Shown: positions 1 to 64,000 of the stretch, one piece after another
Position numbering within the stretch: position 1 is the stretch's first letter
Layout: every line of letters begins with the position of its first letter
Assembly: GCF_900162665.1 (NCBI RefSeq)
Contig: NZ_LT727810.1
Span: 403,067 to 467,066, forward strand
DNA from: Oceanobacillus sojae
GTDB lineage: Bacteria; Bacillota; Bacilli; Bacillales; Amphibacillaceae
Direction of reading: 5' to 3'
DNA length: 64,000 nt
The notes under the pieces: model-generated
What the model was told of the DNA's origin: nothing
Seen by the model: the letters and a program-made list of their open reading frames with translations, nothing else
Database searches by the model: none
Translations under genes and position numbers: made by a program

Positions 1-2
1 AT

Positions 3-443
3 GAAAATAAAGTTTTAACAGATGTATCCCATCTTTCCGTTAAAGCATTTTGGGATGTGATGGAGCTTGCTGATTATCCCATTGCATCGCATTCCAATAC
101 CCGGGCAATTTGTGATCATCCCAGAAACCTGTATGATGATCAGCTGAAAGCATTGATTGCCAAAAATGCGCCAATCCATTTTGCGCTCTATCCTGTCTTT
201 TTGAAAAAAAATGCAAGAACGGCAACAGTAGCTGATCTTTGTGAACATATTGATCACGTTTGTGCTCTTGGCGGAGAAAAAAATATCGGCTTCGGCTCTG
301 ATTTTGACGGGATAAGCTGTTATATTGATAATATTACCAATTCCTCCGGCTACGATTATTTGCTGAATGAATTACAAAAACATTATTCAGAGGAGCAGGT
401 TAGAGGATTTGCTTATCAAAACTTTATGAATATGCTTCCCTAG
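3..443 (+). CDS. Membrane dipeptidase (peptidase M19, renal dipeptidase family), C-terminal part
   Basis: The reading frame is open from the window edge and ends at the TAG at 441-443, so only the last 146 codons are present. The fragment carries features typical of zinc dipeptidases of family M19: a DVSHLS segment at the start, then IASHSNTR, and GIGSDFDG-like residues (IGFGSDFDGI) near the end, which belong to the metal-dependent TIM-barrel active site. M19 enzymes cleave dipeptides in the cytoplasm. The start and any upstream partners lie outside the window. A bidirectional hairpin terminator follows 20 bases after the stop. The family call is secure; the substrate is not known. Confidence 0.85.
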   Translation, partial: ENKVLTDVSHLSVKAFWDVMELADYPIASHSNTRAICDHPRNLYDDQLKALIAKNAPIHFALYPVFLKKNARTATVADLCEHIDHVCALGGEKNIGFGSDFDGISCYIDNITNSSGYDYLLNELQKHYSEEQVRGFAYQNFMNMLP

Positions 444-463
444 CCTCTGTATGTAAACAAAAA

Positions 464-506
464 AACTGGAATATCAGGGTGTTTTCCCGATATTCCAGTT
501 TTTTTA
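464..506. terminator. Bidirectional rho-independent terminator
   Basis: A 12-bp perfect stem (AACTGGAATATC at 464-475 with GATATTCCAGTT at 489-500) is flanked by an A run on the left and a T run on the right. It can end both the dipeptidase gene and the convergent YitT-type gene. Confidence 0.85.
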
Positions 507-516
507 TATTTGTAAG

Positions 517-1389
517 TTAAAATTTTTGCCCATAATATTTATCAAGTGAGAAGCCTCTCCCGAGAATTTCGGACGCACTGATAAAAATAGTGAATGCTTC
601 CGGAGTTTCTTCCTGAAGTAATTTTTTCAATTTAACTGCTTCTGTCTGTTCCGCCACACATAGGATCATCGTTTTATCCAATTTTGTGTAACCCCCCACA
701 GACCGTATTTTGGTGAGACCCCGATCGATGCCATTCTGGATAAGCTGCTGTACCTTTTCTTCCTCATCGGTAATGATCATTACCAGTTTTGTTGCAGAGG
801 TTCGTAATTGGACAATGTCTATTGCTTTACCGCTGATATAAATTGCCATTAACGCAAATAATGTAAGCTCAAAGCTGAAAACGAAAATGGAAGTAATAAC
901 AACGAGTCCATCTACGATAAATTGTGAATAACCGCTGGAAATCCCAGTGAATTTCTTCACAATTTGAGCAATAGCTGCTGTGCCGCCGGTGGATCCATTT
1001 CCTTTGTAGACGATACCGAGGCCGGCCCCCAGAATAAGTCCGCCATAAAGGGCACTTAAGAATGGGTTGGTAACCGTAATTGGAATATCAGCAGACAAAA
1101 AAATAGCAAGAGGAACCCAAAATGTTCCTACGAGTGTTTTGATACTGAAGTCCTTCCCCAATGCAATCCATCCGATAATAAAAACAGGGATATTAATCAC
1201 GAATTGACTGAGTGCAGGATTAATCGCATACACCTCATAAAGAATAGTACTGATTCCTGATAGGCCGCCGGCAGCTAATCGCGCCGGCAGGAAGAAGATA
1301 TTATATGCTAATCCGACAATGGTTGCTCCAATAATAATATAGGCATATTCTTTAAATACATTAGATTGTTTTGCTTGATCCATGTGCAT
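517..1389 (-). CDS. YitT family membrane protein (DUF161/DUF2179)
   Basis: A 290-residue protein of the YitT/YpjC/YvjA family, which is common in Bacillaceae and whose transport substrate is unknown. The N-terminal two thirds hold five or so hydrophobic segments, including the family motif LPARLAAGGLSGIS near residues 31-44. The last 80 residues form a soluble DUF2179-type domain (TDEEEKVQQLIQNGIDRG onward). A second ATG two codons in (base 1383) has better spacing to the AAAGGA ribosome site, so the true start may be there. It stands alone between two terminators or gaps. The family call is firm; no function can be inferred from neighbours. Confidence 0.85.
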   Translation of the reverse strand: MHMDQAKQSNVFKEYAYIIIGATIVGLAYNIFFLPARLAAGGLSGISTILYEVYAINPALSQFVINIPVFIIGWIALGKDFSIKTLVGTFWVPLAIFLSADIPITVTNPFLSALYGGLILGAGLGIVYKGNGSTGGTAAIAQIVKKFTGISSGYSQFIVDGLVVITSIFVFSFELTLFALMAIYISGKAIDIVQLRTSATKLVMIITDEEEKVQQLIQNGIDRGLTKIRSVGGYTKLDKTMILCVAEQTEAVKLKKLLQEETPEAFTIFISASEILGRGFSLDKYYGQKF

Positions 1390-1464
1390 ATTTCCTTTCC
1401 CGACAATGATAATTAAACCTATATTAATGTATCATTGTTGGGAGAAAGAGTAAACTGCATGATT

Positions 1465-1926
1465 TTAAAGTGATAAAGCAACAGAATCTTTCTCTTTTAA
1501 AGGCTTTATAATCCGCTGAACAAATTTTTCCAGCACCGTTGGAAGAAGAGAGCCGATTAATGGTGCACTGATTTTTCCAGTCAATCCTTTTAATTCAAGT
1601 TCCAATAAACAGGTCAGTTCGGAGGAACGGGAAGAGAGCCCGGAAAGCTTGAAGCAGCCATTTCCTAAACACCGGTTTTCAGAATCACGAATACGGAATT
1701 GAACGATAGAGGGAGACACCGTCTCTAGGATTCTGACATATAGCTTGAGGTCTTTAGTAATCGTGCCTACTTTCCCATGCAGCTCCCAAACGGAATCGGC
1801 TGCGGATACTTTCTTATGTGTTTGATAACCAGGTACCTGCTTTGCCCAATGAGACCAATCTTCTAAATAACTCCACACCTCTGATTGGGGCAGGTCAATG
1901 TTGACGCTGTAATCTGCTTTTAACAT
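1465..1926 (-). CDS. SRPBCC (START-like, CoxG-type) family protein
   Basis: A 153-residue soluble protein with the pattern of polyketide-cyclase/CoxG-like START domains. It opens with ADYSVNIDLPQSEVWSYLEDWSHWAKQVPGY, written here as the segment around residues 4-34, followed by alternating strands and a long C-terminal helix (LLPTVLEKFVQRIIKP). Such folds bind hydrophobic ligands in a central cavity. The ATG at 1926 is preferred because AGGAGGA lies about eight bases upstream; an in-frame TTG just before it is unlikely. It is monocistronic. The fold is likely; the ligand is unknown. Confidence 0.7.
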   Translation of the reverse strand: MLKADYSVNIDLPQSEVWSYLEDWSHWAKQVPGYQTHKKVSAADSVWELHGKVGTITKDLKLYVRILETVSPSIVQFRIRDSENRCLGNGCFKLSGLSSRSSELTCLLELELKGLTGKISAPLIGSLLPTVLEKFVQRIIKPLKEKDSVALSL

Positions 1927-2148
1927 CAAGTGTTCCTCCTTAAAAAATTCCTTTTTTAGCTTTTTGAATCACTTGATATACTTATGTACCATTTAAGCCG
2001 CATATGCAGAAACTTTTTCTTTGTCTAAAATACTACACATATTCGCTTGACCAGAGCGATTCATCATTACATACTAAAAATAATGAACAGCTGGCAAAGA
2101 GGTTAAATTTTTGGGTATAGTTTATCGTGTTTTGCAAAAGATAATAGC

Positions 2149-2169
2149 AAGCAAGTATTCCACTTGCTT
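2149..2169 (+). other. Short hairpin in the spore-protein leader
   Basis: AAGCAAGT (2149-2156) can pair with ACTTGCTT (2162-2169) around a five-base loop, ending ten bases before the GGGGAGGG ribosome site of the spore-protein gene. No T run follows, so it is not a terminator; it may stabilise the 5' end of the mRNA. Confidence 0.4.
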
Positions 2170-2193
2170 TCGAATAAAAGGGGAGGGTCTGAG

Positions 2194-2394
2194 GTGGCTG
2201 ACAAACGAAGAAACGCGTTGTTAGTACCGCAAGCAGAACGTGCAGTAAATCAGATGAAAGAGGAAATCGCTGGTGAAATGCATGTGAATTTAGGAGCTGA
2301 TACTACTGCCCGTGAAAACGGTGCAGTCGGTGGTGAAATGGTTAAACGAATGATTCAAATGGCTGAGGGCAGCATTGCGAATCAAAAAAAATAA
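2194..2394 (+). CDS. Alpha/beta-type small acid-soluble spore protein (SASP)
   Basis: A 66-residue protein with the hallmarks of alpha/beta SASPs: LLVPQAERAVNQMKEEIAGE, with the spore-protease (GPR) site region around EIA, then the DNA-binding block LGADTTARENGAVGGEMVKRMIQMAE. These proteins coat and protect DNA in the dormant spore and are degraded at germination. I chose the GTG at 2194 because GGGGAGGG lies six bases upstream and this gives the usual family length; an upstream in-frame TTG at 2164 has no ribosome site. It is followed by a strong terminator. Its presence shows that the organism forms endospores. Confidence 0.93.
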   Translation: MADKRRNALLVPQAERAVNQMKEEIAGEMHVNLGADTTARENGAVGGEMVKRMIQMAEGSIANQKK

Positions 2395-2440
2395 TCAACT
2401 CACAGCTTTAAAAATTTGCCCCGATTTATTTTGATAATAG

Positions 2441-2490
2441 AAAATCCTGTAGAGAGAACCAGTTTTTCTCTACAGGATTTTCTTGTTTTT
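2441..2490 (+). terminator. Rho-independent terminator after the SASP gene
   Basis: A 15-bp perfect stem (2441-2455 with 2467-2481) encloses an 11-base loop and is followed by TCTTGTTTTT. Confidence 0.88.
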
Positions 2491-2505
2491 AAAAGTGAAT
2501 TATTA

Positions 2506-3261
2506 AAATTTTGCACCTTAAAAAATAACTTTCTTATCATAGAGATTGGAGCTGATTGTTCCTTCTATCTATCAAAGCATAAACGCTATCCAGAAAGAAG
2601 GTAACGTGTAAGGCTACCGCTGCGGCGGACCGTTTTGCTTTCCTAGGGGCACGCTCTTCAGCTAACTTTTGCCAAGAAGATCGCTTGGCAAAAGTGGATC
2701 TTCAGATGGTGCTGATCCCTCAGGAGTCAAAACGGTCCGCCTCCGCTAGTAAAATGTTCTATGCAGGTTGAAACGGCTGACTAAATAGAAGTTAGATCAG
2801 ATAAAACGTTTTTTCTGGTTCATGGTAAAATATTCATTCACGATTGTTTTCTGTTCATGAAAGTCATTCCCGATATTTACTATCACTGTATCTTAATTTA
2901 AATTGCCAAATCAACCATTAAAAAAGCTAAAATGATCTATTCATCAAGCAAAAAGCGATTATTTCATCCAATTCCATCAGGATACGATTTCTTTCATTCG
3001 CTGTAGAAACCTAACTGAGCGCAGACCAACCACGTAGACTCCTATGGGAACAGGGCGAGCTAAAGATCCACTTGAAAAGCGGTTTTCTTTTCAAGTTAGC
3101 TGAAGCCGTCCCCATGGAAAGTGTAGTGGTTGGTCGGAGCGGCGCTATACACAATCTCGATTTCCATAGAAGGATAATTTAACAAAATACAAGCAGGATA
3201 ATAAAGAACTTGTTCATCCTGGAATAGGGGGGATAGATTCTTATCCTCAGGTCCGAAAGTT
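2506..3261. repeat. Non-coding interspersed repeat A, copy 1 (MITE-like, about 756 bp)
   Basis: This gene-free stretch is closely similar, end to end, to 61257-62008. Its ends are imperfect inverted repeats, AAATTTTGCACC (2506-2517) and GGTCCGAAAGTT (3250-3261). Inside are two GC-richer inverted-repeat modules. Module 1 (about 2620-2758) pairs GCGGCGGACCGTTTTG with CAAAACGGTCCGCC and contains a 12-bp hairpin ACTTTTGCCAAG/CTTGGCAAAAGT. Module 2 (about 3018-3145) pairs GACCAACCAC with GTGGTTGGTC and contains ACTTGAAAAG/CTTTTCAAGT. Neither strand has a convincing gene. No clear target-site duplication is visible for this copy. I recall similar modules scattered in Bacillaceae genomes but could not search. 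Confidence 0.8.
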
Positions 3262-3345
3262 GAGTTAATTTGAAATAAAAACAAGTCCTGATTATTATCG
3301 GTATTGTCGAAGCTTGTGATAAAATGTAGGAGGGAGGTAGATATT

Positions 3346-4263
3346 ATGAAGCGTATACAATTAGGAAATAGTGAATTATCTGTTCCAGTCATTTCTTTGG
3401 GCTGTATGGTCATGCACCAGAGTACGAAAGAGGAAGCGAATAAAGTGATTCATAACGCATTAGAGCATGGAATCGACTTTTTTGATCACGCTGATATTTA
3501 TGGGAAGGGGAAATCTGAATCCGTATTTGCAGAAGCAATTGAGATGAATCCTTCTATCCGTGAAAAATTGATTATTCAGTCAAAAGCGGGAATACGTAGT
3601 GGATTTTATGACTCTTCCAAAGAATATTTAATTTCATCTGTAGAAAACAGTCTAAAACGCTTGAAAACGGACTACTTAGATGTATTTCTTATTCACCGCC
3701 CAGATGCCCTTATGGAGCCGGAAGAGGTGGCAGAGGCGTTTTCAGAGCTGGAAAAGAGCGGTAAAGTCCGGCATTTCGGTGTGAGTAATTCCCGGCCGCG
3801 TCAGATTGAATTGCTGAAAAGATATGTTGATCAGGAATTGGTAGCCAATCAATTGCAATTAAGTATCACTAATTCCGGTATGATTAATCAAGGATTGTAT
3901 GCGAATACATCATTTGATCAGGCAATGGATTTTGACGGCGGGGTTATTGATTACAGTCAGATAAATAACATGACTATTCAGGCCTGGTCACCGCTTCGGT
4001 ATGGATTTTTCGGCGGTTTTATCATGGATCGAGATGCCTATCCGGAATTAAATAAGGAACTGGATAAGCTTGGAGAAAAATACGGTGTGGCACGTGAAAC
4101 AATCGCAATAGCATGGATTTTACGCCATCCGGCTAATATACAGACTATTATCGGTACAATGACACCAAAACGGCTGACTGAAATGGTGAAAGCAGCTGAT
4201 ATTACTTTGACGAGGGAAGAATGGTATCAATTATGGCAGTCTGCCGGTAATAAATTACTATAA
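3346..4263 (+). CDS. Aldo/keto reductase (YdhF-like)
   Basis: A 305-residue NADPH-dependent oxidoreductase of the aldo/keto reductase superfamily. The order of motifs is typical: DFFDHADIYGKGKSE holds the catalytic Asp and Tyr, then the Lys in IIQSKAGI, the LIHRPD strand, GKVRHFGVSN, and a C-terminal cofactor segment. The overall resemblance is closest to E. coli YdhF, whose physiological substrate is unknown. The ATG at 3346 is used because AGGGAGGT lies about seven bases upstream; a longer in-frame extension to 3304 lacks a ribosome site and overlaps poorly conserved sequence. The gene starts 84 bases after repeat A and ends before a bidirectional terminator. Confidence 0.85.
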   Translation: MKRIQLGNSELSVPVISLGCMVMHQSTKEEANKVIHNALEHGIDFFDHADIYGKGKSESVFAEAIEMNPSIREKLIIQSKAGIRSGFYDSSKEYLISSVENSLKRLKTDYLDVFLIHRPDALMEPEEVAEAFSELEKSGKVRHFGVSNSRPRQIELLKRYVDQELVANQLQLSITNSGMINQGLYANTSFDQAMDFDGGVIDYSQINNMTIQAWSPLRYGFFGGFIMDRDAYPELNKELDKLGEKYGVARETIAIAWILRHPANIQTIIGTMTPKRLTEMVKAADITLTREEWYQLWQSAGNKLL

Positions 4264-4350
4264 GCGAATAGTCAAAAAATCGATATAGAACCCGAATTAT
4301 TAGTTTTTGATTTTATTATGAAATCAATACTGAATTTATATAAACTAAAA

Positions 4351-4377
4351 AACCAAGCAGTCCCGCTTGGTTTTTTT
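4351..4377. terminator. Bidirectional terminator between aldo/keto reductase and ilvE
   Basis: AACCAAGC (4351-4358) pairs with GCTTGGTT (4365-4372), with an A run before and a T run after, so it can serve both convergent genes. Confidence 0.82.
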
Positions 4378-4378
4378 A

Positions 4379-5473
4379 TTAATGCTTTACAGTGCTTTCT
4401 GTTTCAATATTTTGCATCCAGTTAAATGAATCTTCTAAATGACCATATTGAATGCCTGTAATCGTATCATAAACCTTTTTCGAAATCTTACCTGTTTTTC
4501 CATCATTGATAATCATCTGCTTATCGCCCCATTTTAATTCGCCGATTGGAGAGATAACCGCAGCGGTGCCAGAACCAAATGCTTCTTCCAGCTGACCATT
4601 TTGATAAGCTTCGTATAATTCTTCAATAGAAATTCTTCGCTCAACCACCGGCACTTCCCAGTGATTTAATAATTCTATTACGCTGGAACGTGTAATTCCC
4701 GAAAGAATGCTGCCATTTAGTTTTGGTGTAATTACTTCGCCATTGATTTTAAAGAAAACATTCATGCTTCCAACTTCTTCAATATATTTCTTTTCAACAC
4801 CGTCTAACCAAAGAACCTGCGTATATCCGGTTTTTGCAACCATTTCCTGTGCCTTCAAGCTGGCTGCATAATTACCGCCGGTTTTTGCTTCGCCGGTACC
4901 GCCTTTTACAGTTCGGACATAATCATTCTCTACAGCAATCTTAACCGGGTTAAGGCCTTCTTTATAGTAAGCGCCTACTGGAGAAAGGATAACAATAAAT
5001 TTATAATGTGCAGCTGCTGATACGCCAATGTAGGTTTCTGTAGAAATAATAAACGGACGAATATATAGCGATGTACCTTCTGTATGAGGGACCCAATCAC
5101 GATCAATTGCAACCAGTTGTTTAATTGCTTTTAAAGCAAACTCTTCGTCAATCGGAGGGATACATAAACGATCATTCGATCTGTTTAAACGTTCCATGTT
5201 TTTCTCTGGACGAAATAACTCAATGCTTCCGTTACCCGTACGATAGGCTTTTAAACCTTCAAAAACAGATTGTGCATAGTGGAATACCATTGCAGAAGGT
5301 TCAATTTGTAGTGGTTGATATGGTACAATGCTCGCATTATGCCACCCTAGCGGTTCTGAATAATCCATCACAAACATATGGTCCGTGAAAATTTTTCCAA
5401 AAACTAATTGATCATCCTGTGGCTTTTCTTTTTTTGTTTCACATCGTTGTACGCGAATAGTTTGTTCTTCCAT
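4379..5473 (-). CDS. ilvE: Branched-chain amino acid aminotransferase
   Basis: A 364-residue PLP-dependent fold-type IV aminotransferase of the eubacterial type II BCAT group. It interconverts Leu, Ile and Val with their 2-keto acids using glutamate, the last step of the pathway encoded at 9.7-20.1 kb. Visible signatures are FHYAQSVFEGLKAYR, the PLP-lysine region GGTGEAKTGGNYAASL, and the C-terminal EAFGSGTAAVISPIG. The ATG at 5473 has AAGGAG about eight bases upstream; the frame extends 22 codons further but without support. It is transcribed away from the divergent HAD gene from a good sigma-A promoter. The assignment is firm. Confidence 0.93.
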   Translation of the reverse strand: MEEQTIRVQRCETKKEKPQDDQLVFGKIFTDHMFVMDYSEPLGWHNASIVPYQPLQIEPSAMVFHYAQSVFEGLKAYRTGNGSIELFRPEKNMERLNRSNDRLCIPPIDEEFALKAIKQLVAIDRDWVPHTEGTSLYIRPFIISTETYIGVSAAAHYKFIVILSPVGAYYKEGLNPVKIAVENDYVRTVKGGTGEAKTGGNYAASLKAQEMVAKTGYTQVLWLDGVEKKYIEEVGSMNVFFKINGEVITPKLNGSILSGITRSSVIELLNHWEVPVVERRISIEELYEAYQNGQLEEAFGSGTAAVISPIGELKWGDKQMIINDGKTGKISKKVYDTITGIQYGHLEDSFNWMQNIETESTVKH

Positions 5474-5510
5474 ATCAAAAGTCTCCTTGCCATTGATTAA
5501 ATTTCTATAT

Positions 5511-5539
5511 ATCATAAGACATATGAAAGATTTTAGCAA
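5511..5539 (-). promoter_or_regulatory. Sigma-A promoter for ilvE
   Basis: On the minus strand, TTGCTA (5534-5539) and TATGAT (5511-5516) are separated by exactly 17 bases and lie 38 bases upstream of the ilvE start codon. Confidence 0.7.
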
Positions 5540-5612
5540 GACTAAATTTTAAATTAATTTATTAAATTATGATTACATATACTAATCGAATAACAAAGAG
5601 GAGATATAAATA

Positions 5613-6401
5613 ATGAAAAAAATGGTATTATTTGATTTAGATGATACACTGCTCTGGGATAAAAAAAGTGTACAGGATGCTTTCGATTTGACCTGTCAGC
5701 TTGCGGAAAAGGAAGCAGGCGTTTCACCGGAGGAATTAGAAAAAAATGTCCGCCATCGGGCCAGAGAGCTTTATGCCTCTTATCCAACCTATACATATAC
5801 ACAAAAGATTGGAATTAATCCATTTGAAGGACTGTGGGCAACCTTTGATGATCCGGGAGAGGAATTTCAGAGGCTCAAGGAAATTGCTCCGGTATATCAG
5901 AAAACAGCCTGGCAGAAAGGGTTGGAAGAGACTGGCGTGAATAATCCTGAACTTGCTGGAAAACTTGCTGAAGCTTTCAGGGATTATCGGATAGAGAGCC
6001 CTTGTTTATTTGAGGATACGCTTTCTGTTCTGGCAGAGCTTGGAAAGGATTATCGCCTTGCGTTGGTTACAAATGGCTCTCCAAGCCTCCAAAACCTTAA
6101 GTTAGAGATTTCCCCTGAGTTATCACCGTACTTTGAGAAAATATTTATTTCCGGAGATATTGGTACTGGAAAACCGGACCAGGAGATATTTAACTATGTG
6201 TTAAAAGCATTAGACATCAAAGCGGAAGATGCGGTAATGGTAGGGGACAATCTGCATACAGATATTATTGGAGCAAATCGGACAGGGATTGCATCTGTCT
6301 GGCTGAACCGGTTTGACGCAGAAAATAATAGTGCTGTTAAACCGGACTATGAAATAAAATCACTTAAAGAATTGAAGGGCATTCTGCAAACATACAATTA
6401 G
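5613..6401 (+). CDS. HAD-superfamily phosphatase (YjjG-like)
   Basis: A 262-residue haloacid-dehalogenase family hydrolase. HAD motif I is FDLDDTLLW near residues 7-15, motif II is LALVTNGS, the motif III Lys is in GTGKPDQEIF, and motif IV is MVGDNLHTDIIGA. A helical cap lies between motifs I and II, as in the subfamily I enzymes YjjG and YfnB, which dephosphorylate nucleotides or small phosphate esters. The ribosome site GAGGAG precedes the ATG by about eight bases. It is divergent from ilvE and convergent with serA. The substrate cannot be told from sequence. Confidence 0.85.
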   Translation: MKKMVLFDLDDTLLWDKKSVQDAFDLTCQLAEKEAGVSPEELEKNVRHRARELYASYPTYTYTQKIGINPFEGLWATFDDPGEEFQRLKEIAPVYQKTAWQKGLEETGVNNPELAGKLAEAFRDYRIESPCLFEDTLSVLAELGKDYRLALVTNGSPSLQNLKLEISPELSPYFEKIFISGDIGTGKPDQEIFNYVLKALDIKAEDAVMVGDNLHTDIIGANRTGIASVWLNRFDAENNSAVKPDYEIKSLKELKGILQTYN

Positions 6402-6443
6402 AAGTGCAGCAGGAGTAATACATGTTGTATAAGAAAATCGAAA

Positions 6444-6498
6444 AGAAGGGGCTGTTGCACGATCAGATAACTGATTGTGCAACAGCCCCTTCTTTTTG
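6444..6498. terminator. Strong bidirectional terminator between HAD gene and serA
   Basis: A 17-bp perfect stem (AGAAGGGGCTGTTGCAC at 6444-6460 with its complement at 6477-6493) has an A-rich left flank and TTTTT on the right. Confidence 0.9.
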
Positions 6499-6511
6499 TA
6501 ATAAAACATTT

Positions 6512-8098
6512 TTATAAATCAATCGCAGTGACGGATTTAATCTCATCTAACAGTGCAATTTCAGCAAGTGCTTCGTCTTCTAAATGACGGTCGATCGTCA
6601 GCAGCATAATTGCGTTGCCGCCTACATCGGAGCGGTCCACCTGCATGGTAGCAATATTAATATGATGCTCTGCAAAGGCGCTTCCCATACGCCCGATAAC
6701 ACCAGGCTGGTCGATGTGCTGAATGACAACCATATGACCTTCCGGTGTAGCATCAACCTGGTAGTCATCTACACGGACAAGACGCGGTCCCAAACCATTT
6801 AAAAGTGTACCAGCAACTTTTCTGCTTCCAGAAGCCCCGATCACTTCTATAGTAATCAGATTTGTAAATCCTTTTCGTGCTGATCTTTTACTTTCGCTGA
6901 CAGTAATCCCTTTACGATCAGCCAGGTATAATGCGTTGACATCATTTACACGGCTGCCCAGGTAACGTTTTAAGATCCCTTTGACTGCATTACGTGTGAC
7001 AGGGCCTGATTCTATTTCACTTAAGTCTCCAGAATAGCTGATACGGATTTCACTGATAACTTCATTCGCTAAATCGATAATAAACGTACCGAGCTTTTCT
7101 GCTAAATAGAAATAAGGTTCAATTTGATGCATTGCTTCACTTGGAATAGAAGGAAGGTTGACGGGATGGCGTACGGCTTTTCCTTCCAGGAAGCGGATAA
7201 CATCATGGCTGACATCAACTGCGACAATTTCCTGAGCTTCTACTGTGCTTGCACCTAAATGTGGTGTAGCAACAACCTCTGGTAACGTAAGCAGTTTATG
7301 CTCTGTAAAAGGCTCCTGCTCGAACACATCCAGTGCTGCACCAGCAACCTTTCCAGAAACAATGGCATCATATAAAGCATCCTCATCAATAATTCCGCCG
7401 CGGGCACAGTTAACAATCTGTACACCATCCTTCATTAATTCAAAAGCTTCTGCATTAATCAGATGTCTGGTTTCTTTTAACAGTGGGGTATGAACAGTTA
7501 TGAAATCCCCTGCCTGAAGCACTTCTTCCAGCGTACCGCGCTTAATTCCCATCTGTTCCGCTTTTTCATCGGTCAGGAATGGGTCATAGGCGATAACGTT
7601 CATTCGCTGGCCTTTTGCGCGTTTTGCTACTTCAACACCAATTCTTCCCAGACCGACGATGCCTAAGGTTTTCTGCTTTAATTCGATCCCGACAAAACGT
7701 TTCCGGTCCCATTGCTTTTGCTTCAAAGCATGAAAAGCCTGCGGGATATTTCTGGATAGGGACATAATCATGGCAATAGTATGCTCAGCAGCAGAATTAG
7801 TATTTCCATTTGGAGCATTTACTACAATAATTCCATTTTCTGTTGCGGCATCCAGGTCAATATTATCTACTCCGACTCCTGCACGCCCGACAATTTTTAA
7901 GCGTGTTGCTTTTTCCAGTAAAGGACGAGTTACCTGTGTCTGGCTGCGAACTAATAAAGCATCAAATTGATCGATATTCTCCAGAAGCTCTGCATCATCC
8001 CAGCCTGGATTTTTAACGATTTCTATATTTTCTGTTTCTCTTAATGGTTTAATTCCTTCTTCACTTAACGGATCACTGATCAATACACGATATGTCAT
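6512..8098 (-). CDS. serA: D-3-phosphoglycerate dehydrogenase
   Basis: A 528-residue enzyme catalysing the first step of serine synthesis: oxidation of 3-phosphoglycerate to 3-phosphohydroxypyruvate with NAD. It has the long (type 1) architecture. The substrate-binding domain opens with VLISDPLSEEGI. The Rossmann motif GLGRIGVEVAKRAKG lies near residue 149. The catalytic Arg is in VNCARGGIIDE and the His in TPHLGAST. An intervening domain follows, then a C-terminal ACT domain (VVIQHIDQPGVIGRMGS) that usually binds serine for feedback inhibition. AGGAGG precedes the ATG. It lies three bases downstream of the aminotransferase gene at 8102, so the two form an operon. Confidence 0.95.
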   Translation of the reverse strand: MTYRVLISDPLSEEGIKPLRETENIEIVKNPGWDDAELLENIDQFDALLVRSQTQVTRPLLEKATRLKIVGRAGVGVDNIDLDAATENGIIVVNAPNGNTNSAAEHTIAMIMSLSRNIPQAFHALKQKQWDRKRFVGIELKQKTLGIVGLGRIGVEVAKRAKGQRMNVIAYDPFLTDEKAEQMGIKRGTLEEVLQAGDFITVHTPLLKETRHLINAEAFELMKDGVQIVNCARGGIIDEDALYDAIVSGKVAGAALDVFEQEPFTEHKLLTLPEVVATPHLGASTVEAQEIVAVDVSHDVIRFLEGKAVRHPVNLPSIPSEAMHQIEPYFYLAEKLGTFIIDLANEVISEIRISYSGDLSEIESGPVTRNAVKGILKRYLGSRVNDVNALYLADRKGITVSESKRSARKGFTNLITIEVIGASGSRKVAGTLLNGLGPRLVRVDDYQVDATPEGHMVVIQHIDQPGVIGRMGSAFAEHHINIATMQVDRSDVGGNAIMLLTIDRHLEDEALAEIALLDEIKSVTAIDL

Positions 8099-8101
8099 GG
8101 C

Positions 8102-9259
8102 TTACTTTTCCTCCTGTTGCAAATAGATTTCCTGGGCTGCCTGAACACCTTTACCAAGCTGAATTTCTTTTCCAATTTTTACAATGCCGATCTCGAGCAG
8201 ACTGATAGTTTGCAATACATCAGCGGGAGAGCAATATCCCATATGGCCGATTCGGAAAATAGAACCCTTCATATGCTGCTGACCGCCGGCTAAAGTCAGG
8301 TTGAATTGTTCTTTTACGACGGAACGCAGTGCTTCTGCATCAAAATCAGCCGGACGGACAGCTGTTACAGTCGGAGAAGCATCTTCATCCGCTGTTAATA
8401 AAGGAATATCTAAAGCTTTAAAAGCAGCTCTTGTCATGTCACGCATGATGGCATGGCGACGGTATACATTTTCCAATCCTTCTTCTTCCATCAAATTCAG
8501 AACCTGCTCCAGACCAAATAAAAGAGAAAGTGCCGGAGTATAAGGTGTAGATACTTTTTCTAAGTTTTTCCGGTAGACACGCATATCTAAATAAAATCTC
8601 GGCTGGGGATTTGTCTCAATCACTTTCCATGCCCTCTCACTCGCTGCAATAAACATCAAACCGGCCGGCAGCATAAACGCTTTTTGTGATCCGGTGACAT
8701 AGATATCAACACCCCATTCATCCATGCCGGCTTCCACTCCGCCAAGACAGGATACACCGTCAACAACGAAAAGTGCATCAGAGGATTCATGTATAGCTTT
8801 AGCCAGAGCTTCGATCGGATTTAATACACCGGTAGAGGTTTCGCAATATGTAGCAAAGACTACCTTGATTTCTGGATGCTCCTGTAAATAATCCTGAACA
8901 GCTAGTGGATTAATCGCATCTCCCCACTCCACATCAATCCGATGTAATTTTAACTGAAAAGCTTCACATATCTTTGCGAAACGATCGCCAAATGCTCCAC
9001 TGACGATAACTAGTACATCGTCTCCTGGATGTGCTGCGTTGCTGACAGCCATTTCTAAACCAGCTGTACCGCTCCCGGCAACAGGAATAACATCCTGCTT
9101 CGTTCCAAATACTGATTTTAATTTTGGAATGATACGTTCTAATAATTCTTTTGTTTCTTTCCCGCGATGACCTATCATTGTCTGGTTCATTGCCCGCTGA
9201 ACGCTTGGAGGGATCGGACTTGGTCCTGGTATTCTTAGGATGTGCTGATCTTTTAGCAT
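8102..9259 (-). CDS. Class V aminotransferase (serine-pyruvate / alanine-glyoxylate type), probable phosphoserine aminotransferase
   Basis: A 385-residue PLP enzyme of the class V family. Characteristic stretches are RIPGPSPIPPSVQRAM at the N-terminus, the cofactor Asp in FVVDGVSCLGG, and the PLP lysine in YVTGSQKAFMLPAG near residue 195. By similarity alone it could be a purine-catabolic ureidoglycine or alanine-glyoxylate aminotransferase. However, it is the first gene of a two-gene operon with serA, three bases apart, which points to transamination of phosphohydroxypyruvate to phosphoserine in place of a classical SerC. Family is certain; the reaction is inferred from the operon. Confidence 0.8.
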   Translation of the reverse strand: MLKDQHILRIPGPSPIPPSVQRAMNQTMIGHRGKETKELLERIIPKLKSVFGTKQDVIPVAGSGTAGLEMAVSNAAHPGDDVLVIVSGAFGDRFAKICEAFQLKLHRIDVEWGDAINPLAVQDYLQEHPEIKVVFATYCETSTGVLNPIEALAKAIHESSDALFVVDGVSCLGGVEAGMDEWGVDIYVTGSQKAFMLPAGLMFIAASERAWKVIETNPQPRFYLDMRVYRKNLEKVSTPYTPALSLLFGLEQVLNLMEEEGLENVYRRHAIMRDMTRAAFKALDIPLLTADEDASPTVTAVRPADFDAEALRSVVKEQFNLTLAGGQQHMKGSIFRIGHMGYCSPADVLQTISLLEIGIVKIGKEIQLGKGVQAAQEIYLQQEEK

Positions 9260-9746
9260 GAATGGTAAGCTCCTTTAAAATAAATTTAGTATTATTTGGT
9301 AAGATAGTAACTCTTCATGAACCCAATCTTTTATAAAAATAAGTATTGCCCTTAGAATAAAATGATTGATTCATTTATTAACAAACAATAAGTTATTTTT
9401 TATAAGATTAAGATACTTTTATGGGTTTAAAAACGGATGATAAATACAAATTCGCTTATAACATACGGATATTTTAACATAAAAGTATTTAAAAATGCAG
9501 ATTCATATGAAAAAGTATTTCTTTCCAATATAGCAACATCCAATGTATTGTCAATATAAACTTACGGATTATATGAGAACAAAAGATAAAAGATTTATAG
9601 AATAATGAAGGATATTATCAAATAAGAATTGCGTCTTTATAATAGATAAAACGCTTTCTATTACAGGTATTGAAAAAAGGAAAGCACTAAATAGATTGAA
9701 CTATAAAAATATTATATCTATAATAGGCGAAAAGGAAGGTGTAAAA
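9260..9746. other. Divergent control region between the serine operon and ilvD
   Basis: This 487-base AT-rich interval has no open frame worth calling. It must hold the promoter of the serine operon (not resolved) and that of ilvD. No T-box or other recognised riboswitch was found. Confidence 0.6.
9615..9643 (+). promoter_or_regulatory. Candidate sigma-A promoter for ilvD
   Basis: TTATCA (9615-9620) and TATAAT (9638-9643) are 17 bases apart and lie about 100 bases before the ilvD start. A weaker candidate, TTGTCA at 9548, lies upstream. Confidence 0.5.
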
Positions 9747-11432
9747 ATGGAGAAGGATTTAAGAACAAAAAGTAAAGCTTTTGATGGTACCATGCGTGCT
9801 CCAAACAGAGCAATGCTGCGTGCTGTCGGTGTTACCGATGAAGATTTTAAAAAACCGATGGTCGGGGTTGCCAGTACATGGGCCGAGGTAACGCCATGTA
9901 ATATACATCTGAACGATTTAGCTTTAATTGCTAAAAAAGGCGTCCGCAAAGCTGACGCAGTACCAATGATTTTTAACACCATTACGGTATCAGACGGTAT
10001 TTCTATGGGGACGCAGGGGATGCGCTATTCTTTACCAAGCAGAGATCTTATCTCTGACTCAATAGAAACAGTTGTTGGTGCGGAGAATTTAGACGCTCTA
10101 GTTGCGATTGGGGCGTGTGATAAGAATATTCCCGGGTGTATGATGGCTATTGCAAACGCTGAGGTTCCGGCTATTTTTGTATATGGAGGAACCATTGCAC
10201 CAGGTAATCTTGATGGGAAGGATCTTGATATTGTTTCTGTATTTGAAGGCGTCGGGCAGCATAATGCAGGAAAAATTGATGATAAACAATTGAATCGCAT
10301 TGAATGTCATGCCTGTCCGGGGGCAGGAGCGTGCGGGGGAATGTACACTGCGAATACAATGGCATCTGCTGCAGAAGCAATGGGATTAAGCTTGCCGGGA
10401 AGTTCTTCCAATCCGGCAGAATCTCAGGAAAAACTGAAGGATGTGGAAGCTGCCGGAGAAGCAATCAGAACATTGCTGGAAAAAGGTATTTATCCAAAAG
10501 ATATTATGACAAAAGAAGCCTTTGAAAATGCAATTACAGTTGTGATGGCACTTGGCGGTTCTACCAATGCTATTCTTCACTTATTAGCAGTTGCTCATGC
10601 AGCAGAAGTAAACTTGACCATTAACGACTTCAACCGGATTCAGGCAAAAGTGCCACATTTGGCGGACTTGAAGCCGAGCGGACAATTTGTATTCCAGGAT
10701 CTTCACAATGTTGGCGGTGTTCAGGCAGTTATGAAGCTCCTCTATGAAAATGGCTATCTTCATGGAGACTGCATGACAGTAACAGGAAAAACGATCAAAG
10801 AGAATTTAGAGGATGCTCCATCATTAAAAGAAGGTCAAAAAGTAATTATGCCATTAGACGAACCAAAAAGAGAAGATGGGCCGCTAATCGTTCTAAAAGG
10901 GAATCTTTCTCCGACAGGTGCGGTAGCAAAGGTATCTGGTGTGAAAGTAACAAGACATACTGGTCCTGCACGTGTATACAATACAGAAGCAGAAGCAACC
11001 AAAGCTGTAATGAATAATCAAATCAAAGACGGTGATGTGCTTGTTATCCGCTACGTAGGACCAAAAGGTGCACCGGGAATGCCGGAAATGCTTTCTATTT
11101 CCAGTATTCTGGTAGGTAAAGGAATGGGAGAGTCTGTTGCTTTATTAACGGATGGACGTTTTTCTGGCGGTACACATGGTTTAGTAGTAGGGCATATCTC
11201 ACCGGAAGCACAATCAGGCGGGCCAATTGCACTTCTTGAAGAAGGGGACAGTGTCACTATTGACTCCTCCACGAAAGAAATTTTTGTGGACCTTCCTGAT
11301 GAAGAACTGGACAAGCGCCGCCAAGCATGGGTAGCACCAGAATTATATAAAAAAGGTATCTTAGGCAAATACGCACATAATGTAAGATGTTCTTCCCTGG
11401 GTGCGATAACAGATTATTTGAACAGGGATTAA
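9747..11432 (+). CDS. ilvD: Dihydroxy-acid dehydratase
   Basis: A 561-residue Fe-S lyase that dehydrates 2,3-dihydroxy-isovalerate and 2,3-dihydroxy-3-methylvalerate to the keto acids of Val and Ile. The cluster-binding cysteines appear in [12 protein letters not shown] and [19 protein letters not shown], and the C-terminal signature [18 protein letters not shown] is intact. The ATG at 9747 follows GGAAGG with normal spacing and gives the usual length; an upstream ATG at 9696 lacks a ribosome site. ilvD is a separate unit here, ended by its own terminator, 814 bases before the ilvB operon with its T-box. Assignment is firm. Confidence 0.96.
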
Positions 11433-11460
11433 AAAATTAGGTTCTTATAGAACAGAATGA

Positions 11461-11508
11461 AAAGCCTCCACCAGACAAGAACTCCTTGTCTGGTGGAGGC
11501 TTTATTTA
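11461..11508 (+). terminator. Terminator after ilvD
   Basis: An approximately 19-bp stem (AAAGCCTCCACCAGACAAG with its complement CTTGTCTGGTGGAGGCTTT) with a short loop is followed by a T-rich tail. Confidence 0.88.
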
Positions 11509-11745
11509 TCTAGATAGAAATTTCTTCAAGGGAAATTTGGTTTAACATTAAGATAAAAAAATCAATTTACTTTATTCTTGCATTACCACATACAGGAATA
11601 AAAAAAGACTTTCTATAATTTTTAAATAAAAAACCAAACTGTAATATAATTTTAAAGAAAAATCCTAGTGTAATGCATAGCAGTAATGAAAACGCATACA
11701 TAAAATCAGACTAAATAGAATTATTAAAAAAATTACAAAATGCTA

Positions 11746-11774
11746 TTGACTATCATACGGAAACAAGATATGAT
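11746..11774 (+). promoter_or_regulatory. Sigma-A promoter of the ilvB operon
   Basis: TTGACT (11746-11751) and TATGAT (11769-11774) are separated by 17 bases. Transcription would begin near 11781, giving a leader of about 465 bases that contains the T-box. The 240 bases between the ilvD terminator and this promoter show nothing recognisable. Confidence 0.75.
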
Positions 11775-11849
11775 TGTTCGCAATATAAGATATTTCTTAA
11801 CAAAACAATTTTTAAGATGATGAGAAGTTGTTACTTCACAAATATAATT

Positions 11850-12152
11850 AATACGTTGACGGGAAAAAAGGAAAAGACGAATAGCTTTTACAGAGATCTG
11901 GGGTTGCTGGAAGCCCAGAATAGCTACTTATTCCGACATCGTCCCTGAGTGTCACATGGAAAGGAACATTCCAATTATATGTGACCAGGTGCATGGTAAT
12001 CAATGTACCTGTTATCAAACATAGCTCTGGCAGCTATTGAGGCAAGGTTTGAAAGAACTTTGCGAAACTGGGTGGTACCGTGAAAAGCAGATCCTTTTCG
12101 CCCCATACATGATAGAAATACATGTACATGGGGTGAAAAGGGTCTTTTTTAT
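11850..12152 (+). promoter_or_regulatory. T-box leader (tRNA-sensing attenuator), probable Ile specifier
   Basis: The leader has the standard T-box layout. Stem I contains CAGAGA and the apical GGGGTTGCTGGAAGCCC. The 3' side of the specifier loop reads GACATCGTCCCTGAGTG, and by alignment with known leaders the specifier is ATC (11938-11940), an isoleucine codon. The T-box sequence TGGGTGGTACCGTG is at 12069-12082. The terminator arms GATCCTTTTCGCCCC and GGGGTGAAAAGGGTC are followed by TTTTTTATT at about 12145. Uncharged tRNA binding would favour the antiterminator and allow reading into ilvB. The element is certain; the specifier is my reading by pattern. Confidence 0.93.
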
Positions 12153-12246
12153 TATTTTAAATAAAAAATTCCAAACCCGCATTGCAGTAAATAGTTAGTT
12201 TAATCAAAAGGTTCAGTTTTTTTAAGAAAAAAGGAGGGGCATTGTT

Positions 12247-13968
12247 GTGAAAGTTAATGCAAATCAAGAAGTAGAAGTGAAGAGTAATTTGGTCACAGGA
12301 TCTGATTTGTTAGTTCAGGCATTAGAAAAAGCAGGTGTTGAAGTTGTATTTGGGTACCCGGGGGGTGCTGTTTTACCAATTTATGACGCGCTGCATCGAA
12401 ATGATACATCCTTCAAGCATGTACTTTCGCGACATGAGCAAGGCTCCATACATGCAGCGGAAGGATATGCAAGAGTATCAGGCAAACCGGGCGTTGTAAT
12501 AGCAACTTCAGGTCCGGGAGCAACGAACTTAATAACTGGCATAACAGATGCCATGATGGATTCGATTCCACTTGTTGTATTCACGGGACAGGTAGCAGAG
12601 CAGGTTATTGGAACAGATGCTTTTCAGGAAGCAGACATGATAGGAATTACCACACCAGTTACCAAATACAATTACCAGGTTAATAACATTGCAGATTTAC
12701 CGAGGATTGTGAATGAGGCATTTCACATTGCGACGACAGGCAGACCGGGCCCTGTTGTGATAGACATTCCTAAAAGTATTTCTGAAACAGTAACCATTAA
12801 TGATTATGAGGATGACTTTTATTTGCCTGGCTATCAGCCGACGGTTTATCCGAACCCGATGCAAATCTCAAAAATAACAGATGAACTGAGTAAAGCAGAA
12901 AGACCGGTATTGCTTGCAGGAGCGGGGATTCTGTTATCTGGAGCAACGGAAGAGTTAAAGCAGTTCGTTAATAATTGGGAAATCCCGGTTGTTACGACCT
13001 TGCTGGGACTGGGAAGCTATCCGGGCGGTGATAATTTATCGCTTGGCATGGGTGGAATGCATGGAACATACACGGCGAATACAGCAATCTATGAAAGTGA
13101 TTTGCTTATCAATATCGGAGCACGCTTTGACGACCGGCTAACCGGAAATCTGCAGCACTTTGCTCCAAATGCAAAAGTGGCTCATATCGATATTGATCCT
13201 GCTGAAATAGGGAAAAATGTGAAGACAGCTATTCCGATCGTTGCAGATGCAAAACAGGCATTGAACGTGCTGCTGCAGCAGGAAGTGAACCGTGGTGATT
13301 ATACGAAATGGCTGGATAAATTAAAGGGTAATCAAAAGAAATATCCACTTTGGTATGATCGGGGCGATAATCCAATCAGCCCGCAATGGCTGATAGAGCA
13401 GATCCATGAGAAGTCTAATGGAGAAGCAGTTGTCACAACAGACGTTGGACAGCATCAAATGTGGGCGGCTCAATTCTATCCTTTTAAAAATCCAGACAAT
13501 TGGGTAACATCTGGAGGACTTGGCACCATGGGATTCGGCTTCCCGGCTGCAATTGGCGCGCAAATCGCTAAACCGGATCATTTGGTTATATCTCTGGTAG
13601 GCGATGGCGGATTTCAAATGACATTGCAGGAGCTGGCTATCTTGAAATCTCAAAATCTGCCAGTAAAAGTGGTTATTTTAAATAATGATGCACTTGGAAT
13701 GGTAAGGCAGTGGCAGGAAACATTTTATGAGAAACGTTACTCTCACTCCTTATTTTCAGAAAACCCTGATTTCGTGAAACTGGCAGAAAGTTACGGAATT
13801 AAAGGCATGCGTGTATCCGATGAAAAAGATGTACCGGAAGCTCTGGAAGAGGCTTTTTCATATGATGGCCCTGTTGTTATTGACTGTCGTATTGACAGAG
13901 ATACATGTGTCTATCCGATGATTGCACCGGGTAAAGGAATGCACGAAATGATTGGGGTGACAAAATGA
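12247..13968 (+). CDS. ilvB: Acetolactate synthase, large (catalytic) subunit
   Basis: A 573-residue ThDP- and FAD-dependent enzyme forming 2-acetolactate or 2-aceto-2-hydroxybutyrate. The catalytic Glu lies in the N-terminal region [33 protein letters not shown] marks the family start. The ThDP/Mg motif runs from LVGDGGFQM to [14 protein letters not shown]. Translation starts at a GTG preceded by AGGAGGGG. It opens the ilvB-ilvH-ilvC-leuB-leuC-leuD operon, with a 4-base overlap into ilvH. The N-terminus has about 15 residues before the conserved domain. Assignment is firm. Confidence 0.96.
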
Positions 13969-14492
13969 AACGCATAATCATTGCCACAGTACAAGATCGT
14001 GGCGGGGTGTTAAATAGAATAACTGGTATGCTTAACCGGCGCCAGTTCAATATTGAAAGTATTTCTGTCGGTGCTTCGGATGTCAGAGGCATTTCCAAAA
14101 TGACATTTGTCGTTGAAGTTTCCGATAAGCAGAAGCTGGAGCAATTAACAAAACAGCTGAACAAGCAAATCGATGTGATTAAGGTTTTAGATGTCACAGA
14201 TAAAGCAATTGTGACAAGAGAGCTTGCCTTAGTAAAAGTTGTTGCAACCAATCAGACCAGAGCAGAAATTATGACATTAATCTCTGCATTCCGTGCAGAT
14301 GTTATTGATATCAGCAAGGACAGTCTGACAATACAAGTTACCGGGAAACCGGAAAAGGTCGATGCGTTAATTTCACTGCTCAGACCATATGGAATTAAGG
14401 ACTTAACGAAAACTGGATTAACAGCATTTCCAAGAGGTTATCAGCCTGAACAAGGCTATAGTGAGTTAAATAGTGTTTCAGCTCACGGATAA
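13965..14492 (+). CDS. ilvH: Acetolactate synthase, small (regulatory) subunit
   Basis: A 175-residue regulatory subunit with an N-terminal ACT domain ([22 protein letters not shown]) and a C-terminal ALS_ss domain ending near GLTAFPRGY. It binds IlvB, raises its activity and confers valine feedback inhibition. Its ATG overlaps the ilvB stop by four bases (ATGA), indicating translational coupling and stoichiometric production. The length and both domains are normal for Bacillaceae. Confidence 0.95.
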
Positions 14493-14579
14493 TAGATAGA
14501 CAGGAGCTTCTGCTAAAAATGTCCAATGGGCAATATGGAAGTCATCATATCTTGTGAAAATAAAAACAAACAAAGATGA

Positions 14580-15708
<1,129 letters not shown>

Positions 15709-15745
15709 ACAGCTCGTTCACGAGTGAAAAGAAGGAGAAATAATA

Positions 15746-16852
15746 ATGGAAAAGAAAATCGTCCTGTTACCTGGAGATGGAATCGGTAAAGAAATTATGG
15801 AGTCAGCTAAAAAGGTGCTCGCAGCAATTGAAAGTGAATATCATCATGATTTTGTTCTCCAGGAGTGTGCTATTGGCGGAGATGCTCTTGACCGTTATGG
15901 TGTACCATTACCTGATGATACACTAAAAGCATGTGAAAAAGCGGATGCTGTCCTCCTGGGATCAGTCGGAGGACCCAAATGGGATAATCAGCCGCCTGAA
16001 TTCAGACCGGAGAAAGGGCTGCTCAAAATTCGTAAAGGCTTAGGGTTATTTGCTAATTTGCGCCCGGTTAAATCATTCCCATCCCTTTTGCATGCTTCTC
16101 CTTTAAAAGAAGAGATTGTCAAAGACTCAGACATGATGATTGTTCGTGAATTGACTGGCGGTTTGTATTTTGGTGAACCAAGGGAACGTAGAAACAATGG
16201 AGAAGATGTTGTAGATACGTTAGCTTATTCAAGACAAGAGATTGAAAGAATTGTAGAAAAAGGCTTCGAATCTGCACAAATCCGGAATAAGCATTTAACT
16301 TCAGTCGATAAGGCGAATGTCTTAGAGTCAAGCCGGATGTGGAGAGAAATAGTAAATGAGAAAGCAGCTGACTATCCAGATGTAAAAGTAGAGCATTTGC
16401 TGGTAGATGCAGCAGCAATGAAGCTTGTTACAAATCCAGGCAGCTTTGATGTTATTGTAACAGAGAACTTATTTGGTGATATCTTGAGTGATGAAGCTTC
16501 TGTACTGACTGGATCACTCGGGATGCTCCCATCAGCAAGCGTCCGTACTGATGGATTAGGCATCTATGAACCAGTTCATGGTTCAGCACCTGACATCGCT
16601 GGAAAAGGAATTGCAAATCCAATCGGAATGATAATGTCAACTGCATTAATGCTGGAATATTCTCTCGGAATGAAAGAAGAAGCAACAGCAATTGAAGCAG
16701 CAGTAAAGGATTGCCTGGAACAGGGCTATCACACATCAGACTTAAAAATAAAAGATGGAAAACAAATGAACACAGAAGAAATAACAGAAGCGATTATTGA
16801 AAATTTAACTACGAAATGTATTTCTGATTCTATTTGTAGCTCTTATGTATAA
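15746..16852 (+). CDS. leuB: 3-isopropylmalate dehydrogenase
   Basis: A 368-residue beta-decarboxylating dehydrogenase that oxidises 3-isopropylmalate with NAD and needs Mg or Mn. Seen are LLPGDGIGKEIM at the N-terminus, the substrate-binding RELTGGLYFGEPRER, and the conserved metal-site block ENLFGDILSDEASVLTGSLGMLPSAS, followed by EPVHGSAPDIAGK. GAAGGAG precedes the ATG. The last 15 or so residues (TTKCISDSICSSYV) look unlike other LeuB tails and end just before a repeat insertion, so the 3' end may have been altered. With leuA gone, its substrate would have to come from elsewhere. Confidence 0.94.
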   Translation: MEKKIVLLPGDGIGKEIMESAKKVLAAIESEYHHDFVLQECAIGGDALDRYGVPLPDDTLKACEKADAVLLGSVGGPKWDNQPPEFRPEKGLLKIRKGLGLFANLRPVKSFPSLLHASPLKEEIVKDSDMMIVRELTGGLYFGEPRERRNNGEDVVDTLAYSRQEIERIVEKGFESAQIRNKHLTSVDKANVLESSRMWREIVNEKAADYPDVKVEHLLVDAAAMKLVTNPGSFDVIVTENLFGDILSDEASVLTGSLGMLPSASVRTDGLGIYEPVHGSAPDIAGKGIANPIGMIMSTALMLEYSLGMKEEATAIEAAVKDCLEQGYHTSDLKIKDGKQMNTEEITEAIIENLTTKCISDSICSSYV

Positions 16853-16868
16853 GAAGTTCTGGTATTAG

Positions 16869-16986
16869 ATAAGTTGAATTATTGAATTACATGTATTAGT
16901 CTTTTTTTCGAGGAGGCTGAGCGCAAGCCCGTGGAAAGCGTAGTGTTTTTCTGAAGCGATCGCTATAAACCTTTAATTCAACTTAT
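16869..16986. repeat. Small mobile-looking repeat C between leuB and leuC (118 bp)
   Basis: The element is bounded by perfect 13-bp inverted repeats, ATAAGTTGAATTA (16869-16881) and its complement (16974-16986). Its core (CCGTGGAAAGCGTAGTG, later CGCTATA) matches the 3' half of module 2 of repeat A, so the families are related. It has no coding capacity. It splits the leu genes by 171 bases, whereas most other junctions in the operon are tight. A single related end lies at 20168-20180. Confidence 0.7.
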
Positions 16987-17023
16987 ATAGAAAACAATAT
17001 ATATCGTTTCGGAGGTGTAGAAA

Positions 17024-18430
17024 TTGGGAAAGGCTTTGACGGCATTTGAAAAAATTTGGAATAAGCATGTTATAAAAGAAGAGGAAGGAAAACCGGCTCT
17101 TTTATATATTGACCAGCATCTTGTTCATGAGGTAACGTCTCCGCAGGCGTTTGAAGGTCTAAGATTGAATGGACGAAAGGTAAGACGTCCTGATCTTACT
17201 TTCGCTACAATGGATCACAATGTTCCTACTATTAATAGAGAGAACATGAAAGATGAAATTTCTATCAAACAAATGGAAGCTTTAAAAAAGAATTGTGCCG
17301 ACTTTGGAGTGAAGCTGGCGGATATGTATCACCCGGATCAAGGAATCGTGCATATTATTGGACCACAATTAGGTTTAACGCAGCCAGGAAAAACGATCGT
17401 TTGTGGGGATAGTCATACATCAACACATGGAGCGTTTGGAGCATTTGCATTTGGAATTGGAACCAGTGAGGTAGAGCATGTTTTGGCAACACAAACTATC
17501 TGGCAGGATAAACCGAAAACATTGAATGTTCAAGTTGTTGGAGAGTTAGGCGTAGGTGTGACAGCAAAAGACTTGATTCTTGCGATTATTGCAAAATTCG
17601 GCGTTCGTTTTGGAACAGGATACGTGATGGAATATACAGGAGAAGCTATTCGTAACTTAACCATGGAAGAAAGAATGACGATTTGTAATATGTCTATTGA
17701 AGCTGGAGCACGTGCCGGCTTAATTAGTCCAGATGAAACAACAGTGGAATTTTTGCGTGGCCGTGAAATGGTTCCAGAAGGAGAAGCTTTTGAGGCATTG
17801 GCTGAAGATTGGCTGGCGCTGGCAACAGATGAAGGTGCAGAATATGATCATACAGTTACCATTTATGCGGATGAAATTGAACCACAGGTAACTTGGGGGA
17901 CTAATCCTGGTATGGGCGTACCAGTCAGTGCTTCTACACCAACCATTGCGGATGCAGAATATCCAGATGAAGTAAAACGTGCTTTAGAGTATATGGATTT
18001 AGAAGAAAATCAGCCGATAACATCGATTCATGTCGATCATGTCTTTATTGGCTCTTGTACGAATTCCCGATTAAGTGATTTGAAAAAAGCGTCTAAAATT
18101 GTAGAAGGCAAGAAGGTAAAAGAAGGTATTAAAGCAATTGTGGTACCAGGTTCATTCCTGGTGAAGCAGCAGGCAGAAGAGATTGGCCTTGATAAAATTT
18201 TCATTGAAGCAGGGTTTGAATGGAGAAATTCAGGCTGCAGTATGTGCCTTGGAATGAATGATGATATTGTTCCATCTGGCGGCAGATGTGCATCAACGTC
18301 AAACCGAAACTTTGAAGGTAGACAGGGAAACGGAGCACGTACACACTTGGTAAGCCCGGAAATGGCAGCAGCAGCGGCAATTGAAGGACATTTCGTAGAT
18401 GTAAGACAATTTGTCGGAGTACCAAGCTAG
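17024..18430 (+). CDS. leuC: 3-isopropylmalate dehydratase, large subunit
   Basis: A 468-residue aconitase-family subunit carrying a 4Fe-4S cluster. The three ligand cysteines are in [13 protein letters not shown] and CSMCLGMN, and [23 protein letters not shown] is intact. With LeuD it isomerises 2- to 3-isopropylmalate. Translation begins at a TTG (17024) preceded by GGAGGTG at proper spacing. The small repeat C lies just upstream, but the ribosome site is undamaged. leuD follows after 13 bases. Confidence 0.95.
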
Positions 18431-18443
18431 GAGGGAATTTGGA

Positions 18444-19025
18444 ATGGAACCTTTTAAAGAGCATAAAGGAATTGCTGCTCCGTTGAATCGCGGTAACGTG
18501 GATACAGACCAGATTATTCCGAAGCAGTTTTTAAAACGTATTGAACGTACAGGATTTGGTGAATTTTTATTTTTCCATTGGCGTTTTGATGATGATGGAA
18601 ATCTGCGTGATGACTTTGTTTTAAATCAGCCAAAATATGAAAATGCCACAATCCTGTTAGCTGGTGATAATTTTGGCTGCGGCTCATCCCGTGAACATGC
18701 TCCATGGGCACTGGAGGATTACGGATTTAAAGTTATCATTGCTCCTGACTTTGCAGATATTTTTTATAATAATTCTTTGAAAAACGGCATATTAGTAATA
18801 AAGATGAATGAAGAGCAGGTCCAGCAGTGGATGAAAAAAGCAGAGCAGGGATTAACATTAGATGTTGATTTAGAAAAACAGGAAATTACAGATACAGACG
18901 GCACCGTCGTTTCCTTTGATATTCCAGCTTATCATAAGGAGAAACTTCTTAACGGCTGGGATGATATTGCACTGACTCTTTTAGAGGAAGATGCGATTCA
19001 GGCATTTGAAGAAAAACGTGCTTAA
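18444..19025 (+). CDS. leuD: 3-isopropylmalate dehydratase, small subunit
   Basis: A 193-residue swivel-domain partner of LeuC. The family marks NRGNVDTDQIIPKQFLKRI and GDNFGCGSSREHAPWALEDYG are present, and the length is normal. The ATG at 18444 follows TAGGAGGG, only 13 bases after the leuC stop; a longer frame from 18411 would overlap leuC and has no support. It is the last leu gene; ilvA starts 73 bases downstream and may share the transcript. Confidence 0.95.
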   Translation: MEPFKEHKGIAAPLNRGNVDTDQIIPKQFLKRIERTGFGEFLFFHWRFDDDGNLRDDFVLNQPKYENATILLAGDNFGCGSSREHAPWALEDYGFKVIIAPDFADIFYNNSLKNGILVIKMNEEQVQQWMKKAEQGLTLDVDLEKQEITDTDGTVVSFDIPAYHKEKLLNGWDDIALTLLEEDAIQAFEEKRA

Positions 19026-19098
19026 AAATGATAAGTACAGAAAAATATGAGAAAATTATAAGATAGAAAAATATAAAGAATAAGAGGGTTGAAGGAGT

Positions 19099-20115
19099 GT
19101 GGATTTACTTGGGGATCGCTTAACTGGTGAAAAAGTATATCAAGCATGGAAAAAATTAAAGCCAATTGTTCATCAAACACCGCTGTTAACATCGCATACA
19201 ACGGATGATCTGGTAGGGAAGCATGTGTATTGCAAGATGGAAAATCAGCAAAAAACCGGAGCATTTAAGTTTCGGGGAGCAAGCTACAAACTGATGCAAA
19301 TGACAGATGAAGAGCTTGCAAATGGGGTTATTACAGCATCTGCCGGAAATCATGCCCAAGGAGTTGCGCATGCAGCCTCAAAATTGGGTGTGAAGGCAAC
19401 GATATTCATGTCAGAAGGAACACCGCTGGCTAAAGTAAATGCAACAAGAAATTATGGTGCAGACGTTATTTTGACAGGAGAAAGCTTTCAGGAAGCTTAT
19501 CAGGCATCACTGGAGCATCAGCTGGAAACAGGTGCAACCTATATTCATCCATTTGATGATTATGATATTATGGCTGGACAAGGTACCATTGCAATGGAAT
19601 TGCTGCGTCAGGAAGATCGTATAGATACCATTTTAGTGCCAATTGGCGGTGGCGGTTTAATCAGCGGAATTGCAGTAGCAGCAAAGCATATCAACCGGAA
19701 TATCCGGATAATTGGTGTGCAGGCTGAAGGAGCAGCCGCTATTTATGACAGCTATCATACCAAGCAGGTGAAAAAGCTGACGCAAGTGGATACGATTGCG
19801 GAAGGCATTGCTGTCAAAGAACCTGGAAAGCATACATTGCCAATTATCCAAGAATATGTAGATGATATTGTAACAGTAACTGATGAACAAATTGCTGCAG
19901 CGATTATATATATGCTTGAACGGAATAAAACATTGATGGAAGGAGCTGGAGCAGCTGCTCTGGCAGCCTTATTCGCACATCATCATCAGCTTCGTTCTAG
20001 ACATTGCGGAGTCATCGTGAGTGGTGGAAACCTCGATATCGGGAACATGCAGCGAATTCAAGAGTTATCCGAAAAGTATAAACCAAAAAAAGTAAAATCA
20101 TATGTCGCTTTATAA
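19099..20115 (+). CDS. ilvA: Threonine ammonia-lyase without regulatory domain
   Basis: A 338-residue fold-type II PLP enzyme that deaminates threonine to 2-oxobutyrate, the entry to isoleucine. The PLP lysine is in TGAFKFRGASYKL (about residue 56). SAGNHAQG and the phosphate-binding GGGGLISGIAV follow. Biosynthetic IlvA of B. subtilis is about 420 residues, with a C-terminal ACT-like domain for Ile feedback. Here the protein stops right after the catalytic domain, as in catabolic TdcB. The GTG start has GAGGG and GAAGGAG close upstream. Its place after leuD argues for a biosynthetic role despite the missing control domain. Confidence 0.9.
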   Translation: MDLLGDRLTGEKVYQAWKKLKPIVHQTPLLTSHTTDDLVGKHVYCKMENQQKTGAFKFRGASYKLMQMTDEELANGVITASAGNHAQGVAHAASKLGVKATIFMSEGTPLAKVNATRNYGADVILTGESFQEAYQASLEHQLETGATYIHPFDDYDIMAGQGTIAMELLRQEDRIDTILVPIGGGGLISGIAVAAKHINRNIRIIGVQAEGAAAIYDSYHTKQVKKLTQVDTIAEGIAVKEPGKHTLPIIQEYVDDIVTVTDEQIAAAIIYMLERNKTLMEGAGAAALAALFAHHHQLRSRHCGVIVSGGNLDIGNMQRIQELSEKYKPKKVKSYVAL

Positions 20116-20117
20116 AT

Positions 20118-20162
20118 AACTTCATTCAATGAGGAGAGCCCTTATTGAATGAAGTTTTATTT
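20118..20162 (+). terminator. Terminator after ilvA
   Basis: AACTTCATTCAAT (20118-20130) pairs perfectly with ATTGAATGAAGTT (20144-20156), followed by TTATTTATT. Confidence 0.83.
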
Positions 20163-20167
20163 ATTAT

Positions 20168-20180
20168 ATAAGTTGAACTA
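20168..20180. repeat. Isolated end of repeat C
   Basis: ATAAGTTGAACTA matches 12 of 13 bases of the terminal inverted repeat of the element at 16869-16986. No partner end was found downstream, so this is a fragment. Confidence 0.45.
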
Positions 20181-20210
20181 AAGAATTACTCATTGACTTG
20201 ATATGTGCTC

Positions 20211-20252
20211 TTGGTCCATTCGTGTGAATTATCATTCACACGAATGGACCAA
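20211..20252. other. Perfect 19-bp inverted repeat with a 4-base loop
   Basis: TTGGTCCATTCGTGTGAAT (20211-20229) and its exact complement (20234-20252) flank only four bases. There is no T run after it, so it is not a classical terminator. As RNA it would be a very stable hairpin; as DNA it could be a cruciform or a protein site. Confidence 0.75.
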
Positions 20253-20867
20253 ACCACGTATTGTCAGTAAATAATGTGAGCAAGTGCATTTACTTTTTTA
20301 CAAAAAGTTGTCATAAATCTCTCATAATAAAACATTTATTTGTGGAAATCTATAAGAATACTTTCTTATTTCAGAACAATAGGGATGAATTGTAAAACCG
20401 CTTTCGCATTGTATTATGAATTTAATTAATACATAACGCATATTATTATCCAATTTTATCCTGTTTCAAAAGTATTTTTTCCTTCTTTAAAACAGTTAAT
20501 ATATGGTAATTATGACGATATATAGATGATTTTTTTGATAAAACGACACAAAATTTAGAGAAGAAAATTGAAAAAATTTAAATTAATTTTTTAGTAAATT
20601 ATTGGAATAATCCCTTGATTTTAAAGGTTTTTGGTGACATACAGGAAATTATGTATACAGTTGCCAATCTTATTTTTTGTCAAAACCTATTGATTTTAGC
20701 AAGGTTATAAACTATAATTTCAAAGTATATTAAGATTTGTTTACGAAAACTTTTCGAATTCAAATTTTTGAAATGTAATTGCAATATTTTAGAGGTAGTA
20801 AAGATTAATAAAAATAGAATAGATTTTAGCCTGTTAAAGCGATAAATTTTCTTATTTATTTACGGAC

Positions 20868-20882
20868 AATTTTCAGAAAAAT
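20868..20882 (+). promoter_or_regulatory. CodY-like box 1
   Basis: AATTTTCAGAAAAAT matches the CodY consensus AATTTTCWGAAAATT at 14 of 15 positions. CodY is the GTP- and branched-chain-amino-acid-sensing repressor of Firmicutes and typically represses peptide permeases. Confidence 0.7.
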
Positions 20883-21146
20883 TACAACAATTATATTCTT
20901 TACATATTACATATCGTCCGCAAGATAGGAAAAATCGCTTTTTAGAGACACTAAATTTATATCATAGATTACTGCAGAGAGCAGAAAAAATATAATTTAG
21001 TAGATGAGCCGAGCCGAGACCATGCCATGTTTGTTCAAAAATATTTTAATTATCAAAAATTAAAACTGAATGATCGAGCATGCATTTTTTTATTCAGAAA
21101 TTACTCAAATTTTCGTCATCTGATTATTTGGAAATTTGAAAAGGGG

Positions 21147-21161
21147 GATTTTCTGAAATTT
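21147..21161 (+). promoter_or_regulatory. CodY-like box 2
   Basis: GATTTTCTGAAATTT matches the CodY consensus at 13 of 15 positions and ends 58 bases before the first gene of the transporter operon. Confidence 0.65.
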
Positions 21162-21218
21162 TAAGCTGCTATAAAATACAGCATGAAAAAACAAACAATT
21201 TAGTAAGGGGGATGTAGG

Positions 21219-22226
21219 TTGAGTAATGAACTTTTAAAGATAAAAAACCTTTCAACATCTTTTCGTATCGGTGATGAATACTACGCAGCGGTGGATGATG
21301 TAACACTTACTTTGAATAAAAATGAAGTATTGGGAATTGTTGGAGAGTCTGGTTCGGGTAAAAGTGCTCTGGCATTCTCGATTATGCGGCTTCATACAAA
21401 AGCGAAAATCGAAGGGGAAATCTTGCTGAATAATCAAAATATTGTCAAAATGTCGAACTCAAAGTTAAATAAAATACGTGGAGACGAAATGGCGATGATT
21501 TTCCAGGATCCGCTGACTGCTTTAAATCCACTTATGCCAATAGGAAGACAAATTGAAGAGAATTTATTTTTGCATAATAAAAAATTGGGTCAGCAGGGCA
21601 GAAAAGAACGCACTATTGAGCTGCTTAATTTAGTCGGAATACCAAGACCGGAGAGGGTTTACGAGCAATTTCCGCATGAATTATCAGGTGGTATGAGACA
21701 GCGTGTTATTATTGCAATAGCGATTGCTAATGACCCGGAGTTGTTAATTGCTGACGAACCTACTACAGCTTTGGATGTAACCATTCAAGCGCAAATTCTT
21801 GATTTAGTCCGTGAACTGAAAGAAAAAATACATGCAGGTATTATTTTGATTACCCATGATCTAGGGGTTGTTGCGGAAATGGCTGATCGTGTAGCTGTTA
21901 TGTATGCAGGACAGATCGTGGAAATTGCACCTGTAGAAAAGCTGTTTGCAAATCCGTTGCATCCGTATACCAGATCCTTATTAAATTCAGTACCGACAGA
22001 GGGACAGGACAGGCTTCACGTAATCCAGGGTGTTGTACCTACCTTGAAAAATTTACCAAGAAAAGGGTGCCGCTTTGCAGAACGGATTCCTTGGATTGAT
22101 GCTTCACATCATGAGGAGAACCCAGAATTACATGAAGTAGAATCCGGACATTTTGTCAGATGCACATGTTATGAGCATTTTTACTTCCCGGATAATAAGG
22201 AGGAGCAGGCAAATGGCGTTTCTTGA
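21219..22226 (+). CDS. oppD: Oligopeptide/dipeptide ABC transporter ATPase (OppD/DppD type)
   Basis: A 335-residue nucleotide-binding subunit. Walker A is [11 protein letters not shown] (near residue 45), the ABC signature is [12 protein letters not shown], and Walker B is [13 protein letters not shown]. The C-terminal oligo_HPY region ([15 protein letters not shown]) is typical of peptide importers. It starts at a TTG with AAGGGGGAT upstream. It is the first gene of a D-F-B-C-A operon and overlaps the next gene by 14 bases. The family is certain; whether the cargo is di- or oligopeptides is not resolved. Confidence 0.92.
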
Positions 22227-23145
22227 GGTAAAAGATTTACAGGTATACTTTCCGATAAAGGGTGGAATTCTCAACCGGACAGTCGATCATATTAAAGCAG
22301 TTGACGGGGTATCCTTTGAAATGGAACAGGGGAAAACATATGGTTTAGTCGGTGAGTCCGGGTCAGGAAAATCTACAACTGGACGGGCAATTATCGGTCT
22401 GGAAGATATAACCTCTGGACAGGTTTTATTTAATGGAAAAGATATTACGGATAAAAAAACAAAAAACAAAGCATTCCGAAAAGACGTACAAATGATTTTT
22501 CAAGACCCATATTCTTCATTAAATCCAAGGAAACGGGTACTGGATATTGTTGCGGAACCACTTCGGAACTTTGAAAAATTATCGAAAAAAGAAGAACGCA
22601 AACGTGTACAGGAGCTTTTAGACATTGTTAATGTGAGCCCTGACAGTATTTTTAAATATCCACATGAATTTTCCGGCGGGCAGAGGCAGCGAATTGGCGT
22701 AGCCAGAGCAATTGCCCTAAAGCCGAAGCTGATTATAGCGGATGAGCCTGTATCTGCTTTAGACGTATCTGTACAGGCTCAAGTGCTGAACTTTTTAAAG
22801 GAGATTCAAAGTGAACTCAACCTGACCTATTTATTTATCAGTCATGATTTGGGAATTGTAAAGCATATGTGTGACAATATTTCGATTATGTATAAAGGGA
22901 GATATGTGGAACAGGGAAGTACGGAAGAAATTTTTGAGAATCCACAGCATATTTATACAAAACGCTTAATTGCTGCAATCCCGGATATTAATCCAAAAAA
23001 TCGTGAAGAGCAATTTCATTATCGGAAAAAGGTTCTAGAGGAATATACACAATCCTATGATGATTATTTTGATCAGGATGGACTGGCATTCCAGCTGCAA
23101 TCTATTTCAGATACACATCGGGTTGCTTTACCGCAGAAAGGTTGA
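22213..23145 (+). CDS. oppF: Oligopeptide/dipeptide ABC transporter ATPase (OppF/DppF type)
   Basis: A 310-residue ATPase partner of the preceding subunit. [14 protein letters not shown] (Walker A), FSGGQRQRIGVARA (signature) and LIIADEPVSALDV (Walker B) are intact. The ATG at 22213 has TAAGGAGGAG about eight bases upstream and lies inside the end of oppD, which couples their translation. An upstream in-frame ATG at 22153 is deep inside oppD and is rejected. The C-terminus is about 40 residues beyond the ABC core, as is usual for OppF. Confidence 0.92.
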   Translation: MAFLEVKDLQVYFPIKGGILNRTVDHIKAVDGVSFEMEQGKTYGLVGESGSGKSTTGRAIIGLEDITSGQVLFNGKDITDKKTKNKAFRKDVQMIFQDPYSSLNPRKRVLDIVAEPLRNFEKLSKKEERKRVQELLDIVNVSPDSIFKYPHEFSGGQRQRIGVARAIALKPKLIIADEPVSALDVSVQAQVLNFLKEIQSELNLTYLFISHDLGIVKHMCDNISIMYKGRYVEQGSTEEIFENPQHIYTKRLIAAIPDINPKNREEQFHYRKKVLEEYTQSYDDYFDQDGLAFQLQSISDTHRVALPQKG

Positions 23146-23152
23146 TGAATTT

Positions 23153-24115
23153 ATGTGGAAATTTATAGTCAGACGTTTATTGATTACTATCCCGCAAATT
23201 ATTATTTTGAGCGTTATTGTGTTTATATTGGCCCAAATGATGCCGGGAGATGCTTTATCGGGATTGATTGATCCGAGTATTGATCCAGCGGCAATTGAAC
23301 AGCAGCGGGAAAGATTAGGCTTAAACAATCCATGGTATGTGCAGTATGCTGATTGGGTTGGAGGAATTCTTCATGGTGATCTTGGACAGTCATTCCGTTT
23401 CAAAATGCCAGTGACAGAATTAATTGGTCAACGTATGGGAAATACAATTCTTCTATCGATTGTTACATTAATTTTTACATATTTAATTGCACTTCCTTTA
23501 GGACTAATTAGCGGACGCTTTAATGATACGATGCTCGATCAGGGAATTACTGGTTACACTTACATTGGTTTTGCTACACCGTTGTTTATTTTTGCATTAG
23601 TTATGCTGTGGGTGTTTGGTTATAACTTAAGTTGGTTCCCGACAAGTGGAAGTGTGGCACCGGGGTCTGAATCGGGAACCGTTGCCTATTGGCTAAGCAA
23701 AGTTAATCATGCGCTCTTACCAGGAATATCGATGGCTTTAATACAAGTCGTTTCAACCGTTCAATACCTGCGGAGTGAAATTATTGATACGAAGCAAAAA
23801 GATTTTATTCTTACAGCTCGTGCTAAAGGAGCAGGTGAGCAGAGAGTATATAATAAACATATTTTTAGAAACTCTTTATTGCCAATTGCTGCATTTTTTG
23901 GCTGGGAAATTACAACGTTAATCACTGGAACGGTATTTGTGGAAAAGATATTTAGCTACCCAGGAACGGGGCTCCTGTTCTTAGAATCTATAACGCAGCG
24001 AGATTTTAGTGTTGCGAACTCACTTGTGCTAATATTTGGTATTGCGCAAATCTTGGGAGCTTTATTATCAGATATTATATTAAGTATTGTCGATCCACGA
24101 ATTCGTATTAAGTAG
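23153..24115 (+). CDS. oppB: Peptide ABC transporter permease (OppB/DppB type)
   Basis: A 320-residue inner-membrane permease with six predicted segments, the first within residues 7-30 (RRLLITIPQIIILSVIVFIL). The BPD_transp_1 domain carries the EAA-like loop TARAKGAGEQRVYNKHIFRNSLLP that contacts the ATPases. The ATG at 23153 starts the conserved N-terminus seven bases after oppF; the frame extends upstream within oppF but that part is not protein-like. The ribosome site (AAAGGTTGATG) is weak, so coupling to oppF is likely. Confidence 0.92.
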   Translation: MWKFIVRRLLITIPQIIILSVIVFILAQMMPGDALSGLIDPSIDPAAIEQQRERLGLNNPWYVQYADWVGGILHGDLGQSFRFKMPVTELIGQRMGNTILLSIVTLIFTYLIALPLGLISGRFNDTMLDQGITGYTYIGFATPLFIFALVMLWVFGYNLSWFPTSGSVAPGSESGTVAYWLSKVNHALLPGISMALIQVVSTVQYLRSEIIDTKQKDFILTARAKGAGEQRVYNKHIFRNSLLPIAAFFGWEITTLITGTVFVEKIFSYPGTGLLFLESITQRDFSVANSLVLIFGIAQILGALLSDIILSIVDPRIRIK

Positions 24116-24144
24116 AAATCTTAATAATATTGAGGTGATTAAAG

Positions 24145-25041
24145 ATGGAAACAACGGATGTGAAGGAATTGCAACAAACTAAAACTCCTTCTGTTGTACG
24201 TATATTATTGAAAGAATTATATCGGGATAAATTGGCGCTTGTTTCATTAATATTTTTAATTTTAGTTATGCTATTTGTATATGGTCTATCCATTTTTTTG
24301 GATCAGGATCAGATTGTTTCGGTTGATTTATTTGCAATTCATCAGCCGCCCGGCGGGGATTTTATTCTGGGGACAGACTATGGAGGAAGAGATGTATTTG
24401 GCCAATTGATTATTGGGACTAAAAATTCATTGACTATTGGTATTTTAGTGACACTGCTAAGCGGTATTTTTGGAATTGCCTTTGGTCTGGTATCCGGGTA
24501 TTTTGGCGGTCACGTAGATAATGTCATGATGCGTATCCTTGACTTTATGAACGTTTTGCCATTCTTGTTTATCATTATTGTTTTTGTAGTAATTGTTCCA
24601 GATTATAGTACATTGACGTTTTCATTAATTATGTCAGCTTTCTCATGGATGGGGATTGCTAGGTTAATCCGGTCCAAAGCATTACAGGAAAGGGAATTGG
24701 ATTACGCGCAAGCCTCGAAAACATTGGGAACATCTAATTTTAATATCATATTTAAGCAGGTTATGCCAAATGTTATATCGTTAATTATTGTAACAATGAC
24801 GCTGAATCTAGCAGCAAATATTGGCTTAGAATCCGGATTGTCTTTTTTAGGCTTTGGGTTGCCGGAAAGCACACCGAGCTTAGGAACATTGATTTCTTAT
24901 GCAACAAACCCGCAAACCTTAGAATTTAGATGGTGGATTTGGGTTCCGCCTGCAGTATTGATTTTAGTGCTAATGCTCGCTGTCCGAAATGTTGGAGAAG
25001 CATTAAAGCGTGCTGCAGATGCCCGTCAAAGACGGGGATAG
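24145..25041 (+). CDS. oppC: Peptide ABC transporter permease (OppC/DppC type)
   Basis: A 298-residue permease with an N-terminal OppC_N segment (LLKELYRDKLALVSLIFLI) and the BPD_transp_1 domain. The EAA-type loop is RSKALQERELDYAQASKTLGTSN, followed by GLSFLGFGLPES. It pairs with OppB to form the channel. It starts 29 bases after oppB with TTGAGGTGA as ribosome site. The order and spacing support a single transcript. Confidence 0.92.
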   Translation: METTDVKELQQTKTPSVVRILLKELYRDKLALVSLIFLILVMLFVYGLSIFLDQDQIVSVDLFAIHQPPGGDFILGTDYGGRDVFGQLIIGTKNSLTIGILVTLLSGIFGIAFGLVSGYFGGHVDNVMMRILDFMNVLPFLFIIIVFVVIVPDYSTLTFSLIMSAFSWMGIARLIRSKALQERELDYAQASKTLGTSNFNIIFKQVMPNVISLIIVTMTLNLAANIGLESGLSFLGFGLPESTPSLGTLISYATNPQTLEFRWWIWVPPAVLILVLMLAVRNVGEALKRAADARQRRG

Positions 25042-25145
25042 TAACTTGTTACTTTCATCAATTATTCTGAATAGTTGGTGTGGAGTATAGATAGCCGGAA
25101 AATAGTAACCGGCATAATTAGTAAATATAAGGGGAGGTTCAAAGT

Positions 25146-26990
25146 ATGAAGAAAGCAAGCTTATCGAAGTTATTACTGGCAATGATGTTGATGCTTATTT
25201 TAGTATTGGCTGCTTGTAATAGTGGATCAGATGATAACGCCGAGGGTGATGGCGGGTCAGATGATGGTACTGAAGAAGGAACAGAAGATGGTGAAGGCGG
25301 ATCAGAAGATCAAATTTATTCCATTGAAGATTTCTCGGACACAAAGACCGATGCTGGAGAAGCAATTGATGGAGGAACATTAAACTATGGTTTAGTTGGT
25401 TCTACAGTATTTGAAGGGATTTTAAACTGGAATTTTTATCAAGGTAATCCAGATGCACACGTTATCGGCCTTTTTGATGAATCGTTATTGAGCGCAGATG
25501 AAAACTTCACTTATACTCAGGATGGTGCTGCAACCTTTGAAACAAGTGAAGATAATAGAACATTTACATTTACAATTGCTGATAATGTAAATTGGCATGA
25601 TGGAGAGCCTGTTACAGCGGAAGACTGGGCATATTCCTATGAAGTTATTGGGCATCCAGATTATACTGGTATCCGTTATGATGCTTCATTCCGTAATATT
25701 GAAGGGATGGATGAGTACCATTCTGGAGACTCAGATACGATTTCAGGTATTGAAATCATTGATGATAAAACTTTAGAGATTACGTATAAAGAAGCTTGGC
25801 CATCTTTATTAGCTGGTGGTATTTGGGCTTACGCAACACCAAAGCACATTTTTGAAGATATTCCAATTGCTGAAATGGAAGAATCTGATGAGGTTCGTAA
25901 GAATCCAATCGGAATGGGACCATTTAAAGTTGAATCCATTGTTCCTGGCGAGTCTGTAACTTATACAGCAAATGAAGATTACTGGAAGGGCGCTCCAAAA
26001 CTAGATGGTGCCACTCTAAAAGTTGTCAGTCCGGAAACAGTTGTTCAAGCACTTGAATCAGGAGAAATTGATATAGCAGCCGGTGGTTTCCCGACAGATC
26101 AATATCCTGATGTAGAGGAATCTTTAACAAATGTAGAATTTTTAGGAGTTATTGATAATGCATACACGTATATTGGCTTTAAATTAGGTCATTGGGATGC
26201 TGACAACGCTGAAGTTGTAACAGATCCTGATGCGAAAATGGCTGATGTAGAGCTGAGAAGAGCAATGTGGCATGCAGTAGATAATAATGCAGTAGGAGAA
26301 AGATTCTATAAGGGATTACGCTGGAACGCAACAACATTGATTGGTCCGGCATATCCAGATTTCTATAATGATGAAGTAGAAGCTCCTACGTATGATCCAG
26401 ATGAAGCAAATCGGATTTTAGATGAAGCTGGTTATGAAGATGTTGATGGTGATGGAATCCGTGAAGATAAAGACGGGGAAGAATTAGTAATTAACTTTGC
26501 ATCTATGGAAGGCGGAGACACTGCTGAACCAATTGCTAACTACTATATCCAGGCTTGGGAAGCTGTTGGATTAAAAGTAGAATTATTAGATGGCCGTCTG
26601 CATGAAATGAATGCATTCTATGATCGTGTAGAAGCAGATGATCCAGATATTGATATTTATCAAGGTGCATGGAGTACTGGCTCTGATGTAGATCCATCAG
26701 GTTTATATGGTAAAGAAGCTCCATTTAACTACTCTCGTTATTCAAGTGAAGAAAATGATAGTTTAATCGCTGAGGGTAACTCAGAAGAATCATTTGATAT
26801 TGCACATCGTCAAGAGGTTTATAAAGAGTGGCAGGAATTAATGGTACAAGAAATTCCGGTATTCCCAACAGTTTATCGTGCTGCTCTTGAGCCAGTAAAC
26901 GAGCGTGTAACAGGCTATTCTGCAGCTCTGGACTGGAGTGAATGGCAAGAAGTTGGTGTTACGCAGGAAGAACCAGTTCTACCTGAATAA
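25146..26990 (+). CDS. oppA: Peptide ABC transporter substrate-binding lipoprotein
   Basis: A 614-residue extracellular binding protein of family SBP_bac_5. The signal peptide ends in the lipobox LAAC with the lipid-modified Cys at residue 24. An acidic, Gly/Ser/Asp-rich linker follows (about residues 25-55), which suits a halotolerant or alkaliphilic surface. The body has the fold's NWHDGEPVTAEDWAYSYE segment and KNPIGMGPFKVE. GGGGAGGT precedes the ATG. It is the last gene of the operon and is followed by a terminator. Its strong acidity is seen in the sequence; the peptide size range is unknown. Confidence 0.92.
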   Translation: MKKASLSKLLLAMMLMLILVLAACNSGSDDNAEGDGGSDDGTEEGTEDGEGGSEDQIYSIEDFSDTKTDAGEAIDGGTLNYGLVGSTVFEGILNWNFYQGNPDAHVIGLFDESLLSADENFTYTQDGAATFETSEDNRTFTFTIADNVNWHDGEPVTAEDWAYSYEVIGHPDYTGIRYDASFRNIEGMDEYHSGDSDTISGIEIIDDKTLEITYKEAWPSLLAGGIWAYATPKHIFEDIPIAEMEESDEVRKNPIGMGPFKVESIVPGESVTYTANEDYWKGAPKLDGATLKVVSPETVVQALESGEIDIAAGGFPTDQYPDVEESLTNVEFLGVIDNAYTYIGFKLGHWDADNAEVVTDPDAKMADVELRRAMWHAVDNNAVGERFYKGLRWNATTLIGPAYPDFYNDEVEAPTYDPDEANRILDEAGYEDVDGDGIREDKDGEELVINFASMEGGDTAEPIANYYIQAWEAVGLKVELLDGRLHEMNAFYDRVEADDPDIDIYQGAWSTGSDVDPSGLYGKEAPFNYSRYSSEENDSLIAEGNSEESFDIAHRQEVYKEWQELMVQEIPVFPTVYRAALEPVNERVTGYSAALDWSEWQEVGVTQEEPVLPE

Positions 26991-27001
26991 CATTTAGTAA
27001 A

Positions 27002-27032
27002 AAGGAATGTCCGTAGGGGCATTCTTTTTTTT
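27002..27032 (+). terminator. Terminator after the peptide transporter operon
   Basis: AAGGAATGTCC pairs with GGGCATTCTTT around a short loop and runs into an eight-base T tract. Confidence 0.8.
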
Positions 27033-27378
27033 GTTGGAAAAGTATTACCTTTTATAATCCAGATTTCGCACAAAATACGGGAAGCCCTGTGTTTTGATTA
27101 TATCAAGTATTGTTTTATTGAGTTTTTATAAAAGAAAATCAGTTCATGAAAGTTGCAAAATCCATAAATATCAAATAATCGACCATTTCCTTAAACCGTT
27201 ATTTGAGCTATAATGGATACGGATACATAAGAAAAATTGGTAAGTTGGCCCTTTAAAATTACAGATTTCTAAAGTTGAAAGCAGGTGCTGGGGGGTTACT
27301 AACCCCTATCGAAAACAAGTAGTAAAAGTTTTATGTTCCCACAGTTTCAAAGAAAACTTCATTCAGGAGGAATTCATC
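27033..27378. other. Intergenic region before rpiA
   Basis: There is no gene in this 346-base stretch. A TATAAT at about 27213 may be a -10 box, but the -35 is poor. A short palindrome at 27292 is listed separately. Confidence 0.5.
27292..27306. promoter_or_regulatory. 15-bp palindrome, possible operator for rpiA
   Basis: GGGGTTACTAACCCC is a perfect 7-bp inverted repeat around one base, unusually GC-rich for this intergenic region, 72 bases before the rpiA start. The binding protein is unknown. Confidence 0.4.
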
Positions 27379-28059
27379 GTGAACACACAGGATCAACTAA
27401 AAAAAGCAGTCGGTGAAAAAGCCGCATCATTAGTAGAGGACGGTATGAAAGTAGGTATAGGGTTCGGTTCAACAGTATATTGGTTCGTGCGTGCTTTAGG
27501 AGAAAGAGTAAAGCAGGAAGGATTAGATATAGAAGGAATTCCATCCTCTATTCTGACAGCGGAATGGGCCAAAGAATTTGGTGTCCCTTTGACAGATTTT
27601 GCAACAACAAAGGAGTTGGATATAACGATTGACGGGTCAGATGAGGTAGATCCGGATTTTCAGTTAATTAAGGGCGGCGGAGCAGCTTTATTCAGGGAAA
27701 AAATTATTGCGCAGGCAGCGAAGAAATTAATTATTATTGTGGATGAGTCAAAAATGGTGGAGCATTTAGGCGCATTTGCATTGCCGGTAGAAATTCTACA
27801 GTTTGCCTGGGAACGTACAGCCTATGAAATAGAGAAGCTGGGCTGCACTCCAGTACTTCGATTGAAGGATGGAGAGCCTCTTATCACAGATAATGGAAAT
27901 TATATTGTGGACTGTCCATTTGAAAAGATTAAGAATCCAGCAGATTTAGACCGGAAATTACAATCCATTGTCGGGGTCGTTGAAACAGGGTTATTTATTG
28001 ATATGGCTGACACTGTTATTATCGGCGGTTCAGAGGGTATCTCTATAAAGGAAAAATAG
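27379..28059 (+). CDS. rpiA: Ribose-5-phosphate isomerase A
   Basis: A 226-residue aldose-ketose isomerase of the pentose phosphate pathway, interconverting ribose 5-phosphate and ribulose 5-phosphate. Motifs: GIGFGSTVYWFVRAL (phosphate loop), DGSDEVDPDFQLIKGGGAAL (catalytic Asp and substrate site) and EKIIAQAAKKLIIIVDESK. Translation starts at a GTG preceded by AGGAGGAATTC. It is monocistronic with its own terminator. Assignment is firm. Confidence 0.94.
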   Translation: MNTQDQLKKAVGEKAASLVEDGMKVGIGFGSTVYWFVRALGERVKQEGLDIEGIPSSILTAEWAKEFGVPLTDFATTKELDITIDGSDEVDPDFQLIKGGGAALFREKIIAQAAKKLIIIVDESKMVEHLGAFALPVEILQFAWERTAYEIEKLGCTPVLRLKDGEPLITDNGNYIVDCPFEKIKNPADLDRKLQSIVGVVETGLFIDMADTVIIGGSEGISIKEK

Positions 28060-28068
28060 GTTATAAAT

Positions 28069-28099
28069 AAAAGATCATTCACTCGGATGGTCTTTTTAT
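28069..28099 (+). terminator. Terminator after rpiA
   Basis: AAAAGATCAT pairs with ATGGTCTTTT (two G-U pairs possible) and ends in TTTTTATTTT. Confidence 0.7.
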
Positions 28100-28238
28100 T
28101 TTGCTGTTAAAAAAGTTTTAACTTTGTTACTGCATAAGTCAGCGTTTTCTAAAAAATCCTCCTGTTTGTTCACGAACATGCCCAAAAGAGCATAGGCTAA
28201 TGAGGAGCTGGGGAGTTTGCCAGAGAGGATGATGAGAT

Positions 28239-30083
28239 TTGTGTGGAATTACCGGATTTATCAGCTGGGATAAACGGGCAAGTGATGAGCGGGAAATATT
28301 AGAAAAGATGACAAATACATTATCTTTGCGTGGTCCAGATGCAACGGGTTATTGGCTGGATGGTCATGTTGGATTCGGACATAAACGTCTTTCTATTATA
28401 GATTTAGAAGGCGGAAAGCAGCCAATGCGGAAAGAGTCAGAACATAACAAATACGTTATCTGTTATAATGGAGAGCTTTATAATACAGAGGAATTGCGTA
28501 AAAGCTTGATGCAGCGGGGATATACGTTTACTACATCTTCAGATACAGAGGTGCTGTTAACCAGCTATATGGAGTGGAAGGAAGACTGTGTCGATCATTT
28601 GAATGGAATTTTTGCGTTTGCTATTTGGGATGAAGCGGCAGAGAAGCTGTTTATTGCACGGGATCGCTTAGGAGTAAAGCCGCTTTTTTATAGTGAAAAA
28701 GGAAAAACATTTGTATTCGGTTCGGAAATCAAGGCACTTCTTGCTCATCCTCAAGTAACAGCCAATATTGACCGAAGCGGGCTTTCTGAGATCTTTGGCT
28801 TAGGGCCATCAAGAACACCCGGACACGGACTATTTAAAGATGTCGATGAATTAAGAGCCGGCCATGCGATGACGCTGACCAGAGGAGGGAAAAAGGTTTG
28901 GCGTTACTGGAATTTAGAAAGTAAAGAACATAAGGATTCTTTGGAGGAGACGGCAGAAAAAGTGCGGACACTATTCGTTGATTCGGTGGAGAGGCAGCTG
29001 GTATCAGATGTTCCTGTATCAACCTTTTTGTCAGGCGGTTTAGATTCCAGCGCCATTACAGCGATCGCAGCAAATCATTACAAAGAAAATGGACTGGGAG
29101 CATTACCTACCTTTTCACTGGATTACCAAGGTAACAAAAATCATTTCCAGGCAAGTAAATTTCAGCCCTCCAGTGACCAAAAATGGATTGAAAAAATGGT
29201 GGAGAGTTTCTCGACAGACCATCATGAAGAAGTGATTACAGGGATTGAGCTTGCCTCCTTATTAAAAGAAGCGGTAGAGGTGAGAGACCAGCCGGGGCAG
29301 GCAGATATTGATTCGTCTTTACTGTGGTGCTGCCGCCAAATAAAGCAGCATACTACAGTAGCATTGTCAGGGGAATGCGCAGATGAAATATTCGGCGGCT
29401 ATCCCTGGTTTCATGATCCGGAAGCAGCCGGAGACGGCTTTCCGTGGATACGCTCTTTAGATGGAAGAATTGATTTACTCCATGATGACTGGAAAAGTAA
29501 ATTAAAGATTGAGGATTATGTACGGGACAGATATCAGGAAACAATTGCAGAAACACCGCGTCTGGATGGCGAAAGCAAGGTCGATGCAAAGCGCAGGGAA
29601 TTATTTTATTTAAATATACAATGGTTTATGTCTCAGCTGTTGGATAGAAAAGACAGAATGAGCATGGGAGCAGGGCTCGAAGTGCGTGTTCCATATGCAG
29701 ATCATCATCTGGTCGAGTATGTCTGGAATATTCCTTGGGAAATAAAGATGGCAAATGGACGGGAGAAAGGCATTCTGAGAAAGGCAATGGAAGGTATTTT
29801 ACCGCAGGAGGTCCTTTATCGGAAGAAGAGTCCTTACCCAAGAACCTTCCAGCCGGAATATACAGAGCAGGTGACTCAGTGGATGCGGAAAATCTTAACC
29901 GATTCCGAAGCGAGAATTTTTGAATTTTTGAAGAAAGACAAAGTCGAAAAAATTGTGGAAAGCACCGGGAAAGAGTTTAAAGATCCCTGGTATGGTCAGC
30001 TGATGCGGGGGCCGCAATTAATCGCCCATCTCTGTCAGATTGATTATTGGCTGCGGAAATATGATATAAAGGTGAGCGAGTAG
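28239..30083 (+). CDS. asnO: Asparagine synthase (glutamine-hydrolysing), AsnO type
   Basis: A 614-residue amidotransferase making asparagine from aspartate, ATP and glutamine. The mature N-terminus would begin with Cys (MCGITGF), the glutaminase nucleophile. RLSIIDLEGGKQPM and YNGELYNTEELR complete the class II glutaminase domain. The ATP pyrophosphatase loop SGGLDSSAITA lies near residue 265. Length and sequence match B. subtilis AsnO, which is linked to sporulation, better than AsnB or AsnH. It starts at a GTG with AGAGAGGATGATG upstream. Monocistronic, flanked by terminators. Confidence 0.92.
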   Translation: MCGITGFISWDKRASDEREILEKMTNTLSLRGPDATGYWLDGHVGFGHKRLSIIDLEGGKQPMRKESEHNKYVICYNGELYNTEELRKSLMQRGYTFTTSSDTEVLLTSYMEWKEDCVDHLNGIFAFAIWDEAAEKLFIARDRLGVKPLFYSEKGKTFVFGSEIKALLAHPQVTANIDRSGLSEIFGLGPSRTPGHGLFKDVDELRAGHAMTLTRGGKKVWRYWNLESKEHKDSLEETAEKVRTLFVDSVERQLVSDVPVSTFLSGGLDSSAITAIAANHYKENGLGALPTFSLDYQGNKNHFQASKFQPSSDQKWIEKMVESFSTDHHEEVITGIELASLLKEAVEVRDQPGQADIDSSLLWCCRQIKQHTTVALSGECADEIFGGYPWFHDPEAAGDGFPWIRSLDGRIDLLHDDWKSKLKIEDYVRDRYQETIAETPRLDGESKVDAKRRELFYLNIQWFMSQLLDRKDRMSMGAGLEVRVPYADHHLVEYVWNIPWEIKMANGREKGILRKAMEGILPQEVLYRKKSPYPRTFQPEYTEQVTQWMRKILTDSEARIFEFLKKDKVEKIVESTGKEFKDPWYGQLMRGPQLIAHLCQIDYWLRKYDIKVSE

Positions 30084-30110
30084 AATAACTGTTTAATAGA
30101 TTGAAAAAGG

Positions 30111-30159
30111 AAGCGTATGATGTCAGGGGTATTTATAACCTGATATCATACGTTTTTTG
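30111..30159 (+). terminator. Terminator after asnO
   Basis: AAGCGTATGATGTCAGG pairs with CCTGATATCATACGTTT (one mismatch or wobble) and is followed by a T run. Confidence 0.83.
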
Positions 30160-30276
30160 CTTTAAAACCTTATACAGTGTTTGCTGCAGCTGTGATTATT
30201 CAATCTGTGAAACTCATTAGAGCAATAGCTGCTACATTTAATTTAACAAATATCTAAAAACTTAGAAAAAGCTGTA

Positions 30277-30305
30277 TTGACGTGAAATTTGTCGAATGGT
30301 AAGAT
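30277..30305 (+). promoter_or_regulatory. Sigma-A promoter for the M20 amidohydrolase operon
   Basis: TTGACG (30277-30282) and TAAGAT (30300-30305) are 17 bases apart and end 28 bases before the first possible start codon. Confidence 0.7.
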
Positions 30306-30332
30306 ATTATCATGCTTTAACACTTTAATAGG

Positions 30333-31619
30333 ATGAAAAAGGAGCGTTCAGAATCCATTATGTTTTTTAAGGAGCAGTATCAGCAGATAAAAGACTTTGC
30401 GGAGGATATTTATCATCATCCGGAACTGGGCTATAAAGAGCAGCGGACAAAAGAAAATATTATCCGTTTTTTGAAGGAAGTTAATCCAGAAGTTGAGATT
30501 GAGCATTTCAGTACTACTGGCTTTAAGACAACGTTAGGTCCGGAAGACGGGGATAAACATATTGCGTTTATTGCCGAGCTGGATGCAGTGTATGCTCCAT
30601 CACATATGTATGCAGATAAAAAAACAGGGGCGGCTCATAACTGCGGCCATTATACACAGGTGGCCATTGCACTTGCTGTTTACCGTTATTATGTGAAAAC
30701 AAATGCCAGCAGAAATTGGAAAAATAAAATAACCTTTGTCTTTGTTCCGGCGGAAGAATATTTAGATTTAGCTTATCGGGATGAATTAATCGAACAGGGA
30801 ACCATCACACATTATGGCGGAAAGCCGGAAGCGATGAAGTTTGGTGTGTTTGATGATATTGATTTAGCTATTTGTGTCCATGCCATTGGTGGGGAATTTG
30901 ATAATAGAACAGTGAATGTGAATTGTGATTTAGCCGGTTTTCTTTATAAGAAGTATACCTTTAAAGGAAAAGCAACACATGCCGGATTTGATCCATTTTC
31001 CAGTAAGAACGCATACAGCATGTCAACGGTTTTTAATACAGCAGTCGGCTTAATGAGACAGCAGCTGGATGAGAAGGAGCATGTCCGGATTAATCCAATT
31101 GTGATGGGATCGGATATGTCTACGAATGTTATTCCGAATGAAATTACGGTTGGAACAGATCTCCGGACCAAAACAGTTGATTATTTAAAAGAAGCAGCAG
31201 CAAAGCTGGATGATGCGGCGAGAGGCAGTGCTATTGCCTTGCAGGGGGAAGTAGCAGCACAGACGCAAATGGGATACCTTCCTTTTATTCAGGACAGATA
31301 CCTGTCAACCTTTGTACAGGCTGTATTTGATGATTTTTCAGGAATTGATGAAATCGATAATGAAAGCTTTATTAGTGCAGCAGGGGATATTGGAGATCTA
31401 TCCTATATGATTCCGTGTATTCAAATTGGCTACAGCGGCTTTACCGGAACGATTCATGGTGATGATTTTATTGATGTGGATCCAGAATTTATCTATCATA
31501 TTTTCCCGGAATTCGTTGCAGGAGTATTAGAAAATATAGATGAAAATGTAGATAAGCAAAAGCTGTACAAGCGTTCTTATTCGGAATACCTTTCCGTCAT
31601 TAACCAGATTGTTGATTAA
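30333..31619 (+). CDS. M20 family amidohydrolase (N-acyl amino acid or peptide amidase)
   Basis: A 428-residue cytoplasmic metallo-amidohydrolase of family M20. HHPELGYKEQRTKENI opens the catalytic domain. The metal ligands are all present: His/Cys in AHNCGHYTQ, Glu-Glu in PAEEY, His in KATHAGFDPFSSKNA and His in GTIHGDDF. A dimerisation lid lies between. The usual HACGHD motif reads HNCGHY here. The start is uncertain: ATG 30333 (weak site) or ATG 30360, which begins MFFKEQYQQ. It is followed after 35 bases by two membrane-protein genes, suggesting import and hydrolysis of an acylated amino acid or dipeptide. Confidence 0.82.
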   Translation: MKKERSESIMFFKEQYQQIKDFAEDIYHHPELGYKEQRTKENIIRFLKEVNPEVEIEHFSTTGFKTTLGPEDGDKHIAFIAELDAVYAPSHMYADKKTGAAHNCGHYTQVAIALAVYRYYVKTNASRNWKNKITFVFVPAEEYLDLAYRDELIEQGTITHYGGKPEAMKFGVFDDIDLAICVHAIGGEFDNRTVNVNCDLAGFLYKKYTFKGKATHAGFDPFSSKNAYSMSTVFNTAVGLMRQQLDEKEHVRINPIVMGSDMSTNVIPNEITVGTDLRTKTVDYLKEAAAKLDDAARGSAIALQGEVAAQTQMGYLPFIQDRYLSTFVQAVFDDFSGIDEIDNESFISAAGDIGDLSYMIPCIQIGYSGFTGTIHGDDFIDVDPEFIYHIFPEFVAGVLENIDENVDKQKLYKRSYSEYLSVINQIVD

Positions 31620-31654
31620 CCCATCTAATTATATTTAGGAATTGAGGAATATAT

Positions 31655-32446
31655 ATGGTTAAAAACTTTGTTTATTTTTTAGTTTTTGTATTAGCGGTAA
31701 TTGCAGCGGCTGAGCTGATTGGGATCCAGACCATTTCGATAGGGTCTATGACCATCTCCATGCTCCCGTTAGTATTTGCGATTGCAATTGCTATGATTCT
31801 TGCTTTGCCGTTCTTGAGGAAAGGTATTCTGAAAAAGATTTATAGTAAGAAGAATGTTGATTTTGCGAGTAAATATTTAATTTTTATCATGCTGCCGCTT
31901 ATGGCCAGATATGGATCAGATGTGGCACCGCAGATTCGGGAAATCCTGCAGGTTGGCTGGGTGTTTATCATTCAGGAAATTGGTAATCTGGGGACCGTTC
32001 TTATCGGGCTGCCAATAGCGATATTAATCGGTTTACGCCGGGAAGCAATTGGGGCAACGTTAGGAATAGGGAGAGAGGGAGAGCTTGCATATATTTCTGA
32101 AAAGTATACGCTGGAATCTCCAGAAGGGCGGGGCGTTATCTCGCTCTATGTTATCGGTACGTTGTTTGGAACGATGTTCTTTAGTATTTTTGCACCTATT
32201 TTACTTGATTTCGGATTTCGGGTCGAAGCACTTGCAATGGCGTCCGGGGTTGGATCCGGGAGTATGATGAGTGCTTCATCAGCAACATTGGTTGCAAGAG
32301 TTCCAGAAATGGAGAGTACGATTTTAGCCTATGCTTCAGCCAGTCAGCTGTTAACGAGTTTTATAGGAACATTTACCATGGTGTTTCTTGCAGCTCCCTT
32401 ACAGCAGTTTATGTATAAGTTTTTAGTTAGAGGTGACAAAAAATGA
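31655..32446 (+). CDS. DUF3100-like integral membrane protein
   Basis: A 263-residue hydrophobic protein with about seven membrane segments. The N-terminal ELIGIQTISIGSMTISMLPLVFA and the Gly/Ser-rich GVGSGSMMSASSATLVARVPEME segment near residues 205-228 resemble what I remember of the uncharacterised DUF3100 family. It has a start four codons into a clear hydrophobic helix and a modest ribosome site (GAGGAA). It overlaps the next gene by four bases and lies 35 bases after the amidohydrolase, so the three are probably one transport-and-hydrolysis unit. Function is inferred from context only. Confidence 0.6.
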   Translation: MVKNFVYFLVFVLAVIAAAELIGIQTISIGSMTISMLPLVFAIAIAMILALPFLRKGILKKIYSKKNVDFASKYLIFIMLPLMARYGSDVAPQIREILQVGWVFIIQEIGNLGTVLIGLPIAILIGLRREAIGATLGIGREGELAYISEKYTLESPEGRGVISLYVIGTLFGTMFFSIFAPILLDFGFRVEALAMASGVGSGSMMSASSATLVARVPEMESTILAYASASQLLTSFIGTFTMVFLAAPLQQFMYKFLVRGDKK

Positions 32447-32928
32447 GCCCGACAATGCGCCGTTATGTCCGTTATGCGTTAGTGCTTTTGTTAAGTGTAT
32501 CTTTAATTCTGTTTACACAGGAAATTAAGCTGTTAAAAAATCCCGATTCGACACCAATTACATCCATGACCTTTGTCGGTTTAGGCATCCTCTGGTTATT
32601 TTCATTTATAGGTGTTATTATTGCTGATTTAATGAAATTGGTTCCTATTAAGGTCATTCGTGATTTTCCGATTTTAGGCTGGGTATCTATTGCCTCCTTA
32701 ACGATGTGTCTGGTCTCAGACTTTTTTGTTGAAGCAATCCAGTCTGTTGATTTTCTGGCTATTACAACACCGATCTTGACTGTTGCCGGGATTTCTGTAG
32801 CAAACCGCCTTGTGGATTTGCGGAAAACATCCTGGAAAGTTGCGATTGTAGCTGTATTTGTTTTTGCAGGTACTTATTTATGCAGTGCTTTATTGGCACA
32901 GCTCGGGCTTTTCCTCGCAGAAAACTAG
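32443..32928 (+). CDS. Small membrane protein, partner of the DUF3100-like protein
   Basis: A 161-residue protein with four predicted membrane helices (about residues 10-25, 43-62, 75-100 and 130-155). I do not recognise a named family. Its ATG overlaps the stop of the DUF3100-like gene (ATGA), which implies coupled translation and a joint complex. It may supply the second half of a transporter. It is followed by a terminator at 32938. Confidence 0.65.
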   Translation: MSPTMRRYVRYALVLLLSVSLILFTQEIKLLKNPDSTPITSMTFVGLGILWLFSFIGVIIADLMKLVPIKVIRDFPILGWVSIASLTMCLVSDFFVEAIQSVDFLAITTPILTVAGISVANRLVDLRKTSWKVAIVAVFVFAGTYLCSALLAQLGLFLAEN

Positions 32929-32937
32929 ATTACTTTA

Positions 32938-32974
32938 AAAGACTTTCCTATTAAGATGGGAGGGTCTTTTTTCA
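32938..32974 (+). terminator. Terminator after the amidohydrolase operon
   Basis: AAAGACTTTCCT pairs with GGGAGGGTCTTT using several G-U pairs, followed by TTT. Confidence 0.7.
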
Positions 32975-33081
32975 TACGATTAACAGAAGAAATGTACGGT
33001 CTGGCAAGAACACATACAGATTCAAGAATAAATATGATAGACTATAAGGATAGTAGAGTAAGACATATGTTGACTTTCTTT

Positions 33082-33097
33082 AACGGAATATACCGTT
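33082..33097. promoter_or_regulatory. Palindrome upstream of the ywrD-like operon
   Basis: AACGGAATATACCGTT pairs at seven of eight half-site positions. It lies 42 bases upstream of the start and just downstream of a possible -35 TTGACT (33070-33075), a good position for an operator. Confidence 0.4.
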
Positions 33098-33138
33098 TTT
33101 CCGCAAAATAATATAAATACATCTGAAAGGATGAGCAG

Positions 33139-34749
33139 ATGGAGCATATACATAATAAATTTAATCCTTATGCAATTGCAAGAGAATCTGTATACGCCAG
33201 AAAGGGAATGGTGGCCACAACACAGCCTTTGGCGGCAGAAGCAGGCTTGGAAATCCTGAAAAAAGGAGGGAATGCCATCGATGCTGCTATTGCGACAGCG
33301 GCTTGTTTGACAGTTGTAGAGCCCACTTCAAACGGGATTGGCGGAGATGCCTTTGCACTTGTATGGACAAAAGGGAAATTACACGGATTAAATGGAAGCG
33401 GGAGGTCCCCGGAGAGTATTTCCATAGAAGCAGTAAAAGAAAAAGGATATGATGCTATTCCAAAATTCGGATGGATTCCCGTTACGGTGCCGGGTGTGCC
33501 GAAAGCATGGGTTGAATTATCTGAACGTTTCGGTAAGTTATCCTTAAAAGAAACACTGCAGCCGGCTGTTCGTTATGCCCGTGAGGGATTTCCTGTTTCA
33601 CCGACACTGGCACGATTTTGGAAAAGGGCATATCAAATGTATAAAAAGGAAGAGGGATATGATTTTAATGCCTGGTTTGAACTCTTTGCTCCGAACGGCA
33701 GAGCTCCAAAAGTAGGAGAGATTTGGGAATCAGCTGATCATGCAGCTACTTTAGAAAAAATTGCAGAAACAAATGCAGCTTCCTTTTATGAAGGAGAGCT
33801 GGCTGAAAAGATTGCGCAAGCGTCTAAAGAAGCTGGTGGATTTTTAACGAAGACAGATTTAGAAAAATATAAATCAGAATGGGTAGAACCGGTAAAGGTA
33901 AATTACCGCGGGTATGATATTTGGGAAATTCCACCGAACGGGCAGGGAATCATAGCACTGGAAGCATTGAATATATTAAAAGGATATAAATTTACAGTAA
34001 AAGAATCAGTGGATACATATCATAAACAAATGGAAGCCATCAAGCTGGCCTTTGAAGATGGGAAACAGCATATTACCGAGGAGGCGAAGATGCGCTATAC
34101 AACGAAGCAGCTGCTAAGCGATCAATATGCAGCAGAAAGAAGAGCACTTATTAGTGACGAAGCGATTCTGCCTGAGGCCGGAACCCCTTCCGGCAGCGGC
34201 ACCGTTTATTTAGCAGCAGCTGACGAGGAAGGGAATATGGTTTCCTTTATCCAGAGTAATTATATGGGCTTCGGTTCAGGTATTGTTATCCCGGGGACAG
34301 GTATTACTATGCAAAATCGCGGCTTTGGCTTTTCAATGGACAAGACGCATATTAACGTATTAGAAGGCGGAAAAAAGACATTTCATACAATTATTCCAGG
34401 CTTTGTTACAAAGGATAATGAAGCTGTCGGACCGTTTAGCATCATGGGAGGATTTATGCAGCCACAGGGGCATATGCAGATTATTATGAATACCATTGAT
34501 TTTGGACTTCATCCGCAAGCTGCTTTAGATGCACCGAGGTGGCAATGGATAAAAGAGAAAAAGATAGAGGTGGAGAATCGATTTTCTTATACAATTGCTC
34601 AAGAATTAAGGCAAAAAGGGCATGATATTCAAATACAGCTGGAGCCGAACAGCTTTGGACGCGGACAGATTATCTGGCGTGACCCGGAAACAGGCGTGCT
34701 TGCCGGAGGGACTGAGTCACGGGCAGATGGTCATATTGCTGTATGGTAG
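33139..34749 (+). CDS. ywrD: Gamma-glutamyltransferase family protein (YwrD-like)
   Basis: A 536-residue Ntn-hydrolase. There is no signal peptide, unlike secreted Ggt, so it should act in the cytoplasm, as expected for YwrD. The large-subunit start GMVATTQPLAAEAGLEILKKGGNAIDAA and the autocleavage site with the nucleophilic Thr in GSGTVYLAAADEEGNMVS (about residue 354) are intact. It would self-cleave into two chains and transfer or hydrolyse gamma-glutamyl groups. AAGGATGAG precedes the ATG. It lies 31 bases upstream of two chromate-transporter-like genes, the same association as ywrD and ywrB-ywrA in B. subtilis. Confidence 0.85.
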   Translation: MEHIHNKFNPYAIARESVYARKGMVATTQPLAAEAGLEILKKGGNAIDAAIATAACLTVVEPTSNGIGGDAFALVWTKGKLHGLNGSGRSPESISIEAVKEKGYDAIPKFGWIPVTVPGVPKAWVELSERFGKLSLKETLQPAVRYAREGFPVSPTLARFWKRAYQMYKKEEGYDFNAWFELFAPNGRAPKVGEIWESADHAATLEKIAETNAASFYEGELAEKIAQASKEAGGFLTKTDLEKYKSEWVEPVKVNYRGYDIWEIPPNGQGIIALEALNILKGYKFTVKESVDTYHKQMEAIKLAFEDGKQHITEEAKMRYTTKQLLSDQYAAERRALISDEAILPEAGTPSGSGTVYLAAADEEGNMVSFIQSNYMGFGSGIVIPGTGITMQNRGFGFSMDKTHINVLEGGKKTFHTIIPGFVTKDNEAVGPFSIMGGFMQPQGHMQIIMNTIDFGLHPQAALDAPRWQWIKEKKIEVENRFSYTIAQELRQKGHDIQIQLEPNSFGRGQIIWRDPETGVLAGGTESRADGHIAVW

Positions 34750-34780
34750 GTGAAAAATGGTGTAGAGAAGGGTTATATTT

Positions 34781-35344
34781 ATGAAAAAGCAATGGGAAAT
34801 TTTTATTGCTTTCTTCCGGGTAGGAATGCTGGGCTTCGGCGGCGGGCCGGCCTCCATTCCATTAATGCGGAAGGAAGCTGTTGAGAAGTATAAATGGATG
34901 GATGAGGACGAATTTATAGATATGCTGTCGATCAGTAATACTTTGCCGGGACCAATAGCTACAAAGCTGGCAGGCTATATCGGCTATCGTGTCTCAGGCT
35001 GGATTGGAATGCTGAATGCGTTAATTGCTTCCGTTGTTCCAACGGTTTTACTGATTATTATTTTATTAAGGACATTATCAGAGGTTCGTGAATTTGATTG
35101 GGTCAAAGGCATGACAGCTGCTGTTGTAGCTGTTGTCGGTATGATGATGGCAGTCCTTACCTGGCAATTTTTATATAAAGCGGGAAAGGGACTGGGCTGG
35201 TGGACGGCTTCTATAATGCTTGCTGTTATTTTTATTGTTTTAAATATCCTGCATATTCATCCGGGAATCGTGATTGGAATTCTTTTAATTATCGCATTTG
35301 CTCTTCCAGTAAAGAAGAAGGAGGAAGAGGGTGAACGTTCATGA
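34781..35344 (+). CDS. ywrB: CHR-family transporter, N-type half (YwrB-like)
   Basis: A 187-residue short-chain chromate-transport (CHR) protein. FFRVGMLGFGGGPASIPLMRKEAVEKY and the conserved NTLPGPIATKLAGYIGY are the family marks, followed by about four hydrophobic segments and a basic-acidic tail. Short CHR proteins work as heterologous pairs, and the second half overlaps this gene by four bases. In B. subtilis such a pair exports chromate; the natural substrate may differ. Located after the YwrD-like gene. Confidence 0.82.
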   Translation: MKKQWEIFIAFFRVGMLGFGGGPASIPLMRKEAVEKYKWMDEDEFIDMLSISNTLPGPIATKLAGYIGYRVSGWIGMLNALIASVVPTVLLIIILLRTLSEVREFDWVKGMTAAVVAVVGMMMAVLTWQFLYKAGKGLGWWTASIMLAVIFIVLNILHIHPGIVIGILLIIAFALPVKKKEEEGERS

Positions 35345-35868
35345 TTTTTTGGGATATTTTTGTTGCCTTTTTTCTTCCTGGCGTGCTTGGATATGGAGGC
35401 GGACCGGCGTCCATATCCTTAGTAGAGAATGAAGTTGTACGTAATTATGGATGGATGTCTGTGCAGGAGTTTGGAGAGGTACTGGCTTTTGCTAATTCCT
35501 TACCGGGACCAATTGCAACAAAAATGGCGGGGTATGTCGGTTATGAACTGGGCGGTGTGCTGGGTTCCTTTATTGGGATTTTTGCTACAGTTGCTCCTTC
35601 TTTAATTTTAATGATTGTACTGGGAGGAATTTTACTTAAATATAAAAAGTCCAAACGAGTACATAGATTGACTGTGTTTGTACAGCCTGTTATTGCTGTA
35701 CTGCTGGGAGTAATTGCCTGGAATTTCTGGACAGAAGCATATGTCAGTATTGGCTTACTGCAGACTGCGATTATTATTCTGATCAGCTTTTACCTGATAG
35801 AGATTAAACAGGTGCATCCAGCCTTTGTTATTGGTGGAGCAATGCTGTACGGAGGATTTTTTCTATGA
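35341..35868 (+). CDS. ywrA: CHR-family transporter, C-type half (YwrA-like)
   Basis: A 175-residue partner of the previous protein, with the same marks, GVLGYGGGPASISLVENEVV and NSLPGPIATKMAGYVGYELGG, and five or so hydrophobic stretches. The ATG overlaps the stop of the first half, so the two are produced together and probably insert in opposite orientation. Frame and length are normal. Confidence 0.82.
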   Translation: MIFWDIFVAFFLPGVLGYGGGPASISLVENEVVRNYGWMSVQEFGEVLAFANSLPGPIATKMAGYVGYELGGVLGSFIGIFATVAPSLILMIVLGGILLKYKKSKRVHRLTVFVQPVIAVLLGVIAWNFWTEAYVSIGLLQTAIIILISFYLIEIKQVHPAFVIGGAMLYGGFFL

Positions 35869-36186
35869 AGTGAATGAAAAAATAGTACAGAGATATCAAG
35901 ACATTTTGTTGGAGAAGAAGAGGGTATCTTTTTCTAACAGATGTCTTTTTACATTTAAAAATAACATTTATTTCCTTGATTTTATGTTAGTAAGTGATAA
36001 AAAAAACAAATTCATGGAAGCATTAGGTCTGTTTATCCCGCATCCGGAAAAGATTCTAAAAAGCTAATAGTATTTTGGCAACAAGCGCGTGACAAAGTTG
36101 CATTTTGATTAGGTTGTTTTCCCTATATAACAGAGAATAAAATAAAGGTAAGAACACAATCCAAAAAAATGAAAGGGGTTAACAAC
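35869..36186. other. Intergenic region before the mannitol operon
   Basis: These 318 bases hold a probable terminator (listed next) and the unlocated mtlA promoter; TATATA/TATAAC near 36124-36131 may be its -10. No cre-like site was recognised. A short frame at 35825-36067 is not protein-like and overlaps ywrA. Confidence 0.5.
35900..35952 (+). terminator. Probable terminator after the CHR pair
   Basis: AAGACAT (35900) pairs with ATGTCTT (near 35947), and TGTTGGA with TCTAACA inside it, with a large loop and TTTTTA after. Confidence 0.5.
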
Positions 36187-37623
36187 ATGTCAACACAAAA
36201 TAACGGTATACGTGCAAAGGTACAAAAGTTTGGCAGCAACCTCAGCGGAATGGTTATGCCAAATATTGGCGCATTTATTGCGTGGGGACTTATTACTGCA
36301 TTATTTATTCCGGATGGCTGGATTCCAAATGAAAATATGGCGTCCCTAGTTGATCCAATGATCAAATATTTATTACCATTATTGATTGGTTTCACTGGCG
36401 GCCGTATAGTCTATGATATCCGTGGAGGAGTTGTCGGTGCTACTGCGACAATGGGGGTTATCGTCGGAGCTGACCAGCCGATGTTCCTTGGAGCAATGAT
36501 AATGGGACCGCTGGCCGGTTACCTGATGAAGAAAATTGATGATTTATTCCAGGCGAAAATTCGTCAGGGCTTTGAAATGCTATATAATAATTTCTCAGCC
36601 GGGATTTTAGCTGCTATTCTTGCTATGATAGCTGTAGCAGGAATTGGACCATTAGTATCTGGTTTGACAAATGCTTTAGCAAAAGGCGTCGAAGCTATTG
36701 TGAACGCAGGTTTACTGCCATTAACCAGTATCATTTTAGAGCCTGCCAAGACACTGTTTTTAAATAATGCCATTAACCATGGTATACTGACGCCGCTTGG
36801 TACAGAACAGTCATTAGAAACAGGGAAATCTATTCTTTTCCTTCTGGAAGCAAACCCTGGACCGGGGTTGGGAATTTTACTTGCTTTTGCTTTCTTTGGA
36901 AAAGGCGTGTCAAAGGCATCTGCACCAGGAGCAGCAATTATTCAATTCTTAGGCGGTATTCATGAAATTTATTTCCCTTACATCTTAATGAAGCCTACAT
37001 TGATTATTGCAGCCATTTTCGGTGGTATGTCAGGTATATTTACACTTCAGTTATTTGATGCAGGATTGAGAGCTGCTGCTTCACCAGGAAGTATTTTCGC
37101 AGTTATAGCAATGACGCCAGGTAATCTGAACAGCTATATAGGGGTAATCTTAAGTGTCCTGATAGCAGCTGCAGTTTCCTTTGCCATTGCGTCCTTTATC
37201 CTGAAGACCTCCAAAGGCGGAGAAGAGGACCTTACTGCTTCCACTGAAAAAATGGAAGCTATGAAAGGGAAGAAGAGCAGTGTCAGCAGTTCATTGACAG
37301 GGGATAAAGAAGCAGATAATGGAGAAACTCCTGTTAAGGAGACAGCAGAAGTGAACAAAATTATCTTTGCCTGTGATGCCGGCATGGGTTCCAGTGCAAT
37401 GGGAGCTTCCCTGTTAAAGAATAAATTCAAGAAGAGCGGAATTGACATTGATGTAACGAATAAAGCAATTAATGAAATTCCGGAAGATGCTGATATTATT
37501 ATTACACAAAAAACGCTGACAGACCGCGCTAAGGCAAAACGTCCGGACGCAGAGCATATCTCTGTAGATAATTTCTTAAACAGTCCGCGTTATGATGAAC
37601 TGGTGGAGCGGTTAAAAGACTAA
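36187..37623 (+). CDS. mtlA: Mannitol-specific PTS enzyme IICB
   Basis: A 478-residue membrane permease-kinase. The EIIC domain (about residues 1-340) starts RAKVQKFGSNLSGMVMPNIGAFIAWGL and has GGIHEIYFPYILMKP, the mannitol-family substrate loop. The EIIB domain (about 385-478) has the phosphorylated Cys in FACDAGMGSSAMGASLLKNK. There is no EIIA, which is supplied by mtlF. The ATG at 36187 follows GAAAGGGG; an in-frame ATG six codons earlier has no site. Neighbours mtlR, mtlF and mtlD confirm mannitol as substrate. Confidence 0.94.
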   Translation: MSTQNNGIRAKVQKFGSNLSGMVMPNIGAFIAWGLITALFIPDGWIPNENMASLVDPMIKYLLPLLIGFTGGRIVYDIRGGVVGATATMGVIVGADQPMFLGAMIMGPLAGYLMKKIDDLFQAKIRQGFEMLYNNFSAGILAAILAMIAVAGIGPLVSGLTNALAKGVEAIVNAGLLPLTSIILEPAKTLFLNNAINHGILTPLGTEQSLETGKSILFLLEANPGPGLGILLAFAFFGKGVSKASAPGAAIIQFLGGIHEIYFPYILMKPTLIIAAIFGGMSGIFTLQLFDAGLRAAASPGSIFAVIAMTPGNLNSYIGVILSVLIAAAVSFAIASFILKTSKGGEEDLTASTEKMEAMKGKKSSVSSSLTGDKEADNGETPVKETAEVNKIIFACDAGMGSSAMGASLLKNKFKKSGIDIDVTNKAINEIPEDADIIITQKTLTDRAKAKRPDAEHISVDNFLNSPRYDELVERLKD

Positions 37624-37649
37624 TACATCTGAAACAGTTATAATATGAT

Positions 37650-37714
37650 AATAGCCTTCTCTTTTTAAGTGTCATTTTGGTTGGACTTTTGACATCCTAT
37701 AAGAGAGGGCTATT
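37650..37714 (+). other. Long hairpin between mtlA and mtlR
   Basis: A 14-bp stem (37650-37663 with 37701-37714, one G-U pair) surrounds a further TGTCA/TGACA pairing. No T run follows; the 3' arm ends seven bases before the mtlR ribosome site. It could protect the mtlA message end or lower mtlR translation. Confidence 0.55.
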
Positions 37715-37736
37715 GGCAGAAGGGAGGTGAATGGGG

Positions 37737-39836
37737 ATGTACCTTACCAGTCGTGAACGGAATATCCTCACCTTTTTATTAGCATCTGAAGAAGAAAAAA
37801 CAGTAAAGCAAGTAGCTGATAAACTGAACGTCAGTACCAGAACCATTCACCGTGAGTTAAAGAGACTGGAAGATGTATTAGCAACGTATCAGCTGATATT
37901 TCATAAGAAATCAGGTTCAGGTATAACGATTTATGGGGACGTGCAAAAGAAGAAGCAGTTAAGAGATAAGGTTGCACAAATGGATGGAGTGGAATTATCC
38001 AAAGAGGAAAGACAGTCTATTTTATTAAATACGTTAATACAGGTTCATGAACCAATTAAATTATTTACTCTGTCCAGTGAATTAAATGTGACTATTGCAA
38101 CCATTTCACAGGATTTGGACGATATGGAAGAGCGTATGAAAGCTTTTGACCTGAAGCTTGTCCGTAAAAAAGGATATGGCGTAGAGGTTCAGGGCAGTGA
38201 GGTAAAAAAACGGGCGATATTGAGTAATTTAATCTCCCGGCATATTGATTTATTTGAATTTGTAGAGAAAATAAAAACAAAAACAAAAGAAGAAAAAGCA
38301 AAGGGAGAAACAATTTCTGACCGTTTATTAGGTCTTGTTGATCCGAAGAAATTAGAAATAATAGAAGAACAGGTCCAGGAAATTGGCAGGGAGCTTCCTT
38401 ATCATCTGGCTGACAGTGCTTATGTCGGGCTTGTTGTTCATTTAGCACTAGCTATTGAAAGACTGCAAAAAGGCGATACCATACATTTTGATGAAGTGTA
38501 TAAACAGGAGATTCAGGGTAAACAGGAGTATCAGATTGCTGCCAAGCTGATTGAGAGGCTTAGTGAAGCATTTTCAATAGATATCCCAGAGGATGAGATT
38601 GGCTATATTACGATGCATTTAATGGGGGCAAAGCTCAGAGAGAATCAGTCCTATCTGCTGGAAGAGACAAGTATAGACCTGGCACATCGGGCAAAAGAGC
38701 TTATCCGCAAGGTTGGAGAACAGCTGCATATTGATTTATCGGGAAATAACAGGTTTTTAAATGATTTAACAACACATTTAAAGCCGGCTGTTTACCGCAT
38801 CAAGCAGCAAATGAATATTCATAATCCGATGCTGGATGAGATTAAGCGGGATTATCTGGAGCTGTTTGAAGTAATTGAAGAATGTGTTACATCTGTTTTT
38901 CCGGATTTAAAGATTCCTGACGAAGAGATTGCTTATATTGTCTTGCATTTTGCAGCTACTCTTCTGCAGACAGAGCAGCATAAGGATGTCCGTGTGCTTG
39001 TTATCTGTTCTACAGGAATTGGTACTTCCAAAATGCTGGCCTCCAAATTGGAGCGTAAGTTTCCGGAAATAGAGATAGCGAAGCATCAATCTATTTTTGA
39101 TTTGAATCAGGCAGAGCTTTTAGAATACGATGTCATTGTCTCAACCGTCCTTTTAGAAAATCTGGGTCAGAGCTATGTGCATATTTCACCGATGCTGACA
39201 GATAACGAGGCGGCAAAAGTAAAAACAGCTCTAAGAAAAGCCGCTTTAACAGGACGGCCGAAACCATCTGTTAAAACAAATAAGATTATGGAGGGGGATT
39301 TTCTAGTTAACCTCCAGGAAATGCATCGTTATTCTGATGTGATTTTACGCGTCTTAAATCAATTTAAATTATTCCATCTGGAGGATAATAACACACCCTT
39401 TTTAGAATTAATCTGTCATCAATTACAGCATTACAGTATCATTGATGATAAAGATGTGCTGCATGAAAAACTTATCAGGCGGGAAGCACAAGGCGGGCTT
39501 GGAATTCCTGATTCACAGCTTGCTTTATTCCATACCAGATCAAATACAGTCAATGGCCCCGGCTTCTTTATTTTTCAATTACCAAAAGAAATAGAGCTTT
39601 TAGGGATGGACGGGGTAAATATGAAAGTATCACGTATTTTAATGATGCTTGCGCCGGCTTCCACGCATAAAGAAGCATTAGATATATTAAGCTATCTCAG
39701 CGGATTAATTGTCCAGGATGATGACTATGTGCAGCTGCTCCAGGAAGCGGAAGAAAAAGAAATCAGCCAATTTTTAACAAACCAGTTTCAACTATTTATT
39801 CAGGAAAAATTTTATCATGCGGAAAACCGTTTATAA
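37737..39836 (+). CDS. mtlR: Mannitol operon activator with PRD and PTS-like domains
   Basis: A 699-residue DNA-binding activator. Order of domains: N-terminal HTH (LTSRERNILTFLLASEE, then the recognition part VSTRTIHRELKRLE), a second HTH near residue 100, PRD1 (about 200-300), PRD2 (about 310-405), an EIIB-Gat-like domain with CSTGIGTSKMLASKLERK (about 420-500), and a C-terminal EIIA-like domain (about 545-690). Phosphorylation of PRD and PTS-like domains tunes MtlR in B. subtilis. The ATG at 37737 is nine bases from AGGGAGG; an ATG two codons earlier is too close. Confidence 0.92.
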   Translation: MYLTSRERNILTFLLASEEEKTVKQVADKLNVSTRTIHRELKRLEDVLATYQLIFHKKSGSGITIYGDVQKKKQLRDKVAQMDGVELSKEERQSILLNTLIQVHEPIKLFTLSSELNVTIATISQDLDDMEERMKAFDLKLVRKKGYGVEVQGSEVKKRAILSNLISRHIDLFEFVEKIKTKTKEEKAKGETISDRLLGLVDPKKLEIIEEQVQEIGRELPYHLADSAYVGLVVHLALAIERLQKGDTIHFDEVYKQEIQGKQEYQIAAKLIERLSEAFSIDIPEDEIGYITMHLMGAKLRENQSYLLEETSIDLAHRAKELIRKVGEQLHIDLSGNNRFLNDLTTHLKPAVYRIKQQMNIHNPMLDEIKRDYLELFEVIEECVTSVFPDLKIPDEEIAYIVLHFAATLLQTEQHKDVRVLVICSTGIGTSKMLASKLERKFPEIEIAKHQSIFDLNQAELLEYDVIVSTVLLENLGQSYVHISPMLTDNEAAKVKTALRKAALTGRPKPSVKTNKIMEGDFLVNLQEMHRYSDVILRVLNQFKLFHLEDNNTPFLELICHQLQHYSIIDDKDVLHEKLIRREAQGGLGIPDSQLALFHTRSNTVNGPGFFIFQLPKEIELLGMDGVNMKVSRILMMLAPASTHKEALDILSYLSGLIVQDDDYVQLLQEAEEKEISQFLTNQFQLFIQEKFYHAENRL

Positions 39837-39905
39837 AACGGTAATTCAGACATGAAACAGTAAAAAAAGATACTACATCCAAGTTTTACAAAGGAGTGCA
39901 TATCC

Positions 39906-40346
39906 ATGGCAAAAGAAATTTTAAGCACAGAGAATATTGAATTAGGTGTACAAGTCTCGTCTAAGGAGGAAGCAGTTCGTTATGTCGGCGGTATTTTATT
40001 AAATAATGGCTATGTGAAAGAAAATTATATTGATAAAATGCTGGAGCGTGAAGAAATTGCAACGACCTTTATGGGGAATTCTCTAGCAATTCCGCACGGT
40101 ACAGAAGATGCGAAAAAAGAAGTTATAGAAACAGGGCTTTCTGTTGTAACTGTTCCAGACGGTGTTGACTTTGGCGATGGAAATATTGTGAAGCTTTTGA
40201 TCGGTATTGCTGGAAAAGGAGATGAGCATTTAGAAATTCTTTCGCAAATTGCTATTATTTGTTCAGAGGAAGAGAATGTAGAGAAATTGATACAGGCATC
40301 TTCCAAGGAGGAAATCATTACACTCCTTAATGAGGTGAATGAATAA
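39906..40346 (+). CDS. mtlF: Mannitol-specific PTS enzyme IIA
   Basis: A 146-residue EIIA of the fructose/mannitol family that passes phosphate from HPr to MtlA. The active His is in NSLAIPHGTEDAKKEV (about residue 64). Length and the N-terminal LSTENIELGVQVSSKEEAVRYVG block are typical. AAAGGAGTG precedes the ATG. Its stop codon overlaps the mtlD start by one base. Confidence 0.94.
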   Translation: MAKEILSTENIELGVQVSSKEEAVRYVGGILLNNGYVKENYIDKMLEREEIATTFMGNSLAIPHGTEDAKKEVIETGLSVVTVPDGVDFGDGNIVKLLIGIAGKGDEHLEILSQIAIICSEEENVEKLIQASSKEEIITLLNEVNE

Positions 40347-41494
40347 TGAAGGCTGTTCATTTTGGAGCCGGAAATATCGGCAGAGGTTTTATTGGACTTT
40401 TACTGGACCAGTCAGGATATGAGGTTACCTTTGTAGACGTCAATGATGAGGTAATCACAGCAATTAATCAGGATAAATCCTACCAGGTTCATTTTGCTGA
40501 TGACACAAGTGAACCCAGCACTGTCCAGCATATCTCGGGCATAAATAGTATGAAAGATCCTAAAGCTGTAACAAAAGCAATTATAGAAGCTGACATTGTA
40601 ACAACAGCAGTCGGACCGAATATCCTGCCAGTTATCGCCAAAGCGGTTGCAAAAGGTCTTGCAGAAAGAATTGATATTCACCGGAAGCCGCTGGCGATTA
40701 TTGCTTGTGAAAATATGATTGGCGGGAGTACGTTATTAAAGGAATATGTCTATCAGGAAATTGAGGAAGTGGACAGGGAAGGGTTCGATGATTTATTTAG
40801 CTTTCCGGATGCTGCTGTAGATAGAATTGTACCGAATCAATCGAATGAGAATTTACTGGATGTTACGGTGGAGCCTTATTATGAATGGGTTGTGGAAAAA
40901 GCATTTATTCAAGGTGATCTGCCTGAAATTAAAGGAATCACCTATGTAGATGAACTTGGACCATATATTGAACGGAAGCTGTTCACTGTAAACACCGGGC
41001 ATGCAACAACAGCCTATTTAGGAAGCTATCATGGGCATAAAACCATTTTTGAAGCTTTACAGGATAAAACAATTCTTGATATGTTAAACGGAGCATTACA
41101 GGAGTCAGGCCAGGCTTTAATAAAGGCATATGGGTTTGATGTGGCAGCACATGAAGCTTATATTCAGAAAATCATCGGCAGATTTCAGAATCCACATATC
41201 TCTGATGAGGTAAGCCGGGTTGCCAGAGGGCCTCTCCGCAAGCTGGGCCCGAAAGACCGCTTTGTAAGGCCGGCGAGCATGTATTTGGAGTTTACCTCTG
41301 CTGCTCCCGAATATCTGTCTAAAGCAATGGCAGCAGCTTTACTATTTGATAATCCAGCAGATGAAGAGGCTGTACAGCTTCAGAAAATGATTCAGGAAAA
41401 AGGGGTAAAGGCAGCTTTTACCGAGGTAAGCGGATTGGAGCAAGATCATCCTATTACGCAGGCTGTGTTATCAGAATATGAAAAAATGAATTGA
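40346..41494 (+). CDS. mtlD: Mannitol-1-phosphate 5-dehydrogenase
   Basis: A 382-residue polyol-specific long-chain dehydrogenase that converts mannitol 1-phosphate to fructose 6-phosphate with NAD. The Rossmann motif HFGAGNIGRGFIGLLL is at the N-terminus. The catalytic Lys/His block NTGHATTAYLGSYHGHKTIFEAL lies near residue 215. It is the last gene of mtlA-mtlR-mtlF-mtlD, overlapping mtlF by one base, and a terminator follows. Confidence 0.95.
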   Translation: MKAVHFGAGNIGRGFIGLLLDQSGYEVTFVDVNDEVITAINQDKSYQVHFADDTSEPSTVQHISGINSMKDPKAVTKAIIEADIVTTAVGPNILPVIAKAVAKGLAERIDIHRKPLAIIACENMIGGSTLLKEYVYQEIEEVDREGFDDLFSFPDAAVDRIVPNQSNENLLDVTVEPYYEWVVEKAFIQGDLPEIKGITYVDELGPYIERKLFTVNTGHATTAYLGSYHGHKTIFEALQDKTILDMLNGALQESGQALIKAYGFDVAAHEAYIQKIIGRFQNPHISDEVSRVARGPLRKLGPKDRFVRPASMYLEFTSAAPEYLSKAMAAALLFDNPADEEAVQLQKMIQEKGVKAAFTEVSGLEQDHPITQAVLSEYEKMN

Positions 41495-41520
41495 GTAATG
41501 TAAAAAAACAGTTTTAAAAA

Positions 41521-41556
41521 AATAGGGGTGAGCATCCAGCTCACTCCTATTTGTAT
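41521..41556. terminator. Terminator after mtlD
   Basis: AATAGGGGTGAGC pairs with GCTCACTCCTATT around a five-base loop, with T-rich sequence after it and an A run before, so it can also end the convergent small gene. Confidence 0.82.
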
Positions 41557-41572
41557 ATTAATTATAAAAAGC

Positions 41573-41764
41573 TCAAGGTAAGTGTTTTTTTAATTTTTTG
41601 TCCCAACCTGTAAACACCATAATAGCTGTGATTGGCAAACCTGATAGTAAAACGAAGGGAAGCGATGTGTTGTCATTAGGCCCGGAAACTAGATAAATAA
41701 GCAACATTATCATCACTAAACCAATGTAACTTTTAAGAAAGGAAAACAACAAATCTTTTTTCAT
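41573..41764 (-). CDS. Small two-helix membrane protein, unknown function
   Basis: A 63-residue protein with two hydrophobic segments (about residues 10-27 and 35-50), a polar loop GPNDNTS between them, and a basic C-terminus. AAGGGGG stands about nine bases before the ATG, supporting real translation. I do not recognise a family. It lies 69 bases downstream of the Cof-type phosphatase gene on the same strand and may share its transcript. Confidence 0.55.
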   Translation of the reverse strand: MKKDLLFSFLKSYIGLVMIMLLIYLVSGPNDNTSLPFVLLSGLPITAIMVFTGWDKKLKKHLP

Positions 41765-41833
41765 TATTTATGCCCCCTTGTTTATTTTACTATATTATAC
41801 TTTGTTCAATCTTTCCTGTAATCAATTATTTTA

Positions 41834-42619
41834 TTATTTCACCAGACCCAGCTTTTTCAAGCCGTTAAAAATACCTGAATCTGTAACAGACGTTGTTTGA
41901 AAATCTGCATATTCAACTAGTCTTGGATCTGCATTTCCCATTGCAATCCCAGTGCCGGCAAATTTAAGCATTTCTTTGTCATTCATCCCGTCTCCAAAAG
42001 CAATTACTTCAGAAGGTGAGATATCCAGGTGGTTCAGCATTTGTGCAATAGCTACTCCTTTATTGACTGAAGCGCGCAGTACATCATAAGATTCACTGGC
42101 ATGTTCTACATTTACTTTGGTCAAATGAAAATCGTCTGTAACTTCAAAGTCTTTTACCTGATCTTTTGTCACGTTAATTGCGGAGGCAGAGATAATTTTA
42201 TCAGCAACCTCTGTAGTAAATAGTTTATTTTGATACAGCTGGAATACTCTATTAAAACTCTCAACATGTGGGCTTGTTAATGAAGTAAAGTAATTATTCT
42301 CTGTTGTGTAGAGGACAAGCTCACTTTCACTCTGTCCGGCAACGGATACCATTTTTTCAACATCTTGCTTATTCATTGGTGCGTTAAAAATAACATCTCC
42401 CTGGTAAAGGGCGTAGGCGCCGTTATAGGTAATAGAGGATGTGATTCCAAAATCAGCAGTTAAATTTTGAATATCCACGAATGGTCTGCCTGTACATAAA
42501 AAAACTTCCAGCCCTGTTTCTTTTACTTGCTGAATCGCTTCCAGGGTGGATGGTGCGTAGGTATGGTCCGGCTGCAAAATGGTTCCATCAATATCTAAAA
42601 AAAGTGCTCGATAGGTCAT
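41834..42619 (-). CDS. Cof-type HAD-IIB phosphatase
   Basis: A 261-residue HAD hydrolase of the Cof/YidA type. Motif I is FLDIDGTILQPDHTYAPST, motif II lies near LCTGRPF, and motif IV is EVIAFGDGMNDKEMLKFAGTGIAMGNAD. The C2-type cap lies between motifs II and III. Such enzymes dephosphorylate sugar phosphates, FMN or similar small molecules. The ribosome site AAAGGAG precedes the ATG. The substrate is not predictable. Confidence 0.88.
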   Translation of the reverse strand: MTYRALFLDIDGTILQPDHTYAPSTLEAIQQVKETGLEVFLCTGRPFVDIQNLTADFGITSSITYNGAYALYQGDVIFNAPMNKQDVEKMVSVAGQSESELVLYTTENNYFTSLTSPHVESFNRVFQLYQNKLFTTEVADKIISASAINVTKDQVKDFEVTDDFHLTKVNVEHASESYDVLRASVNKGVAIAQMLNHLDISPSEVIAFGDGMNDKEMLKFAGTGIAMGNADPRLVEYADFQTTSVTDSGIFNGLKKLGLVK

Positions 42620-42700
42620 TATAATCTCCTTTTCTCCTTAAAACTATGATTATTTTATCATAATGTTAAAGGAATGCCTAGTAGACAGCCATCCGTACTA

Positions 42701-42735
42701 ATAAAAATGAGATGCCGATTTTTATCAGCATCTCA
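42701..42735 (-). terminator. Terminator after the PepF-like gene
   Basis: On the minus strand ATGAGATGC pairs with GCATCTCAT and is followed by a T run (forward AATAAAAATGAG at 42700-42711). Confidence 0.78.
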
Positions 42736-42750
42736 TCATATATTTATTAT

Positions 42751-44448
42751 TTACAGCTTTTGATCATCAATATTCTCAAGCCAATCTTCAATAAAGGAAA
42801 CAGCAGCTTCCACAGTTCCTTCTTCAAACGGAGATTGCAGATCAGCAGATTGAACAAGCTCTAAAAACGGCTTGGAACCGCCTAATTTACATAGGTCGAT
42901 ATAGTCCTGCCAAGCTTTTCCGCGATTTTCCTGTGATTTCTTTAAGAATTGAAATGCACAAACTTGTGCGAGAGTATAGTCAATATAATAGAACGGATCC
43001 TCATAGATATGCCCCTGCTTTTGCCAAAAAGCTCCTGATTCTAAGCTTTCAATGCCATCATAATTCCGATGCGGCAGATATTTCTTTTCTAAATTACGCC
43101 ATGCCTGATTACGCTCTTCTGGTGTCCAGTCAGGATTTTCGTAAACCAGATGCTGGAACTCATCTACAGCAACACCGTATGGAAGAAATTGAATGGCATC
43201 AGAGATATGTGCATATTTATATTTTTCTACTTCCTCTTTAAAGAAAGTTTCCATCCATGGATATGCAAAGAATTCCATGCTCATGGAGTGAATTTCTGCA
43301 GACTCACTTGTCGGGAAGTAATACTCCGGTACAGAAAAATGCCGGCTGGAGTAAACCTGAAAAGCATGTCCCGCCTCATGTGTCAATACATCAATGTCTC
43401 CAGAAGTTCCATTGAAATTGGAGAAAATAAATGGAGACTGATAATCTTCAATATACGTACAGTAACCGCCGCTTTCTTTTCCTTTCTTTGCTTCTAAATC
43501 AAGCAGCTCACGATCCAGCATATACTGGAAGAACTCGCTTGTTTCCTCCGATAATTCATCATACATTTGCTTGCCATTTTCAATAATCCATTCCGGGGTG
43601 CCCTTTGGAGTAGCATTGCCAGAGGAGAAAGCAAAGGACTCATCATAGAATTTCAGAGAATCTACACCAATTCGTTTTGCCTGTTTTTCATAAAGCTTTG
43701 TTGCAATTGGTACAATCACTTCTTCTACCTGCCTGCGGAAGCGCTCGACCATTTCAGCATTATAATCAATACGCTGCATACGGAGGTAGCCAACCTCGAC
43801 AAAGTTTTTATAGCCCAGCTTCTCAGCTATTTGCTGGCGTGTTTTTACTAAATCATCATAGATGGAATCCAGCTTTTCTTTATTCTCAGCGAAGAAGCTT
43901 TGACGAGCCTCCAATGCCTCTTTCCGGGTTTTACGGTCTGGGTCCTCTGAAAAAGGTCCAAGCTGTGCAAGTGTGTAAGATTCCCCTCTAAAGTTAATGT
44001 CTGCAGATGCAATCAATTTTGAGTAAGCAGATGTCAGCTTATTTTCTGTCTGCAGCAAAGGAATGATTTCTTTTGAGAAAGCTTTTATTTGGCATTCCGC
44101 CAGATCGAATAATTGTGAACCATACTTGTTACGGAGCTGTGCTTCAAAAGAAGACTTCAGAAGCTCTTTATAAAAAGCTGTATCTAATTCCTGGATTTCC
44201 GGTAAATGTTCATCAAAAAAATCTCTTTCGTTGTGATAAAATTCATCGCGTGTATCAATGGAAGCACGAATAAATACAAGATTATACATGGTGGAAAGAT
44301 GATTTCTAATAGCATTAAGCTCATCAATAGCTTCAATTGCTGCATCGAGGGAAGCGGCATTTTGGAATTGCTCCAGCTTTTGATAAAACTCCTCTTTCAC
44401 TTTCGGAATATTCGGTCGTTCATAAGTATAATTTGCGAACGTTTGCAT
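42751..44448 (-). CDS. pepF: M3 family oligoendopeptidase (PepF-like)
   Basis: A 565-residue cytoplasmic zinc peptidase. The zinc motif HEAGH (residues about 357-361, in DVLTHEAGHAFQVYSS) and the third ligand Glu in SAEIHSMSMEFFAYPW are intact. It is of the short M3 oligoendopeptidase subgroup rather than the 600-residue PepF1. It trims oligopeptides, consistent with peptide nutrition shown by the Opp system in this window, although not linked to it. AAGGAGGAG precedes the ATG. Monocistronic with its own terminator. Confidence 0.9.
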   Translation of the reverse strand: MQTFANYTYERPNIPKVKEEFYQKLEQFQNAASLDAAIEAIDELNAIRNHLSTMYNLVFIRASIDTRDEFYHNERDFFDEHLPEIQELDTAFYKELLKSSFEAQLRNKYGSQLFDLAECQIKAFSKEIIPLLQTENKLTSAYSKLIASADINFRGESYTLAQLGPFSEDPDRKTRKEALEARQSFFAENKEKLDSIYDDLVKTRQQIAEKLGYKNFVEVGYLRMQRIDYNAEMVERFRRQVEEVIVPIATKLYEKQAKRIGVDSLKFYDESFAFSSGNATPKGTPEWIIENGKQMYDELSEETSEFFQYMLDRELLDLEAKKGKESGGYCTYIEDYQSPFIFSNFNGTSGDIDVLTHEAGHAFQVYSSRHFSVPEYYFPTSESAEIHSMSMEFFAYPWMETFFKEEVEKYKYAHISDAIQFLPYGVAVDEFQHLVYENPDWTPEERNQAWRNLEKKYLPHRNYDGIESLESGAFWQKQGHIYEDPFYYIDYTLAQVCAFQFLKKSQENRGKAWQDYIDLCKLGGSKPFLELVQSADLQSPFEEGTVEAAVSFIEDWLENIDDQKL

Positions 44449-44606
44449 TTGTACTCCTCCTTCTATTTATATTGAAGAAATAAAACATATCTTTTTAATT
44501 ATACCTCTATTTGGAAAAAATGTATGCTTTTTTTAGAGGGAAAAGTGATAGCCTAGAATATATATAATATAATCACCAAGAAAATAAGGTAGCAGAGTTA
44601 CTGATT

Positions 44607-44903
44607 TTATAAATATTGTAGAGCAGATTCTATCTCAAACAGGCCGCTTTCTTCTAAAAAGTTATGAAGTATTTCAACGTGCCCGCTTCCTACGATAAAT
44701 AAAATACGGTCATCTGCAGAGGTTCCAAACTTTCCAGATTTGAAAATAAAATCAGATTTCTTTGGTACCACCATATCAGCCATTCCATTCCGATATATTC
44801 CGTTAATTGCTTGATCCTGGCAATATGAAGATGAGACTGATTAAGAATTGACAGATGCAGAAAAATTCGGTAAAGTTGCTTTATCAATGAGAAACGAGTG
44901 ATC
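44607..44903 (-). pseudogene. Decayed C-terminal fragment, DUF5694-like
   Basis: Reading the minus strand in the frame that ends at 44607 gives a clear protein-like tail, RILFIVGSGHVEILHNFLEE followed by SGLFEIESALQYL and a stop. The segment before it (KFGTSADD, MADMVVPKKS) also looks coding, but the frame is broken by a stop at 44841-44843 and there is no start or ribosome site. The tail recalls the end of the DUF5694/TraB-like proteins, where a conserved GxGH near the C-terminus precedes FLEESG. This is a dead gene fragment between pepF and the Tet(M)-like gene. The coding nature is likely; the family name is from memory. Confidence 0.55.
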
Positions 44904-44945
44904 AGTATGCGGCGAGGTATTTCTTTATAAGTAAACTAAAAAAAC

Positions 44946-45062
44946 ATGGATTTTAATGTTTATTTGGTGTGCTTTTATAGAAATACTCTTGAACTCTGTA
45001 AAGAAGGACTGATCAAAGACTTCTATGGTATGACAAGAGTGTTTTTTTTGGCAAAACCATAG
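44946..45062 (+). CDS. Putative leader peptide of the Tet(M)-like gene (38 codons)
   Basis: An ATG at 44946 opens 38 codons (MDFNVYLVCF at the start, FFLAKP at the end) ending in TAG 13 bases before the GTPase start. The frame runs through the 5' arms of both hairpins in the leader, and its last codons enter the 3' arm of hairpin B. There is no clear ribosome site before 44946; a second ATG in another frame at 44956 gives an 18-codon alternative. Leader peptides are known upstream of tet(M). Translation here is inferred. Confidence 0.45.
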   Translation: MDFNVYLVCFYRNTLELCKEGLIKDFYGMTRVFFLAKP

Positions 45063-45075
45063 AAGTCTTTTTTTT
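44981..45075 (+). promoter_or_regulatory. Attenuator-like leader with two interlocked terminator hairpins
   Basis: Hairpin A pairs AAATACTCTTG (44981-44991) with CAAGAGTGTTT (45034-45044) and ends in eight T's. Hairpin B pairs AAAGACTTCTATGGT (45015-45029) perfectly with 45056-45070 and ends in eight T's directly against the ATG at 45076. The 5' arm of B lies in the loop of A and the 3' arm of A lies in the loop of B, so they cannot both form as simple hairpins. No ribosome site is left between hairpin B and the start codon. This layout suggests drug-responsive attenuation. Confidence 0.7.
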
Positions 45076-46944
45076 ATGAAAAAAATTATTAATGTTGGAA
45101 TTGTTGCCCATGTTGACGCCGGGAAGACATCTTTAACAGAATCGATATATAGTCTGGCACACCCGGATTATCAAAAAGGAAGTATTAAAAAGGAAAATAT
45201 GCTGACCGACGCATTGGATATAGAAAAAGAGCGCGGGATTACCATTAAGACCAATTCCATTTCCGTAGATTGGCAAGGTACAAAAATTAATATCTTAGAT
45301 ATGCCGGGGCATATTGAATTTTTTGGAGAAGTCATTCGTTCTTTATCCGTTGTTGATATGGCTATTCTTTTGGTATCGGGTAATGATATCTTACAGCCTC
45401 AAACAAGGCGGATATTTGATGTGTTATCTGAAGCCGGTATTCCAACAGTTATTTTTGTGAATAAAGTAGATTTATTAACAGCGAATTCAAAGAAATTAAT
45501 AAAAGAGATGTCTGAAAAGCTTTCTGATCAGCTAGTAGAAGTGGACAAAATGAAAGAAACGGAAACGAAAGAAAGAATAATTGAGAAAAGTGAATCTTTG
45601 TTGGTACAATATCTTGCTGATCATAAAATAAAAGCGGATAAGATAGCAGAAGCATTAAGACATCAATTTCTTGAGCGCAGCATCTATCCTGTTTTTAAAG
45701 GATCTGCGATTCATGATTTAGGTGTAAGAGAGTTGCTCGACTTTATTAGTGAGACATCTGCTGTGATGGATGAAGCAAGTAATGTACAGTCTGCTATTGT
45801 TTATAAAGTGGAATTTATAAAGGGTCGGAAACAGACTTACCTGAATTTACTTTCCGGAGAGTTGTCCCGGGGAGAATATGTAAAAATAAATGCAGAGACA
45901 AAATTAAAAATTAGTAACTTATTGTGTTTAAAGGATAATCAATTTGTAGAGGCCACAAAGGTAAGTAGTGGGGACATTTTCATGCTGCCTGACGTAGAGG
46001 ACCTTGAAATTGGAGATTTTATAAATACATTGAAAGAAAAAACGATTCCAATTCAGCTGCCGACTTTAAAAACAACTTTTCATATTGGAGAGCACGAGCG
46101 TTTTATGTTATTAAATCTGTTGAATAATCTCTGTTTAGAAGATCCGTTATTAAATTTGCAAATTGATGCAGCGACAAATGAAATCAGCATGATGACCTAT
46201 GGCAAGATTCAGCAGGAATTCATTGAAGATACCTTAAGACAAATACATCCTTTTGAAACATTGTCTTTATCCTTACCACAAGTATTATATAAGGAAAAAG
46301 TGAAAAAAATGGGGCGGGCACGAATTGAAATAGAGGAGTCCATTAATTCATATTGGGCAGAAATCATGCTGAAGGTGGAGGGAAATGAAAGCTTAGGTGT
46401 ACGATATAAAAGTTTAGTAACTACAGGTTATCTAAAACAAGCTTTTCAGCGGGCTATTGAACAAGGAATTGACCAGGGAATAAAGAAGGGATTATACGGC
46501 CGGGCTTTAATAGATATAGATATTACATTGGAAGATGCTTTATTCTACAGTCCCGTAAGTACACCATCTGATTTTCGGAAATTAGCTCCTTATGTTCTTT
46601 ATAAAGCTTTGCTGGAGGCAGGAACCACCATAATGGAACCCAATATTTCTTTTGAATTGTTTATTCCAACAGCTTTTTTAGGGAAGGCTGTCAGTGAAAT
46701 TGGACGGGAAGATGCCGACATCCAAGATATTAAAGAACTAAAAGATGAATCTGTTATTAAAGGAGAAATGAACCAGTCCAGCTTTTTAAAATTAGAAAGC
46801 CGTATGGATGAATTATTTAGTGGAAAAGGATATTTAAAATATCAGGTAAGCGGATATCGGCCAACGATGGAAAAATCCGTATACCAGCAGGATGAAGTAG
46901 ATCAAATAAAAGCACTGCTGTTAAAAGAGCATAAAAAATTGTAA
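45076..46944 (+). CDS. Ribosomal-protection GTPase of the Tet(M)/EF-G type
   Basis: A 622-residue translational GTPase. G1 is AHVDAGKTSLTES (residues 10-22), G3 is DMPGHIEF, and G4 is FVNKVDLL. EF-G-like domains II-V follow. The C-terminal half closely follows Tet(M)/Tet(O) order, with GYLKQAFQRAIEQGI, KKGLYGRALIDI, FYSPVSTPSDFRKLAPYVL and a last segment matching the Tet(M) GYHVTTGE region (SGYRPTMEK). Overall it is well diverged from Tet(M), so tetracycline resistance is plausible but unproven; another ribosome-targeting drug is possible. There is no ribosome site at the ATG; translation may be coupled to the leader peptide. Confidence 0.82.
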   Translation: MKKIINVGIVAHVDAGKTSLTESIYSLAHPDYQKGSIKKENMLTDALDIEKERGITIKTNSISVDWQGTKINILDMPGHIEFFGEVIRSLSVVDMAILLVSGNDILQPQTRRIFDVLSEAGIPTVIFVNKVDLLTANSKKLIKEMSEKLSDQLVEVDKMKETETKERIIEKSESLLVQYLADHKIKADKIAEALRHQFLERSIYPVFKGSAIHDLGVRELLDFISETSAVMDEASNVQSAIVYKVEFIKGRKQTYLNLLSGELSRGEYVKINAETKLKISNLLCLKDNQFVEATKVSSGDIFMLPDVEDLEIGDFINTLKEKTIPIQLPTLKTTFHIGEHERFMLLNLLNNLCLEDPLLNLQIDAATNEISMMTYGKIQQEFIEDTLRQIHPFETLSLSLPQVLYKEKVKKMGRARIEIEESINSYWAEIMLKVEGNESLGVRYKSLVTTGYLKQAFQRAIEQGIDQGIKKGLYGRALIDIDITLEDALFYSPVSTPSDFRKLAPYVLYKALLEAGTTIMEPNISFELFIPTAFLGKAVSEIGREDADIQDIKELKDESVIKGEMNQSSFLKLESRMDELFSGKGYLKYQVSGYRPTMEKSVYQQDEVDQIKALLLKEHKKL

Positions 46945-46972
46945 GCAGCAGATGTATAGTATTAATGTAATG

Positions 46973-47019
46973 TATAGAAAAGAAGCACTTTGTAAACATG
47001 GGTGCTTCTTTTCTATAGA
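46973..47019 (+). terminator. Terminator after the Tet(M)-like gene
   Basis: TATAGAAAAGAAGCAC pairs perfectly with GTGCTTCTTTTCTATA around a 13-base loop; the T-rich 3' arm ends the transcript. Confidence 0.78.
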
Positions 47020-47135
47020 TAAGGAAAATAAAAAATTCACTGCTTTCATTACGTACGGCTTTAGTGTATATTGACTTTCCTAAAGTTCAATTGTAAACTG
47101 AAAGTAGTGTAATTAAATAATGGCGGGGTGAAGAA

Positions 47136-47420
47136 ATGGTAGAAACAGTCATCACATTCGGAGCTATTTTAACAGCGATTACAGCACTTATCAGTATTTT
47201 TCTAGTTAAAATGACTTCTAAACAATCCCATGCTGGCTACTATCCAAATGTATTCTTGGCATTGGTGGGGATTTTATTGATTCTTGTAGCATCAATTGCA
47301 CCAAAAGTTGATTTTGCAGGAGCTGGATTTGGTGGAATCGGGATTGCTTGTATGTTTGCAGGTGCAATCGGATTCATTATTTCAGCAGTTATGGACGCTT
47401 ACAAAAACGTAGAAGCATAA
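47136..47420 (+). CDS. Small three-helix membrane protein, unknown function
   Basis: A 94-residue protein with three hydrophobic segments (about residues 5-25, 41-58 and 64-86), the last Gly-rich (GAGFGGIGIACMFAGAIGF). GGGGTGAAGAA precedes the ATG. It may belong to the YesK-like group of small Bacillus membrane proteins, but I am not sure. It stands alone, with a terminator immediately after it. Confidence 0.65.
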   Translation: MVETVITFGAILTAITALISIFLVKMTSKQSHAGYYPNVFLALVGILLILVASIAPKVDFAGAGFGGIGIACMFAGAIGFIISAVMDAYKNVEA

Positions 47421-47421
47421 A

Positions 47422-47461
47422 AAAAGCAATGTCTGTGGAAATGCAGACATTGCTTTTTTTA
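47422..47461. terminator. Bidirectional terminator between the small membrane protein and cvfB
   Basis: AAAGCAATGTCTG pairs with CAGACATTGCTTT, with an A run before and a T run after. Confidence 0.88.
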
Positions 47462-47465
47462 TAGA

Positions 47466-48326
47466 CTAATCTATTTTAACAATCTGCTCATTTTCCTGTT
47501 TAATCTGGCCTTTCTTTAATAAAGTCCCCAAAGCACGTTTAAAGGCGGATTTACTGATTTGAAAGGTTGCCCGGATTTCTTCGGGATCGCTTTTATCATG
47601 AAAAGGGATAACGCCGTTGTTTGCTTCCAAATGCTTTAAAATGGCATCTGCATCATTGGATAGACTATCCTGCTTTAATGGACGCAGTGTCACATTAATA
47701 GAGCCGTCTTCTTTTACAGCAATCACTCTTCCTTCAACCACCTGCCCGACACGGGGTTCTTCTTTTCTCTCTGTACGGTGGATAAAACCACGGTAGCCTT
47801 CACTCGTGATTAAAGCTGCACCTTCTTTATTTGTATAATAAATCGTACCGATCACGGTTTGCTGATTCAGCTGTTCCGGTGCTGCGAAGACATTCGTGGC
47901 AATAATATTCTCTGAAGCAGGAACTCCTAATAAACGGCCTTTTTTATCCAGCTGCAGGGTAATATACAGACGATCGCCGGAGCGTGGCCAGCTCTCCTGG
48001 AATAAAGGCAGGGAATCTTTGGAGACAAGGATATCCTTTGAAGTGCCAATGTTGACGAAAACACCTAAACGGGGGACAACACCTACAACTTCCGCCCAGT
48101 CATAAAGTCCAAGCGTAATGGATGGTAAATATGTAGTGGCATTTACTTGTCCTTTTTTATTTAAATAGAGGAACACATCAACAGACTGTTCCAGCTCTAA
48201 AGCAGTTTCTGTTTCATTATGATGAAGCAGTACTTCTTCTCCATAGGCAGATAAAACATATCCAGTATCTATCTTTCGTAATACAGTCATTGCGATGATT
48301 GAACCAATTGGTAAATCTGTCGGCAT
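47466..48326 (-). CDS. cvfB: CvfB/YitL family S1-domain RNA-binding protein
   Basis: A 286-residue protein made of three S1-like beta-barrels followed by a winged-helix domain at the C-terminus (FHDKSDPEEIRATFQISKSAFKRALGTLLKKG). The YDWAEVVGVVPRLGVFVNIGTSKDILV stretch is the second S1 domain. In staphylococci CvfB influences virulence gene expression through RNA; in Bacillus it is YitL. AAAGGAG precedes the ATG. It is monocistronic, and a repeat-rich gap lies upstream. Confidence 0.88.
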   Translation of the reverse strand: MPTDLPIGSIIAMTVLRKIDTGYVLSAYGEEVLLHHNETETALELEQSVDVFLYLNKKGQVNATTYLPSITLGLYDWAEVVGVVPRLGVFVNIGTSKDILVSKDSLPLFQESWPRSGDRLYITLQLDKKGRLLGVPASENIIATNVFAAPEQLNQQTVIGTIYYTNKEGAALITSEGYRGFIHRTERKEEPRVGQVVEGRVIAVKEDGSINVTLRPLKQDSLSNDADAILKHLEANNGVIPFHDKSDPEEIRATFQISKSAFKRALGTLLKKGQIKQENEQIVKID

Positions 48327-48473
48327 ATAAATACTCCTTTCAAAACATTTGTAATTTGGAAAAGGGATACTCTCTTAAAAGAGTACCCCTTTATGATTAA
48401 AGTAACACGTGATATCAAAATTAAATTTAAAATGAGTTTAAAAGTTCCGGCTAATGCCCTCTTTTAAGGGGAG

Positions 48474-48618
48474 ATTCAAAAAGTCCAACAAAAATGACAC
48501 GGCGAATTTCTTCGTTGACGAGCTTTTTCCGATACTCACGTATTATAAAGCATACGCTCCGTTCGTAAAAAGCTCGTCGCCTTGAACTTCTTGGTCCTTT
48601 TCATCGTAATTTTTGAAT
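48474..48618. repeat. Repeat B, copy 1 (about 145 bp)
   Basis: The element is bounded by ATTCAAAAA (48474-48482) and TTTTTGAAT (48610-48618). It shares AGTCCAAyAAAAATrACACGGC at its left end and CGTTCGTAAAAA plus CACCTTGA-like sequence with copy 2 at 62031-62192. Inside, ACGAGCTTTTT pairs with AAAAAGCTCGT (11 bp). It has no coding capacity. Confidence 0.7.
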
Positions 48619-49032
48619 AAGAACTTTAAACATAATATTTAATTGAGAATAAATAAATTCTCTTCTAATTTGAGTTATTAGCTTATTTTAAATTGATCAG
48701 CCAGATATGCTGACCATCTGATCCGTATAACGCTTACGGAATTGTCCGCGGTAAAATTCTAAAATAATCTTTTCTAACTTAAGCAATGCAGCCCCAAACC
48801 TTCTGCTGCATCCTTGCGGCCCCTTAGCCGCGCCAGTGTGAATAAGCAATTTCAAAAAGCATTGCAGAATGCCAAATCACAGCTGTTACTTGTTAACTTT
48901 ACTAGTATGTACGTTTTTGGCCCGTTTGTCAACTTTTCGTATTAGAAACGGATTTTTAGCCATCAATTTGAAAAATCTATTGACCGGATATGATACACTT
49001 AAATTAACTGAAAAAAGCGTGGAGAGGTACAT
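48619..49032. other. Gene-poor interval upstream of the AEC transporter
   Basis: No supported gene. A minus-strand frame at about 48697-48890 is open and somewhat protein-like but lacks a ribosome site. The promoter of the AEC gene should lie near 48980 (TTGACC), but no well-spaced -10 was found. Confidence 0.45.
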
Positions 49033-49929
49033 ATGTTATTATTTATTGAAGTTATTTTACCAATTATGGCTGTATTTGCGGCCGGGTTTACGCTGCAGCG
49101 TATTCGCGTGTTAGATGTACGGTCGGTGTCTGCTGTTTGCCTGTATATTCTTTCACCTGCACTTGTTTTTGTAACATTGTATGATGCGGAATTCGATTCA
49201 GGATTTTTAGTGATTGTAATTTTTATGTTTCTGTTATTTTATGTGATGGTATTTATAAATAAAATGCTGGGGAAAATTTTGGGCTGGGATGGAAATAAAG
49301 AGAGTGCTGCCATCCTTTCAACAGGCTTTATGAACTCTGGAAACTATGGTCTGCCTGTTGTATTGTACAGTGTCGGAAATGCTGCGCTGCCATATGCGAT
49401 TTTTATCATGGTGATTCAGGCATTGCAGAATAATTTCTTTGGTATTTATTATGCTTCCAGGAGTACCAGTGGAATGCGGAGAGCACTGGAAAATATAATA
49501 AAAATGCCGACAACCTATGCAGCAATTTTAGCATTTTTCTTTTCACTGCAGTCTATTACGATACCAGACTATATTCATTCTACATTAGAAATGGTCGGAA
49601 ATGCAGCTATCCCTGTGATGATGGTTATGCTCGGTATGCAGTTAGGCTCGTTAACAGCCTTAAAAATTGATTGGCAGATTGTTCTTTCCTCCGTTACCTT
49701 AAAGATGATTGCGGCACCAATTTTTACAGCTATATTTGTATGGCTCGTTCCGGTGGATCCATTGATTGGGACGGTTCTAATTGTTATTTCTGCTATGCCG
49801 CCAGCAGCTACAACGACGATGTATGCGATTGAATTTGATACCGAGCCGCAGCTGGTGTCCACGATTACGTTTATTTCCACGGTGGTCAGTGTGGTTACAA
49901 TTACGATTTTATTGAATATTGTTACGTAG
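49033..49929 (+). CDS. AEC family transporter (auxin efflux carrier fold)
   Basis: A 298-residue membrane protein with about ten hydrophobic segments split by a polar middle, as in AEC/bile-acid-type carriers. The half-helix motifs STGFMNSGNYGLPVVLYSVG (about residues 97-116) and ISAMPPAATTTMYAIEFD near the C-terminus mark the family. In bacteria, members move malate, malonate or other organic acids. GGAGAGG precedes the ATG. It is followed by a terminator, so it is not part of the RpiR operon downstream. The substrate is unknown. Confidence 0.85.
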   Translation: MLLFIEVILPIMAVFAAGFTLQRIRVLDVRSVSAVCLYILSPALVFVTLYDAEFDSGFLVIVIFMFLLFYVMVFINKMLGKILGWDGNKESAAILSTGFMNSGNYGLPVVLYSVGNAALPYAIFIMVIQALQNNFFGIYYASRSTSGMRRALENIIKMPTTYAAILAFFFSLQSITIPDYIHSTLEMVGNAAIPVMMVMLGMQLGSLTALKIDWQIVLSSVTLKMIAAPIFTAIFVWLVPVDPLIGTVLIVISAMPPAATTTMYAIEFDTEPQLVSTITFISTVVSVVTITILLNIVT

Positions 49930-49965
49930 CAGCAGAAGAGAGAAAGAATGGTTTAGCTGTATATA

Positions 49966-50013
49966 AATAGCGCCTGGCTGGTTATAATTGAATCAGTCAG
50001 ACGCTATTTTTTT
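49966..50013 (+). terminator. Terminator after the AEC transporter
   Basis: AATAGCGCCTGGCTG pairs with CAGTCAGACGCTATT (two wobble pairs) and is followed by TTTTTT. Confidence 0.82.
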
Positions 50014-50152
50014 ATCCATTGGAGCCCTTTAATTAAACAGAAATGAAGTAGTGAAAATCAGAGAAAGGAGGAAATCTCCATTTTAATTTTAAAAAATAGT
50101 GGAAATATTCATTTTTGTTGTTATAATAATTTTATAACCCATTAATCAACTT

Positions 50153-50196
50153 AAATTCATTTTTCTCTTTGTATGAATTTCGATATACTATATATG
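50153..50196 (+). promoter_or_regulatory. Candidate promoter and operator of the RpiR-NanE-PTS operon
   Basis: TTTGTA (50168-50173) and TATATG (50191-50196) are 17 bases apart. An inverted repeat, AAATTCAT (50153-50160) and ATGAATTT (50173-50180), straddles the -35 box, a suitable place for the RpiR-type regulator encoded next. The remaining 140 bases back to the terminator show a TATAAT near 50121 but no -35. Confidence 0.4.
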
Positions 50197-50267
50197 CAAG
50201 GGAACAGCAGGAAAGAAATACTTCATCAGTATTATACTGTTTGGGGATATCGAAGAAGGGAGAGAAG

Positions 50268-51158
50268 ATGAAATTGAACAAACAGAAAGAGTTTCATGAT
50301 GAGGTTCAATTTATAGCTAAAATATCGAGTTATCAGAATACATTTACAAAATCAGAAAAAAAAGTATCCGATTTTGTACAGGCAAATATGGAATCGACGA
50401 TTTATATGACAGTAACAGAATTAGCAGAACGTATTGGCGTAGGAGAAACAACAGTTCTTCGTTTCTGCAGAAAAATGGGTTTTAAAGGATATCAGTCTTT
50501 TAAAATGGCTGTTACAAAAGAAGTGGCAAAATCTACGCATGATGTATTTGATGAAACAAACAAAGAAGAATTTAATGAAGCGGATGAAGTGCATTTTATT
50601 ATTCAAAAAGCACTGGCTAATAACATTCAGGCTTTAAAAGAAACCGTAAGTATTATAGATACAAGTGAATTAGAAAAAGCTATCGATTGCATTATTTCAA
50701 GTAAGCGAATCGTCTTTTATGGAGTTGGTGTATCAGGGAATACAGCAGCAGATGCCAGAGATAAATTTATTCGAATTGGACGCTCTACAGAAGCTTTTGT
50801 AGATTCGCATATTCAGGCTATGTCTGCAACAACTTTGACAAAGGAAGATATGGCAGTAGGCATTTCTGTAAGCGGTAGCACCAAGGATACTGTTGATGCT
50901 TTAAAAATTGCCAAAGAAAATGGAGCGAAGATTTTATCCATTACTCATTTTACACGGTCGCCAATTACAAAAATATCAGATATTGTTCTGCTGACAGGCG
51001 GAAGAGAAACAGCGCTTCAGGGCGGATCCATGTCTGCAAAGATTGCGCAATTATTTGTAATTGATATGCTTTGTAATGGTGTCGCCAGCCAATTAAAAGA
51101 TACAGCACTTCAATTTAAAGAGGCGACTGCAAAGGCAGTAGCTGACAAAGCTTATTAA
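50268..51158 (+). CDS. MurR/RpiR family transcriptional regulator
   Basis: A 296-residue regulator with an N-terminal HTH_6 domain (about residues 15-95; MTVTELAERIGVGETTVLRFCRKMGFKGYQSFK) and a C-terminal SIS domain that binds phosphosugars (RIVFYGVGVSGNTAADARDKF, then VGISVSGSTKDTVDALKIAKENGA). This family controls catabolism of amino sugars and other sugar phosphates. I chose the ATG at 50268 with GGGAGAG upstream; the longer frame to 50169 covers the promoter. It heads the seven-gene operon and is probably its local regulator. Confidence 0.9.
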   Translation: MKLNKQKEFHDEVQFIAKISSYQNTFTKSEKKVSDFVQANMESTIYMTVTELAERIGVGETTVLRFCRKMGFKGYQSFKMAVTKEVAKSTHDVFDETNKEEFNEADEVHFIIQKALANNIQALKETVSIIDTSELEKAIDCIISSKRIVFYGVGVSGNTAADARDKFIRIGRSTEAFVDSHIQAMSATTLTKEDMAVGISVSGSTKDTVDALKIAKENGAKILSITHFTRSPITKISDIVLLTGGRETALQGGSMSAKIAQLFVIDMLCNGVASQLKDTALQFKEATAKAVADKAY

Positions 51159-51190
51159 TAAATACTGGATGGAGAAAGGAGCTGTAAAAA

Positions 51191-51742
51191 TTGAAATATA
51201 TTCCGTTGGCAATGGTAAGAAATAATTTATCAGATATTCCTCAATTCTCTCTGCCTGATGGATACCGTATCCGATTCTATGAAAAAGGGGATGAACATCA
51301 TTGGGCACGAATTGAAACAAGTGTGGAAGAGTTTAAAAACGAAGCAGCAGCATTAGAGCATTTCAAAAAAGAATTTGGTCCGTATACAGACGAAATGACG
51401 AAGCGCTGCCTGTTTATTGAAACGGAAGAAGGAGAAGAAATAGCAACGACTACTGCCTGGTATGGTGATTTAAAAGGGGATGAAGAAACAACAGGCAGAA
51501 TTCATTGGGTAGGCGTTACTCCGGCATATCAAGGTAAAAAACTTGCCAAGCCTTTATTGACAGCGGCAATGAATACCTTAGCTGAATATCATTCCAGCGC
51601 ATATCTCACCACGCAGACAACAAGCTTTCAAGCGATTAATATGTATTTAAATTACGGATTTGAACCGTATCTTACGGAACCGGCCTGTGAAGAAGGCTGG
51701 GGATTAATGGAACAGGCGCTAAAACGAAAAATTTTAAAATGA
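51191..51742 (+). CDS. GNAT family N-acetyltransferase
   Basis: A 183-residue acetyl-CoA-dependent transferase. The GNAT core is seen in IHWVGVTPAYQGKKLAKPLLTAAMNTL (motif A, acetyl-CoA loop) and the C-terminal TTQTTSFQAINMYLNYGFEP (motif B). It starts at a TTG preceded by AAAGGAG, 32 bases after the regulator gene. Inside this operon with NanE it may acetylate an amino sugar phosphate, but the substrate is inferred only from neighbours. Confidence 0.85.
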   Translation: MKYIPLAMVRNNLSDIPQFSLPDGYRIRFYEKGDEHHWARIETSVEEFKNEAAALEHFKKEFGPYTDEMTKRCLFIETEEGEEIATTTAWYGDLKGDEETTGRIHWVGVTPAYQGKKLAKPLLTAAMNTLAEYHSSAYLTTQTTSFQAINMYLNYGFEPYLTEPACEEGWGLMEQALKRKILK

Positions 51743-51753
51743 AGTGAAAGAGA

Positions 51754-51784
51754 TGTTCAAAAAAGTCATCTATGGTTTTGAACA
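51754..51784. repeat. Miniature derivative of repeat B inside the operon (31 bp)
   Basis: TGTTCAAAA (51754-51762) and TTTTGAACA (51776-51784) are the same ends as repeat B at 62031-62192, here only 13 bases apart. It lies between the acetyltransferase and HAD genes and has no T tract. It looks like an internally deleted copy; as RNA it would form a 9-bp hairpin. Confidence 0.5.
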
Positions 51785-51805
51785 CGTATTTAAAGGAGGA
51801 AGACA

Positions 51806-52462
51806 ATGATTAAAGCAGCTATTTTTGATTTTGACGGACTGATTCTGGATACTGAAACTGCTTGGTTTGATGCTTATAAAGAGGTTCTCCGGAGTCAATT
51901 TCAATTTGATTTACCACTGGGGGAATTTGTGAAATGTGTTGGATCAGATGATACCGTCCTTTTTTCGTACCTGCAGAATGAATTGGACAGCCGGCTGAAT
52001 GTTAATTCTATTCGTAACGAGGCCAGGAAACTGCACAGCCAATTCGTGCGCGATGCAAAAGCTAGAGAAGGCGTGACGGATTATCTGAAAGATGCAAAAG
52101 ATGAAGGCTTAACGGTTGCTCTGGCAACGAGTTCAACAACTGAATGGGCAACCACACATTTAACGAATTTAAATTTGCTTTCTTATTTTGATTTTCTGGT
52201 CACCCAGGATATGGTAGAAAGAGTGAAGCCGGCACCGGATATCTTTTTAAAAACACTTGAAAAATTAGATTTAGAGGCTCGGGAAGCAGTAGTTTTTGAG
52301 GATTCTTTAAATGGTTTAATTGCTGCACAGGAGGTAAATCTACCGACAGTTATTATTCCGAATCCAGTTACTGCTGCATTACCTTTTGAGAATTATCATT
52401 TAAAATTAAATTCGATGACAGATATGCCTTTACAGGATATTTTAAAAACACTGAACAGATAA
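51806..52462 (+). CDS. HAD phosphatase / beta-phosphoglucomutase-like (YhcW-like)
   Basis: A 218-residue HAD subfamily IA protein. Motif I is FDFDGLILDTETAWFDAY, motif II is VALATSS, the motif III Lys is in VKPAPDIFLK and motif IV is VVFEDSLNGLIAAQ. DFDGLILDTE is typical of sugar phosphatases and beta-phosphoglucomutases with a helical cap. The ribosome site AAAGGAGG precedes the ATG. Its place between the acetyltransferase and NanE suggests a sugar-phosphate substrate. Confidence 0.85.
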   Translation: MIKAAIFDFDGLILDTETAWFDAYKEVLRSQFQFDLPLGEFVKCVGSDDTVLFSYLQNELDSRLNVNSIRNEARKLHSQFVRDAKAREGVTDYLKDAKDEGLTVALATSSTTEWATTHLTNLNLLSYFDFLVTQDMVERVKPAPDIFLKTLEKLDLEAREAVVFEDSLNGLIAAQEVNLPTVIIPNPVTAALPFENYHLKLNSMTDMPLQDILKTLNR

Positions 52463-52552
52463 ACAGAAACTCTATTAAAGGAGAGATTTGCTTCTTCGTA
52501 ATGAATTTTAAATGCTTATCGTGCACAAATGAATAGAAGGTCAGGTGGAAAA

Positions 52553-53221
52553 ATGTTAAAAGAATTAGAAGGTGGATTAGTTGTTTCCTGTCAAGCTTTA
52601 GAGGGTGAGCCGATGCATGGCTCATCTCATATGGCTTCGATGGCTCTGGCAGCAAAAGAAGGTAGAGCTGCGGGTATTCGGGCGAATGGACCGGATGATA
52701 TTAAGGCAATTAAAAAGAAAGTTGATTTACCGGTTATTGGTATTTTGAAAAAGGAATATCCAGGCTTTCAGGCTTTTATTACAGCGACAAAAGCAGATGC
52801 AGAGCTGATTGCAGAGGCCGGAGCCGATATCATAGCTGTGGATGCAACAAATGGCACAAGGCCGGAAGAGTTATCGGAATTAATCGAGTATATAAAAAAG
52901 GATTTAAATAAACTGGTAATGGCGGATGTAGCAACACTCCAAGAGGGCGTACAGGCAGAAGCCCTGGGATGCGATATGGTAGGGACAACGTTATCCGGAT
53001 ATACAGAGGATACAAAAGAAAGACCCAGACCGGATTTTGATTTAATGCAAAATTTAGTAAATACGTTGAAGGTGCCTGTAATAGCAGAAGGGAATGTTGA
53101 TACCCCGGAAAAAGCAAAAAAGGCTCTTGATATCGGTGTAGCATTTGTTGTCGTTGGGGGAGCGATTACAAGGCCTCAATTAATTACCAGAAAATTTACA
53201 GAAAGACTGAAAAGAAAATGA
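52553..53221 (+). CDS. nanE: N-acetylmannosamine-6-phosphate 2-epimerase
   Basis: A 222-residue TIM-barrel epimerase converting ManNAc-6-P to GlcNAc-6-P. The family pattern GGLVVSCQALEGEPMHGSSHMASMALAA at the N-terminus, the catalytic Lys region PVIGILKKEYPG, IIAVDATNGTRPE and the phosphate-binding GNVDTPEKAKKALDIGVAFVVVGGAITRP are all present. AGGTGG precedes the ATG at 52553; an upstream ATG (52529) has no site. It overlaps the ROK gene by four bases. There is no sialic acid lyase (NanA) nearby, which is unusual for a nanE operon. Confidence 0.93.
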   Translation: MLKELEGGLVVSCQALEGEPMHGSSHMASMALAAKEGRAAGIRANGPDDIKAIKKKVDLPVIGILKKEYPGFQAFITATKADAELIAEAGADIIAVDATNGTRPEELSELIEYIKKDLNKLVMADVATLQEGVQAEALGCDMVGTTLSGYTEDTKERPRPDFDLMQNLVNTLKVPVIAEGNVDTPEKAKKALDIGVAFVVVGGAITRPQLITRKFTERLKRK

Positions 53222-54102
53222 GAAATGCAATCGGAGTAGACATTGGTGGCACAAAAATAGCAATTGGACTGGTTCAAGAGGATGGAGTGGTTTTGAAAAA
53301 GGAGGAATTTTCCACCTTAAAAAATGAAAAAGGAGAGAAAATTCTTCAAATGATTGTAGAGAAATTACCTTCCTTCTATGATGAAAATACCACAGGTATC
53401 GGTGTGGGATCAGCTGGACAGATTGGGCTATCCGGCACAGTGCTTTCGGCGACGGATACATTCAAGGATTGGCAGGGTCTGCCGATTCAAACGTGGCTGG
53501 AAAAAGCGACAGGGCAGCACGTTGCAGTTGTTAATGACGTGCAGGCAATGGGATTGGGGGAGCAATTCCTTGGGACAGGGAAGAATGTAAATAATTTTCT
53601 TTGTGTAGCAATCGGAACAGGAATTGGAGGAGCAATTATAGCAGATGGAAAACTTCAGCGCGGCCATTCTGGAGCAGCAGGAGAAGTCGGCCACATGGTG
53701 TTATACCCAAACGGGAGGAAATGTCCATGCGGAAATCAAGGCTGTTTCGAGGCATATGCTTCCGGCACAGCGTTAGAGGAAATATATGCTGAAACTTTTA
53801 AGGAGGTGAAGAAAGGACAGGACATTTTTAAGGAAGCTTTAGATCATAACGAGAATGCAGCTTTTATCATCAATCAGTATGTAGAAAATGTAGCAATTGG
53901 ATTGACAACGCTGACAAATATGTTTAATCCAGAAAAAATTATTCTGGGAGGCGGGGTATCCGGCTCATTGTCACCGTTTCTCACAGTAATTCGTGAGCAG
54001 GTTCAAAGCAATGTAAATAAAATCAATAAGGATGTAAAAATTGAATTATCATCACTCGGCGGGAACGCCATGATTATAGGTGCAGCAAGCCTGGTATTGT
54101 AA
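53218..54102 (+). CDS. ROK family sugar kinase, probable N-acetylmannosamine kinase
   Basis: A 294-residue ROK protein without a DNA-binding domain, so an enzyme and not a repressor. The ATP-binding DIGGTKIAIGLV lies at residues 8-19 and the catalytic Asp is in VVNDVQAMGLGEQ. The ROK zinc site is GHMVLYPNGRKCPCGNQGCFEAYASG. Its start overlaps nanE (ATGA), which argues for ManNAc or a related amino sugar as substrate, as for NanK. A glucokinase-like activity cannot be excluded. Confidence 0.87.
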   Translation: MRNAIGVDIGGTKIAIGLVQEDGVVLKKEEFSTLKNEKGEKILQMIVEKLPSFYDENTTGIGVGSAGQIGLSGTVLSATDTFKDWQGLPIQTWLEKATGQHVAVVNDVQAMGLGEQFLGTGKNVNNFLCVAIGTGIGGAIIADGKLQRGHSGAAGEVGHMVLYPNGRKCPCGNQGCFEAYASGTALEEIYAETFKEVKKGQDIFKEALDHNENAAFIINQYVENVAIGLTTLTNMFNPEKIILGGGVSGSLSPFLTVIREQVQSNVNKINKDVKIELSSLGGNAMIIGAASLVL

Positions 54103-54132
54103 TTAAGTCTATCAAATATAAAGGAGATGGGT

Positions 54133-55137
54133 ATGTTGAATAAATTAAATGTAGCTGTAATTGGTATGGGAGTAATGGGGCAATCACATGCAAGAATTTA
54201 TGCGGAGCTGCCTCATGTAAATCTAGTGGCAGTCTATGACATTAATCAGGAGCACGCAGAAAATATGGCTAAACAATTTCAGACCACTGCTGTTCATGAT
54301 TTAGAAGAATTGTTGAAGGATGAGAATGTACATGCAGTCAGTATCTGTACATCAGATGATCAGCATTTTGAGGTTGCCTGCAAGGCTTGTGATTATCATA
54401 AGCATATTCTGATTGAAAAACCATTGGCTGATAATGTAGAAGATGCACAAGGAATTATTGATAAAGTGAAAGAAACCGGCGTAAAAATGATGGTTGGCCA
54501 CACATTACGCTGGGACCCAAGATATTATCATGCAAAACAGGCAGTGGCAGCAGGGAAAATCGGTGAACCGGTTCATCTTCATTCCCGGCGTAACAATTCC
54601 TATCAGAATGGAAGAAGGTTAAAAGGAAGAACATCTGTCGTGATGTTTTTAGGTGTTCATGATTTAGATGCTATTGAGTGGATTACAGGAGACAAGATTG
54701 TGGAAGTTTCTGCAGTTGAAGTAAGAAAGCGCTTAAAAGAATTTGATACTGCTGATGCTATTATCACCACACTAAAATTTGAATCTGGAACAATCGGAAG
54801 CTATGAAACAAGCTGGGTGTTACCGGATAACCATGTAGAACTGGATGCCAAGCTTGATATTACCGGAACAGACGGTGTGGTTAATATTGATATTCTCGAT
54901 CAGTCGATTCGCGTATTTGAAAAAGACCATAAGATCACATTCCCGGACACGATGTATGGAGTGGATTTATACGGGACACAGACTGGAATCATGAAAGAAG
55001 AACTGAGCACTTTTGTGAATAATGTTTTAAATGATAAAGACTTTCCTATTTCTGTGGAAGAAGCGCTGAGAGCAGTCAAAGTTGTCAGAAGTATCGAACA
55101 ATCACTTGAAACTGGTCAGCCGGTAAAAGTGAATTGA
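54133..55137 (+). CDS. Gfo/Idh/MocA family oxidoreductase
   Basis: A 334-residue NAD(P)-dependent dehydrogenase. The Rossmann motif VAVIGMGVMGQSHARIYAEL is at the N-terminus. The family EKP motif, with its Lys, is in HILIEKPLADNVEDA, and the C-terminal domain has the catalytic-site motif GVHDLDAIEWI. Members oxidise or reduce sugars, inositols and sugar derivatives. Two ATGs lie six bases apart; 54133 has proper spacing to AAGGAG. It follows the kinase by 30 bases and precedes the PTS gene by 36. Confidence 0.87.
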   Translation: MLNKLNVAVIGMGVMGQSHARIYAELPHVNLVAVYDINQEHAENMAKQFQTTAVHDLEELLKDENVHAVSICTSDDQHFEVACKACDYHKHILIEKPLADNVEDAQGIIDKVKETGVKMMVGHTLRWDPRYYHAKQAVAAGKIGEPVHLHSRRNNSYQNGRRLKGRTSVVMFLGVHDLDAIEWITGDKIVEVSAVEVRKRLKEFDTADAIITTLKFESGTIGSYETSWVLPDNHVELDAKLDITGTDGVVNIDILDQSIRVFEKDHKITFPDTMYGVDLYGTQTGIMKEELSTFVNNVLNDKDFPISVEEALRAVKVVRSIEQSLETGQPVKVN

Positions 55138-55173
55138 TAAAAAGCTGGTCATAACAAAAGGGGGCTGTAACGA

Positions 55174-57057
55174 ATGAGTGGGCAAAAGAAGAGTATTCGT
55201 TCAAGGATTCAAACGTATGGCAGTAATTTAAGCAGTATGATTATCCCTAACCTGGGAGCTTTTATCGCATGGGGGATTTTAACAGCAATCGCTGTACCGA
55301 CACAGTTGGAGCTTTTCACTAATTTCATCAGTCCGATGCTGAATTATCTGCTTCCATTACTGATTGGTTTTACCGGCGGACGTCTGCTTCATGATTTTCG
55401 CGGAGGGGTTGTAGGAGCTGTTGCAACAATGGGGGTCATTGTTGCAGCAGATATACCGATGTTTATCGGCGCAATGATTATGGGTCCGCTGGGCGGATTA
55501 GCTATCAAAAAATTTGACCAAGTCTTTGAAGGTAAAATTAAATCTGGTTTCGAACTGCTGGTTAATAATTTTTCGGCAGGAATTATCGGTGCAATATTGG
55601 CATTATTTGGATCAATCGCTATTGGACCATTGGTGAGTGCGTTTACTAAAGTGCTGGGAGCAGGCGTGGACTTTTTGGTAAATCATGGACTTCTTCCGCT
55701 TGTCAGTATCTTTATTGAACCAGGGAAAGTAATGTTTCTCAACAATGCGATTAACCAGGGAATTTTAAATCCGATTGCAAGCAGTCAAATAGAAGAAACC
55801 GGGAAATCTATTCTTTACTTACTCGAAGCAAACCCTGGTCCCGGTTTAGGTATATTACTGGCATTTATGCTTTTTGGCAAAGGAGCAACAAAGGCCTCTG
55901 CTTATGGAGCTGGAATTATTCATTTTATCGGGGGGATTCATGAAATTTATTTCCCGTATGTATTAATGAAACCGCTTTTAATTATTGCAGCTATTTTAGG
56001 CGGAATGACAGGTATATTTACGTTAACAATATTTGATGCCGGTTTAGTAAGTGTAGCTTCGCCAGGTAGTATTATCTCTATATTGTTAATGACAGCTTCA
56101 GATAGTTACATCGGCGTCATTTTAAGCGTTCTGTTTGCGACAGCCGTATCGTTTGCCGTTGCATCGGTTATTCTGAAGTTTGATAAAAAAGGTGACAATG
56201 AAGACCTTGCAGAAGCAAGTAAAAAAATGGAAGCGATAAAAGGGAAGAAAAGCAGTGTTGTTTCCGGGCTGAGCAATTCTGGTCAAACTGGAAAAAATGA
56301 TGCAGCAATGGATTTTGGAAATGTAAAGCATATTATATTTGCTTGTGATGCAGGCCTTGGCTCAAGCGCTATGGGAGCTTCGCTGGTGAAAAAGAAACTA
56401 AAAGCTGCAGGATATGGGGAGATTACTGTAAAAAATATTGCCATCAGTAATTTGCCGACCGAAGCAGATATTATTTTCACACATAAAGAGCTGACAGACC
56501 GGGCAAAAGCCAAGCAGCCTGATGCTTATCATGTTTCTATTGATAACTTCCTAAACAGTCCATCCTATGATGAAGTTGTAGAAAAAATTAAGAATGCCGG
56601 AAGCTCTGAAAACGGGGATAAAATAAATGAAATATTGACAGAAGACAATATCAAGCTGTCCGGGGAAGCGAAGGATAAAGAGCAGGCAATCGCTGAAGCA
56701 GGCAGAATCCTTGTGGAGCAGGGGTACGTTTCCGATGATTATGTTGAGAAAATGTTCGAAAGAGAGAAAAGTGTATCAACGTATATGGGAAATCTCTTAG
56801 CTATTCCTCATGGTACAGATAATGCGAAAGAAGAAGTCTATCAATCTGGCTTGGCCATTGTAATTTATGATGACCCAATAGATTGGGATGGAAATGAAGT
56901 AAGATTAGTGATTGGTATTGCCGGAAAAGGGAATGCGCACCTTGAGTTACTTTCTTCTATAGCTACCAGCTGCTCTGAATTAGAAAATGTGGAGCATTTA
57001 ATTAAGATAAAAAATAAAAAAGATGTTATTGCGTTCTTTTCAGAGGGAGAAGAGTAG
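55174..57057 (+). CDS. Mannitol-family PTS enzyme IICBA (fused), substrate unknown
   Basis: A 627-residue three-domain PTS transporter. EIIC (about residues 1-340) is closely similar to MtlA at 36187 (IQTYGSNLSSMIIPNLGAFIAWGIL, GGIHEIYFPYVLMKP). EIIB (about 385-475) has the active Cys in FACDAGLGSSAMGASLVKKK. EIIA (about 485-625) has the active His in NLLAIPHGTDNAKEEV. The mannitol operon of this genome has separate EIICB and EIIA, so this is a distinct paralogue. It is the last gene of the RpiR-GNAT-HAD-nanE-ROK-Gfo operon, which implies a substrate other than mannitol, perhaps an amino sugar or its alditol. Confidence 0.88.
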   Translation: MSGQKKSIRSRIQTYGSNLSSMIIPNLGAFIAWGILTAIAVPTQLELFTNFISPMLNYLLPLLIGFTGGRLLHDFRGGVVGAVATMGVIVAADIPMFIGAMIMGPLGGLAIKKFDQVFEGKIKSGFELLVNNFSAGIIGAILALFGSIAIGPLVSAFTKVLGAGVDFLVNHGLLPLVSIFIEPGKVMFLNNAINQGILNPIASSQIEETGKSILYLLEANPGPGLGILLAFMLFGKGATKASAYGAGIIHFIGGIHEIYFPYVLMKPLLIIAAILGGMTGIFTLTIFDAGLVSVASPGSIISILLMTASDSYIGVILSVLFATAVSFAVASVILKFDKKGDNEDLAEASKKMEAIKGKKSSVVSGLSNSGQTGKNDAAMDFGNVKHIIFACDAGLGSSAMGASLVKKKLKAAGYGEITVKNIAISNLPTEADIIFTHKELTDRAKAKQPDAYHVSIDNFLNSPSYDEVVEKIKNAGSSENGDKINEILTEDNIKLSGEAKDKEQAIAEAGRILVEQGYVSDDYVEKMFEREKSVSTYMGNLLAIPHGTDNAKEEVYQSGLAIVIYDDPIDWDGNEVRLVIGIAGKGNAHLELLSSIATSCSELENVEHLIKIKNKKDVIAFFSEGEE

Positions 57058-57076
57058 TCTTTAAGAATAATAAATA

Positions 57077-57114
57077 AATCACCGTATCCAGTTTATTGGA
57101 TGCGGTGATTTTGT
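57077..57114 (+). terminator. Terminator after the PTS IICBA gene
   Basis: AATCACCGTATCCA pairs with TGGATGCGGTGATT (one wobble) around a six-base loop, followed by TTG and a T-rich tail. Confidence 0.8.
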
Positions 57115-57162
57115 CTGTTTCCAGGGTTGATTCACAGCGCAGAAACAAATTTGAAATGAAGT

Positions 57163-57795
57163 CTAAACGCTGAATACATTCCAGCATCCCAAGGCAATAA
57201 GAAAAACAGACGGTAAAAAGGATAGGCGCTGTAAGGCAGGTATTTTCCATAAATAACTTCCAAACATAATCCCGCTGTATAAAAAGATTCCACTCATGCA
57301 GGCTGTTAATAAAGCTGTGGTGAAAGGAGAGTATCCAAGCATGGCAGCTCCAATACCGGCTCCAAATGCATCAAGTGCTAAAGCAAATCCTAACAGAATG
57401 GATTCATTAAGTGAGATAATACCAGACTTATCTAAATCGGCTTCTTTTGGACGGCTGAGCACTGTTCTCACATTTTCTAATTTAACATTGGATGAGAACT
57501 GCTCTTTATTTTCTGCTGCTTCCGTTTCTCTTGAACGGAACATAGAAATAAGGGAGAAGAAGCCTAAAAAAATAAGAATGCCGCCTCCAAGCATACTTGC
57601 TCCTTGAGGAGAGATAAAGGAGCGCAAGAAATCGCCGACCTCCATTGACAGATAGACAATCATTCCTGAGCAGAACATAATAACTAATAAAGAGAGTAAA
57701 GGAACTTTAATTTTCCGCATACCATAGGTTATTCCTACACTGAATCCATCCAGACTTACTGCAATAACGAGTAAAAGCATACCTGTATATATCAT
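57163..57795 (-). CDS. ytaF: Sporulation membrane protein YtaF (MntP-like fold)
   Basis: A 210-residue membrane protein with six hydrophobic segments arranged as two repeats, DGFSVGITYGMRKIKVP near the N-terminus and ALDAFGAGIGAAMLGY in the second half. The paired Asp-containing helices are those of the MntP/YtaF manganese-exporter-like superfamily. YtaF of B. subtilis is a sporulation protein of about this length. The ATG at 57795 is preferred, as AAAGG lies at correct distance; the longer frame to 57855 is not conserved-looking. It is monocistronic and divergent from topB. Confidence 0.85.
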   Translation of the reverse strand: MIYTGMLLLVIAVSLDGFSVGITYGMRKIKVPLLSLLVIMFCSGMIVYLSMEVGDFLRSFISPQGASMLGGGILIFLGFFSLISMFRSRETEAAENKEQFSSNVKLENVRTVLSRPKEADLDKSGIISLNESILLGFALALDAFGAGIGAAMLGYSPFTTALLTACMSGIFLYSGIMFGSYLWKIPALQRLSFLPSVFLIALGCWNVFSV

Positions 57796-57912
57796 ATAAA
57801 ACATCCTTTTTCTAATAAGTACAAGTAAAAGCTTCCAAGAATAGCATGAAGCCATGTCGTTTCCATAATTTTTGTGTACGATATTCTATGTTTTCGGGTA
57901 CAATGTGTGCCT

Positions 57913-57941
57913 TTGATGAACGTATTGTAAGGAAATATGTT
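57913..57941 (+). promoter_or_regulatory. Candidate promoter for topB
   Basis: TTGATG (57913-57918) and TATGTT (57936-57941) are 17 bases apart and 43 bases before the start codon. Confidence 0.5.
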
Positions 57942-57983
57942 AAAGTAGTAACAGAATAGAAACCGATAAAAAGAGGGATATAA

Positions 57984-60152
57984 ATGAGTAAGACAGTAGT
58001 ATTAGCAGAAAAGCCATCTGTAGGTAAAGATATAGCAAGAGTCCTTGGTTGTAATAAAAAAGGAAATGGATATCAGGAAGGGACAAAATACATTGTAACC
58101 TGGGCGTTAGGACATTTAGTTACCCTAGCAGATCCGGAAGCCTATGATGCAAAATATAAAACATGGAATATGGAAGATTTACCAATGCTTCCCGATCATT
58201 TGAAATTAGTGGTGATGAAGAAGACAGGAAAGCAATTCCAAACCGTAAAACAGCAGTTATCACGTCAAGATGTAAGTAATATTGTTATTGCTACAGATGC
58301 TGGAAGAGAAGGAGAGCTTGTAGCCAGATGGATTTTGGAAAAAGCTCATGTCAAGAAGCCGGTTCAGCGTCTGTGGATCAGCTCTGTTACAGATAAGGCA
58401 ATTAAAGACGGCTTTCGAAACTTAAAGCCCGGAAATCAATATTGGAATCTGTATCAATCAGCTGTAGCGCGTTCGGAAGCAGACTGGTATGTCGGATTAA
58501 ATGCAACAAGAGCTTTAACAACAAAGCATAACGCTTCTTTATCCAGCGGCCGTGTACAGACACCGACACTTGAAATGATTGCCATGCGCGAACAGGAAAT
58601 TAATCAATTTAAGCCAAAGACATACTACCAGCTACAGGGAAAAACAAAAGGCGGATTTGTAGTAACCTGGAAGGATAAAAAGAACCAATCCCGCATTTTC
58701 TCAAAAGAAGCAGTGGATAAATTAAAAGCAAAAGTATCCAAAGAAAAAGCAACTGTTTCGCATGTGGATAAAAAGCATAAGAAAAAACATGCACCGACAT
58801 TATATGATTTAACTGATTTACAGAGGGACGCCAACCGGATTTATCAATTTTCCGCAAAGCAGACATTATCTGTTTTGCAGAAATTATATGAACAGCATAA
58901 GCTTGTCACATACCCAAGAACGGATTCGAGGCATTTATCTGCGGATATGGTGTCTACATTAAAGGAACGTGTAAAAGCCTGTGGGGCAGATGAATATGCG
59001 AAAGCAGCGGGTAAAATTTTAAGAGAAGATTTACGAATCAGTAAAGCTATTGTCGATAACAGTAAAGTAACCGATCACCATGCAATTATCCCTACGGAAG
59101 AGCCGGTGGATTACAGCGCATTGTCTAATCAGGAGCGGAAAATTTACCAGCTGATTGTCCAGCGCTTTTTAGGAGCCCTTTCCAAGCCGTATGAATATGA
59201 GCAAACGAGCATTATCGTAGAAGCAGCAGGGGAGACCTTTGAAGCAAAGGGAAATAGAATTGTTGCTTTAGGCTGGAAGGAAATTTACCAGCATCAGGCA
59301 GACGATGAAGAAGAAATTCGTTCCAGTGTTCCTCAAGTTACGAAAGGGGAAGAAATGGCTCTTACTTATACAATTAAGGAAGGTCAGACAACACCTCCGG
59401 AACGCTTTACAGAAGGCAGTCTCCTGCAGGCAATGGAAAACCCGACGAAGTATATGGAAACGAAAAAACAAGAGCTTGTAAAAACAATGAAGCAGACTGG
59501 CGGGATTGGAACAGTTGCCACCCGTGCAGATATTATTGAAAAGCTGTTCAATAATCAATACATGGAGCTGAAGGGGAAATATATTTATCTGACATCGACA
59601 GGAAGACAGCTGTTGGAATTAGCACCTGAAAAGCTCCGCTCTCCAATCTTAACAGCCGAGTGGGAACAAAAATTAGGGCAAATTGCTGATGGCAAGCTAA
59701 AGAAAGAAGCCTTCTTAAAAGAAATCAAAACGTATACCAAACAGGCCGTTCAAGAAATAAAAGCAAGTGAGGAAAAGTTCAAGCATGATAATATGACTGG
59801 GACAAAATGCCCGAAATGTGGTAAACTGATGCTGGAAGTTAAAAACAAGCATGGAAGAAGACTGGTATGTCAGGATCGCAGCTGCGGCGGTAAAAAGAAT
59901 ATCGCAAAATATACCAATGCACGCTGTCCTAATTGCCATAAAAGACTGGAACTCCGTGGAGAGGGAGAAGGTCAAATGTTTACATGCTCCTGTGGTCATC
60001 GTGAAAAACTTTCTACCTTCCAGGCAAGAAAAGAGAAGGAAAAGAATCAGAAGGTGTCTAAAAAAGATGTCAATAAGTATATGAAAAAGCAGGATGACTT
60101 TAAAAATAATGCACTCGCAGATGCACTGGCGAAGTTAAAAGATCGCTCCTAA
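57984..60152 (+). CDS. topB: DNA topoisomerase III
   Basis: A 722-residue type IA topoisomerase that decatenates and relaxes DNA. The TOPRIM domain has AEKPSVGKDIARVLG at the N-terminus and TDAGREGELVARWI near residue 105. The active-site Tyr is in KLVTYPRTDSRHLS (about residue 313). The C-terminus carries two zinc-ribbon-like cysteine clusters (CPKCGK to CQDRSCGG, and CPNCHK to CSCGH) and a basic tail, as in Bacillus TopB. AGAGGGA precedes the ATG. Monocistronic, followed by a terminator. Confidence 0.95.
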   Translation: MSKTVVLAEKPSVGKDIARVLGCNKKGNGYQEGTKYIVTWALGHLVTLADPEAYDAKYKTWNMEDLPMLPDHLKLVVMKKTGKQFQTVKQQLSRQDVSNIVIATDAGREGELVARWILEKAHVKKPVQRLWISSVTDKAIKDGFRNLKPGNQYWNLYQSAVARSEADWYVGLNATRALTTKHNASLSSGRVQTPTLEMIAMREQEINQFKPKTYYQLQGKTKGGFVVTWKDKKNQSRIFSKEAVDKLKAKVSKEKATVSHVDKKHKKKHAPTLYDLTDLQRDANRIYQFSAKQTLSVLQKLYEQHKLVTYPRTDSRHLSADMVSTLKERVKACGADEYAKAAGKILREDLRISKAIVDNSKVTDHHAIIPTEEPVDYSALSNQERKIYQLIVQRFLGALSKPYEYEQTSIIVEAAGETFEAKGNRIVALGWKEIYQHQADDEEEIRSSVPQVTKGEEMALTYTIKEGQTTPPERFTEGSLLQAMENPTKYMETKKQELVKTMKQTGGIGTVATRADIIEKLFNNQYMELKGKYIYLTSTGRQLLELAPEKLRSPILTAEWEQKLGQIADGKLKKEAFLKEIKTYTKQAVQEIKASEEKFKHDNMTGTKCPKCGKLMLEVKNKHGRRLVCQDRSCGGKKNIAKYTNARCPNCHKRLELRGEGEGQMFTCSCGHREKLSTFQARKEKEKNQKVSKKDVNKYMKKQDDFKNNALADALAKLKDRS

Positions 60153-60166
60153 TTCAATAGAATGGT

Positions 60167-60201
60167 AAAGTCCCCACGATAAAAAAATGGGGACTTTTTC
60201 A
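60167..60201 (+). terminator. Terminator after topB
   Basis: AAAGTCCCCA pairs with TGGGGACTTT around an A-rich loop and is followed by TTC. Confidence 0.82.
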
Positions 60202-60316
60202 TCCGATGAAACGAAGAAAAAGGATATAAAAAGTGAGTTTTTAAGTAGGTATCTGCTGAGGTCAGAAGTATATCATCTCAATACCAGCAGACCTTATTCC
60301 CTAAAAAAATCCATAA

Positions 60317-60345
60317 TTTGCAGTTTGATTGAAGTGATATATAAT
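60317..60345 (+). promoter_or_regulatory. Sigma-A promoter for glcT
   Basis: TTTGCA (60317-60322) and TATAAT (60340-60345) are separated by exactly 17 bases, 40 bases upstream of the start codon. Confidence 0.7.
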
Positions 60346-60385
60346 AGGAAGAAGAGAGAGTTAATACGTAGAGGGGATGATTGAT

Positions 60386-61246
60386 ATGGATGCCTTTTCT
60401 GTAATCAAATCACTCAATAACAATGTTCTTATTGCTGAAGATACTGATCAAAATGAAGTCATCCTTATCGGGAAGGGCATCGGATTTGCTAAAAAGAAGT
60501 ATGATCTTATTGAATCCCAAACCGTAGAAAAACTGTTTGTTCTCCGGAATAAAACAGAACAGGAAAATTATAAAAAAATCATCCACAATATTGATGAAAA
60601 AACATTGCAGAGCATTGTGGATTCTATAGATATAATCAAAAAACGTGTCAATACATTTACGGATGAACATGCACTTGTTGCATTGACAGATCATATTATT
60701 TTTGCAATTGCCCGTTTGCAGAAAGGGTTAGAAATTCGTAATCCTTTTTTGTCAGAGACAAAGGTGCTTTATCCATTTGAATATGAAATTGCGTCCGAAA
60801 TTGTAGAATATATGAACCAATTTTTGCCTGTCCATTTGCCAGAGGGAGAGATTGGATTTATTGCATTGCATATTCATAGTGCCATGGAGGGAACAGCATT
60901 AAATGACATTAACCGGTATTCACAGCTTGTATCTAATTTAATCCAGATTATTGAAGACCAGCTCTCTATAACATTAGATAAAGACGGCATGGATTATGCC
61001 CGCTTTGTCAGGCATCTCCGGTATACAATAGAGCGTGTTTTAATTGAGGATGAGGTAGAGGAGCCGAAAAAAATGGCAGCCTTATTGAAAGAAGAATATC
61101 CAGTATTCTATAATTTATCCTGGAAGCTGATTAAAATTATGCAGCATGCCTTAAAGAAACCAATCTTTGATGCGGAATCGGTCTATTTGACAATTCATTT
61201 GCAGCGTTTATATGAGAGTATTCAATTAAAAGCAAAGACGAAATAA
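60386..61246 (+). CDS. glcT: PRD-containing transcription antiterminator for glucose PTS
   Basis: A 286-residue antiterminator of the BglG/SacT family. The N-terminal co-antiterminator RNA-binding domain (about residues 1-57; SLNNNVLIAEDTDQNEVILIGKGIGF) is followed by PRD1 (about 65-170, with EHALVALTDHIIFAIAR) and PRD2 (about 175-280, with EAE-like DAESVYLTIHLQRL). Sequence and place before ptsG match B. subtilis GlcT, which prevents termination in the ptsG leader when glucose is available. The ATG at 60386 is nine bases after AGGGG; an ATG three codons earlier is too close. The repeat at 61256 begins nine bases after the stop. Confidence 0.92.
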   Translation: MDAFSVIKSLNNNVLIAEDTDQNEVILIGKGIGFAKKKYDLIESQTVEKLFVLRNKTEQENYKKIIHNIDEKTLQSIVDSIDIIKKRVNTFTDEHALVALTDHIIFAIARLQKGLEIRNPFLSETKVLYPFEYEIASEIVEYMNQFLPVHLPEGEIGFIALHIHSAMEGTALNDINRYSQLVSNLIQIIEDQLSITLDKDGMDYARFVRHLRYTIERVLIEDEVEEPKKMAALLKEEYPVFYNLSWKLIKIMQHALKKPIFDAESVYLTIHLQRLYESIQLKAKTK

Positions 61247-61255
61247 TTATTAAGT

Positions 61256-62011
61256 TAACTTTTGCACCCTAAAAAGTAACTTTCTTATCATAGTGATAGG
61301 CGTTGATCGTTCCTTCCTTCCATCTATCTATTGACAGAGCACAGAAAGAAGGTAACATGTAAGGCCACCGCTGCGGAGGACCGTTTTGCTTTCCTAGGGG
61401 CACGCTCTTCAGCTAACTTTTGCCAAGAAGAACGCTTGGCAAAAGTGGATCTTCAGATGGTGCTGATCCCTTAGGAGTCAAAACGGTCCTCCTCCGCTAG
61501 AAAGGGTTCTATACAGGTTGAAACAGCTGACTAAATAAAAGTTAAATCAGATAAAACATTTTTCCTGATTCACGATAAAATATTCTTTATTCTCTATTTA
61601 TGAAAGCAATTCCCAATATTTACTATCCATGCTGAATCATCATTTAAATTGCCAAATCAACCATTTGAAATGTTAAAATGATCTTTTCATCAAGCAAAAG
61701 GCAATGATTTCATCCACTCCATCAGGATATGGTTTCTTTCATTCACTGAAGAAACCTAACTGAGCGCAGACCAACCACGGAGACTCCTATGGGAACAGGG
61801 CGAGCTGAAGATCCACTTGAAAAGCGGTTTTCTTTTCAAGTTAGCTGAAGCCGTCCCCATGGAAAGCGTAGTGGTTGGTCGGAGCGGCGCTATACACAAT
61901 CTCCATTTCCATAGAATGATGATTTAACAAATTGCAATCAGGATAATGAAGAACATGTTCATCCTGAAATGGTAAGGTATAGATGCTTATTCTCAGGTGC
62001 GAAAGTTGAGT
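61256..62011. repeat. Non-coding interspersed repeat A, copy 2, with 9-bp target duplication
   Basis: Near full-length match to 2506-3261. The ends AACTTTTGCACC (61257-61268) and GGTGCGAAAGTT (61997-62008) are inverted repeats with one mismatch. TTATTAAGT occurs directly on both sides (61247-61255 and 62012-62020), as expected for transposition. Module 1 (about 61370-61500) and module 2 (about 61763-61890) repeat the hairpins of copy 1. In module 1 the left arm reads GCGGAGGACC and the right GGTCCTCC, where copy 1 has GCGGCGGACC and GGTCCGCC. No coding capacity is seen, so it would need a transposase in trans. Confidence 0.82.
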
Positions 62012-62030
62012 TATTAAGTTCTTATAAGGG

Positions 62031-62192
62031 ATGTTCAAAAAGTCCAATAAAAATAACACGGCTGGGTAATGACGTTTTACTAAAACCTCTTTTTTCGCGT
62101 GACTATGCAGAAACCGCCGCATCCTGAGAAAGCCGTTCGTAAAAACATGTCACCTTGATCTTCAAGACCTCATTCGAACTCTTTTGAACATG
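62031..62192. repeat. Repeat B, copy 2 (about 160 bp)
   Basis: Ends GATGTTCAAAAG (62031-62042) and CTTTTGAACATG (62181-62192) are near-perfect inverted repeats. The first part (AGTCCAATAAAAATAACACGGC) and CGTTCGTAAAAA are shared with copy 1 at 48474. It lies 11 bases after the target duplication of repeat A and ends just before the ptsG antiterminator site. Confidence 0.7.
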
Positions 62193-62200
62193 CACTTATA

Positions 62201-62313
62201 TGTGTGGCTGATTCGATCAGGCATAAGTAGAAATACTTAGATAGTGAGAGGTACAGTATTTTAGTATCTATATGCGCTATCCTGGTATTTTTACTTATGT
62301 CTTTTTTTATTGC
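62201..62313 (+). promoter_or_regulatory. GlcT-binding RNA antiterminator and terminator of ptsG
   Basis: TGTGTGGCTGATTCGATCAGGCATAAGT (about 62201-62228, split as TGTGTGGCTGAT and TCGATCAGGCATAAGT) resembles the ribonucleic antiterminator of B. subtilis ptsG, with the CTGAT/ATCAG stem. It overlaps the 5' arm of a terminator: GCATAAGTAGAAATAC (62221-62236) pairs with GTATTTTTACTTATG (about 62285-62299), followed by a T tract. GlcT binding would block the terminator. Confidence 0.82.
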
Positions 62314-62344
62314 AGTGTCAGATTAAAAGGAAGGAGGGATTTAT

Positions 62345-64000
62345 ATGTTCAAAAAAGCGTTTGGAATTCTTCAAATGGTTGGTAAGGCACTTATGCTGCC
62401 GGTAGCTCTTTTGCCGGCAGCAGGTCTTATGCTTGGATTTGGAAATGCCGCTCAACAGGATACCATGCTTGGATATCTTCCGTTTCTTAAAGCGGACTGG
62501 ATTCAATTAACTGCAACAGTAATGGAAGATGCCGGTGGAGTTATTTTTGATAATCTGCCGCTTATATTTGCAATTGGTGTTGCGATAGGACTGGCAAGTG
62601 ACGGAGCTGCCGGGCTTGCTGCACTGATAGGTTACCTGGTTATGAATCAGGTAATGGGTTCGTTTATGCAGGTAACTCCGGAAATGATTACGGAAGATCC
62701 TGGTTTTGCAAGTGTACTTGGGATAGGAACCCTGCAGACAGGGGTATTTGGCGGGATTATCGCCGGTTTAATAGCCGCCTATTGTTTTAATCGGTTCCAT
62801 AATATAGAAATGCCATCGTTCTTAGGCTTTTTTGCAGGGAAGCGCTTTGTTCCGATTGCGACAGCAGCTGTTTCTTTCCTTGCCGGAATTTTATTAATGT
62901 TTATTTGGCCGACGATTCAAAATGTCATGAACAGTGCTTCCTATTGGCTGATTGAAGAAGGCCCATATATTGCAGTTTTTATGTTTGGTTTTATTAAACG
63001 CCTGTTAATACCATTTGGGCTGCATCATATTTTTCATTCGCCCTTCTGGTATGAATTTGGTACATATACGAACCTTGCCGGTGAAATGATTCGCGGGGAT
63101 ATGACCATTTTCTTTGCGCAATTAAGAGATGGAGTAGAAATTACTGCTGGGAATTTTATGGCAGGGGAATTTCCGATTATGATGTTCGGTTTGCCTGCTG
63201 CGGCGCTTGCCATGTATCATACTGCCCGGCCGGAAAGAAAGAAGCTTGTTGCCGGACTGCTTGTTTCAGGAGCATTAACATCCTTCTTAACAGGTATTAC
63301 AGAGCCGCTTGAGTTCTCATTCCTATTTGTCTCACCTTTATTATTTTTTATTCACGCCGTTTTAGACGGACTATCCTATGTATTGATGACATGGTTCAGT
63401 GTCAATGTCGGTTATACCTTCTCTGGAGGAGCCATAGACTTTGTACTTTTCGGAGTATTGCCGAATCAGGAACCATGGTGGATTACAATTATAATTGGGC
63501 TTCTATTCGCAGTACTTTATTATTTCTTATTCCGCTTCTTTATTAAGAAGTTTAACCTGATGACACCGGGGCGTGAAGAAACAATTGAAGAGGTAGATAA
63601 TGATAAAAAAGGAAAACCTGCTGATTTAGCTTATCATGTAGTAGAAGCAATCGGCGGACAAGAAAATATTACCCATCTGGATGCTTGTATTACCCGGTTA
63701 CGTGTTTCTGTCCATTCAATCAAACAGGTGGACAAGAATAAATTGAAACTGCTTGGTGCCTCGGAAGTACAGGAGGTTGGAAATAATATTCAGGCTATTT
63801 TCGGACCGCGTTCAGAAATTATTAAAGGACAGATACAGGATATTATATCTGGCAGGACACCTGGACCTGTGCCTGGAAATCTGGAGCTTTACACTGCGGA
63901 AGAAACAAATGAACAAGAACAGCACTCAAGCTTCGTCGAAGATATTGCTTCTCCGCTAAGCGGGAAACTGATTCCGATTACAGAAGTTCCTGATCAATTA
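62345..64000 (+). CDS. ptsG: Glucose-specific PTS enzyme IICBA, N-terminal 552 codons
   Basis: Open to the window edge. The EIIC domain (about residues 1-400) begins FGILQMVGKALMLPVALLPAAG and has FGLHHIFHSPFWYEFG and GITEPLEFSFLFVSP, the glucose-family signatures. The EIIB domain (about 425-500) has the phosphorylated Cys in HLDACITRLRVSV. A linker and the first strands of a glucose-type EIIA (ASPLSGKLIPITEVPD) follow before the cut. AAGGAGGG precedes the ATG at 62345. It lies behind the GlcT-controlled terminator. Confidence 0.94.
   Translation, partial: MFKKAFGILQMVGKALMLPVALLPAAGLMLGFGNAAQQDTMLGYLPFLKADWIQLTATVMEDAGGVIFDNLPLIFAIGVAIGLASDGAAGLAALIGYLVMNQVMGSFMQVTPEMITEDPGFASVLGIGTLQTGVFGGIIAGLIAAYCFNRFHNIEMPSFLGFFAGKRFVPIATAAVSFLAGILLMFIWPTIQNVMNSASYWLIEEGPYIAVFMFGFIKRLLIPFGLHHIFHSPFWYEFGTYTNLAGEMIRGDMTIFFAQLRDGVEITAGNFMAGEFPIMMFGLPAAALAMYHTARPERKKLVAGLLVSGALTSFLTGITEPLEFSFLFVSPLLFFIHAVLDGLSYVLMTWFSVNVGYTFSGGAIDFVLFGVLPNQEPWWITIIIGLLFAVLYYFLFRFFIKKFNLMTPGREETIEEVDNDKKGKPADLAYHVVEAIGGQENITHLDACITRLRVSVHSIKQVDKNKLKLLGASEVQEVGNNIQAIFGPRSEIIKGQIQDIISGRTPGPVPGNLELYTAEETNEQEQHSSFVEDIASPLSGKLIPITEVPDQL

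Follow-up and report, generated by a model that had tools for sequence, protein, structure and literature searches.

The window, as we call the whole 64,000-nucleotide stretch of DNA that was analysed, contains an operon of seven co-directional genes on the plus strand (50268-57057), all seven of them open. The genes and their flanking features are as follows.

50100..50127, + strand: promoter-like site with an extended -10 (10/12 matches; best of 19 such sites in the region)
50153..50180, no strand: inverted repeat, 8-bp arms and 12-bp spacer, found by eye; putative RpiR operator
50268..51158, + strand: RpiR-family regulator, HTH_6 plus SIS (domain matches)
51191..51742, + strand: GNAT acetyltransferase
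51806..52462, + strand: HAD phosphatase, nearest to hexitol phosphatases (HxpB score below cut-off)
52553..53221, + strand: NanE, ManNAc-6-P 2-epimerase (over cut-off)
53218..54102, + strand: ROK sugar kinase (family match; below ManNAc-kinase cut-offs)
54127..55137, + strand: Gfo/Idh/MocA-family enzyme, NAD-type fold (below every NCBIfam equivalog cut-off)
55174..57057, + strand: fused PTS IICBA of the mannitol family, in a separate clade with Gln195 (profile scores, tree, alignment)
57076..57111, + strand: terminator-like hairpin of 16 pairs, closing the operon

The intergenic gaps are, in order, 32, 63, 66, -4, 24 and 36 bases. The NanE frame opens at 52529, and a better ribosome-binding site favours the ATG at 52553, with which the gap after the HAD gene grows from 66 to 90 bases by hand count. 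A first-pass annotation of this DNA had described the seven genes on one strand with gaps of 90 bases or less, two overlaps and a single terminator; the coordinates bear this out (the longest gap is 66 or 90 bases, and the hairpin at 57076-57111 ends the operon), except that there is only one overlap, of 4 bp between NanE and ROK. Terminator-like sites in the region number 8, compared with 5.4 in shuffles. The promoter-like site is conserved across three Oceanobacillus species, but the region holds 19 such sites versus 20.1 in shuffles, so it is a candidate only. The arms of the inverted repeat are identical in the window and in O. neutriphilus, with one mismatch in O. sojae. A scan with one exact pattern found no CcpA sites.

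NanE scores 293.5 bits against a cut-off of 189 and aligns end to end with the solved C. perfringens NanE. The ROK protein reaches 133.6 and 163.9 bits with NanK models whose cut-offs are 450 and 283, and the best model for the HAD protein, HxpB, gives 108.7 bits (cut-off 191); the Gfo/Idh protein is likewise below the cut-offs of specific models, so any substrate named for these three is putative. For the GNAT protein, the PDB holds no relative at E <= 0.001. As the first-pass annotation had stated, neither nanA nor mtlD is among the seven genes; genome-wide, no nanA exceeds the cut-off, the best match to TIGR00683 being 142.4 bits versus 382, although of 14 control genomes just one has a protein over the cut-off of that model, so that a divergent NanA could escape it. 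With no nanA over the cut-off, we rejected a reading of the locus as a sialic-acid operon. Sialic-acid (nan) operons, including the NanOx/YjhC variant, also combine NanE, a ROK kinase, RpiR and a Gfo/Idh protein with exit as GlcNAc-6-P, but here a PTS replaces the sialic-acid transporter, a HAD phosphatase is added and the Gfo/Idh protein is not closely related to YjhC. This characterised precedent for Gfo/Idh in NanE/NanK operons (YjhC/NanOx) had been overlooked in the first pass. The pairing of NanE and a PTS without nanA had been thought unusual; the operon does lack nanA, but the same genome has two more such loci, L007 and L008, probably serving sugars of the ManNAc type. These resemble the operon in having a PTS, NanE and RpiR, and differ in that their PTSs are of the glucose and mannose types and that Gfo/Idh, HAD and ROK genes do not adjoin.

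The PTS exceeds both NCBI mannitol cut-offs (NF011663 IICBA, 766.6 vs 589 bits; TIGR00851 mtlA, 492.4 vs 468.4 bits). In the tree, however, it groups with the PTSs of six other loci in a clade of their own (support 100/99), separate from ordinary MtlA, and at E. coli position 195 all seven clade members have Gln, whereas 33 of 33 ordinary MtlA-like proteins have His. Gln195 is not specific to the clade, being also present in 8 of 11 other MtlA-family proteins. An early idea, that the clade is marked by a swap of Gln and His between two positions of the PTS, was dropped, as the His near 250 also occurs in ordinary MtlA and other alditol-type PTSs have Gln195 too. Where the neighbours of these other Gln195 proteins were read, MtlD-like dehydrogenases adjoin. 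The corresponding alditol operons (L116 and relatives) share the MtlA-family PTS with Gln195 but differ in carrying an MtlD-like dehydrogenase with ribulose-phosphate-epimerase-type and SIS genes, and no amino-sugar enzymes. The window also holds a complete mannitol operon 9 kb upstream (36169-41494), which the first-pass annotation did not notice, with mtlA and mtlD (40346-41494) over the NCBIfam cut-offs. Compared with a mannitol operon (mtlA-mtlR-mtlF-mtlD), the seven-gene operon has a PTS of the same family but no mtlD or mtlR. Because the complete mtl operon lies so near, the PTS of the seven-gene operon is probably not for mannitol, in keeping with the earlier suggestion of another cargo. 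The curated NCBI models name this clade "mannitol IICBA", an annotation that would mislead here if, as is probable, the cargo is different.

Three of 28 genomes of the genus carry the whole operon, which was found again in both O. sojae and O. neutriphilus. A core of six functions (RpiR, NanE, Gfo/Idh, mannitol-type PTS, HAD and ROK), lacking GNAT, also turns up in three other genera, of which one belongs to another class, and in one decayed copy. All six functions thus occur together in the window, O. sojae, O. neutriphilus, G103, G061 and G1186; counting the decayed copy, four other genera carry the core, or five genera with Oceanobacillus. Because of this recurrence, which the first-pass annotation had proposed to look for, we conclude from the genome comparison that the arrangement is not due to chance. 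At four further loci an ABC transporter takes the place of the PTS, next to NanE, Gfo/Idh, RpiR and a kinase. HAD homologs are present at 7 of 7 PTS loci but at none of the four NanE-bearing ABC loci, one of which comes from a contig just 8.9 kb long. The HAD protein is not unique to the set, since two other MtlA-family PTS loci have homologs as well, with MtlD-like genes as neighbours. Two of the ABC-fed loci adjoin beta-lactamase-fold genes, and one of them also MurQ, which points to cell-wall sugars there.

In profile searches, the Gfo/Idh protein matched 3ezy (2.5e-49) and inositol dehydrogenases first, ahead of YjhC (6o15, 5.8e-29) and NanOx (6z3b, 1.2e-25). A close kinship with YjhC/NanOx was therefore rejected: an uncharacterised dehydrogenase and the inositol dehydrogenases are nearer. 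UDP-GlcNAc 3-dehydrogenase is one of its two best NCBIfam models (200.3 bits vs a cut-off of 450). The NanE-linked Gfo/Idh proteins have binding-region residues in common, yet do not form one clade: a single clade was rejected both for those of all PTS operons (p-AU 2e-10) and for all NanE-linked ones (p-AU 0.0003), although the groups were named after the tree was seen, which makes these p-values softer than they look. A structure prediction from three near-identical sequences had a mean pLDDT of 51 and was set aside. Gfo/Idh enzymes usually oxidise ring carbons, and oxidation of an alditol to an aldehyde is known from only a few relatives.

The gene set, its conservation, the clade of the PTS and the replacement of PTS plus HAD by an ABC transporter are computed results, as are the presence of nagA and the want of a nanA over the cut-off; the order of steps, the Gfo/Idh reaction and the substrate are inferred. 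Taking architecture and substrate jointly and in loose form, we put the probability that the operon is a catabolic route for a manno-configured amino alditol at roughly 0.45. The PTS would import and phosphorylate an alditol-like amino sugar, the HAD phosphatase would strip off the phosphate that the PTS added, and the NAD-type Gfo/Idh enzyme would then act on the free compound, oxidising it to N-acetylmannosamine (ManNAc). ROK would phosphorylate ManNAc at C6, and NanE would convert ManNAc-6-P to GlcNAc-6-P, to be used via NagA (the gene is present in the genome, outside the operon) and a putative NagB. The signal for RpiR is probably one of the pathway's sugar phosphates. The analysis supports the earlier proposal of an amino-sugar route entering through NanE as GlcNAc-6-P, with two revisions. 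Gfo/Idh had been placed on the phosphorylated PTS product; because the ABC-fed loci keep Gfo/Idh, kinase and NanE without a HAD homolog, the phosphate is more likely removed before Gfo/Idh and ROK act. Acetylation had been made a core step; among the loci compared, GNAT is confined to three Oceanobacillus operons, where it would additionally admit un-acetylated 2-amino-2-deoxy-D-mannitol. The architecture by itself (phosphate off, oxidation, phosphate on, NanE) is somewhat better than an even bet. The exact substrate, N-acetyl-D-mannosaminitol (with GNAT also 2-amino-2-deoxy-D-mannitol), fits best but is a tentative choice. The fullest version is possible rather than probable: an undescribed amino-alditol pathway in which a distinct PTS clade does the import and a phosphatase-dehydrogenase-kinase relay takes the phosphate off where the PTS put it and places it on C6, giving ManNAc-6-P. 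The set would have been assembled two or more times, from different Gfo/Idh lineages, and would have ABC-fed counterparts that lack the phosphatase.

The strongest alternative, which we consider unlikely though well short of negligible, is that Gfo/Idh is no net dehydrogenase but recycles its NAD in the manner of YjhC/NanOx: an anhydro sugar or ManNAc glycoside brought in from outside would be opened via a keto intermediate, supplying ManNAc to ROK and NanE. The Gfo/Idh family includes other ring-carbon enzymes, and two ABC-fed loci lie near cell-wall-type genes; against this, the window's enzyme is nearer to inositol dehydrogenases and the uncharacterised dehydrogenase, a PTS of the mannitol type hints at a polyol with an open chain, and the want of a nanA over the cut-off in the genome argues against sialic acid itself as the substrate. 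YjhC, a Gfo/Idh protein of sialic-acid operons, does work in this manner (PMC7315737).

Less likely again, the PTS might deliver the 6-phosphate straight to NanE by importing ManNAc (or mannosamine), a simple route that we think likely at the two other PTS plus NanE loci of this genome; ROK, HAD and Gfo/Idh would then serve side reactions or salvage, which leaves their conservation with the PTS clade unexplained, and neither the mannitol family of the PTS nor the retention of Gfo/Idh at ABC-fed loci without a PTS fits well. A slightly weaker candidate is a route by epimerisation of the ring or oxidation at C3, in which another N-acetylhexosamine (e.g. allo, altro or talo) would be reconfigured via a Gfo/Idh keto sugar before NanE; the UDP-GlcNAc 3-dehydrogenase match favours it, but a second reductase is usually needed and the operon has none, and the mannitol-type PTS would be left unexplained. 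That the operon is a second mannitol system, with unrelated neighbours beside a PTS that does exceed the mannitol IICBA and mtlA cut-offs, is very improbable and was rejected in view of the separate PTS clade without His195, the full mtl operon 9 kb away, the missing mtlD and the same partners in five genera.

If the amino-alditol reading is true, the operon would be a new route into amino-sugar metabolism and would add amino alditols as a nutrient class to the bacterial diet; we know of no bacteria that eat amino alditols, nor of N-acetylmannosaminitol as a natural nutrient. That an ABC transporter can replace PTS and phosphatase while the downstream enzymes stay the same would amount to a natural experiment with two kinds of uptake for one pathway, making it testable in a few ordinary bacilli. 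To judge from listed search results, the open literature searched describes neither this gene set nor amino-alditol catabolism, in line with the earlier statement that no such pathway was known. 2-Amino-2-deoxymannitol is a natural bacterial intermediate, an azasugar precursor. The term "mannosaminitol", where inspected, came from the reference list, in an entry on the structure of a synthase.

A plasmid collection searched with the PTS gave 135 matching records, all below 60% identity; four were inspected, three without annotation in the matching stretch and one an annotated mtl operon.

The seven genes (window 50268-57057, plus strand) encode, in order, an RpiR regulator, a GNAT acetyltransferase, a HAD phosphatase, NanE, a ROK kinase, a Gfo/Idh oxidoreductase and a PTS IICBA. 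The gene set on one strand with gaps of at most 90 bases is as the first-pass annotation had it: successive gaps are 32, 63, 66, -4, 24 and 36 bases, the third becoming 90 with the preferred NanE start. The two overlaps that it counted are reduced to one (the -4 gap), while the terminator can be recognized as a 16-pair terminator-like hairpin 3′ of the last gene. Judged by eye from the translations, the catalytic motifs appear intact (HAD DxDG, Gfo/Idh EKP and HDxD, and the ROK zinc-site cysteines), as do the PTS IIB Cys and IIA His. Two upstream elements are treated as candidates only, because the region holds no more promoter-like sites than shuffled sequence does (19 vs 20.1):

50100-50127, candidate promoter-like site, kept in three Oceanobacillus species
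50153-50180, candidate 8-bp inverted repeat 3′ of that site, found by eye, shared by the same three species (one mismatch in O. sojae)

The surrounding genome (Oceanobacillus, 4.8 Mb in 18 contigs; nearest named relatives O. sojae and O. neutriphilus) has a separate mannitol operon. The operon does lack mtlD, as had been noted, but the window does not; the gene was thought absent because only the operon had been considered.

36169-41494, upstream of the seven genes: complete mannitol operon mtlA-mtlR-mtlF-mtlD

Here mtlA (IICB) and mtlD exceed their NCBIfam cut-offs and the IIA gene is PTS-type; mtlR was named by eye, with no NCBIfam model match at 1e-30. A genome-wide TIGR00851 search finds two mtlA-type proteins, both in the window. 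Besides the operon's NanE, the genome has one weak match and two strong genes, at these loci:

L007:8648-11971, NanE, glucose-type PTS, divergent RpiR gene
L008:8252-13227, NanE, mannose-type PTS, RpiR gene, MurQ gene

NanE is fed by three different PTS families within this one bacterium. Within a few kb of the NanE/MurQ genes, L008:2583-6909 holds genes for a reverse transcriptase and a DDE transposase as well as an unnamed ORF. The genome carries nagA (375.6 bits; cut-off 225.65); the absence of nanA claimed for the operon extends genome-wide in that nothing exceeds the cut-off (best 142.4 vs 382), by a model that passes in just 1 of 14 control genomes.

Over 480 residues the operon's PTS shares 63% identity with the MtlA encoded in the same window; its identity to the PTSs from the remaining PTS loci is 54–56%. 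A 51-protein tree of the MtlA family, from which 11 rows had been dropped (three duplicates, two partial, six distant with Phe at 195), nevertheless puts the three Oceanobacillus PTSs in one clade with four others (support 100/99). Grouping the Oceanobacillus proteins with all ordinary MtlAs was rejected (p-AU 0.004), a weak test because the ordinary MtlAs are not a single clade in that tree. Position 195 (E. coli MtlA numbering) is Gln in 7/7 clade members vs His in 33/33 ordinary MtlA-like proteins, most of the latter being so classed from sequence rather than from neighbours. We take His195 of E. coli MtlA to be important for mannitol binding. Gln195 also occurs in 8 of 11 further MtlA-family proteins, so the residue fits non-mannitol alditols in general and does not single one out. 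Where neighbours were read, most of these proteins are encoded beside an MtlD-like dehydrogenase, and several loci add a ribulose-phosphate-epimerase-type gene and a SIS gene; they look like operons for other alditols. One such locus, L116:1089-7718, combines a Gln195 PTS with ribulose-phosphate-epimerase-type, SIS and MtlD-like genes plus a transketolase, and L117, L118, L121, L122 and L115:9172-13529 are similar; operons of this type, apparently for another alditol, would receive a mannitol annotation.

The gene-order search across relatives that the first-pass annotation had suggested recovered the full seven-gene operon with GNAT in O. sojae and O. neutriphilus (protein identity 87–98%), and PTS sets without GNAT in three further genomes, G103, G061 and G1186. 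Within the genus, the Gfo/Idh search places the operon in 3 of 28 genomes. The wider samples overlap and their counts are not additive: 16 of 159 family genomes matched (1e-40), 397 order-level genomes gave two more relatives (G501 and G536, neither with NanE in 19 kb), 398 class-level genomes added G566, and 348 phylum-level genomes gave 11 matches including the window's own. Six of the family matches are the three Oceanobacillus operons, G103 and G061, which share the order RpiR, NanE, Gfo/Idh, IICB, HAD, IIA, ROK, and G148:

L040:7333-11992 (G148), decayed operon copy with no adjoining NanE or ROK homolog and an internal TAG stop in the PTS match

Nine of the other ten are without NanE in loci of ~4 kb (G012 also over 18 kb), G048 lying outside the comparison. 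At phylum level, eight regions were read from 7 of the 10 other genomes, with G914, G1177 and G1190 seen as ~4-kb loci only: the PTS set is complete in G1186, an ABC transporter accompanies NanE and Gfo/Idh in G1083, G1042 and G1198, and NanE was not seen in the regions read from G1211, G1167 (two loci) and G1227. Nothing further came from the two small order-level samples containing G566 (2 genomes) and G1186 (22).

The enzymes group differently from the transporter. The Oceanobacillus-type Gfo/Idh proteins cluster with the ABC-fed G566 protein (62% identity, support 100/100), and those of the G103 type branch elsewhere, loosely with ABC-fed G1083 and G1198; a single clade of all NanE-linked Gfo/Idh proteins was rejected by tree test. 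Nor do the two types come together in the NanE and ROK trees, which are weakly resolved. The operon's NanE, whose residues 4-220 align with C. perfringens NanE, shares 53% identity with the G103 protein and 49% with that of G061; for its two paralogs in the genome the values are 48% and 46%. To judge from these trees, the gene sets look to have been put together two or more times with a single PTS clade at their centre, an argument that their members are functionally linked. At 13 Gfo/Idh positions, picked from the same comparison and hence not independent of it, ten proteins of NanE and PTS loci share the window's residues at 11–13 (O. sojae omitted as a near duplicate); among 56 other relatives, five with no NanE in view match at 10–11, one at 8 and 50 at 1–5. 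Two loci, L068:8712-17341 and L072:1974-9932, have a Gfo/Idh with most of these residues beside a tungsten-type aldehyde ferredoxin oxidoreductase and sugar ABC genes.

The closest relatives of the ROK protein are glucokinases and ManNAc kinases; those of the HAD are a T. maritima sugar phosphatase and the mannitol-1-phosphate dehydrogenase/phosphatase MtlD, and for each of the three HADs tested the top NCBIfam model is the hexitol phosphatase HxpB, with scores below its cut-off throughout. The ABC-fed loci are composed as follows:

G566, Gfo/Idh-NanE-RpiR-ROK-SBP-permease-permease
G1198, gene content as in G566, order different
G1083, NanE, Gfo/Idh, BadF-type kinase, oligopeptide-type binding protein, beta-lactamase-fold gene
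G1042, Gfo/Idh, BadF-type kinase fused to NanE, oligopeptide-type binding protein, beta-lactamase-fold and MurQ genes

A BadF-type kinase–NanE fusion at L070:10256-11980 is a single protein of 574 residues. HAD homologs occur in 7/7 PTS loci vs 0/4 ABC loci (ORFs of at least 150 aa, E ≤ 1e-12; the G566 contig is just 8.9 kb), and it is chiefly for this reason that we put HAD action immediately downstream of PTS uptake, with the Gfo/Idh and the kinase acting on free sugar. The contrast deserves limited weight, as the ABC loci are few and HAD homologs (30% and 27% identity) adjoin MtlD-like genes at two other MtlA-family PTS loci, L115 and L124.

In the route that we propose, the PTS would import and phosphorylate the substrate, the HAD would take the phosphate off, the Gfo/Idh would oxidise the free compound, the ROK kinase would add a phosphate at C6, and NanE would epimerise the product, followed by NagA. 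Removing one phosphate and then adding another is reasonable if the PTS phosphorylates the future aldehyde carbon, as in an alditol phosphorylated at C1. The strongest rival is that the Gfo/Idh carries out a YjhC-like NAD-recycling reaction (described in PMC7315737) on an anhydro sugar or glycoside. In the amino-alditol route, a substrate both mannitol-shaped and one oxidation from ManNAc would be N-acetyl-D-mannosaminitol. Bacillus and Streptomyces form its un-acetylated counterpart, 2-amino-2-deoxymannitol, on the way to deoxynojirimycin (PMC10231450), and the Oceanobacillus GNAT could acetylate such an amino alditol.

The family of each part is already known, as is the general plan of sugar in and amino-sugar phosphate out via NanE. 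The earlier statement that no described pathway has this gene set agrees with the open-access literature, where the matches listed contain no description of the gene set or of amino-alditol catabolism, subscription papers being mostly outside that scope. By analogy, the putative role of the RpiR protein is modelled on pneumococcal NanR, which binds ManNAc-6-P (PMC12713135).
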